Shown here: positions 1 through 33,868 of the stretch, piece after piece
How the letters are laid out: each line of letters opens with the position of its first letter
Numbering within the stretch: position 1 is the stretch's first letter
DNA from: an uncultured bacterium
GTDB taxonomy: Bacteria; Cyanobacteriota; Vampirovibrionia; Gastranaerophilales; Gastranaerophilaceae
Reading direction: 5' to 3'
Assembly: GCA_948433295.1 (NCBI GenBank)
Contig: CAOJDT010000013.1
Span: 1-33,868, forward strand
Length of the DNA: 33,868 nt
Notes under the pieces: model-generated
Seen by the model: only the letters and a program-made list of their open reading frames with translations
What the model was told of the DNA's origin: nothing
Databases searched by the model: none
Translations under genes and position numbers: made by a program

Positions 1-21
1 CATGTTTATAAACGTTATTTT

Positions 22-51
22 TTGACGTTAATTGCTTTTTTAGCGTATATT
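22..51 (+). promoter_or_regulatory. Putative promoter of the GT39-like gene
   Basis: TTGACG at 22-27 and TATATT at 46-51 are 18 bp apart. The predicted transcript begins about 10 bases before the ATG at 69, so the leader is very short. No Shine-Dalgarno is visible. Confidence 0.5.
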
Positions 52-68
52 TGTTAAATTTTATTAAT

Positions 69-1703
69 ATGAGAGAATTTATAAAAAATAACAGATACTT
101 AGTTATTTTATGGGTTGTGTGTTTAGCGGCGCTTGTAGTCTTTACGGGTCATTACGAAAACATATTGCTTGATATCGGACGGGAAGTTTATTATCCTGCG
201 AGGATTTTAGACGGAAAAGTTTTGTACAAGGACATTTTTAACATATACGGACCTTTATCTTATCAATGGAACGCTTTTTTGTATGCGATTTTCGGCAAAA
301 ACTTACGAACATTGTACATTTCGGGCGCCTTAAGTTCTTTTGCGATTGTGAGCGCAATATTTCTTATTTCAAGAAAATTCTTCGGTAATGTTTTAAGCTT
401 TTCTCTCGGACTTTTTGCGATAGCGAGCGGAATCTGTGCGACACATTTGTTTAATTTTACTCTGCCGTACAGTTTTGCAATGCTTTACGGAATTGTCGGA
501 TTTTTGTATTCACTTTTGTTTGCGCTGAAGTATCAGGAAACTAAAAATTCAAAATTTCTGTATTTATCCGGACTTCTGGCAGGCTTTGCGGCAACCAATA
601 AGTATGACTTTTTGCTTTACGGGGTATTTTTGTTTGTATTTGCTTGTTTTACAAAAAACATAAAAACAATAATTAAATTTCTCGCCTCGGCAGCAATAAT
701 ACCTGTAATATCTTTTGGAACTCTGTTTTTGCAGGGATTGCGTGCTGAACATCTTCTTGAAACCGCTGATATTCTTTCTAAAATGACAAAAAGTAATACG
801 TTAAAATATTTCTATTCAATTCAGGGAGTATTTTTTAACAAACAAATGCCCGCACTTTGGGCGATAAGTATTTTAAAAAATGTTTTTCTCTTTGCGGGAT
901 TAATATTCGGAGTGAAACTGCTTGACAAAAGTAAACAGTGCGGATGGGCGTTAATCATAGTATTTGCAATACTTACGGCAGCATTTACAACCCCCGGTAA
1001 TTACGTTGCGGCACTGCCCGCACTTTTAATCGGAAGCCTATTCTGCATAAAAAAATTCAAAAAAAATCCTAAACTTTTAATCATCACGTTTGGAGTGCTT
1101 TCAGTGAGCGTAAAATCATTCCTGAGCCTGATTCCGCTGAATTATGGAAGCTATTATATGGCAATTGTTTTCGTTGCAGTGTTCGCTTTGTTATTATCAT
1201 TTTTAGATAAAAAATTCGAAAAAGCCGCGGCAATTTTCACAATATCTACAGCGATTTTCTTTGCGGGAATGTTCACATACAACAGATTTCAACTGAACGA
1301 AAAAATTTCCACTCCGCGCGGCACAATTTACACATCAAAATATGAAGCTCCTGCAGCAAATCTTCTTTTGGATTACGTAAAAGAATTCAATGTTAAAGAA
1401 ATGGTAATTTATCCCGAAGGCTTGCTTTTGAATTTTCTTTCAAATACAAAATCAGATGACAGGTATAATTCGCTAATTCCGCTCTACGAAGAAGTTTTCG
1501 GCGATAAAAGATATGTGGATTACTTTGAACAAAATCATCCGGATTACTTTGTGTTAAACAATCTGAATACCAGAGATTATTACTACGAAACAATTTGCGC
1601 AAATTACGCCGTACCGTTCTGCGAATTTCTCGTAATGACCTCAAAACCTTTTACCGGAATAGACAAACACGGCAGACGCTATCTGATTTATGAAAAAAAT
1701 TAA
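69..1703 (+). CDS. GT39-like polytopic membrane glycosyltransferase
   Basis: Probable integral membrane glycosyltransferase of the PMT/ArnT superfamily (GT-C fold), which uses lipid-linked sugar donors at the outer face of the cytoplasmic membrane. The N-terminal membrane helix is followed by a loop with DIGREVYYPARI and, further on, YGPLSYQWNAFLY, the layout of the acidic first loop in this superfamily. Many hydrophobic segments follow, and the soluble C-terminal part has several aromatic residues. The open frame extends upstream to a TTG at 51, but the ATG at 69 puts the first residues (MREFIKNNRYLVILW) directly before the first helix, so I prefer it. metG follows 67 bp downstream in the same direction. 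Donor and acceptor cannot be told from sequence. Confidence 0.7.
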   Translation: MREFIKNNRYLVILWVVCLAALVVFTGHYENILLDIGREVYYPARILDGKVLYKDIFNIYGPLSYQWNAFLYAIFGKNLRTLYISGALSSFAIVSAIFLISRKFFGNVLSFSLGLFAIASGICATHLFNFTLPYSFAMLYGIVGFLYSLLFALKYQETKNSKFLYLSGLLAGFAATNKYDFLLYGVFLFVFACFTKNIKTIIKFLASAAIIPVISFGTLFLQGLRAEHLLETADILSKMTKSNTLKYFYSIQGVFFNKQMPALWAISILKNVFLFAGLIFGVKLLDKSKQCGWALIIVFAILTAAFTTPGNYVAALPALLIGSLFCIKKFKKNPKLLIITFGVLSVSVKSFLSLIPLNYGSYYMAIVFVAVFALLLSFLDKKFEKAAAIFTISTAIFFAGMFTYNRFQLNEKISTPRGTIYTSKYEAPAANLLLDYVKEFNVKEMVIYPEGLLLNFLSNTKSDDRYNSLIPLYEEVFGDKRYVDYFEQNHPDYFVLNNLNTRDYYYETICANYAVPFCEFLVMTSKPFTGIDKHGRRYLIYEKN

Positions 1704-1770
1704 TTGTTTATGATAAAATTTTAATGAGCCAATTACATTAACGGCACCAAAACTTAAGAGGAAAATAAGA

Positions 1771-3357
1771 ATGGATAAATTTTACATCACTACTGCAATT
1801 GATTACGTAAACGGCGCACCGCACATCGGTCACGCTTACGAAAAAATTATAACTGACGTTATCGCAAGACATTACTCGCAAAGAACCGACGACATGTACT
1901 TTTTGACAGGTACCGACGAACACGGTATTAAAATTCAAAAAACTGCCGCGGCAAAAGGCATTACGCCAAAAGAACTCTGCGACGAAAACGCTCAAAAATT
2001 TAAAGATGCCTGGAATGCTTTAGATATTAACTACAACCAATTCATAAGAACAACCGACGATTATCACGAAAAAGCCGTTCAGAAAATCTTCAAAAAACTC
2101 GTGGAAAAAGGTGATATCTATAAACATTCTTATGAAGGCTTGTACTGTCAAGGATGCGAATGCTTCCTCAATCCTAAAGATTTGACCGAAGACGGACTCT
2201 GCCCTGACCACCTTAAAAAACCAGAAGTTGTTAAAGAAGAAAATTACTTCTTCAAACTTACAAAATACAAAGACGCTATTATTAAACACATTAAAGATAA
2301 TCCTGATTTCATAGTTCCGGCCTTCCGCGCAAACGAAGTATTAAATCAGTTGGAAGATATTCAGGACATCTCTGTTTCACGTGCAAAATCAAACGTGCAA
2401 TGGGGAATTGATGTTCTCGACGACCCTGAACAATCTATTTACGTATGGATTGACGCGCTTTCAAACTATATTACGGCACTCGGCTACGACACTGAAACAA
2501 ATTCTGAAAAGTATAACAAATATTGGCCTGCTGATGTTCACGTAATCGGAAAAGATATCTTGAAATTCCACAGTATCTACTGGCCTGCGTTTTTGATGGC
2601 GCTTGACTTACCGCTTCCTAAACACATTTTTGCGCACGGATGGATTACTATCGACGAAACAAAAATGTCAAAATCTCTCGGTAACGTAATTTCACCAACT
2701 TCTGTTATCGAAAACTTTGAATTAAAAGAACCAGACGCATTCAGATATTACATGGCAACCTCTGCACCTTGCGGACGCGACGGAAACTATTCGGATGACG
2801 ATTTTAAAGAAAAAGTTAACGCACACCTCGCTAACAGCATGGGTAACCTCTTAAACAGAACTCTTTCTATGCTTGTCAAATACTTTGACGGCGAAATAAA
2901 AGAAGGTTCGAAAGTCGCAAGTCATCCTGAACTTGTTTCAGGATCTCTTGAATTACTTAAAAAAGCCCTCGGCACGGTTAAAATCGTAGAAAACCATTTC
3001 AACCACTTCGAAATCGCAGAAGCCGCACAGGAAATTATGAATATTGTTGATTTAACAAATAAATTCGTAACCGACAACGCACCTTGGACTTTAGCCAAAG
3101 AAGAAAAAATGGCCGAATGCGCTCAAGTATTAACAACAGTACTTGAAGTAATGTGCATAGTTGCGGCGTTAATATATCCTTACTGCCCGAATATCGCAAA
3201 ATCCATGGCTAAACAATTATCGTTCGATTTGAGCGTAAAATTAGACGATTTAACAGCCGATAATATCAAAAATGGTAAACTTATATCAAAAGAAGAAATA
3301 ACCCCCGTATTTTTGCGTGTGGACTCGGAATTGGCTGATAAATCTTCAAAGAAATAA
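1771..3357 (+). CDS. metG: Methionine--tRNA ligase
   Basis: Charges tRNA-Met with methionine in the cytoplasm. This is a class I synthetase: the HIGH motif is residues 18-21 and KMSKS is residues 298-302 (ETKMSKSLGNV). The connective-peptide knuckle has C126, C129, C144 and H147, the single-knuckle arrangement of Aquifex/Thermus-type MetRS. At 528 residues it ends after the anticodon-binding helical domain and lacks the C-terminal EMAP-like tRNA-binding domain of longer forms. An AGAGGAAAA Shine-Dalgarno precedes the ATG. Residues 384-392 read SHPELVSGS and are encoded by a palindromic repeat that occurs again after the YeiH gene; it lies at the start of the anticodon-binding domain, probably in a surface loop. 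An intrinsic terminator follows directly. Confidence 0.97.
   Translation: MDKFYITTAIDYVNGAPHIGHAYEKIITDVIARHYSQRTDDMYFLTGTDEHGIKIQKTAAAKGITPKELCDENAQKFKDAWNALDINYNQFIRTTDDYHEKAVQKIFKKLVEKGDIYKHSYEGLYCQGCECFLNPKDLTEDGLCPDHLKKPEVVKEENYFFKLTKYKDAIIKHIKDNPDFIVPAFRANEVLNQLEDIQDISVSRAKSNVQWGIDVLDDPEQSIYVWIDALSNYITALGYDTETNSEKYNKYWPADVHVIGKDILKFHSIYWPAFLMALDLPLPKHIFAHGWITIDETKMSKSLGNVISPTSVIENFELKEPDAFRYYMATSAPCGRDGNYSDDDFKEKVNAHLANSMGNLLNRTLSMLVKYFDGEIKEGSKVASHPELVSGSLELLKKALGTVKIVENHFNHFEIAEAAQEIMNIVDLTNKFVTDNAPWTLAKEEKMAECAQVLTTVLEVMCIVAALIYPYCPNIAKSMAKQLSFDLSVKLDDLTADNIKNGKLISKEEITPVFLRVDSELADKSSKK
2924..2944. repeat. Dispersed palindromic repeat inside metG
   Basis: Perfect 8 bp arms ATCCTGAA (2924-2931) and TTCAGGAT (2937-2944) around the 5-base loop CTTGT. 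The same arms with loop CTTTT recur at 6282-6302. The copy is in frame and adds HPELVSG-type residues to MetRS. Confidence 0.75.
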
Positions 3358-3364
3358 TAACTTT

Positions 3365-3393
3365 AAAAGCTCCTTTTTTAAGGAGCTTTTTTT
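3365..3393 (+). terminator. Intrinsic terminator of metG
   Basis: Stem AAAGCTCCTT / AAGGAGCTTT with a TTTT loop, followed by a T run, starting 8 bases after the metG stop. Confidence 0.9.
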
Positions 3394-3399
3394 AAAGGG

Positions 3400-3427
3400 T
3401 TGAAAAAATTAAAATATAAGTTATAAT
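3400..3427 (+). promoter_or_regulatory. Promoter of antisense RNA T0
   Basis: TTGAAA (3400-3405), a 16 bp spacer, and TATAAT (3422-3427). The same -35, spacer length and -10 occur at the three tandem loci near 13 kb. Confidence 0.8.
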
Positions 3428-3433
3428 ATAAAT

Positions 3434-3530
3434 AAGGGAAAGGTGATGCGCGAACATCACCTCTACAGTTCCCTTAGAAGAATAATAGAGCAAATTCTAT
3501 TAAAAGCCTTGTTACCAGCAAGGCTTTTTT
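3434..3530 (+). ncRNA. Candidate antitoxin antisense RNA, locus T0
   Basis: Predicted transcript of about 97 nt from the promoter at 3400-3427. It opens with an outer stem GGGAA (3436-3440) / TTCCC (3469-3473) enclosing the hairpin AGGTGATG (3441-3448) / CATCACCT (3455-3462), hexaloop CGCGAA. It ends in a strong intrinsic terminator, AAGCCTTG (3504-3511) / CAAGGCTT (3519-3526) plus a T tail. That terminator lies inside the minus-strand peptide gene at 3474-3548, so the RNA is complementary to the 3' part of the toxin message. Both ends are predictions. Confidence 0.65.
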
Positions 3531-3548
3531 AATTATCTGCCTTTTCAT
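3474..3548 (-). CDS. Candidate type I toxin peptide, locus T0 (24 aa)
   Basis: A 24-codon frame beginning MKRQIIKKALLV and ending in LLIEFALLFF: a basic N-terminus and a hydrophobic C-terminus, as expected of a membrane-active peptide. A near-perfect Shine-Dalgarno, AAAGGAGGCG (3554-3563), sits just before the ATG. The leader contains CCACCTCCTGA, able to pair with this Shine-Dalgarno or its flank. It is the most divergent of the four copies in peptide sequence, but the architecture is shared: facing promoter, 5' hairpin in the antisense RNA, terminator inside the frame, and stop codon abutting the antisense outer stem. Toxicity is inferred from layout only. Confidence 0.55.
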   Translation of the reverse strand: MKRQIIKKALLVTRLLIEFALLFF

Positions 3549-3616
3549 CTTTCGCCTCCTTTCCTGACAATTTCTACAGTAATTGTTGTTCAGGAGGTGG
3601 CACGGAAACCGTCCCT

Positions 3617-3622
3617 TTTATA
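3617..3622 (-). promoter_or_regulatory. Possible -10 of toxin T0 message
   Basis: TATAAA on the minus strand, giving a start near 3610 and a leader of about 60 nt. No good -35 is seen at standard spacing (TTCAAA is 19 bp away), so read-through from dnaN may contribute. Confidence 0.35.
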
Positions 3623-3633
3623 TTTTTTAAAAC

Positions 3634-4755
3634 CTATCTGATTTGAACAGGCATAATCAAACAAACAAAGTCGTCTTCATTATCAGGTCTCAATACGGTT
3701 GCGGAAAGCGCTGTATTTAAACCTACGTTAACCTCGTCGCTTTCAATGTTTTTCAACGCTTCAAGTACGAATTTGTAGTTGAACGCAATTGCCAAATCTT
3801 CGCCGTCGTAATTGATAGCCAATTCTTCTTCTGATTTACCCGAATCAGGGGTATCACCCGTAAGTTTCAGGCTGTTTTGTGAAAAGTCAAATTTAACAAT
3901 ACTTGTTTTTTCGTTAACCATAATAGCAACACGTTCAAGCGCCGAAATAAGCTGAGAAACATTTACCTTAGCAACTTTCGGGCTTTCGGCAGGTATAAGC
4001 TGGTTATATTTCGGGAATTGACCTTCAAGAAGTCTCGAAATAGTTGTGGTTTTTTCTGATTTAATAATAATTTTGCTTCTTTCAGTGTAAATTTTTACGG
4101 AATCTTCTTCAATGAAAGAGGTCATTTTAATAAATTCATTCAAAGCTTTTGAAGGGATGATTAATTGCTGTGATTTATTTTCAGGGTTGTTAATTTTTTC
4201 ACGGACTCTGGCAAGTCTGTTACCGTCGGTTGACGCTATTTCCAAAACCTGACCTTGAATATCGCAAACAATACCTGATAAAAGGTTGCTTGATTCATAA
4301 CTTGCAGCAGCAAAACCTGCCTGACGAACTGCTTTTGTCAAAGGTTTTACTTCTATTTCGAAAGAATCTTCTTCTTTAGTGGTAAAGTTATAAACTTCCG
4401 GCGGAAATTCGTTTGCGGAAATACCGATGATATCAAATTTTGAATTTTGGCATGTAATATTAACTGTAGATGAATCATCCTGCATTTCAAAAGTAATCAA
4501 TTTGTCACCGAGCTTGGAAACTATCTCGTTGAGAGTCTTTGACGGAAGGGTAATTTTTCCGGGTTCTTCAACCTGAGCGTCGACTTGCGTAATCAAGGTC
4601 ATATCCAAATCGGTCGCTACAAGACGTAGTGTACTGTTATCAATAGTTTCGATTAAAATATTGAGTAAAACGGGCTGCAGTGCACGTGCACTTGTGGCTC
4701 TTTCTACTATTTTAATTCCGTTATATAAATCCTCTTTTTTAATTACAAATTTCAT
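3634..4755 (-). CDS. dnaN: DNA polymerase III sliding clamp (beta subunit)
   Basis: Ring-shaped processivity clamp that tethers DNA polymerase III to DNA. At 373 residues it is the normal length, with three repeats of the clamp fold. It begins MKFVIKKEDLYNGIKIVERA and ends VCLIMPVQIR, the conserved C-terminal strand. AAAGGAG precedes the ATG. The gene is transcribed away from the DnaA-box cluster at 4931-5096. An origin upstream of dnaN is common in bacteria, including cyanobacteria where dnaA is elsewhere; no dnaA is present here. Downstream, only about 85 bp separate its stop from the T0 toxin frame on the same strand. Confidence 0.97.
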   Translation of the reverse strand: MKFVIKKEDLYNGIKIVERATSARALQPVLLNILIETIDNSTLRLVATDLDMTLITQVDAQVEEPGKITLPSKTLNEIVSKLGDKLITFEMQDDSSTVNITCQNSKFDIIGISANEFPPEVYNFTTKEEDSFEIEVKPLTKAVRQAGFAAASYESSNLLSGIVCDIQGQVLEIASTDGNRLARVREKINNPENKSQQLIIPSKALNEFIKMTSFIEEDSVKIYTERSKIIIKSEKTTTISRLLEGQFPKYNQLIPAESPKVAKVNVSQLISALERVAIMVNEKTSIVKFDFSQNSLKLTGDTPDSGKSEEELAINYDGEDLAIAFNYKFVLEALKNIESDEVNVGLNTALSATVLRPDNEDDFVCLIMPVQIR

Positions 4756-4779
4756 ACCCGTACTCCTTTAAATTATTAT

Positions 4780-5110
4780 TTATGACTAAATAATATAATA
4801 AATAAATCTCTGATAAAACAATATATAAACAAACTGTAACCATTCTGAGTTTTGAACACGAAAATCTTTACTATATATTATATTAATAAATATATATATA
4901 ATATAATAGTAATAATAAGAAGCGATTATTTGTAGAAAACCACCTGAAACTATTGGTACTATTGATTTTATTCATGTAGAAAACTTTGTTAATAAAATTA
5001 TTAATTTTCTACATGGGTTGTAGAAAACTTAAAATATCCTCCAAACGGTGTAGAAAACTTTTGAGTTTTCTACAGTATTCTACAAAGTTTTCTACAATAA
5101 ACAATGTCAA
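4780..5110. other. oriC: Candidate replication origin (oriC) next to dnaN
   Basis: Within 520 bp free of genes there are seven exact copies of the 9-mer TTTTCTACA/TGTAGAAAA (starting at 4931, 4975, 5005, 5019, 5049, 5066, 5088) and one near copy (TATTCTACA at 5076). It differs from the E. coli DnaA box TTATCCACA at two positions and from the cyanobacterial TTTTCCACA at one. Two boxes form a perfect inverted repeat at 5049-5074 with 11 bp arms. A very AT-rich run at about 4861-4920, made almost entirely of A and T, lies between the boxes and dnaN and could be the unwinding element. Position beside dnaN, clustered boxes and the AT-rich flank together indicate oriC. Confidence 0.82.
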
Positions 5111-5132
5111 ATAATTTACATTTTATAAACGC

Positions 5133-5161
5133 TTGACAAAAATGTTTTTGTGTGGTATAAA
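5133..5161 (+). promoter_or_regulatory. Promoter between oriC and the YeiH gene
   Basis: TTGACA (5133-5138), a 17 bp spacer and TATAAA (5156-5161). The start would be near 5168, with a terminator-like hairpin only about 20 bases later. Confidence 0.7.
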
Positions 5162-5186
5162 GTTGGTGGGGTAAATGTATATTTAT

Positions 5187-5217
5187 AAGTCTTGTCATAC
5201 GACGAGACTTTCTTTTT
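5187..5217 (+). terminator. Early hairpin and U-run in the YeiH leader
   Basis: AAGTCTTG (5187-5194) and CGAGACTT (5203-5210) pair over 8 bp with one G-U and are followed by TCTTTTT. It would end a transcript of about 50 nt from the 5133-5161 promoter: an attenuator, or the end of a tiny RNA. A second -10, TATAAT (5236-5241), follows it. Confidence 0.5.
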
Positions 5218-5275
5218 CGGAGTAGGTGTTTGTGTTATAATTTCTTACGGACAGTAAGAAAAGGTTTTTTAACGT

Positions 5276-6268
5276 ATGAAAAAGAATGTTTTAGGAATAA
5301 TTTTTTGTGCAGTATTTGCGCTCGCTGCTTATATTACATGTAAATGCGATTTTTGTACTTCGATTAATTTGAACTCGCTAACGTTCGCAATAATTATCGG
5401 CATGGTTATCGGTAATGTATTTAACAAATTTATTCCCGATAAATTTCGTGACGGAATAACTTTTTCTTCAAAAAGAATTCTACGATTTGCAATAGTTTTG
5501 TATGGTTTTAGAATAACATTTCAACAGATTTTTGCCGTTGGTTTGGACGGCTTGTTTGCCGATATATTAATGCTTACTACAACGTATTTGTTCGGATACT
5601 ATCTCGGGACAAGGGTTTTCAAACTTGATAAAGACCTTTGTATGCTTACTGCAATCGGTTCTTCTATATGTGGAGCCGCGGCGGTTCTCGGAACGGACGC
5701 TGTATTAAAAGCTAAGTCTCACAAAGTTTCTCTTGCTGTAGCAACGGTTGTTTTGTTCGGTACAATTTCTATGTTTTTGTATCCGTTTATTGCTCAGTTA
5801 GGCTTTTTAAGCCCTGAATATTTCGGTGTATATATAGGTTCTACCGTTCACGAAGTAGCGCAGGTTGTAGCGGCAGGAAGCGCAGTTTCTCCCGTTACAA
5901 TGGATACTGCCGTGATAGTAAAATTAACCCGCGTAATGATGCTTGTACCTTACTTATTTTTACTCGGAATGTATCTTGCAAAAAAATCGGGTACAAAGCG
6001 TGAAAAAATTCCGATGCCATGGTTTGCAATACTTTTTGTGGCAGTTTGCGGATTGAATTCGCTGAACATAGTTCCGGAATTTATTCGTTCGTTTTTGATA
6101 GAATTCGATGTATTTTTATTGACAATGGCAATGTTTGCGCTCGGAGTAGAAACCAATTTTGAGAAAATAAAGGGACTTGGCTGGAAGCCGATATTGCTTG
6201 CGGGAATAATGTTTATCTGGCTCGTATTTGGCGGAATGGCAGTAAACAAAGTACTTTATGTATTATGA
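5276..6268 (+). CDS. YeiH/UPF0324 family putative transporter
   Basis: Polytopic membrane protein of 330 residues, matching the UPF0324 (YeiH) family, often annotated as putative sulfate exporter; the true substrate is uncertain. About ten hydrophobic segments are visible. Family-like stretches are RFAIVLYGFRITFQQI, IGSSICGAAAVLGTDAV, the YIGSTVHEVAQVVAAGSAV loop, and VIVKLTRVMMLVPYLF. The ATG follows AAAAGG by a long spacer, and a small hairpin (TTCTTAC 5242-5248 / GTAAGAA 5254-5260) lies in the leader just before that purine stretch. It is transcribed away from oriC. A palindromic repeat follows its stop. Confidence 0.88.
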   Translation: MKKNVLGIIFCAVFALAAYITCKCDFCTSINLNSLTFAIIIGMVIGNVFNKFIPDKFRDGITFSSKRILRFAIVLYGFRITFQQIFAVGLDGLFADILMLTTTYLFGYYLGTRVFKLDKDLCMLTAIGSSICGAAAVLGTDAVLKAKSHKVSLAVATVVLFGTISMFLYPFIAQLGFLSPEYFGVYIGSTVHEVAQVVAAGSAVSPVTMDTAVIVKLTRVMMLVPYLFLLGMYLAKKSGTKREKIPMPWFAILFVAVCGLNSLNIVPEFIRSFLIEFDVFLLTMAMFALGVETNFEKIKGLGWKPILLAGIMFIWLVFGGMAVNKVLYVL

Positions 6269-6281
6269 AATTTTTCCTGTT

Positions 6282-6302
6282 ATCCTGAACTTTTTTCAGG
6301 AT
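6282..6302. repeat. Second copy of the dispersed palindromic repeat
   Basis: ATCCTGAA (6282-6289), loop CTTTT, TTCAGGAT (6295-6302), 13 bases after the YeiH-family stop. The arms are identical to those of the copy inside metG. It could act as a 3' mRNA hairpin, but no T run follows on the plus strand. A second perfect 12 bp palindrome, TGGCATATGCCA, lies at 6311-6322. Confidence 0.7.
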
Positions 6303-6472
6303 GACGAATTTGGCATATGCCATATTTAATGTTAATTCTCTAGACAAAACGGAATTATTATTATAAAATTGTTTTGCAGGGTAAGCACCATGCTTCCGCT
6401 TCGCACACGTAAATTCTTGAAGAAATTGGCGAAGAAAGGAGGTATTTTATTATGTCTAATGATATGTAAAAA

Positions 6473-6496
6473 CCGCTATAACTGCAATTATAGCGG
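6473..6496 (-). terminator. Distal hairpin downstream of rpoD
   Basis: CCGCTATAA / TTATAGCGG, loop of 6. Read on the minus strand it is followed by TTTTT, so it can end dnaG-rpoD transcripts; on the plus strand only CTTT follows. Confidence 0.55.
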
Positions 6497-6537
6497 CTTT
6501 ACAAATTATCTTGATTTGGATATAGAGTGTGAAGAAA

Positions 6538-6572
6538 CCTCTGAGAAGATTCTCTTAAACTTTTCTCAGGGG
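6538..6572 (-). terminator. Proximal terminator of dnaG-rpoD
   Basis: A 10 bp stem with one G-U pair (CCCCTGAGAA / TTCTCAGAGG on the minus strand), followed by TTTCTTC, about 50 bases after the rpoD stop. Confidence 0.6.
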
Positions 6573-6622
6573 TCACCCTGCATTTATATTATTTACTATT
6601 TTTGTAGTTTTGTCAAGTGGTG

Positions 6623-7729
6623 TTATGACTCAACGTATTCTCTCAAACGTTTGCTTCTGTTAGGGTGGCGAAGCTTTCTGAGAGCTTTTGCTTCAATTTG
6701 TCTGATACGTTCACGGGTTACGCCGAACAACTGACCTACTTCTTCCAATGTTCTTTGGCGGCCGTCGTCCATTCCGAAACGTAATCTCAAAACATCTCTT
6801 TCTCTTGGTGAAAGTGTACAGAGTACTTCTGCAAGGTCTTCTCTCAAGAGTTCTGATGCTACTGTTTTAATCGGCGCGTCTGCTTCTTTATCTTCAATAA
6901 AGTCACCGAGGCGTGAGTCTTCTTCTTTACCGATTGGTGTTTCAAGAGACAAAGGTTCTTGTGCAATTTTGATGATTTCGCGAAGTTTCGGGATAGAAAC
7001 GTTCATTTCGATAGCGAGTTCATCTTCGGTCGGTTTTCTTGAAAGTTCTTGCGCGAGGCGTCTTGTAACTTTTTTCAATTTATTAATGGTTTCAACCATG
7101 TGAACAGGAATACGGATTGTACGAGCCTGATCAGCGATTGCTCTTGTGATTGCCTGTCTAATCCACCAGGTTGCATAAGTTGAGAATTTGAAACCTCTTT
7201 CATGGTCAAATTTTTCGGCAGCACGGATTAAACCGAGGTTGCCTTCCTGAATAAGGTCTAAGAAAAGCATTCCGCGTCCTACGTATTTTTTAGCTATAGA
7301 AACAACCAAACGCAAGTTAGCTTGAACGAGTTTTCTTTTAGCGATAGCGCCCGGAGTTCCTCCTTCAAGAATTTTTCTTGCAAGTTCAATTTCTTCGTTA
7401 GCGGAGAGAAGTTTAATTCTTCCGATTTCTCTGAGATAAAGTCTGACAGGGTCATCGACGGCAATACCTTTAGGAACTTCCAAATCGCTTGAAGAATCTT
7501 CTTCTGAGTCGTGGGAATTCATCATATAGATGTCTTCCATATTCATTTTTCCGCCCATTTTTTCGGTAACAATATCTTCGATATTGTCGGTGCTGATGTC
7601 CATGTTAATATAGCTTACGCCATCAGCTTCACCGTCTAACTGTCCATCCTCGTCAATATCATGTAAATCCAGATTCTCTTCATCGAGAACGCTTATAATA
7701 GAGGAGTTCGGTTGTCTTTTTTTAGTCAT
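6623..7729 (-). CDS. rpoD: Primary sigma factor (sigma-70/SigA)
   Basis: Principal RNA polymerase sigma factor, 368 residues. Region 1.2 is visible as [22 protein letters not shown], followed by region 2 with the -10 recognition and melting segment [20 protein letters not shown], region 3, and region 4 with [20 protein letters not shown] (the -35 helix-turn-helix). The N-terminal 90 or so residues are acidic and poorly conserved. No large non-conserved insertion between 1.2 and 2 is present, as in most sigma factors outside proteobacteria. CTGGAG lies 7 bases before the ATG. The start overlaps the dnaG stop by 8 bases, implying translational coupling. Confidence 0.97.
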
Positions 7730-9617
7730 TCATTTTCTCCAGTTTTAATTTATTATTTATCTTATCTCTAAGCTGCATCTGAAATTTTAGGGCTTCTGTT
7801 TCATCTTCATCTGCATTTTTATATAATTTTCGCATTTTTTCTTTTTCTTCTTCCCACTGACAACGTCGAATCCGTTGAATATTTTCTTGAATCACGCATT
7901 GAAAGTCTTCGGGTTTCAGATTTGTAAATGTTTCGGAAATACTTATTAAGTCTGTCAAAACTTGCTGTATTTCAGGCTTTTCAATATATTCCGTGTACAA
8001 TTGCTCAATTAATTCCTTTACATTATTTACGGTACAAATTAATTTGTCAATTGTAGATTTTACATTTATTAATGTTTCGTTTGAAAAGTACGAATTGTCA
8101 ATCATTTCGTTAATCTGGGCAAATGTAAAACGATTGTCGGTTACAAAAAAAACACTCAACAAATTTTTTTGCGCTTTTTCTGAAATTGTTAACGTTTTCG
8201 TAACAATTTTTTTTATTTCTTTGTCTTCAACGCGATTTAAAGTATTACTGTTGCTTGCTTTAGCCACTTCATTAAGTAACGCCTTTTCGTCAACACCCAC
8301 AGCATCGGCTACCGTACGGACATATTCCGAGCGGATAATCCCGTTTTTTATCTCCATTAATACAGGGATTATTTGTTTTATGTATCTTGTTTTTTCAAGT
8401 GGAGTTTTGTAATTATTTTTTTCTTTGAGAAAGTTATTTATTTGAAAATCAATGAGAAGCGGGGCTTCTTTAACAAATTTTCTGTAACTTTCAGCGCCGA
8501 CCGAGCGGATGAATTCGTCAGGGTCTTTACCTTCCGGAGGGGCAATTACCCTTATTTCGCACGAATACTTGTCATCGGATGCTGAAAGGTAACTTTCGTC
8601 GAACTGTTTTATATCGCCTAAACCTTCGAAAGCTTCTTTAATTATTTCAGCTCCGCGGTTTGTAGCTTTTTGACCTGCAGAATCCGTATCAAAAGAAAGG
8701 TATATTTTTCTGGATTTTGTGTAGCGCGAAAGAAGTTTTACGTGATCGGGAGTCAGGGCTGTTCCGCAGGAAGCAACGGCGTTGCCAATACCGTGAGCCT
8801 GAGCCGAAATTACATCAAAGTATCCTTCCATAATTATTACACCGTCTTCCGATTTGATTGCATCACGCGCTGTGTAAAGTCCGTAGAGGAGTTTACTTTT
8901 ATTATATATTACTGAATCCGATGAATTCAAATATTTAGGAGACTGTTCTGCTTCAAGAGCGCGCGCTCCAAATGCCACGTATTCCCCGAGTTCATTTTGA
9001 ATTGGAATGATAACACGGTTTCTGAAACGGTCGATGTAGCCTTCTCTTCCTGTTATAATCAGACCTGCTTTTTCAAGAACCGTATCCGAAAAATCTTTTT
9101 TCAAAACGTTGTATAAAGTCGTATAAGATTTCGGGGCGATACCGAGGGTGAATTTTTTTATTATTTCTTCCGAAATACTTCTGCCTTTAAGGTATTCAAG
9201 AGCCTTATCCGCTTCCGGAGAAGGTTTGTTCAGCAATAAGTCATTATAAAATTGTGCGGCTTTTTCACAGGCACCCATCATCTGTTCTTTTAAACCGGAA
9301 GATTTTTCACTTCTCTTAAAAGTTTCAGGCATTTCAAGGTTAAATCTTTTTGCTAAATCTTTGATAAGGTCAATAAACTCAATACCTTTTGTTTCCATAA
9401 TAAAACGCAGCGCGTCGCCGCCTGCGCCGCAGCCGAAACATTTGTAGATTCCGAGTTTAGGGTTAACCGAAAATGACGGAGTTTTTTCTTTATGGAAAGG
9501 GCAGCAACCCCAGTAATGACCGCCTTTTTTTTGGAGTATGACCTGTTCTGAAACAACTTCTACGATATCAAGTCTATTTTTTATTTCCGCTACTAATTCT
9601 TCAATTGTTTTCGCCAT
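7722..9617 (-). CDS. dnaG: DNA primase
   Basis: Makes RNA primers for replication. The N-terminal CHC2 zinc ribbon has C39, H42, C60 and C63 ([13 protein letters not shown] to YKCFGCG). The TOPRIM core follows, with [14 protein letters not shown] supplying the catalytic Glu and [12 protein letters not shown] the DxD metal ligands. The C-terminal third is helical and should bind DnaB; dnaB is also in this window at 32230-33612. It forms a two-gene operon with rpoD; the rpsU of the classical macromolecular-synthesis operon is absent. No Shine-Dalgarno precedes the ATG; instead TAAAAT ends 6 bases before it, so the message is probably leaderless. Confidence 0.97.
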
Positions 9618-9623
9618 AATAAT

Positions 9624-9651
9624 ATTTTATCATTAATAAATTTATTAGCAA
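9624..9651 (-). promoter_or_regulatory. Promoter of dnaG-rpoD, probably leaderless
   Basis: On the minus strand, TTGCTA, a 16 bp spacer and TAAAAT (9624-9629), with only six bases between the -10 and the dnaG ATG. Confidence 0.5.
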
Positions 9652-9772
9652 AAAAGTTTGACGGTTTATTTAATCTTAATTTTAAAAAATATAAACAAAA
9701 TTGTCTAAAACCCTTTGATAGCAATATTTTACACAAATTTGTTTAATTAAAAAATTATAGCCTATCAGGTGA

Positions 9773-9800
9773 TTGTTTATATAAATTTTTTAAATATTAT
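9773..9800 (+). promoter_or_regulatory. Promoter of the receiver-histidine kinase gene
   Basis: TTGTTT (9773-9778), a 16 bp spacer and TATTAT (9795-9800), 9 bases before the ATG at 9810. No Shine-Dalgarno lies between them. Confidence 0.45.
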
Positions 9801-9809
9801 AGACATATT

Positions 9810-11033
9810 ATGGATACAAATTTTGCAAGAAATATAAGCAAAAACGTATTATCTTCAAAAGGTTGTGGTGATTGTTCGTCACCAAAAAATTTGCCTCCGT
9901 TTTTCAATAAAAATTTTCATGAAAAATATTCAAAGAATAAAACAAAAAACAATTTTTCAAAATATATAAAAGGTATGAAAGTTTTAGCCGTCGATTCGGA
10001 AAGAAGAAATCTTGATACGCTTTTAAAAATTCTTGCAAATGAAAAATTAAATATTTCTGTATTTACGGATTTAACCGAAGCTTTCAAAGCTGTTCAAAAA
10101 GAAAGATTCGATTTGATTCTTGTTGATATTGATATCAGTGAAACTGACAGTTTTGATTTTATTCAAAATATTAAAGATTCATCAACAAATTCAAGCTCAC
10201 CAATATTGTTTATGTCATCAAACACTGACTCTGCATTAATAGCAGAAAGTTACAATTACGGTTGCAGCGGCATTATAACAAAACCTTTTGATAAAAATGT
10301 ACTTTACTCTCAGGTTGTAAACATTCTTAAGACAAAATACTTCAATGAAGTTGAGAATAAAATGAGCGAAGCTTATATTGCTATGCTTACTCATGACTTC
10401 AAATCGCCGATTAATTCAATGTACAGTGCTTTAAGTGTACTTAATAAATCTTATGACACACTTGATGAATTATACAAAAAAGAAATCTGGTGCGATATGT
10501 TCGGTTCTGTAAAATATTTGAAAGATTTGCTGGACAATTCGCTTAAAAAATTCAAATATAAAAACGATGAAATAGTTTTGAATAAAGAACCTGTTTCTTT
10601 GAAAAATATTCTTGAAGAAGTTGTGGAAGAATGTAAATATACAATTTTAGAGAAAAATCTTACAGTAAAAATTTGCAACAGAGCAAAGACAAAAAACGTA
10701 CCGGCAGACCGTTTGGAAGTAAAAAGAGTTATACATAACCTTATCTCAAACGCCGCCGCACATACCCCAAAAAATTCCGTAATAGAAATTGATATCTCCG
10801 AAAATAAAAAATACATGGTCTTTTCAATTAAAAATCCATATTACGGTAATACTATCGAACAGCCCGAAACTTTGTTTAATAAATTTGTTTCGCACGCTAT
10901 GAAAACTAAAACAGTGAGTTCAGGTCTCGGATTATATATAGCAAAAACTATCGTTGACGCACACGGAGGTTCTATCAGTGCAGATATAAGAACTCAGGGA
11001 TTTATCAGATTCGTTTTCACTATTCCAAAATAA
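9810..11033 (+). CDS. Receiver-histidine kinase hybrid protein
   Basis: Two-component protein with the receiver domain placed before the kinase. After a variable 55-residue N-terminus, the receiver spans about 56-172, with phospho-acceptor D106 (LILVDID) and conserved K158 (ITKPF). The HisKA helix follows, with H195 in MLTHDFKSPIN. The HATPase domain has the N box (HNLISNAAAHTP) and the G box (SSGLGLYIAKTIVDAHGG). There is no membrane segment, so it is cytosolic and sensing must come from a partner or from receiver phosphorylation. M56 (9975), preceded by AAAGG, is an alternative start that would keep both domains. The target is not evident from neighbours. Confidence 0.85.
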   Translation: MDTNFARNISKNVLSSKGCGDCSSPKNLPPFFNKNFHEKYSKNKTKNNFSKYIKGMKVLAVDSERRNLDTLLKILANEKLNISVFTDLTEAFKAVQKERFDLILVDIDISETDSFDFIQNIKDSSTNSSSPILFMSSNTDSALIAESYNYGCSGIITKPFDKNVLYSQVVNILKTKYFNEVENKMSEAYIAMLTHDFKSPINSMYSALSVLNKSYDTLDELYKKEIWCDMFGSVKYLKDLLDNSLKKFKYKNDEIVLNKEPVSLKNILEEVVEECKYTILEKNLTVKICNRAKTKNVPADRLEVKRVIHNLISNAAAHTPKNSVIEIDISENKKYMVFSIKNPYYGNTIEQPETLFNKFVSHAMKTKTVSSGLGLYIAKTIVDAHGGSISADIRTQGFIRFVFTIPK

Positions 11034-11062
11034 TGCATTTATATCATTAAAAATTATAAAAA

Positions 11063-11076
11063 GCATTATATAATGC
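11063..11076. promoter_or_regulatory. 14 bp palindrome over the -10 of the first xer gene
   Basis: GCATTATATAATGC is a perfect palindrome. It contains TATAAT (11069-11074), which ends six bases before the ATG at 11081. It could be an operator and implies a leaderless message. The -35 region is poor. Confidence 0.45.
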
Positions 11077-11080
11077 CCCT

Positions 11081-11962
11081 ATGGACGTTCAGAATCTTTC
11101 GGAATACCTCGAATATTTAGAAGTCGAAAAGGGGCTTTCTTTTAATACAATAGAAGCCTATAGGCGTGATTTGGGCAGCTTTTTGGATTTTTGCGAATCA
11201 CGCGGCGTTGAAACTTTTGATAATATTAAACGGGCGGAAGTAAATTCTTTTGTGTTGAAACTTCATGACGAAAAACTTACAACAACTACGGTTGTGAGAA
11301 AAATAGCTTCGCTTCGCGGATTTTTTAAGTGGCTTTGTGCAAACGATTACTGTAAATTTGATCCGACGCTTACGCTTGAACAGCCAAAACTTCCTAAGCG
11401 GCTTCCGAAAGTTATGACGGTTCAGGAAATCGAAGAAATTCTTAATCAAGACCTTGACGAACTGCATTCGGTTATTGTTGAACTTCTTTACGGCTGCGGG
11501 CTCCGTGTTTCGGAACTCGCTAACCTTAATGTTAATAATATAGATATTAAATCAAAATATCTTCAATGCTTCGGAAAAGGTTCTAAAGAAAGAATCGTTC
11601 CGCTCGGGAAAAAGGCTGTTCTGGCGTTGAAAAAATATTTGCCGAAAAGAGATTTTAATATCCGAAAATTTAAAATTGAAACAGAAAATCTTCTTGTGGA
11701 TTCTAACGGAAGAATTTTAACGCGGCAGGATATTTATAAATTTATTCGCTCTCAGGGTGAAAAAATTCACAAACACATTTCTCCGCACACATTAAGGCAC
11801 AGTTTTGCGACACATTTGCTTGAAAACGGGGCGGATTTGAGGATTGTACAAGAACTTCTCGGACACAGCGATGTTTCTACAACACAGCTTTACACTCACG
11901 TAAGTAAAAAACGCTTGAAAGAAGTTTACTTTGCAATTAACGGAAAAGGAGGTGCGGCTTAA
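11081..11962 (+). CDS. xerD: Tyrosine recombinase, XerC/XerD family (first copy)
   Basis: Site-specific recombinase of 293 residues, the length of housekeeping Xer proteins that resolve chromosome dimers at dif. The N-terminal SAM-like core-binding domain is followed by the catalytic domain with R142 (GCGLRVSELA), K166/K169 (GKGSKER), H236 and R239 (SPHTLRHSF), H262 (LLGHSDVSTTQ) and nucleophile Y271 (LYTHVS). A second Xer gene, in the opposite direction, lies at 14333-15247, so the pair probably forms the XerC/XerD heterodimer; which is C and which is D is a guess. The stop overlaps the next ATG by one base. No integrase-type N-terminal arm-binding domain is present. Confidence 0.85.
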   Translation: MDVQNLSEYLEYLEVEKGLSFNTIEAYRRDLGSFLDFCESRGVETFDNIKRAEVNSFVLKLHDEKLTTTTVVRKIASLRGFFKWLCANDYCKFDPTLTLEQPKLPKRLPKVMTVQEIEEILNQDLDELHSVIVELLYGCGLRVSELANLNVNNIDIKSKYLQCFGKGSKERIVPLGKKAVLALKKYLPKRDFNIRKFKIETENLLVDSNGRILTRQDIYKFIRSQGEKIHKHISPHTLRHSFATHLLENGADLRIVQELLGHSDVSTTQLYTHVSKKRLKEVYFAINGKGGAA

Positions 11963-12681
11963 TGCTTCAACTTTTTATAACTTCCGTAAAACCGAATTCG
12001 GGAAAAACTTTCATTACCGCAGGACTTACTGCAACTATGCAAAGCCTGGGTTACGAATCAGCCGTATATCTTCCTGTCCAAACAGGTGCAGTTGAAAATC
12101 AAGGCTATATTCAGGCGCCTGACCTGATTTATATAAAAAACGCCGACAATCATATTAAAACCTATTGCAGTTATCTTTTGAAAAGTTCTGATTTGCCGCT
12201 GTTTGCCGCTGCCGCAGAAGAGATTTTAATTGAAAAAGATATTATTTATGAGGACTACCTGAGTATTTCAGAAAAGCTTGATTGCTTTATAGTTAACGGT
12301 ATTTGCGGGCTTTCTACACCACTCGGCAAAAATTTTCTGGAAGAAGATTTGATAAAAATGCTAAACCTTCCGTTATTACTGGTGGCTTCCCCTCTGGAAT
12401 CCTCTTTTAATGATATTTTAATGACAATAAATAACGCTTCTTCAAAAAATATAAAACTCAGGGGCGTAATCCTTAATGATTGCCCTTTTAGTACTGGTGA
12501 TGTGAATATAAAAAATCTTCCGCGAATGATAGAAGAATATTCGGACGCGCGGGTTCTGGGCTTGATTCCGCATATTCACGATATGAGAAAATTTCAACCC
12601 CAGGATTTGATAGCCGCAACCCTTTCGGGCATTGATATAGAAAGCGTTTTTGATGTGAAAATCGCTAAATTAAGACGGTAA
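11962..12681 (+). CDS. BioD-like dethiobiotin synthetase family protein
   Basis: P-loop protein of 239 residues related to dethiobiotin synthetase (ATP-dependent carboxylation and ring closure in biotin synthesis). The N-terminal strand and loop LFITSVKPNSGKTFITAGL match the BioD start, though the usual GTDTxVGKT is changed to SVKPNSGKT. PVQTGA matches the substrate loop (usually KPVxTG), VNGICGLSTPLG matches the EGxGGxxVP loop, and GVILNDCPF the later nucleotide-binding segment. Some substrate residues differ, so another amide or carboxylation role is possible. The ATG overlaps the upstream stop (TAATG), coupling it to the xer gene. No other bio genes are present. Confidence 0.7.
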   Translation: MLQLFITSVKPNSGKTFITAGLTATMQSLGYESAVYLPVQTGAVENQGYIQAPDLIYIKNADNHIKTYCSYLLKSSDLPLFAAAAEEILIEKDIIYEDYLSISEKLDCFIVNGICGLSTPLGKNFLEEDLIKMLNLPLLLVASPLESSFNDILMTINNASSKNIKLRGVILNDCPFSTGDVNIKNLPRMIEEYSDARVLGLIPHIHDMRKFQPQDLIAATLSGIDIESVFDVKIAKLRR

Positions 12682-12783
12682 ATTTATTAATAATTGTAAC
12701 GGTATATATAATTTATATAACTGAAAGGTCAATTTTTTCTGATAAGAGGTTTTTATATAAATATAAAGAGGTATAATAACTTT

Positions 12784-12966
12784 ATGGACGACAAAAAAGA
12801 GAGAAATTTAACGCTGATTGAAGCTTCTCAAGAGGTAGAACTTGAGACTCAAAAAGTTGTAAAATCTCATCAAACCAATCCGATAATGAAAAAACTGGCG
12901 CAATTTCATCTTGAAAAAGCGTCTAAATTAAAGGTAAAAGATTTGTTTAAAAATCCGACCCCTTGA
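12784..12966 (+). CDS. Small charged protein of unknown function (60 aa)
   Basis: Not recognised. The protein is rich in Lys and Glu, predicted helical and soluble, without Cys or membrane segments (MDDKKERNLTLIEASQEVE ... LFKNPTP). TATAAT (12772-12777) ends six bases before the ATG, and AAAGAGG lies 12-18 bases upstream, so it could be leaderless or use a distant Shine-Dalgarno. Its TGA stop lies inside the -35 hexamer of antisense RNA T1, so the gene runs directly into the toxin-antitoxin array. Confidence 0.6.
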   Translation: MDDKKERNLTLIEASQEVELETQKVVKSHQTNPIMKKLAQFHLEKASKLKVKDLFKNPTP

Positions 12967-12990
12967 AATTTATAAATAATAGGTTATAAT
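12963..12990 (+). promoter_or_regulatory. Promoter of antisense RNA T1
   Basis: TTGAAA (12963-12968), 16 bp, TATAAT (12985-12990). It overlaps the stop codon of the 60-residue protein gene. Confidence 0.8.
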
Positions 12991-12996
12991 AAAATA

Positions 12997-13085
12997 AAGG
13001 GCGAGAGGATTGCCGTCCTCTCATTAAATGCCCGTTTAGTGTTTGAGAACTAGTATTATCAGTAAGATTAGTACTAGTTCTTCTT
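12997..13085 (+). ncRNA. Candidate antitoxin antisense RNA T1
   Basis: Predicted RNA of about 90 nt. The 5' hairpin has arms GAGAGGA (13003-13009) and TCCTCTC (13016-13022) with loop TTGCCG, enclosed by GGGC (12999-13002) / GCCC (13030-13033). The 3' stem is GAACTAGTA (13047-13055) / TACTAGTTC (13072-13080), followed by TTCTT; its T run is weaker than in T0 and T2. The 3' half is complementary to the peptide gene at 13036-13104. The 5' hairpin is exactly inverted relative to T2. Confidence 0.65.
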
Positions 13086-13104
13086 CTGTTATACAGAAGT
13101 TCAC
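13036..13104 (-). CDS. Candidate type I toxin peptide T1 (22 aa)
   Basis: A 22-codon GTG-start frame: MNFCITEEE followed by the hydrophobic core LVLILLIILVL and a KH tail. The Shine-Dalgarno AAAGGGGGTGG precedes the GTG. The leader folds into a hairpin directly before it: TTTCCAACG pairs with CGTTTGGAAA. Peptides T1, T2 and T3 share a short polar N-terminus, an E or K, an 11-12 residue Leu/Ile core and a final K, while the DNA differs. That argues for real translation. Predicted to insert in the membrane; toxicity is inferred, not shown. Confidence 0.65.
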   Translation of the reverse strand: MNFCITEEELVLILLIILVLKH

Positions 13105-13185
13105 TTTACCACCCCCTTTCCAAACGATTAATCCGGATTTGCAGTCTGTACCGTTGGAAAAAGTGCATGGCATGCCCTCGTAAAT

Positions 13186-13214
13186 ATTGTATCAATTAAC
13201 GTTTATAAAGTCAA
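13186..13214 (-). promoter_or_regulatory. Promoter of toxin T1 message
   Basis: On the minus strand, TTGACT (13209-13214), 17 bp, TACAAT (13186-13191). The start is near 13179, giving a leader of about 75 nt that opens with GAGGGCATGCC. Confidence 0.8.
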
Positions 13215-13249
13215 ATGTAACGGAAATATTATTAAATTAAAATAAAGGG

Positions 13250-13277
13250 TTGAAATTTATAGAAAATAGGTTATAAT
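13250..13277 (+). promoter_or_regulatory. Promoter of antisense RNA T2
   Basis: TTGAAA (13250-13255), 16 bp, TATAAT (13272-13277). Confidence 0.8.
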
Positions 13278-13283
13278 GTAGAT

Positions 13284-13377
13284 AAAGGGCGAGAGGACGG
13301 CAATCCTCTCATTAAACGCCCCTATTTGATGGAAATAAGCACTAAGATTATTAGCAATAATATGATTAGTGCTTTTT
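13284..13377 (+). ncRNA. Candidate antitoxin antisense RNA T2
   Basis: About 94 nt. The 5' hairpin is GAGAGGA (13291-13297) / TCCTCTC (13304-13310) with loop CGGCAA, inside the outer stem GGGCG (13287-13291) / CGCCC (13317-13321). The terminator is AGCACTAA (13338-13345) / TTAGTGCT (13366-13373) plus TTTTT. The terminator stem is the reverse complement of the toxin's hydrophobic-core codons. Confidence 0.7.
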
Positions 13378-13396
13378 CGCTAGCTGCGAAAACCAT
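13322..13396 (-). CDS. Candidate type I toxin peptide T2 (24 aa)
   Basis: ATG-start frame of 24 codons: MVFAASEKA, core LIILLLIILVLI, tail SIK. The Shine-Dalgarno AAAGGGGGTGATAAAG lies immediately upstream. A leader hairpin, TCGCGGA / TCCGCGA (13442-13448 and 13412-13418 on the plus strand), ends exactly where the Shine-Dalgarno begins. The start resembles holin-like type I toxins of the TxpA type only loosely, and the peptide is far shorter. It is better compared in size with Ibs peptides, but I cannot assign a family. Confidence 0.68.
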   Translation of the reverse strand: MVFAASEKALIILLLIILVLISIK

Positions 13397-13476
13397 CTTT
13401 ATCACCCCCTTTCGCGGACTGTCATTCTGCAGTAATGTTGTTCCGCGAGGAAATGAACGGGCATGCCCTCAAAAAC

Positions 13477-13505
13477 ATTGTATCAACTAACGTTTATAAA
13501 GTCAA
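13477..13505 (-). promoter_or_regulatory. Promoter of toxin T2 message
   Basis: On the minus strand, TTGACT (13500-13505), 17 bp, TACAAT (13477-13482). The predicted leader of about 74 nt opens with the palindrome GGGCATGCCC (13459-13468). Confidence 0.82.
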
Positions 13506-13540
13506 ATGTAACGGAAATATTATTAAATTAAAATGGAGGG

Positions 13541-13568
13541 TTGAAATTTGTAAAAAATGAGTTATAAT
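13541..13568 (+). promoter_or_regulatory. Promoter of antisense RNA T3
   Basis: TTGAAA (13541-13546), 16 bp, TATAAT (13563-13568). Confidence 0.8.
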
Positions 13569-13574
13569 GTAGAA

Positions 13575-13664
13575 AAGGGCGAGGCTGCGTCAACAGCCTC
13601 AATATATGCCCTCTGTGGTTATTTAAGGGCTAATATTATCAATAAGATAATTATTAGCTCTTTT
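13575..13664 (+). ncRNA. Candidate antitoxin antisense RNA T3
   Basis: About 90 nt. The 5' hairpin is GAGGCTG (13581-13587) / CAGCCTC (13594-13600) with loop CGTCAA, inside GGGC (13577-13580) / GCCC (13608-13611). The 3' stem (13627-13640 with 13646-13660, loop AATAA) is followed by TTTT. Relative to T2 both sides of the 5' stem have changed together and pairing is preserved. Confidence 0.68.
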
Positions 13665-13678
13665 GTATTTATAACCAT
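13619..13678 (-). CDS. Candidate type I toxin peptide T3 (19 aa)
   Basis: The shortest copy: MVINTKELIIILLIILALK. A consensus Shine-Dalgarno, GAGGAGGTGATAAA, precedes the ATG. The pattern is as in T1 and T2: a short polar start, E, a Leu/Ile-only core, and a terminal K. The leader carries the palindrome GGGCATGCCC (13746-13755) at its 5' end and a weaker stem before the Shine-Dalgarno. It is the copy nearest the XRE regulator gene, which lies upstream on the same strand. Confidence 0.65.
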   Translation of the reverse strand: MVINTKELIIILLIILALK

Positions 13679-13764
13679 TTTATCACCTCCTCTCCAGCGT
13701 CAATCGCGATTTTCAGTCTGTAGCGCAGAGTGAAGGTTTATGACAGGGCATGCCCTCTGATGTG

Positions 13765-13793
13765 ATTATATCAGATAAGATTTTTTAAGTCAA
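13765..13793 (-). promoter_or_regulatory. Promoter of toxin T3 message
   Basis: On the minus strand, TTGACT (13788-13793), 17 bp, TATAAT (13765-13770). It begins 18 bp after the stop of the XRE gene, so the toxin has its own promoter. Confidence 0.85.
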
Positions 13794-13811
13794 ATAAAAA
13801 CGGATTTATTA

Positions 13812-14033
13812 TTAATCAAAATTCAAAAGGTCACACAGCTTCATGTCAAGACCATTAGCTATTCTTGCCATAGTTTCTATTGATGGAAAGTTTTCCATTC
13901 TTTCAATTGTTCCAACAGTTAATAAACTGATATCGGATTTTGCGGCAAGTTTTTCTTGTGACAAATGCCGTTTGGCTCTTTCCATTCTTAATTTTGATGC
14001 TAAATTTTCACGTAAATTTAATAAATTGTCCAT
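13812..14033 (-). CDS. XRE-family helix-turn-helix regulator
   Basis: A 73-residue DNA-binding protein consisting of one HTH_3 domain: LRENLASKLRMERAKRHLSQ, then EKLAAKSDISLLTVGTIER (turn and recognition helix) and SIETMARIANGLDMKLCDLL. The open frame reaches a TTG at 14057, but the ATG at 14033 lies six bases after TATAAT (14040-14045), so I take that start, which implies a leaderless message. It sits immediately upstream of the toxin array on the same strand. It might regulate the toxin or antisense promoters, or itself; only position supports this. Confidence 0.8.
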   Translation of the reverse strand: MDNLLNLRENLASKLRMERAKRHLSQEKLAAKSDISLLTVGTIERMENFPSIETMARIANGLDMKLCDLLNFD

Positions 14034-14129
14034 TTTGTTATTATATAGTCTTGACAAGAAATTTACTATATTTTATCATATATATTATATATGAAATTTT
14101 ATATATTTTATAAACTATAGGAGAGTATT

Positions 14130-14336
14130 ATGCGTATAAGTTTAGACGAAATTGGTGAGGAAGTCGCTAAGACAAAGGATTTGGTGAGAGTTTTGTGTGA
14201 TACGGTTTACCTTTGCGAAAAAGAACGAAAACCGCTTCATCATATCAAAACCCTTTGTCCTCTGGTTTTTGAACAGTGTGCAAAATCATTAAATATTTTA
14301 GATGATTATATGCTGCAGGAAAACGGAAAAGTTTAA
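14130..14336 (+). CDS. Small protein of unknown function (68 aa)
   Basis: Not recognised. A soluble, mostly helical protein with four Cys (VLCDTVYLCEKE, TLCPLVFEQC), possibly metal-binding, although the spacing fits no motif I know. A good Shine-Dalgarno (AGGAGAG) precedes the ATG. Its TAA stop overlaps the stop of the convergent xer gene at 14333-14336 (TTAA), leaving no room for a terminator between them. It is similar in size and helical character to the 26019-26234 protein, but not clearly homologous. Confidence 0.7.
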   Translation: MRISLDEIGEEVAKTKDLVRVLCDTVYLCEKERKPLHHIKTLCPLVFEQCAKSLNILDDYMLQENGKV

Positions 14337-15247
14337 GCGCGCGGGTGTGTTTCGTTGTAAACCTCTTTGAGGTGTTGGCTGGAAACGTGTGTGTAGATTT
14401 GGGTGTTTGAAATACTTGCGTGTCCGAGAAGTTCCTGTACAACCCTCAAATCCGCTCCGTTTTCTATTAAGTGTGTGGCGAAACTGTGGCGAAAAACGTG
14501 TGGTGTAACGTGTTTTGGAAGTTGGATTTTTTCGACAATGTCATTAATTACATTCCTTACGGTTCTTGTTTGCAGACGGAATCCTGTGTTATTGATGAAT
14601 ACGGGCGAGTCTTCGCGATTTTCGACTCTGAAACCTTTTGCCACGAGCGGGCGGGCGGTGTCAATATAGCGTTGAAGGTAAGTTTTTGCGCGGTCTGTGA
14701 CAAGTATAATTCTTTCTTTCGAGCCTTTTCCGAAAACTCTGATTTCGTTATTTTCGAGGTTTAAGTCTTCAAAATTCAAGCCGCTGAGTTCGGAAACACG
14801 CATTCCCGTTGCCCAGAGGAGTTCAAGAATCGCTTTGTTTCTGTAACCTGCGGGAGTGTCGATTTTTATGTTATTAAGAATTTGTTCGACTTCATAAGGG
14901 GTAAGAAATTTAGGCAATTGTCTCGGGCGTTTTGGGGAATTGAGATTCATCGCGGGGTTGGAGTCGACTTTTTTTTCGCGGAAAAGATATTTGTAAAAAG
15001 TTCTTAATGATGCAATTTTTCTTGCGAGTGTTGTTTTTTTATAATTGAATTTTTGTATAAAATGCAGATATTCACGAACTTTAGAGAAGTTTACATTCTC
15101 CAGCGGGGTTTCACCGAGCCATAACAAAAAGTCTAAAACATCCGAATAGTATGCTTTTGCAGTATGTTGTGAAAAGTTTTTTTCCACCAGAATATAACTT
15201 CTGAAATCCTCTAAATCGTTTTTTGAACTTGAATTTAAACCCATCAT
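14333..15247 (-). CDS. xerC: Tyrosine recombinase, XerC/XerD family (second copy)
   Basis: A 304-residue tyrosine recombinase with all catalytic residues: R150 (ATGMRVSELS), K174 (GKGSKER), H250 and R253 (TPHVFRHSF), H276 (LLGHASISNTQ) and Y285 (IYTHVS). It is collinear with the 11081-11962 protein, with the strongest similarity in the C-terminal domain. Two complete housekeeping-type Xer proteins 2.4 kb apart suggest the XerC/XerD pair. The start is ATGATG; either Met may be used. The toxin array lies between the two genes. Confidence 0.87.
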   Translation of the reverse strand: MMGLNSSSKNDLEDFRSYILVEKNFSQHTAKAYYSDVLDFLLWLGETPLENVNFSKVREYLHFIQKFNYKKTTLARKIASLRTFYKYLFREKKVDSNPAMNLNSPKRPRQLPKFLTPYEVEQILNNIKIDTPAGYRNKAILELLWATGMRVSELSGLNFEDLNLENNEIRVFGKGSKERIILVTDRAKTYLQRYIDTARPLVAKGFRVENREDSPVFINNTGFRLQTRTVRNVINDIVEKIQLPKHVTPHVFRHSFATHLIENGADLRVVQELLGHASISNTQIYTHVSSQHLKEVYNETHPRA

Positions 15248-15346
15248 TTACCTTATTGCTTTTTTACATTAATTATTATACAATACTATTGTTATAATGA
15301 AAACTAGTAAGTACACAAAAATAAACCCAACCAATCAGGAGATGAT

Positions 15347-17161
15347 ATGAACTATAAAAAAATAGCAGCTGCTTCATTGATTTTCGCAAGTATCCTATGT
15401 ATTTCAGATGTTTCTGCACAAGAGCTTCAGGCAAAGGTTGCAAAAGGTGTTGCCGTTACGCAAAAATACCCTTCAATCGATAAAATGATTGAATACAACA
15501 ATTATAACGAAGCCGATGCAGCTTTGAAAGAAATTTTGAACAAATCTCCTAATGATGTTGATGCAAGAGCATTAAGAATTATCTGGATGGCGAAACAGCA
15601 AAAACTCGCGCCGGCTCAAGAAGAGTTGGATAAATTGCTTAAACAACACCCTAATAACGCTACACTTCACTATGCTCAGGGGCTTGTTTATATGCAAAGA
15701 AGAACGTCTTCCGACGTTACATACATCAGAGATTCTAAAGAATTACTCGATGATGCTATTAAAGAATTTGTAAAAGCGGTTAATATCAACAGCAACTACT
15801 ATCAGGCATACAACGCAATGGGTGTTGCCACATTGCAGCTTGGAAACCGTTCTGACGCAAAAGAATTGTTTGAAACCGCGTTGAAAATTAATCCTCAGTT
15901 CGCAACAGCTTACGATAACCTCGGAAATCTCGGCTTAATCAACGGAGATTTGGCTGCGGCTGAAGATAACTTTATGAAATCTTTAAAATATAACTCTCAC
16001 AACCCGACCACAATGTATCACCTTGGTCAGGTTGCAGTAAGACAAAAAGATTACAACAAAGCGCTCACATGGTTGAACCACTCTTTGCACATTCATCCGA
16101 ACTCAGCACCTGCTTTGACATTGCAGGGTGAATGCTATCTGGTTCAAGGCAACCAGGCTGCGGCTATCAACTCTTTCAAAAAAGCTGTTACCGTAAAACC
16201 TGAAAACTCACGCGCTTATATCAATTTGGCAAATATTTACCAAAAACGTTCCGACGCGGAATTTGCTATGGAACAGTTGAAAACCGTTTTGGCTATCAAC
16301 CCTAAATATAAAGACGCTATCATGAGAGTTGCCGACTTGTCGTTGGAAACCAGAAAATATTATCAGGCTCTTGATTATTATTCAAAACTCGTTGATGATG
16401 AATATTACGGCAACGACGCGATTATCGGGCTTGCCAATACTTATTACGAAATGTCTAAAGACCGCGGCGATAGCAACAATATGACAACAAATAAAGAAGT
16501 CTACCTCGCTTATGACTATATTAACAAAGCTATTGAAAGAGTTCCTGACAGATTAGACTTGCACCTTGCAAAAATTAAACTCGCAAGACTAACTCACCAG
16601 CTTCCGCTTTCAAAAGACAGCTTGAACTATATCATTCAGGCAGCTTCAAACAACCTTATGGATAACGTAATCAAAGGCGAAGCTTATCTCGCTCTCGGAA
16701 GAGAAAAAGATGCTGTTTATACTTTTGAAAACGCTATCAACTTTGCAAATAACATTGATGATGAACTTTATCTTTCAGAAATTCTTGTTCATAACAAACA
16801 GTTCAAAACAGCAAGAATCGCTTTGAAAAAAGTTCTTATGCAAGAACCTGATAACATTATTGCGAAAAACGGACTTGCATACATCGACCTGTGCGAAATC
16901 AAATCAAACGAATTCTTTGATGTTGCACAAAGACAATACAAAGAAGAAAATTACGCGTCTACAATCGAATACTGTAACCGCGCAATTGACTTCTACCATA
17001 ACAGTCCTTCAATTACAAAACTGAAGGCTATGGCGTATGAAAAAGAGAAAAACTATCAGGGCGCAGTAAAATATTACACCCAGTACTTGTCAATGTACCC
17101 TGGCGCACCTGACAGACAAGAAATTTCAGGTAAAATTGCAAAATTTAAAAGCAAAATTTAA
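15347..17161 (+). CDS. Secreted tetratricopeptide-repeat protein
   Basis: A 604-residue protein with a clear signal peptide (MNYKKIAAASLIFASILCI, cleavage near VSAQ), so it acts outside the cytoplasmic membrane. The rest is a solenoid of about a dozen 34-residue TPR units, seen as repeats such as AYDNLGNLGLINGDLAAAEDNF and ALTLQGECYLVQGNQAAAINSF, with the last units near the C-terminus (YQGAVKYYTQYLSMYP). TPR solenoids bind proteins or scaffold envelope complexes; the partner is unknown. AGGAGATGAT gives a strong Shine-Dalgarno. Confidence 0.85.
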   Translation: MNYKKIAAASLIFASILCISDVSAQELQAKVAKGVAVTQKYPSIDKMIEYNNYNEADAALKEILNKSPNDVDARALRIIWMAKQQKLAPAQEELDKLLKQHPNNATLHYAQGLVYMQRRTSSDVTYIRDSKELLDDAIKEFVKAVNINSNYYQAYNAMGVATLQLGNRSDAKELFETALKINPQFATAYDNLGNLGLINGDLAAAEDNFMKSLKYNSHNPTTMYHLGQVAVRQKDYNKALTWLNHSLHIHPNSAPALTLQGECYLVQGNQAAAINSFKKAVTVKPENSRAYINLANIYQKRSDAEFAMEQLKTVLAINPKYKDAIMRVADLSLETRKYYQALDYYSKLVDDEYYGNDAIIGLANTYYEMSKDRGDSNNMTTNKEVYLAYDYINKAIERVPDRLDLHLAKIKLARLTHQLPLSKDSLNYIIQAASNNLMDNVIKGEAYLALGREKDAVYTFENAINFANNIDDELYLSEILVHNKQFKTARIALKKVLMQEPDNIIAKNGLAYIDLCEIKSNEFFDVAQRQYKEENYASTIEYCNRAIDFYHNSPSITKLKAMAYEKEKNYQGAVKYYTQYLSMYPGAPDRQEISGKIAKFKSKI

Positions 17162-17215
17162 TTGAATATAAAAAGCTTGTCTGACAATTTTTTAAGATAA
17201 CCGGACCGAAATATA

Positions 17216-17473
17216 ATGAAAAAATTCGATATTCGTAAATCGTTCGAAACTTTTTGGAAAGAACCTCTCAGTATATTAACTGAGGGTCTTTTCCAAATTG
17301 TAAATATTCAGTCGAACATATTTAGCCAGAAACCCGCTGTAAATGTGGATTTTCTGAAAGATAAAACTCAAATTACGGTTGTCGATAGCGATAAAATGTA
17401 CAACTTATTTCAGACCGTTTTGTTTAAACAACGACTGAAAGAACAACAAAAGAAAGCATTATCGACAAAATGA
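17216..17473 (+). CDS. Small unknown protein coupled to engB
   Basis: An 85-residue soluble protein, not recognised (MKKFDIRKSFETFWKEPLS ... QQKKALSTK). The C-terminus is basic. No strong Shine-Dalgarno is seen; TATAAT overlaps the ATG, so this cannot be the leaderless type and transcription probably comes from further upstream. The stop overlaps the engB start (ATGA), so the two are translationally coupled, and a role around ribosome assembly is possible but unproven. Confidence 0.65.
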   Translation: MKKFDIRKSFETFWKEPLSILTEGLFQIVNIQSNIFSQKPAVNVDFLKDKTQITVVDSDKMYNLFQTVLFKQRLKEQQKKALSTK

Positions 17474-18054
17474 AATCGAATATAAAATCAATGAACGGAA
17501 CTTTTTTAATCAGCGCAGAGAAATTATCCCAGTGCCCTGATACCAAATTGCCCGAGTTTCCGCTTTTGGGACGTTCAAATGTCGGAAAATCTTCATTTAT
17601 CAACGGGCTTGCAAATAACAGAAAACTCGCAAAGACATCCAACACTCCGGGAAAAACCCGCCTTATTAACTTTTTTAACTTTGCGGATAATTTTATGATT
17701 GCTGACTTGCCGGGATACGGTTATGCGAAAGTTTCCAAAGAAGCGCAAAACAGATGGCAAAAGTATCTTGAAGAATATCTTCTCAAACGCGAACAAATTA
17801 CGTCGCTTGTCCAACTGGTAGACGGACGCCATGATATTCAAAAAAATGATTACCAAATGCGCGAGTGGGTAATGGCTTACGATTTGCCGATTTTTACGGT
17901 TGTGACAAAAATGGATTACGTTCCGCGCGGCAAACAGCTTAATGTAATAAAAAAAGTTGAAAAAGAATTCGGCGGAGTTGTTTTGCCTTTCAGTGCGGTC
18001 GATAACCGTTTTAACAACGAAATTTTTAAAAAATTACTTCAAACAGAGGATTAA
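17470..18054 (+). CDS. ysxC: Ribosome biogenesis GTPase YsxC/EngB
   Basis: A TRAFAC-class GTPase needed for late 50S assembly, 194 residues, normal for the family. G1 is GRSNVGKSSF, the G2 region is TSNTPGKTR, G3 is DLPGYGYAKV (the family-typical DxPGYG), G4 is TKMD and the SA motif is FSAVD. The start overlaps the upstream stop by four bases; a second Met (17491) is possible. No terminator follows before the next gene. Confidence 0.95.
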   Translation: MKSNIKSMNGTFLISAEKLSQCPDTKLPEFPLLGRSNVGKSSFINGLANNRKLAKTSNTPGKTRLINFFNFADNFMIADLPGYGYAKVSKEAQNRWQKYLEEYLLKREQITSLVQLVDGRHDIQKNDYQMREWVMAYDLPIFTVVTKMDYVPRGKQLNVIKKVEKEFGGVVLPFSAVDNRFNNEIFKKLLQTED

Positions 18055-18114
18055 ATCCGCCTTTTCCCGCGTTAAAATAATAATGGGTGTAGAACAAACT
18101 CAGCGGGGGTGGAT

Positions 18115-18345
18115 ATGAAAAGGGATTATTCACAGGAAGAAAGTTTTTATCCTAATACCAACGGGCAGATAGCAACTTCCATTACGCAGAATTGGACAGA
18201 ACAGGCTATGGAATGCTACTCAATCGGGTGTGACTGTAAAAAATGTTCTCTGAAGAACGGAAATTATTCTTTCGTTTGTCAAATGCCGCGCGTGATTGAT
18301 ATATTAATCAGTGCGGTCGGTAAACCCGTGTTTGAGTCCGCTTAA
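18115..18345 (+). CDS. Cys-rich small protein of unknown function (76 aa)
   Basis: Not recognised. It contains ECYSIGCDCKKCSLKNG and later FVCQMP: a compact Cys cluster that may bind zinc or an iron-sulfur cluster. The C-terminal part (RVIDILISAVGKPVF) is hydrophobic but short. The frame could begin at GTG 18109, but that GTG is part of the GGGGGTGG Shine-Dalgarno, so ATG 18115 is preferred. A strong terminator follows. Confidence 0.7.
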   Translation: MKRDYSQEESFYPNTNGQIATSITQNWTEQAMECYSIGCDCKKCSLKNGNYSFVCQMPRVIDILISAVGKPVFESA

Positions 18346-18383
18346 TACAAAATTTTTCAGATGGCATAGAACTCCTTTTTATT

Positions 18384-18410
18384 AAAGCAGATAAGTTTTA
18401 TCTGCTTTTT
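18384..18410 (+). terminator. Intrinsic terminator after the Cys-rich protein gene
   Basis: AAAGCAGATAA (18384-18394), loop GTT, TTATCTGCTTT (18398-18408), with the T run continuing. The TolC-like gene begins 23 bases later. Confidence 0.88.
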
Positions 18411-18432
18411 ATTTGTGTTAAAATATCCGTGT

Positions 18433-19701
18433 ATGAAAAAGCTCATAATATTATTATTGACTTTTATATGTGTATCGTTACCCTCCAACGCCGTAGTTGA
18501 GCGAATTTCGTTAGACGAAGCCGTTGATATTGCATTGAAAAATAACCTTGAACTTCAAGCAAGAATGAAAGATTTGGAGATTGCGAAACAGGATATAAAA
18601 GCCGCAAATGCCTTAAAAAATCCCGAATTTCAATCAAATTTTCTTTTCGGTAAAGTTACACGCGGAAACTCAAGCCAGTTCGGTTTGTATCTTCCTATAG
18701 AAATTGCGAAAAGAGGTTTGCGCAAAAAAACAGCCGAAGCGCAGATGAAAGTTATTGAAAATTCGCTCAAAGAATACCGCCATACCCTAAAAGTTGACGT
18801 TATGAGAGCGTATTTTAAAATTCTTTATCTCAAATCAGTTGTTATGATTATGAACCAGCGCGAAAATCTTTTTGAAGATATGAAAAAAGAAGCGCTTAAA
18901 CATCCGAAATCTTCTCAAAATTATAAATTAGAAGTTTTGCAATCGGATATAAAATATAAAAAACAACTTATTGAACTGAACAAAGCAAAAGCCAATCTTC
19001 TTGCCGCGCAGTTCAATTTTAATAAAGTTCTTAACCTGGAAAATTCCGAAATAATGTATGATGCGCAAGAAACTTCATTATTCGGAGATTTGGAAATTCT
19101 TGATATCCAAATGCCTTCTTACGATCAAATAGAAAAATTGGCTATGGTGTTCAGTTACGCACTGAGAATTACCGACAACTATATCGAAAAATCCGAATAC
19201 GAAGTAAAATCAGCTGAACATAAAAGGATTCCTGATGTAAAAATCGGCGGCGGATACGCTTATCAAACAAAACATCAAACCGGAGATATCGCGCTACCCG
19301 GTGCATTTGTCGGCGCAAACGTCGATGTTCCGATTCTCTATTCATACAGACCCGAGATTAACAGAGCAAAATTTGTTCTTGAAAAAACAAAAATGGACAA
19401 AATCGCTTACGAAAATAAATTAAAATTAATTTTAAAAGAGAATTATAACGACTTTAAATATGCACGCGAAAATGCAGGCTATTACAAAGAAATTCTCAAC
19501 GAATCCGAAGAAATCTTGAAAATGTCGTATGAACGTTATAAAAGCGGAAAAGCTCCTTTGATTAACCTTATGGTAAACGAAAATGCGCACCAACAGGTAT
19601 TGAACGAATATATAGATTCCATAAACATATATTATCAGGCATATTTGGACTTGATGTACAACATGGGTCACGATTTAATGCTTAAAGAAGACGTTTTATA
19701 G
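18433..19701 (+). CDS. TolC-family outer membrane efflux protein
   Basis: Outer-membrane channel subunit of the type I secretion/RND/heavy-metal efflux class, 422 residues from the ATG at 18433. The signal peptide MKKLIILLLTFICVSLPSNA marks that start; the GTG at 18415 would add six residues before it. Two OEP repeats are visible: ISLDEAVDIALKNNLELQA and the later helical segments with the family ending MLKMSYERYKSGKAPLINLM-like, then NEYIDSINIYYQAYLDLMY. No inner-membrane pump or adaptor gene is adjacent. Its presence implies a diderm envelope. TAAAAT (18419-18424) lies 8 bases before the ATG. Confidence 0.85.
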   Translation: MKKLIILLLTFICVSLPSNAVVERISLDEAVDIALKNNLELQARMKDLEIAKQDIKAANALKNPEFQSNFLFGKVTRGNSSQFGLYLPIEIAKRGLRKKTAEAQMKVIENSLKEYRHTLKVDVMRAYFKILYLKSVVMIMNQRENLFEDMKKEALKHPKSSQNYKLEVLQSDIKYKKQLIELNKAKANLLAAQFNFNKVLNLENSEIMYDAQETSLFGDLEILDIQMPSYDQIEKLAMVFSYALRITDNYIEKSEYEVKSAEHKRIPDVKIGGGYAYQTKHQTGDIALPGAFVGANVDVPILYSYRPEINRAKFVLEKTKMDKIAYENKLKLILKENYNDFKYARENAGYYKEILNESEEILKMSYERYKSGKAPLINLMVNENAHQQVLNEYIDSINIYYQAYLDLMYNMGHDLMLKEDVL

Positions 19702-19710
19702 AAAAACCAA

Positions 19711-19736
19711 AAACCGCCTTTTTAAGGCGGTTTTAT
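19711..19736 (+). terminator. Terminator of the TolC-like gene
   Basis: AAACCGCCTT (19711-19720), loop TTT, AAGGCGGTTT (19724-19733) and a short T run. A second GC-rich hairpin with TTTTTTT follows at 19756-19777. Confidence 0.88.
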
Positions 19737-19786
19737 CAGCTATCCTTAATCTCGGGCGGCTCAGCCGCAGTTTTTTTCGGTTGTTT

Positions 19787-20005
19787 TTACTCTGCCGAAA
19801 ATCCTTCTTTTTGATATGTCGCTAATTTTTCAAGATTCCACTGTTTTGCTCTGACGTTATCAATATTCTCTTTGATTTCGTCAAGTTCATTCATGAGTGC
19901 TGATAAACGTTCGCTTTTTTCTGGTATAAAGTCATGTCTTTCATCAGTCCAATTCATTGGAAAACAATTATTCTCGAACAGTTCTTTTATGTAATCTTCA
20001 ATCAT
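19787..20005 (-). CDS. Small acidic coiled-coil-like protein (72 aa)
   Basis: Not recognised. Acidic, with a helical heptad-like second half (ERLSALMNELDEIKENIDNV). CAGGAG precedes the ATG by a short spacer. It is 12 bp downstream of the 20018-20227 gene on the same strand, so the two make an operon. No signal peptide or membrane segment is present. Confidence 0.65.
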   Translation of the reverse strand: MIEDYIKELFENNCFPMNWTDERHDFIPEKSERLSALMNELDEIKENIDNVRAKQWNLEKLATYQKEGFSAE

Positions 20006-20017
20006 ATTATACTCCTG

Positions 20018-20227
20018 TTAATCTTTTTGTGAGATAAAAGAATGGAATAAATCCACAAGGTCGAATTTGCCGTATTTGAACGGAATCGGCTGTTCATCAT
20101 ATTCAGTACCTGAAATTCTTTGCAAGTCCTGTATTTCTCTATAGCCGAGAGAATTAAAATCGAAACTTGTCATTTCTGCGTAATCTACCATTAACTCATC
20201 CATATCCGCAATTTTTTTGTTTTTCAT
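20018..20227 (-). CDS. Small unknown protein (69 aa), first gene of a pair
   Basis: Not recognised. The frame is open to 20296, but AAGGAG just before the ATG at 20227 (MKNKKIADMDELMV) fixes the likely start. The product is acidic and soluble (FDFNSLGYREIQDLQ, YGKFDLVDLFHSFIS). It is co-transcribed with the 72-residue gene. Two inverted repeats upstream (20240-20263 and 20306-20328) lie in the divergent region shared with the C_GCAxxG_C_C gene. Confidence 0.65.
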   Translation of the reverse strand: MKNKKIADMDELMVDYAEMTSFDFNSLGYREIQDLQRISGTEYDEQPIPFKYGKFDLVDLFHSFISQKD

Positions 20228-20239
20228 TACACACTCCTT

Positions 20240-20328
20240 AAATTTGTGAATAATTACAAATTTCTTATCGGACATTGCCGTGAGAAACTTTAACAAAATC
20301 AGTTTGTTTGTAACATAATTTTACAAAC
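20240..20328. promoter_or_regulatory. Two inverted repeats in a divergent intergenic region
   Basis: AAATTTGT (20240-20247) / ACAAATTT (20256-20263), 8-base gap; and GTTTGTAA (20306-20313) / TTACAAAC (20321-20328), 7-base gap. Both are perfect 8 bp arms sharing the TTTGT core, so they may be operator sites for one regulator between the divergent genes. Confidence 0.4.
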
Positions 20329-20393
20329 AGTGTGACTTCAGGCAGTTTTCTGCGTGGTAAAATGTTATTAGATAACAATTGGAGAGGAAATTT

Positions 20394-20789
20394 ATGAAAA
20401 ATAAAGCTATTGAATATTATATGAGCGGGTATTCGTGTTCGGAAAGTATTGTAAAAACGGCTATCGACGCTGGTTTATGCGATGCATCGCTATTACCTTG
20501 CGCAACTAGTTTTTCGGGCGGAATGCTTTCGGGATGTCTGTGCGGAGCGGCTGCGGGCGCACAGCTTGTTCTCGGGTACAACTTTGGACGAGGAAACTCG
20601 AAAGGTAACGAAGATGAAGGGCGCGCTAAGGCTAAAGAATTTCTTGAAGAGTTTAAAAAGCGCAATAAAGTTACCTGCTGTAAGGTTTTGAGCAGAGGGC
20701 TTGAGGGAATGGAAAGAAAACGTCATTGCTGCAAAATGGTAGGTGACGGCGCTGAGATTCTCGAACAAATGTTGAAAGTGAGAGTATAA
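20394..20789 (+). CDS. C_GCAxxG_C_C family redox-type protein
   Basis: A 131-residue member of the C_GCAxxG_C_C (putative redox-active) family. Seen are YYMSGYSCSESIV near the N-terminus, LPCATSFSGGMLSGCLCGAAAGAQLVLG carrying the signature Cys residues, and C-terminal CCKVLSR and HCCKM. Family proteins are thought to bind redox centres through these Cys; the substrate is unknown. GGAGAGG precedes the ATG at 20394; the TTG at 20379 overlaps that Shine-Dalgarno and is rejected as start. The stop overlaps the crcB ATG. Confidence 0.85.
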   Translation: MKNKAIEYYMSGYSCSESIVKTAIDAGLCDASLLPCATSFSGGMLSGCLCGAAAGAQLVLGYNFGRGNSKGNEDEGRAKAKEFLEEFKKRNKVTCCKVLSRGLEGMERKRHCCKMVGDGAEILEQMLKVRV

Positions 20790-21166
20790 TGCTGAATTTG
20801 ACTGCGGTATTTCTCGGAGGCGGAATAGGCGCAGTGTTGCGCTATTTGACGGGAGTTTGTGTTTTGAAAAATTTTCAAACATCTTTACCGCTTGCTACTT
20901 TTAGCGTTAACGTTATCGGATGTTTTATTCTAGGGTTTTTGTATATTTTATTTATAAACAAAACAGATATGAATTCTGCGCTAAAACTTGCGTTGACTGT
21001 GGGATTTTGCGGGGGATTGACGACTTTTAGCACATTTTCTCTGGAAATTTTTGAAATGATAAGAGCGGCAAATTATTTTACCGCTGTTGTGTATATATTT
21101 TTGAGTTTGGCTGTCGGGCTGGCGGCTGTAATGATAGGAGCGCATTTTGCAAAATTTTGTATTTGA
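20789..21166 (+). CDS. crcB: Fluoride ion channel CrcB/FluC
   Basis: Small four-helix membrane protein of 125 residues that dimerises as a fluoride exporter. Hallmarks are GGGIGAVLRYLTG at the N-terminus, the conserved Asn in FSVNVIGCFILG, and the TM3 break GFCGGLTTFSTFSLE. It overlaps the preceding stop by one base, and its end overlaps the next frame by 20 bases, so three genes are tightly coupled. I saw no fluoride riboswitch upstream of the cluster. Confidence 0.93.
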   Translation: MLNLTAVFLGGGIGAVLRYLTGVCVLKNFQTSLPLATFSVNVIGCFILGFLYILFINKTDMNSALKLALTVGFCGGLTTFSTFSLEIFEMIRAANYFTAVVYIFLSLAVGLAAVMIGAHFAKFCI

Positions 21167-21992
21167 TAAGTTGAATTTTCTTACGGCGGGCATGCCGATG
21201 AGAACAGGAAAAGGCAGTTACGGCAGAGCTTTTGAAGTTTTGACTGAATTGAATCTTGACGGAATGGAGTTGGAATTTGTTCACGGTGTAAGAATGAACG
21301 ATGAGACGCGCAAACTCGTCAAGAGCGAACGCGAAAACAAAAATCTTATTCTTTCTGCACACGCGCCTTTTTATGTGAACCTTAATTCTCAAGAAGAAGA
21401 AAAATCGGATGCGAGTGTTCAAAGAATTATTGAAACAGGGCTTGCTGCAAAAGATACAGGCGCTTTTAGCATAACTTTTCACGCGGCATATTATATGAAA
21501 CAGGACAAGGAAACTGTTTATCAAACCGTAAAAAGACGTATAACAGAAATTTCCGAATTGTTTAAGCGTGAAAATATAGATGTCTGGATTCGCCCCGAAA
21601 CTACGGGAAAAGGCACTCAGTGGGGTGATTTGGATGAAATTATCAGACTTTCAAAAAAATTTGACAATGTACTCCCCTGCATAGATTTTTCACATCTTCA
21701 TGCAAGAAGCGTAGGCAAATTCAACACCTACGAAGAGTTTTCCAAAATTCTCGAAACTGTCGGTAACGAACTCGGTCAGACTGCGCTTGATAACTTTCAC
21801 GGGCACCTTGCGGGAATAGATTACGGCGCAAAAGGTGAGAAAAAACACCTTATTCTGGAAGAGTCTGATATGAATTACAAAGAACTTTTAAAAGTCATGA
21901 AAGAATTCGGCGTAAAAGGAGCGCTCGTCTGCGAAAGTCCGAATATTGAAGAAGATACGATGCTTTTGAAAGAGTACTATTATTCTCTGTAA
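21147..21992 (+). CDS. Endonuclease IV-like TIM-barrel (AP endonuclease family 2)
   Basis: A 281-residue protein of the AP-endonuclease-2/xylose-isomerase-like TIM-barrel superfamily, closest in layout to endonuclease IV. Metal-ligand regions are LILSAHAPFYVNL, ITFHAAYYMK, IRPETTGKG, PCIDFSHLHAR and DNFHGHLAGIDY, then LVCESPNIEED. These match the zinc-binding His/Glu/Asp order of Nfo, so abasic-site repair is likely, though archaeal-type relatives are less studied. The start is TTG at 21147, after AGGAG, inside crcB; no ATG fits without losing the first strand. Confidence 0.8.
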   Translation: MQNFVFDKLNFLTAGMPMRTGKGSYGRAFEVLTELNLDGMELEFVHGVRMNDETRKLVKSERENKNLILSAHAPFYVNLNSQEEEKSDASVQRIIETGLAAKDTGAFSITFHAAYYMKQDKETVYQTVKRRITEISELFKRENIDVWIRPETTGKGTQWGDLDEIIRLSKKFDNVLPCIDFSHLHARSVGKFNTYEEFSKILETVGNELGQTALDNFHGHLAGIDYGAKGEKKHLILEESDMNYKELLKVMKEFGVKGALVCESPNIEEDTMLLKEYYYSL

Positions 21993-22086
21993 TATTTTTT
22001 AATATTCATCAGGACAATAGCAAAATTTTGTGAAAATATGTTTTCATGTATATATAATGTATGGAATCCGAAAGGTAACGTAACTC

Positions 22087-22551
22087 ATGTCATTAAGTGT
22101 TAATTCAGTAAGTTTTGCAGGTACAGAACCACATCCGTCACAGGTCAAAACAGCGGGCGGTGTGCAAAATACCAATCTTTTGAAACAGTGTGGTCCTAAA
22201 GATGAAGTTTGTTTTAAAGGTGAAGAAAAACAAGAACTTGCACCATTGACGGACTCTGATAAGAAAGAAATTATCCGTTCTGCAAGAACAAAAGCCGCAG
22301 GCTGGGCAGCAGCCTTGTCATTAGTGGGTCTTGGTTGGACAAGCTTGTTGTATTATTCTTTGCGTTCAAATGATACTATTGCAAAAAAATATGATTTAGA
22401 TAAAGAACAAGACAAATCTTTAATTAAAGAGATTAAAACACAACAACTTTTGTGGACATTACCGGGTATAATTCCTGAATTAGGGGCTATAACAGGTGGT
22501 ATTGCTTGGCTTTATAACAAGAATATGGATGCTGAAAAAATCGATTTGTAA
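22087..22551 (+). CDS. Lineage-specific protein with VNSVSFAG N-terminus and two membrane segments
   Basis: A 154-residue protein. It begins MSLSVNSVSFAGTEPHPS and has a second similar tag, VCFKG, at about residue 40. After a polar linker, two hydrophobic helices lie at about 76-95 (AAGWAAALSLVGLGWTSLLY) and 120-140 (LLWTLPGIIPELGAITGGIA). No classical signal peptide is present. Such short SxxFxG tags at N-termini are something I associate with Gastranaerophilales proteins of unknown role. AAAGG precedes the ATG and TATAAT lies upstream at about 22053. Confidence 0.7.
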   Translation: MSLSVNSVSFAGTEPHPSQVKTAGGVQNTNLLKQCGPKDEVCFKGEEKQELAPLTDSDKKEIIRSARTKAAGWAAALSLVGLGWTSLLYYSLRSNDTIAKKYDLDKEQDKSLIKEIKTQQLLWTLPGIIPELGAITGGIAWLYNKNMDAEKIDL

Positions 22552-22557
22552 TAAGAA

Positions 22558-22584
22558 AAATGCCGCGAAAGCGGCATTTTTTAT
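22558..22584 (+). terminator. Terminator after the VNSVSFAG protein gene
   Basis: AAATGCCGC (22558-22566), GAAA tetraloop, GCGGCATTT (22571-22579) and a T run. Confidence 0.92.
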
Positions 22585-22598
22585 GGTATTATTAAGTA

Positions 22599-22874
22599 AT
22601 GCAAGAGGGAAAAAGTAAATCCGAAAAATTTAAACAAGCAGTCGGCGAAATTTTAAAAGAAATCAGAATTTCTGATTCGGGTATTTCTATGTCCAAATTG
22701 GCTTATGAATATGATATTGATAAAGGTAATCTCAGTAAACTTGAACGGGGTTTTTATGATTGCAGACTCTCTACCGCCTGGAAAATTGCCGAGGCTAATA
22801 ATGTAAAGTTTTCCGATTTCGCGCTGCGTTTGGAACAAAAACTCGGTGATGATTTTAAATTTATTGATGAGTAA
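22599..22874 (+). CDS. XRE-family helix-turn-helix protein (91 aa)
   Basis: A single HTH_3 domain with N- and C-terminal extensions: GEILKEIRISDSGISMSKLA, the recognition region YDIDKGNLSKLERGFYDCRL, and STAWKIAEANNVKFSDFALR. Probable transcriptional regulator. TATTAT (22587-22592) ends six bases before the ATG and no Shine-Dalgarno is present, so the message looks leaderless. It is encoded just upstream of the 22956 gene, whose promoter carries an inverted repeat. Confidence 0.8.
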   Translation: MQEGKSKSEKFKQAVGEILKEIRISDSGISMSKLAYEYDIDKGNLSKLERGFYDCRLSTAWKIAEANNVKFSDFALRLEQKLGDDFKFIDE

Positions 22875-22899
22875 ACTTTCTTAATATTCCCTAAAGTTT

Positions 22900-22946
22900 T
22901 TTCTTAAAACTTCCGTATATAATTACGAGAAATTTGTTTTAAGAAA
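22900..22946. promoter_or_regulatory. Inverted repeat flanking the -10 of the 22956 gene
   Basis: TTTCTTAAAAC (22900-22910) and GTTTTAAGAAA (22936-22946) are perfect 11 bp arms; TATAAT (22918-22923) sits between them. The right arm merges with the AAGAAAGGA Shine-Dalgarno. A regulator bound here would block the promoter. Confidence 0.5.
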
Positions 22947-22955
22947 GGACAGACT

Positions 22956-23339
22956 ATGGAAATTACCGGCGCAACAACAGCAAAAGCAAATTACGTAAAA
23001 GGCAGAGACGACGAGGATGATGAAACTAATCAGGCGCAAACCGCCGCAGAAGAACAAACTGCGGTGAATGATACTCAGCCTGATATAGTTTTGATTTCTC
23101 AAAATAACAACGAATACGATAACGATAATGTGGAAGAAAAGGTTAACAATTTTGTCCAAAATCTTCTTGCCAATCCGAAACTTACTGACGGGGCAAGGGC
23201 GGATTTGAGAAAATATTTGCAAAATTTTGACGTGACAAAATTTGTTAAAGCATACGGACCTTTTGAATCCGCAAGAGATATTTCAGCAGCCATGTATGCA
23301 GTGACCGCAGGATTGGTCAAATATCAGGACGAAGAATAA
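22956..23339 (+). CDS. Acidic unknown protein (127 aa)
   Basis: Not recognised. The N-terminal half is low-complexity and highly acidic (GRDDEDDETNQAQTAAEEQT). The C-terminal half looks folded and helical (VEEKVNNFVQNLLANPKL, ARADLRKYLQNFDVTKFV, SARDISAAMYAVTAGLV). AAGAAAGGA gives a good Shine-Dalgarno. It ends in a bidirectional terminator. No signal peptide or membrane helix. Confidence 0.7.
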   Translation: MEITGATTAKANYVKGRDDEDDETNQAQTAAEEQTAVNDTQPDIVLISQNNNEYDNDNVEEKVNNFVQNLLANPKLTDGARADLRKYLQNFDVTKFVKAYGPFESARDISAAMYAVTAGLVKYQDEE

Positions 23340-23344
23340 TTTTA

Positions 23345-23371
23345 AAAGGAGGGCTTTCACCCTCCTTTTTT
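23345..23371. terminator. Bidirectional terminator between convergent genes
   Basis: AAAGGAGGG (23345-23353) / CCCTCCTTT (23360-23368), with T runs on both strands. The stop codon of the minus-strand gene (23370) falls in its tail. Confidence 0.9.
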
Positions 23372-23999
23372 ATAAATTTATAAAATGTTCTTTTTCGCCG
23401 ACTGTAGTAATTTTCAGTTTGTTTGGATTTTTTGTATCAAACTGAAAAATATTTGCTGAAGAGAAAAATGGCGGTCTGTTTTTTCCCTGATATAATATCG
23501 TGGTTTCTTCGTAATTTTTGTTGAAAAATTTGTCCATAACCGAGCGTATTTTTTCGAAAATATTGTTCACGCAAGGTTTTAATGTCCCTTCGGATTCGTA
23601 ACCGGGAACATTATAAAAAACTTTCGGTTTTTTTGATTTGTCTATAAAATAATCATAAGTTTCAAGTTGTTGTTTCAAGGTAGATGCCTGTAAATCTTTT
23701 GATACCGGAAGAGGCGTATAATGTGAAAGGATTGTAATCGGATAACCGTCTTTGCCTTTCATAACAACGCCTACAGCGTTACAGCTTGCCAATCCGTCGG
23801 TGTATATTGTGTTAATTCTGTCAGGCAAAATTCTAACGGCTTTGCATTCGTTCATTCCAACATGAACAATATTGCTGTCGCCTTCTCTAATCATTCTTGC
23901 AAGAACCATTTCGGGCATATTATTAACTGCGGTTCTGTTTTGCAAAGAGTTTTTTGTTATGGCGGGTAAAACATTTCTTGTTAAGTTTTGAATAGACAC
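23370..23999 (-). CDS. Unknown protein (209 aa), GTG start
   Basis: Not recognised. From the GTG at 23999 it reads MSIQNLTRNVLPAITKNSL and ends KLKITTVGEKEHFINL. The start is chosen because AAAGAAAGG lies just before the GTG; the longer frame to 24062 would overlap lepA. The middle has AVGVVMKGKDGYPITILSHYTPLP and repeated Lys-Pro turns; no membrane helix or signal peptide. It might be an enzyme of the CheD/peptidase type, since a Cys (LASCNAVGVV) and a His (LSHYTP) are conserved-looking, but I would not name it. Confidence 0.7.
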   Translation of the reverse strand: MSIQNLTRNVLPAITKNSLQNRTAVNNMPEMVLARMIREGDSNIVHVGMNECKAVRILPDRINTIYTDGLASCNAVGVVMKGKDGYPITILSHYTPLPVSKDLQASTLKQQLETYDYFIDKSKKPKVFYNVPGYESEGTLKPCVNNIFEKIRSVMDKFFNKNYEETTILYQGKNRPPFFSSANIFQFDTKNPNKLKITTVGEKEHFINL

Positions 24000-24048
24000 A
24001 GGCAACCTTTCTTTATCATGTGTAAAACATGTAAAGATGAAAAATTGC

Positions 24049-25851
24049 CTACTCTTCGTCAAGACTGAGTACTGCCATGAACGCTTCTTGCGGAACTTCT
24101 ACACGTCCGACGGATTTCATGCGTTTTTTACCTTTTTTCTGTTTTTCGAGAAGTTTACGTTTACGCGAGATATCGCCGCCGTAACACTTATCAAGAACGT
24201 TTTTACGCATGGCTTTAATGTTTGTCCTTGCGATTACTCTACCGCCGACTGCAGCCTGTACAGGAACTTCAAAAAGTTGACGCGGAATAATTTCTTTTAA
24301 TTTAGCGGTCAATTTTTGTCCGATGTAAAACGCGTTGTCTTCGTGACAGATTACCGAAAGCGCGTCGACTATTTCTCCCGCAAGCATTACATCGAGCTTA
24401 ACAAGTTTAGAACGCTTATAATCGCTGAATTCGTAGTCCAGACTCGCATAACCCTTTGAACGCGATTTCAACTGGTCGTAAAAGTCTGTAATTACTTCAC
24501 TGAGCGGGATTTCATATTCAAGGCTTGCTCGGATTTTGTCGAGATAAGACATGTTTTTAAAAATTCCGCGTTTTGTTTGCGCCAAATCCATCAAGGTTCC
24601 CACGTAATCGTTAGGCGTAATTATCTGAACTTTTACATAAGGTTCTTCTATGTAATCTCTAACCTGTGCGGGTGGAAGATTAGCAGGGTTGTCGATTTCG
24701 ACCATTTCGCCGTTTGTTTTGTAAACCTTATACACTACCGACGGTGCAGTAGTTACCAAATCAAGGTTGTATTCGCGCTCCAAACGTTCCTGAGCGATTT
24801 CCATGTGAAGCATGCCCAAAAATCCGCAGCGGAAACCGAAACCCAAAGCGCTTGATGTTTCGGGTTCAAAAGTAATACTACTGTCGTTGAGTTTAAGTTT
24901 TTCCAGCGCTTCTTTCAAATCGTGATAATCGTCGTTATCAACAGGATACATACCCGAAAATACCATCGGGAGCGCCTCTTGATATCCCGGAAGCGGTTCT
25001 TTTGCAGGGTTTTCGACAGTTGTAATCGTATCGCCCACAAATCTTGTGAGTTCCTTAATCGAACCCGCAAAATATCCTACATCACCGCAGGTGAGTTCTT
25101 GAACAGGAACCCTCATCGGTGTTTGATAACCCAGTTCCACAACATCGTACTCTTTACCCGACGCCATAAACTTAACCTTATCGCCGAGTTTCATTTTACC
25201 GTCGATAATTTTGAAAAAGCAAAGTGTTCCGAGATACTGGTCATAAGCGCTGTCAAAAACCAGTGCACGGAGAGGTTTTTCTGTTGTATCTTCAGGAGGA
25301 GGAATCAAATCTACAACCGCCTCAAGAACTTCTTCAATGCCGATTCCCGCCTTCGCGCTCACTGGAATCGCAAGAGATGCGTCGATTCCGAGAACTTCTT
25401 CAATTTCTTCTTTAACCCGTTCTACATCCGCAGACGGAAGGTCGATTTTATTAATTACGGGAATGATTTCCAAATTTTGTTCAGCCGCAAGATAAACGTT
25501 GGCAAGTGTTTGCGCCTCAACGCCCTGAGTTGAATCCACAATCAGCAATGCGCCTTCACACGCAGCGAGTGAACGTGAAACTTCATAAGAAAAGTCTACG
25601 TGTCCCGGAGTGTCAATCAGGTTAAGGATATAATCTTTGCCGTCTTTGGCTTTATAATTCATTCTTGCCGCGTTAAGTTTAATCGTAATACCGCGTTCGC
25701 GCTCAATATCCATCGAATCCATAATCTGATTCTGCATATCACGTTGCGCAACCGTCTCTGTAAATTCTAACAATCTGTCGGCAAGTGTTGATTTTCCATG
25801 GTCAATATGTGCAATTATGCAAAAGTTTCTTACATTTTCTTTATATTTCAT
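24049..25851 (-). CDS. lepA: Elongation factor 4 (LepA)
   Basis: Ribosome-associated translational GTPase (back-translocation/initiation quality). G1 is [15 protein letters not shown]2 has RERGITIK, G3 is DTPGHVDF, G4 is NKIDLP and G5 is VSAKAG. The EF4-specific C-terminal domain carries the basic [31 protein letters not shown] segment. From the ATG at 25851 it has 600 residues, the usual length; the frame extends 12 codons further but without support. TATAAT ends 7 bases before this ATG and no Shine-Dalgarno is present, suggesting a leaderless message. Confidence 0.97.
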
Positions 25852-25858
25852 AACATTT

Positions 25859-25887
25859 ATTATATGCAAAAAAACGCGAAACATCAA
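25859..25887 (-). promoter_or_regulatory. Promoter of lepA, probably leaderless
   Basis: On the minus strand, TTGATG (25882-25887), 17 bp, TATAAT (25859-25864), then 7 bases to the ATG. Confidence 0.7.
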
Positions 25888-25897
25888 GTATATACTG

Positions 25898-25965
25898 AAA
25901 CGGCTAGTATTATTATAACATAAAAAATATCAATTTAACAGATTTAATTAATAATACTTCCGTTT
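25898..25965. repeat. Long imperfect inverted repeat upstream of lepA
   Basis: AAACGG-CT-AGTATTATTA (25898-25915) faces TAATAATACT-T-CCGTTT (25949-25965): 16 paired positions around a 33 bp AT-rich centre. On the plus strand it is followed by further T residues. It could be a terminator-like hairpin, an operator, or a small mobile remnant. Confidence 0.5.
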
Positions 25966-26018
25966 TTTAAAATTTTGTGTTATAATATTTTTTGTGGATT
26001 TAGTATGGGAAAAAATAC

Positions 26019-26234
26019 ATGAAATACGAAAAACAAGAATTATTAATGGAATTTTTTAAACTTCAAAATCTTATCAGTGAACAGAAGAATTATCTTGAGA
26101 TACTCTGTGGTTACTGCGAAAACAGTCTTGAAAGATCGGATGATTTAAACAAAATATATCCGTTATTGATTACTATCAACGAATTGCAACTACAGGTAAG
26201 CAAGTCGGCAGAAAATTTTGCGTCAGGATTTTAG
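26019..26234 (+). CDS. Small helical unknown protein (71 aa)
   Basis: Not recognised. Predicted fully helical (LLMEFFKLQNLISEQKNYLE, IYPLLITINELQLQVSKSA). TATAAT lies at about 25980, and the Shine-Dalgarno is weak. It converges on prmC and overlaps its 3' end by 12 bases, with no terminator between. Confidence 0.6.
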   Translation: MKYEKQELLMEFFKLQNLISEQKNYLEILCGYCENSLERSDDLNKIYPLLITINELQLQVSKSAENFASGF

Positions 26235-27059
26235 TTTTCCGCAAATGACTCTTTCAATGCCTGCAAGGTCTTTAAAGATTTCTATTTGTGTAAAGCTTTT
26301 TGACATAAAATTTTTCACGGCATCAGCCTGACCGATTCCGAGTTCAAAAATCAAATATCCTTTCGGGTTAAGAATTTTCGGGGCTTCGGCTACAATCTTT
26401 TCGTAAAATTCCAATCCGTCTTCGTCCTTTGTGTAAAGTGCGATTTCGGGGTCAAAAGAAACTTCTTTTTGAATATTTTCTTTTTCGCGCGGCGGAATGT
26501 AGGGCGGGTTGGAGATGATAATGTCGAAACTTTCACGAGGCTTAACGTTTGAGAAAATGTCGGATTTTCTGAAAATTGCTTTGTTGAAAAGATTGAGTCG
26601 GGAAGCATTGTCGAGAGCGGTATTGAGTGCATCTGTCGAAACATCCAGTCCGATTATCTGACAATCCGTGTGTTTTGCGACCATACAGGCAATGCATCCG
26701 CTTCCTGTTCCTACATCGAGTGCCATTTTGAAATTGTTTTCGTTAATTATTTCCACAGCTTTTCTTACGAGCAACTCGGTTTCATCCCGCGGAATCAAAA
26801 CCGACGGATTTACGATGAATTTTTCACCCATAAAGTCCGCAAAACCGATTATATGTTGAATCGGCTGACGGGTTTTTACACGAAGTTCGGCTTTTTCTTT
26901 GACAATGGCAAGTTTTGCCGAATCGAGTTTTTTGCCCATAATAATATCTTTTACACCATATCCTGCAAAATGTTCGATTAGCATTTTAACTTCAATATTA
27001 GCTTCATTCGATTCAATCCCGCTGTCTGTAAGAATTTTAACTATGTTCTGAATTGTCAT
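26223..27059 (-). CDS. prmC: Release-factor glutamine methyltransferase
   Basis: SAM-dependent N5-glutamine methyltransferase that modifies the GGQ motif of release factors. The helical N-terminal domain includes GYGVKDIIMGKKLDS, then RQPIQHIIGFADFMG and VLIPRDETELL typical of PrmC, motif I LDVGTGSGCIACMVA, and the catalytic NPPY in IISNPPYIPPRE. At 278 residues it is normal. CAGGA precedes the ATG. It is the last gene of a three-gene minus-strand cluster with only 3 bp separating it from the DUF3137 gene. Confidence 0.95.
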   Translation of the reverse strand: MTIQNIVKILTDSGIESNEANIEVKMLIEHFAGYGVKDIIMGKKLDSAKLAIVKEKAELRVKTRQPIQHIIGFADFMGEKFIVNPSVLIPRDETELLVRKAVEIINENNFKMALDVGTGSGCIACMVAKHTDCQIIGLDVSTDALNTALDNASRLNLFNKAIFRKSDIFSNVKPRESFDIIISNPPYIPPREKENIQKEVSFDPEIALYTKDEDGLEFYEKIVAEAPKILNPKGYLIFELGIGQADAVKNFMSKSFTQIEIFKDLAGIERVICGKLKS

Positions 27060-27062
27060 TTT

Positions 27063-28010
27063 TTATAATCCTGTTTTTTCTAAAAGTTTGAGGTGGTCCA
27101 CCATTTCAAAAATCGAAATGAGTTCTTTGAGCATTATTTCATAAGCCTTTGAGTCTGTAACGGGAGTATTCAAATCCCCGAGTTTGAAAAGGTCTTTTGA
27201 AACAGATAATGCCAGAAGGATTCGACCATCTTTAAAAGCGCATTGTGATTCATAAGAGTTGAAAGATGTCGAAATATGCTTGAATCTTTCCATAAACGCA
27301 GTAGTGAGAAGAAATCGTGCTTCAATTTGGTCATTTGAATCAACAAAATATTTCTTTTGAAATTCGGGGTCTTCAAGTTTTACTTCTTCGTAAACTTTTT
27401 TATTTCCCATCAAAACACGTTTTCTTACTATCGTGTGACCGGTAAAGTTTTTTGCGACTCCGATTGAAATAAGAACACCTTTGAATCTGGTATGAGTGGT
27501 TCTTCTGCCTTTGGAATCACGGGTTGTATAAGTAAGGTGTGCTTCTGAAATCTCAATAGGAGTATCTCTGTATGTTCCAGAAAAGTTATCGTCTGTATCC
27601 ATATCTTCAAAATAAGAGAAAAGTTCTGTGTTTTTGATTTCATTTTCAGTGAATCGTTGTTCTTGAGTCCATGAAAAATTTCCGAAAGCTTTCATTAATA
27701 AAGGCATAATGTAGGTTTTGATTTTGGTTTCAAAATCTTTTGACATGATACTTTTCACTACAAAGCCGCCGATAATGGCAGAAATTCCTATTGCCGGCAA
27801 TATTTGTGATAATTCGCTGAATTTTTGCGGAATGAAAAATATTGTCGAACTTAAAAGGATACCTGCAATTATCAATATCCAGAATATTCTGTTGCATTTT
27901 TTGTTAGTCAAAATTCTTTCATTGTCTATGTATTTCAGTTGCGGTAAAACTTCTTCGGTATATATTTTTGTGAAATTATTTTTAAAATCGTTTATATTGT
28001 TAAATTCCAT
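27063..28010 (-). CDS. DUF3137-family membrane protein
   Basis: A 315-residue protein resembling DUF3137: an N-terminal soluble stretch, two membrane helices at about 43-85 (IFWILIIAGILLSSTIFFIP and ILPAIGISAIIGGFVV), then a cytosolic beta-rich domain with EISEAHLTYTTRDSKGRRT, FKGVLISIGVAKNFTGHTIV, and the closing LLALSVSKDLFKLG. In this family the soluble part resembles galanin/TFIIH-like folds only loosely and function is unknown. The stop/start overlap with the upstream gene (TAATG) and the 3 bp gap to prmC indicate one operon. Confidence 0.75.
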   Translation of the reverse strand: MEFNNINDFKNNFTKIYTEEVLPQLKYIDNERILTNKKCNRIFWILIIAGILLSSTIFFIPQKFSELSQILPAIGISAIIGGFVVKSIMSKDFETKIKTYIMPLLMKAFGNFSWTQEQRFTENEIKNTELFSYFEDMDTDDNFSGTYRDTPIEISEAHLTYTTRDSKGRRTTHTRFKGVLISIGVAKNFTGHTIVRKRVLMGNKKVYEEVKLEDPEFQKKYFVDSNDQIEARFLLTTAFMERFKHISTSFNSYESQCAFKDGRILLALSVSKDLFKLGDLNTPVTDSKAYEIMLKELISIFEMVDHLKLLEKTGL

Positions 28011-28519
28011 TATTCTTCCTCATAAATTGTGACGGACGGATTTGAATATTCCGTTAAAATTTTGTCGATTTCGTCGCGCGCTTCAAGTTTTGATGAGAGT
28101 TCTTTTTTGTCCAGACCGTACTTTTTACAAAGCTTTTCGTAATAGTAGAGTTGTTTTTTTGTAGGCGCATCTTTACTCATTTTGACTTCTTGCAAAAATT
28201 TTCGTTTCTTTTTTTCGAATTCTTTATTTGCCTGAATTATTGGTTCTTGTTTTTTCTTGTAATCGTAATACTTTCGGCATTCTTTTATAAACAGCAATGT
28301 GTCTTTAAGAAATTGTTCATCGTCGATAATTTCTGCCAGAAACTCAAATCTTGAGGCGTTAATTTCGAGATAATATCTTTCATCTTCAAGAAAGTTCTCC
28401 AAAATTTCATTCACCGACAGGTCCGGAGATTTTTTCACCAGTGCACGCAAATTATTGCACAGTGCAGCTTTCTGGTTTTTTGTCAAATCAAGATAAATCT
28501 GTTTTTTAACCTCATACAT
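28010..28519 (-). CDS. Lys/Glu-rich helical unknown protein (169 aa)
   Basis: Not recognised. Almost entirely helical and highly charged, with a possible coiled coil in the middle (ECRKYYDYKKKQEPIIQANK) and a C-terminal segment DAPTKKQLYYYEKLCKKYGL that resembles the short helical motif found in phage and helicase-associated proteins (KQxxYxxxLxxKxGL). First gene of the operon with DUF3137 and prmC. TTGAAT, 18 bp, TAAAAT (28529-28534) lies 9 bases before the ATG, with no Shine-Dalgarno. Confidence 0.7.
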   Translation of the reverse strand: MYEVKKQIYLDLTKNQKAALCNNLRALVKKSPDLSVNEILENFLEDERYYLEINASRFEFLAEIIDDEQFLKDTLLFIKECRKYYDYKKKQEPIIQANKEFEKKKRKFLQEVKMSKDAPTKKQLYYYEKLCKKYGLDKKELSSKLEARDEIDKILTEYSNPSVTIYEEE

Positions 28520-28590
28520 GATGTTTTTATTTTAGCATATTTTTATGTTAAAATTCAAATGTTTAGTTTATATACAATTTGGAGAGAAAG

Positions 28591-29919
28591 ATGGAAAACT
28601 TTATTTCTACTCACGGAATGGTGATTTCGGGCGCAATTTTATTGATTGCCTATATTTTCATCGCGAGTGAGAAAATTCAAAAGTCAGTTGTAGCGCTGGT
28701 TGGTGCTTCATTGACAATGCTTCTGGGTCTTCTTCCGTTCCACGGACATTTTGATACCCAGGCAGGAACATACATCCGCTCCGTTTTTGATTACATTGCA
28801 TTTGAGGTAATATTCTTACTTATCGGTATGATGATTATTGTGCACATTGCAAGCAGAAGCGGCGTTTTCAAGTGGATGGCAATTGAGCTGTTGAAGCTTA
28901 CAAAAGGACATCCGAAACTTGTTTTATTTACGCTTGCGGCATTCACAGCCGTTGCGTCTGCGTTTTTGGATAACGTAACAACTGTAGTTCTTATGATGCC
29001 TGTAACTTTTGTTATTGCAAAAGAATTTGATACAGACCCGGTTCCGTTTTTGATTACCGAAGTTCTTGCTTCAAACATCGGCGGTACCGCTACGCTAATC
29101 GGTGACCCGCCAAATATTATTATTGGTGCAAAAGCAGGTTTAAGCTTTATGGACTTTGTGAACGAGTTAACGCTGGTTGTGTTTGTAATTTTTGCGGTTG
29201 TAGTGGGAATTCTTACATTCCTGTTCAGAAAAGGCTTGAAAGCTACTCCTGAAAAAATGGCGCACGTTGCAAACCTTGACAACTCAAAAACTATTGTTGA
29301 TAAAAATTTAATGATTCGTTCAATGATTACATTGGCGCTTGTAATTTTGGGATTTGTAACACACGACAAAACTCACATTGACGCTTATGTATTTGCTGTG
29401 GCGGGCGCTTCGTTCTTACTTTTGTTTGAAAAACCGAAAGAAATTTACAGAGACGTTGAATGGTTAACAATTTTCTTCTTTGTAGGATTGTTTATCATTA
29501 TCGGCGGATTTGAAGCAAACGGCGGAATCGCTTTCCTTGCTGACGGCTTGATTAAGCTTACTCACGGAAGCCTTAATGCTGCAACAATGTTAATCCTCTG
29601 GGGTTCGGGTATTTTGTCGGGTATTATCGACAATATTCCGTATACGGCAACCATGGCGCCTTTGATTGCACAGGTTCAGCATACTATTCCTTATGCAGGC
29701 GAAGGTCATCACCCGCTTTGGTGGGCGTTGGCTCTCGGTGCATGTTTGGGCGGAAACCTTACTATTATCGGTGCTGCGGCTAACGTTCTTGTCTCCGAAA
29801 CCGCGGCGACTAAAGGTTATCCGATTACGTTTATGCGATTTTTGAAATATGGTGCGCTCACGACATTTATCTCGTTGACGCTAAGTTCAATTTATCTGTA
29901 TTTCAGATATCTTCATTAA
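28591..29919 (+). CDS. ArsB/NhaD-type ion transporter
   Basis: A 442-residue transporter of the ion-transporter superfamily (ArsB/NhaD/P-protein), with about 12 hydrophobic segments. Typical stretches are FEVIFLLIGMMIIVHIASRSG, FLDNVTTVVLMMPVTF, SNIGGTATLIGDPPNIIIG, and the second-half mirror SGIIDNIPYTATMAPLI and GGNLTIIGAAANVLVSE. The two Asp/Asn-containing hairpins are as expected. The substrate may be Na+/H+ or an oxyanion; sequence does not decide. GGAGAG lies before the ATG at 28591; the TTG at 28579 is part of that Shine-Dalgarno. A terminator follows. Confidence 0.85.
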   Translation: MENFISTHGMVISGAILLIAYIFIASEKIQKSVVALVGASLTMLLGLLPFHGHFDTQAGTYIRSVFDYIAFEVIFLLIGMMIIVHIASRSGVFKWMAIELLKLTKGHPKLVLFTLAAFTAVASAFLDNVTTVVLMMPVTFVIAKEFDTDPVPFLITEVLASNIGGTATLIGDPPNIIIGAKAGLSFMDFVNELTLVVFVIFAVVVGILTFLFRKGLKATPEKMAHVANLDNSKTIVDKNLMIRSMITLALVILGFVTHDKTHIDAYVFAVAGASFLLLFEKPKEIYRDVEWLTIFFFVGLFIIIGGFEANGGIAFLADGLIKLTHGSLNAATMLILWGSGILSGIIDNIPYTATMAPLIAQVQHTIPYAGEGHHPLWWALALGACLGGNLTIIGAAANVLVSETAATKGYPITFMRFLKYGALTTFISLTLSSIYLYFRYLH

Positions 29920-29923
29920 TTTT

Positions 29924-29952
29924 AAAACGGAGTCGAAAGGCTCCGTTTTTTA
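29924..29952 (+). terminator. Terminator of the ArsB/NhaD gene
   Basis: AAAACGGAG (29924-29932) / CTCCGTTTT (29941-29949) with a T run. Confidence 0.9.
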
Positions 29953-30004
29953 GTATTTTTATGTTATACTCTCTTTGCATAATTTGATTAGGGAGAGAGA
30001 TAAA

Positions 30005-31678
30005 ATGAATTACTTTGGCAGAACTTTCGATTTTGTAAAAAAACATTCCGAATGGTTTACTGTTCTGGGATTATGTATATTATTTTATTTTATATTTTTT
30101 CATAATATCGGAAACTATCCGCTGATGGATGTGGATGAAACGCGTTATGTCTCAATGGCTCGGGATATGTTTCATACAAAAGATTTTATGACGCTGATTC
30201 TTGATGATGAATATTTCTTTGAAAAACCTCCGTTATTTTTTTGGGGAGAGTGTTTTTCTTTTGCGATATTCGGGAAAATTAACGAGTTTACTGCACGATT
30301 TCCGGTGGCATTGTATGGAATGCTGACGTGTTTTCTAGTATATTTTGCGGGTAGAAAAATTGTTTCCCGAAATTATGGTGTAATCTCTTCTCTGATACTT
30401 GCAACATGTTTTGAGTTTGTAATACTTGCTAAATTCGCGATTTTGGATATTGTTGTATCGACTTGTGTTGCATTTTCGATTATGTGCGGATTTATGACAT
30501 TTTTTTGTCAGGAAAAAAATAAAAAGTTTTGTATATGGCTTTTTTACATTTTTTCGGGGCTTGCGGTTATGGCAAAGGGAATCCCGGGGTTCGTGCTTCC
30601 TTTCGGTGTAATGTTTTTTGCACTGATGATTTCAGATAAACTTAAGAGTGCGCTGAAACCTAAATATATTCTTGTCGGTTTAACTTTTTTTCTATTAATA
30701 GTTTTACCGTGGCATTTGTTGATGCTGAAAATTCACGACCCTGCGTTTTATGAGGAATACATAATAAAGCACCACCTTGCAAGATTTATTTCTTCCAACG
30801 ACATCGGGCGTTCGGAACCATGGTGGTTTTATTTGGTGAATATTTTCTGGGGAATGATTCCGTGGGTATTCTCTGCGGTTGCGCTTTTGATTGCTAAGGC
30901 TAAAAATTTCCGATTTTCAATGTTTAAAAACTTTAGTTTTAATTTTAGCGAACTTGATGACACTCGTAAATTTTTGGTTTTAAACTGGTTCGCGGCAATA
31001 TTTATTCTGGCGTTCTTTTCGTCGTCGAGTACAAAGTTAATTACGTATATTCTGCCGATTTATGTACATCTTGCATGTATCCTCGGTTATGCATGGATGA
31101 ATTACATTGAACAAGGCAAACACAAAAAAGCCGTTGATATTTCTGTTTATATCTGGGGAGGATTTTGTATAATTCTGGCATTTACGGCGCTGTTTACACC
31201 GCTGTTTCTTCCAAAATCGTTATATGCGGATATTCTTGACGCAAAATGGATTACCATAGGATTTGTGGCATTCTGCGGGATATCAAGTATTGTTTGCGCT
31301 CTTAAAAATAAACCTTGGGGCGTTTTCTTTACCTACGTAATCTTTACGCTTCTGGTTTCGGCGTTTTGCACAAAAGAATTCTTTCTGATTGATTATAAAT
31401 TCGGACAAAACGACCTGATTGAGTTTGCAAAATTTGCAAATCAAGAGGGAGAACAGTTGATTTCGTTCGGCGAAACAAGACGATATTCGCTGCTTTATTA
31501 CTACGGCGCGCACATTAAATACATAGAAGAAACAACGCGTGATAATCTTGAGGAAGAACTCGAACAAAATGACGCACTGATTTCCATGAAAAAGAAAAAC
31601 CTTATAAAATACGGTAAAGGTCTGGATTATAAAGTAGTGAAAGAGGGCAGAAAATATATTCTGATTCGGGGTAAATAA
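30005..31678 (+). CDS. ArnT-like GT39 glycosyltransferase
   Basis: A 557-residue polytopic membrane protein of the PMT/ArnT superfamily. The first periplasmic loop has YPLMDVDETRYVSMARDMF, with the conserved acidic DxxE-RY pattern, and EYFFEKPPLFFWGE, the EKPPL-W signature. ARFPVALYGM and KGIPGFVLPFG also match ArnT-like proteins, as does IVLPWHLLML. It likely transfers a sugar from undecaprenyl phosphate to lipid A or another envelope glycan. AGGGAGAG sets the start at 30005; the TTG at 29975 is upstream of that site. The stop overlaps the next ATG. Confidence 0.85.
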   Translation: MNYFGRTFDFVKKHSEWFTVLGLCILFYFIFFHNIGNYPLMDVDETRYVSMARDMFHTKDFMTLILDDEYFFEKPPLFFWGECFSFAIFGKINEFTARFPVALYGMLTCFLVYFAGRKIVSRNYGVISSLILATCFEFVILAKFAILDIVVSTCVAFSIMCGFMTFFCQEKNKKFCIWLFYIFSGLAVMAKGIPGFVLPFGVMFFALMISDKLKSALKPKYILVGLTFFLLIVLPWHLLMLKIHDPAFYEEYIIKHHLARFISSNDIGRSEPWWFYLVNIFWGMIPWVFSAVALLIAKAKNFRFSMFKNFSFNFSELDDTRKFLVLNWFAAIFILAFFSSSSTKLITYILPIYVHLACILGYAWMNYIEQGKHKKAVDISVYIWGGFCIILAFTALFTPLFLPKSLYADILDAKWITIGFVAFCGISSIVCALKNKPWGVFFTYVIFTLLVSAFCTKEFFLIDYKFGQNDLIEFAKFANQEGEQLISFGETRRYSLLYYYGAHIKYIEETTRDNLEEELEQNDALISMKKKNLIKYGKGLDYKVVKEGRKYILIRGK

Positions 31679-32229
31679 TGCTGGGAAAATACGAAAATTT
31701 TCTGAAAGAATTCGATTCCGAACTTCAAAGGTATTTTTTGAAAGAAAAAGAGTTTATAAAATGCCGAAAAGGCTGTACAGATTGCTGTTCTGCGGGTGAA
31801 TATCCGATGTCGCGGCTTGAGGCGGAATATTTGATGTATGGTTTTGTGAAACTTCCAAAAGAAACAAAAGCTCTTATCAGAAAAAATATCGAAGAATTAA
31901 AAATGACGAAAAAAACTTTTGACGGCGAAAGATTTCTATATAAATGCCCTTTTCTTATTGAGGATGCCTGCGCGCTATATGAACGCCGCGGGACAGTTTG
32001 CAGAACTTTCGGGCTTGCATATCTTAAACAAGACGGCACAATTAAGCTTCCAAATTGTGCGAATCTCGGATTAAATTATGCGCAAAACTTTGACTCCTCA
32101 ACAGGTGAAGTTTTACTCTCAGACCCGATTAAAAAAGAACTGACCATAGACAATATTCTTCGTGGAGAACTCGCGGAAAAGTATGAACTCGAATGCGGCG
32201 AAATTCGTCCGTTGATTGAATGGTTTTGA
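31678..32229 (+). CDS. YkgJ-type cysteine-cluster protein
   Basis: A 183-residue protein of the YkgJ/CxxCxxCC family (zinc or iron chelating). Cys residues lie in CRKGCTDCCSAGEYPMS near the N-terminus, then CPFLIEDACALYERRGTVCRTFG and a later NCANLG. The function of the family is poorly defined. Translationally coupled to the ArnT-like gene (TAATG). Its TGA ends at the base next to the stop of the convergent dnaB gene, so no terminator separates the two. Confidence 0.85.
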   Translation: MLGKYENFLKEFDSELQRYFLKEKEFIKCRKGCTDCCSAGEYPMSRLEAEYLMYGFVKLPKETKALIRKNIEELKMTKKTFDGERFLYKCPFLIEDACALYERRGTVCRTFGLAYLKQDGTIKLPNCANLGLNYAQNFDSSTGEVLLSDPIKKELTIDNILRGELAEKYELECGEIRPLIEWF

Positions 32230-33612
32230 TTAAAACGCGTCGGTTTTGATAGGGTTTTTGAACTTTGTAATATTGCCCTGAAAGAGAAGTTTTATAGTAT
32301 CAAGTCCGCCGTTACGGTGTTTTGCGATAATAATTTCGGACTCCCCTTTGTTTGCGGCTTTGATGGCTTCATCTTCTTCGCCTTCGGCTTTTCTGTAATA
32401 TTCATCTCTGTAAATAAACATTACGATGTCAGCGTCTTGTTCGATGGAACCTGATTCACGAAGGTCTGATAACATAGGGCGTTTGTCGGTTCTGCTTTCT
32501 ACCGCACGCGACAATTGCGAAAGCGCGATTACAGGAACATCAAGTTCTTTTGCAAGAATCTTCAAACCTCTGGAAATTGCCGAAATCTGCTGCATACGGT
32601 CTTCTTTGCCGTTGCCTTCCATAAGCTGTAAGTAGTCAATCAGAATCAGACCGAGGTTTTTTTCCTGCATTTTCAAGCGGCGGCATTTTGCCCTCAAGTC
32701 TGTGATAGTACATCCGCTTGTATCGTCAATATACAAAGGCGCCTGTGCAAAAGAATTCATTGCGTCTGCAAGTTTTTCCCAGTCGCGGCTTTGCATATTA
32801 CCCGTTTTCATTCTCTGTGAATCAATTTCTGCCTCAGAACAAAGCATACGCTGTACAAGCTGGTCTTTTGACATTTCTAAAGAGAAGATTGCAACAGGCG
32901 TTTTTGCGCGAATTGCGACATTTTGTGCAATGTTCAGTGCGAACGCGGTTTTACCCATTGCAGGACGCGCCGCAAGAATAATTAAGTCAGATTTTTGTAA
33001 TCCGTTCAATGTCGCATCCAAATCAAAGAAACCTGTAGGAGTCCCCAAAAGTTCGTCCTTGTGGTTGTAACGGTATTCAATTTTTTCGTAACTGTTCAAA
33101 ACCAAATCTTTTACGTGAACCAAATCACTTGTTGACTTCCTTGAGGCGATATCAAAGATTAATTTTTCGGCGCTGTCGAGCGAATTATCAATGGAATTCA
33201 TGTCATAACCGAAGGAAACGATTTCCGAACCTGCATTAATCAATGCTCTTTTAATTGCTTTTTCCTGAATAATTTTTGCGTAATATTCCACGTTGGAAGT
33301 TGTGATTGCGTTGAAACTTAAGTCGTTAATAAATGAACGACCGCCTACCTGTTCAAGTTTCGAATTGTAACTCAAAACATCAGAAACAGTAATAATATCT
33401 ATTTTTTCGTTCTGGTTAAAAAGTTCAAGCATAGCCTCATAAATATGTCGGTGGGCAGGTTTGTAGAAACTGTCGGGTTTTAATGTTTCGACTATTTTCG
33501 TGATAACTTTAGGGTTAACCAGAATCGCGCCGAGAACAGCTTCTTCGGCTTCGATGTTTTGAGGTAATAAATTTAAATCCTGAGTATTCTTTTTTTCTTT
33601 AACGGGTGGCAT
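32230..33612 (-). CDS. dnaB: Replicative DNA helicase DnaB
   Basis: Hexameric 5'-3' replicative helicase, 460 residues. The N-terminal domain (PQNIEAEEAVLGAILVNPK to FYKPAHRHIYEAM) is followed by the RecA-like domain with Walker A AARPAMGKTAFALN, the FSLEMSKDQLVQRM segment, Walker B LILIDYLQLM, SQLSRAVESR, LRESGSIEQDADIV and the closing IIAKHRNGGLDTI. No intein interrupts these motifs. AAGGAG precedes the ATG by 11 bases. It completes a set of replication genes in this window together with dnaG and dnaN. Confidence 0.97.
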   Translation of the reverse strand: MPPVKEKKNTQDLNLLPQNIEAEEAVLGAILVNPKVITKIVETLKPDSFYKPAHRHIYEAMLELFNQNEKIDIITVSDVLSYNSKLEQVGGRSFINDLSFNAITTSNVEYYAKIIQEKAIKRALINAGSEIVSFGYDMNSIDNSLDSAEKLIFDIASRKSTSDLVHVKDLVLNSYEKIEYRYNHKDELLGTPTGFFDLDATLNGLQKSDLIILAARPAMGKTAFALNIAQNVAIRAKTPVAIFSLEMSKDQLVQRMLCSEAEIDSQRMKTGNMQSRDWEKLADAMNSFAQAPLYIDDTSGCTITDLRAKCRRLKMQEKNLGLILIDYLQLMEGNGKEDRMQQISAISRGLKILAKELDVPVIALSQLSRAVESRTDKRPMLSDLRESGSIEQDADIVMFIYRDEYYRKAEGEEDEAIKAANKGESEIIIAKHRNGGLDTIKLLFQGNITKFKNPIKTDAF

Positions 33613-33671
33613 GCTTTTTCAGACTCCTTAATTATTTATATGATATAACATCAATGCGTAAAAAGCCCATG

Positions 33672-33737
33672 TCACTTTATATATTTTTACACTATTATAT
33701 TGCAAAGTTGTAAAAAAGTGATATACTTAATTAAGTA
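33672..33737. promoter_or_regulatory. Promoter and palindrome before the terminal gene
   Basis: TTGCAA (33700-33705), 16 bp, TATACT (33722-33727) on the plus strand. A perfect 14 bp palindrome, TACTTAATTAAGTA (33724-33737), covers the end of the -10 and the start site. Nested inverted repeats also occur: TCACTTT (33672-33678) / AAAGTGA (33715-33721) and TTTTTACA (33684-33691) / TGTAAAAA (33709-33716). These could be operators, or the end of a mobile element. Confidence 0.5.
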
Positions 33738-33769
33738 AAGATAAGTTAAAAATGGAAAGAGGAAACTGT

Positions 33770-33868
33770 ATGAAAACCATTGATATGACTGCATTTTCGG
33801 GGGGGGGGGCTGGCTAGTTCTAAGCTTTTTCCGCTTGTAATTAAAAATTTAAAGGCGTTTTTAAAGAC
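33770..33868 (+). pseudogene. Gene start interrupted by an 11-G tract (partial at window end)
   Basis: An ATG after AGAGGAAA begins MKTIDMTAFSGGG. The run of 11 G at 33799-33809 puts the frame into a TAG at 33115+700 bases, i.e. 33815-33817. With 10 G the frame would continue as LASSKLFPLVIKNLKAFLKD to the window edge; with 12 G it would stop at a TAA. The promoter and Shine-Dalgarno are good, so this is either a phase-variable gene in the off state, a frameshifted gene, or a sequencing error in the homopolymer. The product is not recognised. Confidence 0.5.

Follow-up and report, generated by a model that had tools for sequence, protein, structure and literature searches.

Repetitive extragenic palindromic sequences (REPs) of the CGTC superfamily, which includes the Rickettsia conorii elements RPE-6 and RPE-4, are described in the accessible parts of Di Nocera et al. 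2013 (PMC3733652) as having an unpaired CGTC, TGTC or CCTC tag at one end, a stem of 8-9 bp with A-T pairs almost always at its first two positions, a loop of 4-5 nt, and a 3-nt unpaired tail that is mostly CCA. Head-to-head dimers predominate, no associated transposase gene is reported, and the repeats are listed for Proteobacteria, Chlorobi, Bacteroidetes, Spirochaetes and Thermotogae in those same parts. The Rickettsia palindromic elements RPE-4, RPE-6 and RPE-7 are inserts of 68-192 bp, common to most orthologues, which according to the accessible parts of PMC3767692 lie in frame in housekeeping genes, tRNA synthetases among them, at solvent-exposed places, with different elements at one locus across species. 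A third comparable system, the REPINs and their RAYT transposases, consists of inverted REP doublets with a spacer (PMC3116915, accessible parts). Searches of the open-licence literature found no title on REPs or palindromic repeats in Gastranaerophilales or Melainabacteria among 20 listed of the 187 hits, no report of an intragenic palindromic REP in methionyl-tRNA synthetase (MetRS) and no mention of the peptide HPELVSGS, and a search on in-frame repetitive extragenic palindromic sequences in aminoacyl-tRNA synthetases gave nothing on the subject by title.

The window is the whole stretch of 33,868 nucleotides that was analysed, from an uncultured member of the Gastranaerophilales whose genome, designated G000, comprises 1.96 Mb in 131 contigs and is 99.4% complete. 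The features concerned are as follows.

1771..3357, + strand: metG, methionyl-tRNA synthetase of 528 aa, host of the insert (ORF; NCBIfam metG)
2921..2947, + strand: REP unit in metG, with GTC tag, ATCCTGAA/CTTGT/TTCAGGAT hairpin and CTC tail, encoding part of SHPELVSGS
6279..6305, - strand: second REP unit of the window, with CGTC tag, a tail of AAC, not CTC, and one base different in the loop

The metG hairpin at window positions 2924-2944 has perfect 8-bp arms, ATCCTGAA (2924-2931) and TTCAGGAT (2937-2944), and a 5-nt loop, CTTGT (2932-2936), and lies within the codons for MetRS residues 384-392 (SHPELVSGS). The RNA hairpin of the unit has a predicted energy of -8.9 kcal/mol. The coordinates, codons and perfect arms verify the preliminary description of an in-frame palindrome within metG, and the matching copy that it placed after the ORF at 5276-6268 (called YeiH there) has equally perfect arms at 6282-6302, directly 3' of the stop codon, in the orientation opposite to the metG copy and with the loop CTTTT. 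With up to three mismatches allowed, these were the only two hairpin copies in the window; shuffled sequences averaged 0.17 copies and one of 100 shuffles reached two.

Other observations made in the window concern four probably related modules (3400-3600, 12960-13230, 13250-13520 and 13540-13820), each with a TTGAAA...TATAAT promoter and the start of a structured RNA (e.g. GGGCGAGAGGAC..TCCTCTC) that face a tiny hydrophobic minus-strand ORF (e.g. MKRQIIKKALLVTRLLIEFALLFF), two tandem units being 88-90% alike; these may resemble type I toxin-antitoxin modules. Two tyrosine-recombinase-like ORFs, presumably of the XerC/XerD type, at 11081-11962 (+) and 14333-15247 (-) have in common an inverted stretch of 167 nt that is 72% alike.

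In the whole of G000 the core CTGAACNNNNTTCAG occurred 63 times, against once for the reversed control pattern, and ATCCTGAACNNNNTTCAGGAT at up to two mismatches gave 86 strand-matches against none for the control, most sites matching on both strands. The genome-wide search for an arm-N5-arm pattern that had been proposed in the preliminary description thus recovered about 60 members of one family. The count of 61 used below is that of 64 core matches less three (C49:11185, C11:20646 and C27:1704, the last in a Capsule_synth ORF), which had neither tag nor tail and were judged to be chance. Alignment of the copies with their flanks gave a full unit of 27 nt running from GTC to CTC, with tag, 8-bp stem, 5-nt loop (most commonly CTTGT), second arm and CTC tail, and the stretches of G000 examined contained about 51 complete units with a tag. 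The metG unit is the commonest unit of the genome at 27 of 27 bases. Most units have the tag TGTC; the metG copy has AGTC and the copy at 6279-6305 has CGTC. Variants of the stem come as pairs (ATCC/GGAT, ATTC/GAAT, ATGC/GCAT, ACCC/GGGT and GTCC/GGAC), and since the changes occur in matched pairs it is the hairpin that is conserved and not its letters; the first two stem positions are A-T pairs in the ATCC, ATTC and ATGC units but not in the ACCC and GTCC units. In thirteen inverted doublets, which mostly combine one ATGC unit with one ACCC unit, the CTC tails face each other across a spacer of 8 or 9 nt; one further doublet is tag-facing.

The metG element fits a CGTC-type REP, a better family name than RPE, RPE-4 and RPE-6 being the Rickettsia members of that superfamily. 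Set against the CGTC REPs of PMC3733652, as far as its accessible parts describe them, the G000 family is alike in its unpaired CGTC or TGTC tag, 8-bp stem, 5-nt loop and 3-nt tail, in its inverted doublets, often of unlike units, in its sites downstream of genes and sometimes within them, and in having no dedicated transposase (no PF01797 match in G000). It differs in its tail, which is CTC and not CCA, in the C or G at the second stem position of the ACCC variant, and in its host, since Gastranaerophilales lie outside the phyla listed there. With RPE-4/6/7, on the accessible parts of PMC3767692, it shares the in-frame position in housekeeping genes including tRNA synthetases, the solvent-exposed places, the ATGAC motif (the reverse complement of GTCAT) and the presence of different elements at one locus across species; unlike those longer inserts common to most orthologues, the G000 inserts measure 27 nt as single units and 62 nt as a doublet, and close relatives have clean empty sites. 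The likeness to Rickettsia palindromic elements drawn in the preliminary description therefore stands for in-frame, translated-type inserts of the RPE-4/6/7 sort, although not for the family name. The accessible parts of PMC3116915 likewise provide a parallel for the inverted doublets with spacer, of which G000 has 13, one within valS, but no Y1 transposase was found in G000 or in G025 and G031, the two tested relatives with the most REPs.

Exact ATCCTGAACNNNNTTCAGGAT was present in 49 of 117 genomes of the family, at 0 to 143 copies per genome, and the counts within the genus sample were 22 in G000, 19 in G004 and none in G003, G007 and G010. In a collection of named genomes at least 118 stretches contained the exact 27-mer, and its carriers among the matches listed included Bacteroidetes, Alphaproteobacteria (Sphingomonads and Rickettsiales), Treponema, Patescibacteria, Neomarinimicrobiota and Gastranaerophilales. 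Against the 80 loci listed, stretches of G000 had their longest blastn matches in Gastranaerophilales (75-82% over about 1.3 kb), in keeping with a host of that order. Past mobility is implied by the number of copies, their patchy distribution and the clean empty sites, in agreement with the earlier claim that the element is or was mobile. A Y1 transposase (PF01797) was considered as the mover and rejected: no match was found in G000 at 99.4% completeness, and among 14 genomes tested the four with a match did not include G025 and G031, the richest in the metG-type REP, so that its presence in relatives did not track copy number.

Six of the 61 units of G000 lie within well-identified genes, and eight more lie in prepilin-like ORFs upstream of an FTLAEVLITLG motif, where translation is doubtful. 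Random placement, using the 83% coding share of the window, would put about 51 of the 61 copies in genes (P of 1e-35 for six and 2e-24 for 14). The suggestion in the preliminary description that the element favours in-frame sites is not supported by these counts; with depletion from genes this strong, REPs appear either to avoid genes or to be purged from them, and the in-frame copies look like survivors, for which the loss of harmful insertions is a sufficient explanation. In the prepilin-like ORFs (L002, L057 and L082-L085) the REPs stand just upstream of the motif, several copies have near-identical flanks, and some are at contig ends.

Besides metG, an ORF scan with NCBIfam identified in-frame REPs in argS, valS, leuS, ilvD and the B12-dependent ribonucleotide reductase gene of G000. 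In valS two inverted units, forming a 62-nt doublet, add 19 residues that are missing in all 15 relatives of a ValRS comparison made without G014. The argS loop carries the REP in three species (G000, G005 and G006), and in G001, G004, G009, G010 and G011 it holds an unrelated palindromic repeat of the CCTTGCGGGAGAGG family (L161-L164, L167), which reaches 103 matches per genome, the maximum being in G006; the loop is short in G002, G003, G007, G012 and G013, and other short loops occur in G008, G014, G015 and G016. The entry of unrelated repeat families into one argS loop favours a hotspot there. The ilvD site holds the REP in G000. Relatives have other palindromic repeats there (L187, L189, L190), with a different hairpin insert in G004, G006 and G011, and G005 carries an insert of a third kind. 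The leuS case is weaker, with one arm mismatch and a unit standing in place of a loop of similar length, and the unit of the reductase gene, compared without G001 and G008, occupies a variable linker close to the C-terminus. In G005 a recurrent variant, GCAGGC-TCTGAACTTGTTTCAGGGTCTA, whose 5' part differs (L252, L253, L255, L258, L278, L279), is perhaps another repeat class.

The metG locus was followed in an alignment of 67 MetRS genes, drawn from 70 loci with G022, G030 and G095 left out, as part of the 107 genomes of the family with a MetRS match, and including all 13 genomes of the genus sampled. The intact palindrome is found in G000 only, in one of the 67; at the insert site 33 genes have a gap of exactly nine residues, eight a shorter gap, and 25 other residues. 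Because these 25 relatives have residues and no gap, the locus is not a plain case of a filled against an empty site. Twelve of the 25, from six genera, have ELVxGS in register and in other codons (e.g. KNPELVKGS, KNPELVEGS and NYELVSGS), which on comparison of the sequences is probably a decayed REP; among random 9-mers, five matches to a REP-encoded peptide turned up at a frequency of 6e-4 and six at about 7e-6. The Aquifex MetRS structure (2csx) is without the segment. In an AlphaFold2 model built with 27 sequences (mean pLDDT 85.8, pTM 0.85), helices 342-372 and 392-411 of MetRS are separated by a coil, residues 376-391, with pLDDT of about 91-94 (block means 94 and 91), and the earlier account of a dispersed palindromic repeat, translated by its reading frame in a loop of an essential enzyme and comparable to RPE-4/6/7, was upheld, the loop being as predicted by the model. 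Profile comparison of MetRS with LeuRS for equivalent insert loops aligned the N-terminal parts alone, and that with ValRS ended ahead of the ValRS insert.

The metG insert is very probably a 27-nt CGTC-type REP, a member of the genome-spread family, that entered a MetRS loop with the frame kept. The family would have spread through G000 as single units and inverted doublets, by a mechanism that presumably acts on the hairpin or the doublet, and one unit would have come to rest in the C-terminal part of MetRS, in the loop that separates two long helices. Since the unit is 27 nt, or nine codons, and the HPELVSGS frame contains no stop, the gene stayed open; the loop would have tolerated nine extra residues, which are presumably translated in the cell, and out-of-frame or harmful insertions would have been lost. 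The insertion may be recent, or a decayed insert of greater age may have been re-seeded at that metG site. According to the preliminary description, the palindrome would be incidental if relatives had the same residues in unrelated codons, and the 12 MetRS with ELVxGS in other codons do lend something to the idea that ELVxGS is a native loop whose G000 codons form a hairpin by chance; this is nevertheless extremely improbable, and a chance palindrome is ruled out by the window shuffles, by the core count of 63 against one and by the match of the metG unit at 27 of 27 bases to a G000 family with about 60 members, the unit being found also in argS, in ilvD and at many intergenic positions. A refinement of the REP insertion reading, to which we give somewhat less than an even chance, is that one entry into metG in an ancestor of several genera was domesticated, ELVxGS becoming an ordinary loop, and that the DNA of G000 alone was kept at, or converted back to, the family consensus. 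The in-register ELVxGS of six genera, with its rarity among random draws, speaks for this age, as do the argS REP codons, identical at nine of nine between G000 and G005 and at eight of nine between G000 and G006, against about 55% codon sharing at conserved residues elsewhere. On the MetRS tree, however, the insert-bearing genomes fall in two groups with insert-free genera between them and some low supports, so that a single gain followed by losses and a double gain are equally possible, and for so ancient an insert to have pristine DNA, a putative gene conversion would be needed. Re-seeding or homogenisation is the favoured reading of the pristine G000 metG DNA beside its decayed neighbours, and the metG case has more the look of an ancient insertion that persisted or was renewed.

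Four of the six well-identified intragenic insertions of G000 are in class I aminoacyl-tRNA synthetase genes (metG, argS, valS and leuS), with a chance of 3e-6 by a simple binomial that assumes about 2% of coding sequence, our own estimate, for a class picked after the data were seen, and the accessible parts of PMC3767692 give Rickettsia IleRS and PheRS-beta as having RPE-7. Three species whose tRNA synthetases harbour REPs are mentioned in the accessible parts of PMC3733652 (Di Nocera et al. 2013). It is nonetheless very improbable that such genes attract or retain REPs because the insert or its mRNA hairpin tunes the enzyme: in G005, where 43 of 45 REP matches were surveyed, argS is the sole synthetase among four REP-bearing genes (the others being hydF, coaBC and a tRNA nucleotidyltransferase-like gene), none of seven spanning ORFs with a Pfam match among 82 copies from other genomes is a synthetase, and the valS insert is absent from every relative compared. 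The counts from G005 and the other genomes led us to reject a general synthetase preference, of which there was no sign outside G000. A doubtful but less remote proposal is that a few essential-enzyme loops, in this genus notably those of aminoacyl-tRNA synthetases, are recurrent landing sites, where unrelated palindromic families enter the same loop, old inserts decay to peptide (ELVxGS) and active copies re-seed or homogenise the DNA.

The kind of insertion is itself known; its occurrence in Gastranaerophilales, judged from sequence, appears to be new, no earlier report having been found. Translated REP insertion, best known from Rickettsia, would thus also occur in this order, in several essential enzymes of one genome and with empty sites in close relatives. 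The finding bears on whether the RPE-4/6/7 inserts represent a single common old insertion or hotspots hit repeatedly, and if the loops are indeed recurrent landing sites, REP insertion would be a repeated source of new protein segments outside Rickettsia.

Follow-up and report, generated by a model that had tools for sequence, protein, structure and literature searches.

Positions 4850–5110 of the window (the whole stretch of DNA analyzed, 33,868 nucleotides) very probably constitute a Gastranaerophilales replication origin in which the pairing between DnaA and its box has been re-specified. Few protein–DNA interfaces in bacteria are as conserved as the one between DnaA and its box. In the present case, the array of 9-mers next to dnaN differs from canonical boxes at base 6, and the DnaA encoded by the same genome has lost Asp433, a base-contact residue of the recognition helix in Escherichia coli. 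We assign the genome, which comes from an uncultured gut bacterium related to cyanobacteria, to Candidatus Gastranaerophilales because its dnaN shares 88% identity with the dnaN of Ca. Scatousia excrementigallinarum. The dnaN relatives matched in records L267 (titled Brachyspira) and L293 (titled Fusobacterium) are 85% and 71% identical, and judging by these sequences both records look like misnamed Gastranaerophilales bins; the relative in L303 (titled Bacilli) is only 31% identical, and that title may be right. The elements of the locus are as follows.

3634–4755, minus strand: dnaN (DNA polymerase III beta clamp), 373 aa, from a PF00712 match and the open reading frame; its start faces the origin
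4850–4858, plus strand: TTTTGAACA, the alternative box form of sister genera, by sequence match; presumably used in this genome as well
4872–4908, no strand: A/T-only run of 37 bp, the longest in the window; probable DNA unwinding element
4904–4918, minus strand: DnaA-trio array TTA-TTA-TTA-CTA-TTA (five trios), reading away from the box, by sequence
4919–4930, minus strand: 12-nt spacer AATAATCGCTTC separating box 4931–4939 from the trios, by sequence
4931–4939, minus strand: variant DnaA box TTTTCTACA, exact; adjoins the trios and is the box closest to dnaN
4975–4983, minus strand: variant DnaA box TTTTCTACA, exact
5005–5013, plus strand: variant DnaA box TTTTCTACA, exact
5019–5027, minus strand: variant DnaA box TTTTCTACA, exact
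5049–5057, minus strand: variant DnaA box TTTTCTACA, exact; left arm of the inverted pair 5049–5074
5066–5074, plus strand: variant DnaA box TTTTCTACA, exact; right arm of the inverted pair 5049–5074
5076–5084, plus strand: near copy TATTCTACA of TTTTCTACA
5088–5096, plus strand: variant DnaA box TTTTCTACA, exact

The sequence-only reading had described seven exact copies and one near copy of the 9-mer beside dnaN in both orientations, an inverted pair with 11-bp arms, a flanking A/T-only run, and a T at position 6 that departs from the canonical consensus, and each of these observations was borne out. The DnaA-trios and the TTTTGAACA site at 4850–4858 are additions to that reading. The copies lie at 4931–5096, upstream of dnaN, in an intergenic stretch of 25% GC; the inverted pair, TGTAGAAAACT-TTTG-AGTTTTCTACA, is perfect; and each of the eight copies, the near one included, has T at position 6, where canonical TTWTNCACA has C. 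Across the whole window, TTTTCTACA occurs 8 times compared to 0.83 expected, a number reached in none of 100 dinucleotide shuffles. The genome-wide count gave 85 copies in 1.96 Mb (93 for the reversed-pattern control), so the 9-mer is not enriched overall. Equal clustering elsewhere had been named beforehand as a refuter, and a search for a second cluster (at least three copies within 1 kb) found none anywhere in the genome besides the dnaN locus. Canonical TTWTCCACA is present in 62 copies genome-wide, all scattered singly and none in clusters. The further copies in the window, at 13258–13576, belong to a tandem repeat, where they occupy the promoter spacers, and we did not count them as boxes. 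This repeat, at 12963–13790, has three units of roughly 289 bp in tandem; the units form strong hairpins (z-scores of folding −4.2 to −5.6), each unit opening with a promoter-like TTGAAA-N17-TATAAT (at 12963, 13250, and 13541); the units had no Rfam match at the gathering score, and their sequence makes them candidates for a tandem small RNA. Clusters of TTTTCTACA also occur in families f2, f3, f4, and f6, as well as f28, f30, and f33, and clusters of TTTTGAACA occur in sister genera g6, g12, g18, g19, and g33.

We conclude that the locus is almost certainly the chromosomal oriC with a variant DnaA box, a reading on which the trios, the A/T-only run, the unique cluster, and the GC skew of a relative agree. 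The 9-mer cluster is dense and unique, a replication gene (dnaN) is adjacent, and an AT-rich element lies alongside. A basal unwinding system is defined by a DnaA box, a spacer of at most 16 bp, and at least three DnaA-trios, with a published spacer peak at 10–13 bp (PMC8287927); at the sequence level, the locus has a 12-nt spacer and five trios. The same order of box, spacer, and trios was found upstream of dnaN in 40 of 105 genomes of the order, compared to 1 of 2100 shuffled sequences. The check on GC skew that had been proposed was run in the relative G075, the window's own genome being in 131 contigs. On a 300-kb contig of G075, the cumulative skew reaches its minimum at 187,841 and rises afterwards, 1.6 kb from a box cluster (189,453–189,618) that adjoins dnaN, and the minimum thus coincides with the matching locus. 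Not every member of the order is arranged in this way: In genera g2, g24, and most of g8, the 2 kb upstream of dnaN contain no box cluster, indicating that in some members the origin is sited elsewhere or relies on different boxes. In the window's genome, dnaA is present in a single copy on a different contig from dnaN and the boxes, and the open reading frame that follows it resembles ruvA (named by eye). Between 3634 and 33612, the window brings together dnaN, an rpoD-like sigma factor gene, dnaG, two xerC/xerD-like recombinase genes, lepA, and dnaB, with dnaA elsewhere; most of these gene names were assigned by eye.

The sequence-only reading had further predicted a change in domain IV of DnaA, and this change is real. 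Domain IV of the genome's DnaA (L001) matches the Bac_DnaA_C profile (PF08299, E 1.5e-21), which places the protein as a variant inside the DnaA family rather than outside it. The position of E. coli D433 is occupied by K, while R399, R407, H434, T435, and T436 are retained; among the base contacts that characterize the family, R399, H434, and T435 are therefore present and D433 is absent. All 91 DnaAs of the genome's own family have K, N, R, or T at 433, six other families of the order have K, and other orders of the class have K, R, Q, T, or G. D433 is found in 0 of 152 DnaAs of the class, compared to 30 of 30 sampled elsewhere in the phylum. No other column of domain IV separates these 152 and 30 sequences without overlap (the next column has an overlap of 0.17). 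From this distribution, the change at 433 is class-wide and predates the genome by far. Some lineages depart further from the usual reading helix. In family f31 (L414–L418), DnaA has G433 and N434 (motif RGNS), R399 is replaced by N in most members, and several base-contact residues of the helix are lost. In genus g25 (L101, L102), clusters of TTTTCTGCA with an altered base 7 lie upstream of dnaN (3 and 4 copies), and the DnaA of these genomes has R433 and Q435.

To compare residue 433 with base 6, we took the 500-bp segment richest in TTWTNNACA sites from every genome in which that segment held at least four, and counted those sites. Base 6 was C in 118 of 128 sites of D433 genomes, T or A in 596 of 634 sites of K433 genomes (415 T, 181 A, 21 G, and 17 C), and A or C in 54 of 58 sites of N433 genomes; sites within clades are not independent, so that a chi-square value on these counts should not be taken as a true probability, and the link between residue and base is carried by only about two switches, D to K and K to N. 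The boxes adjacent to trios, which are the most clearly homologous sites compared, read TTWTCTACA inside the class and TTWTCCACA outside it. In the DnaA tree, all N433 rows group into a single clade with support of 100 that also contains one T433 row, which indicates that N433 marks a second switch, partly reversed. The D433 outgroup, four rows in all, does not fall on one side of a branch, leaving the deep branching unsure. Three other residues were considered as the cause and rejected: Y439 is common to photosynthetic cyanobacteria with CCA, H408 is found in outgroup f21, which uses CCA, and P423 is retained in f2–f4, which use CTA. We infer from these comparisons that residue 433 causes the change at base 6 and that the genome's own DnaA is altered in its binding specificity. 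Of relevance to the mode of contact, D433 has been assigned to box position 7 rather than 6 (PMC8235120); residue 433 may therefore not read base 6 directly, and contacts may be shared or rearranged.

Other accounts of the repeats and of their base 6 were weighed against this evidence. Operators of another DNA-binding protein, controlling dnaN or the divergent YeiH-like gene, could explain why the repeats occupy the gap between divergent genes and contain a perfect inverted pair; however, the trio array at canonical spacing, the skew minimum of G075 at the corresponding position, the canonical DnaA boxes beside trios at the matching place elsewhere in the phylum, and the lack of a second box cluster in the genome make this reading highly improbable. 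We give equally little credence to mutation pressure toward AT having moved base 6 without any involvement of DnaA. Although the genome is AT-rich and the intergenic stretch has the low GC content given above, outgroup f21 retains CCA cores at 23–30% GC (11 in one window), f28 has CTA cores with most of its loci at 46–49% GC, and the split at residue 433 between the class and the outside is complete. AT drift is rejected by the first two of these observations.

It is less far-fetched, but still unlikely, that the locus is an oriC at which K433 has simply stopped reading base 6, leaving T or A there as AT-rich background. Some K433 genera do show mixed CTA, GAA, ATA, and AAA cores, as such a loss would allow. 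Yet C makes up 2.7% of base 6 in K433 genomes, whereas the intergenic stretch, at 25% GC, would give roughly 12%; the CT pair alone accounts for 310 of the 634 K433 sites; and CTA persists in f28, a family of the class, at 46–49% GC.

In the re-specified origin that we favor, the helix-turn-helix in domain IV of DnaA would bind the TTTTCTACA boxes, and DnaA would extend from box 4931–4939 over the 12-nt spacer onto the trios at 4904–4918, and then open the A/T-only run. Within the class, D433 of the recognition helix would have been replaced, probably first by K, and the preference at box position 6 would have shifted from C to T (or A) alongside its loss; a later change from K to N in one sub-lineage would have been accompanied by a partial return of C6. 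A plausible chemistry is a hydrogen bond donated by cytosine N4 to the D433 carboxylate, while K433 may donate to thymine O4 or adenine N7. We lean toward a broader history in which D433 was lost class-wide and new codes then arose: K with CTA, GAA, or ATA, N with GCA and GAA, R plus Q435 with TTTTCTGCA, and the T433 and G433-N434 families besides. The natural series at 433 (D, K, N, and others), with one residue and one base shifting together class-wide, means that swaps of single residues can test directly how an essential initiator is re-specified. The variant box also lets origins be located in Gastranaerophilales and related uncultured bacteria; a TTWTNCACA search would overlook the origins of all of these, and the variant box would aid growth-rate estimates from read depth.

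Our literature search, with most subscription journals outside its coverage, found no report of TTTTCTACA as a DnaA box and none on the replication origin of Melainabacteria or Gastranaerophilales. Among the closest described counterparts, one is in the same phylum: Cyanobacterial oriC adjoins dnaN and has TTTTCCACA boxes (PMC4674748), identical to the 9-mer here except for base 6, which is C there and T here, and the sampled cyanobacteria have D at residue 433, where this genome has K. D433 is conserved in the DnaA of E. coli and Bacillus subtilis (PMC7561715, PMC5043019); the 9-mer cluster in two orientations and a domain IV helix-turn-helix with R399, H434, and T435 are shared with these species, but C6 belongs to their consensus (TTWTNCACA), in contrast to T6 here. 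The locus likewise resembles the basal unwinding system (PMC8287927) in its order, its 12-nt spacer length, and its trio sequence, here read from the DNA, and differs in that its box is the variant 9-mer. Lineage-wide change of a single box base, accompanied by altered residues in domain IV helix 5, has a parallel in Epsilonproteobacteria, whose DnaA boxes have a fixed T5 and whose DnaA is changed at residues 435, 438, and 439 (PMC5043019); base 5 is affected there, while base 6 and residue 433 are affected here. Finally, Thermotoga maritima DnaA, which uses a AAACCTACCACC box (PMC10225481) and has S aligned at 433, also combines the absence of D433 with an altered box. Most of its base-contact residues differ (PMC7561715) and its box is far from TTWTNCACA, whereas in Gastranaerophilales one base and one near-invariant residue have moved.
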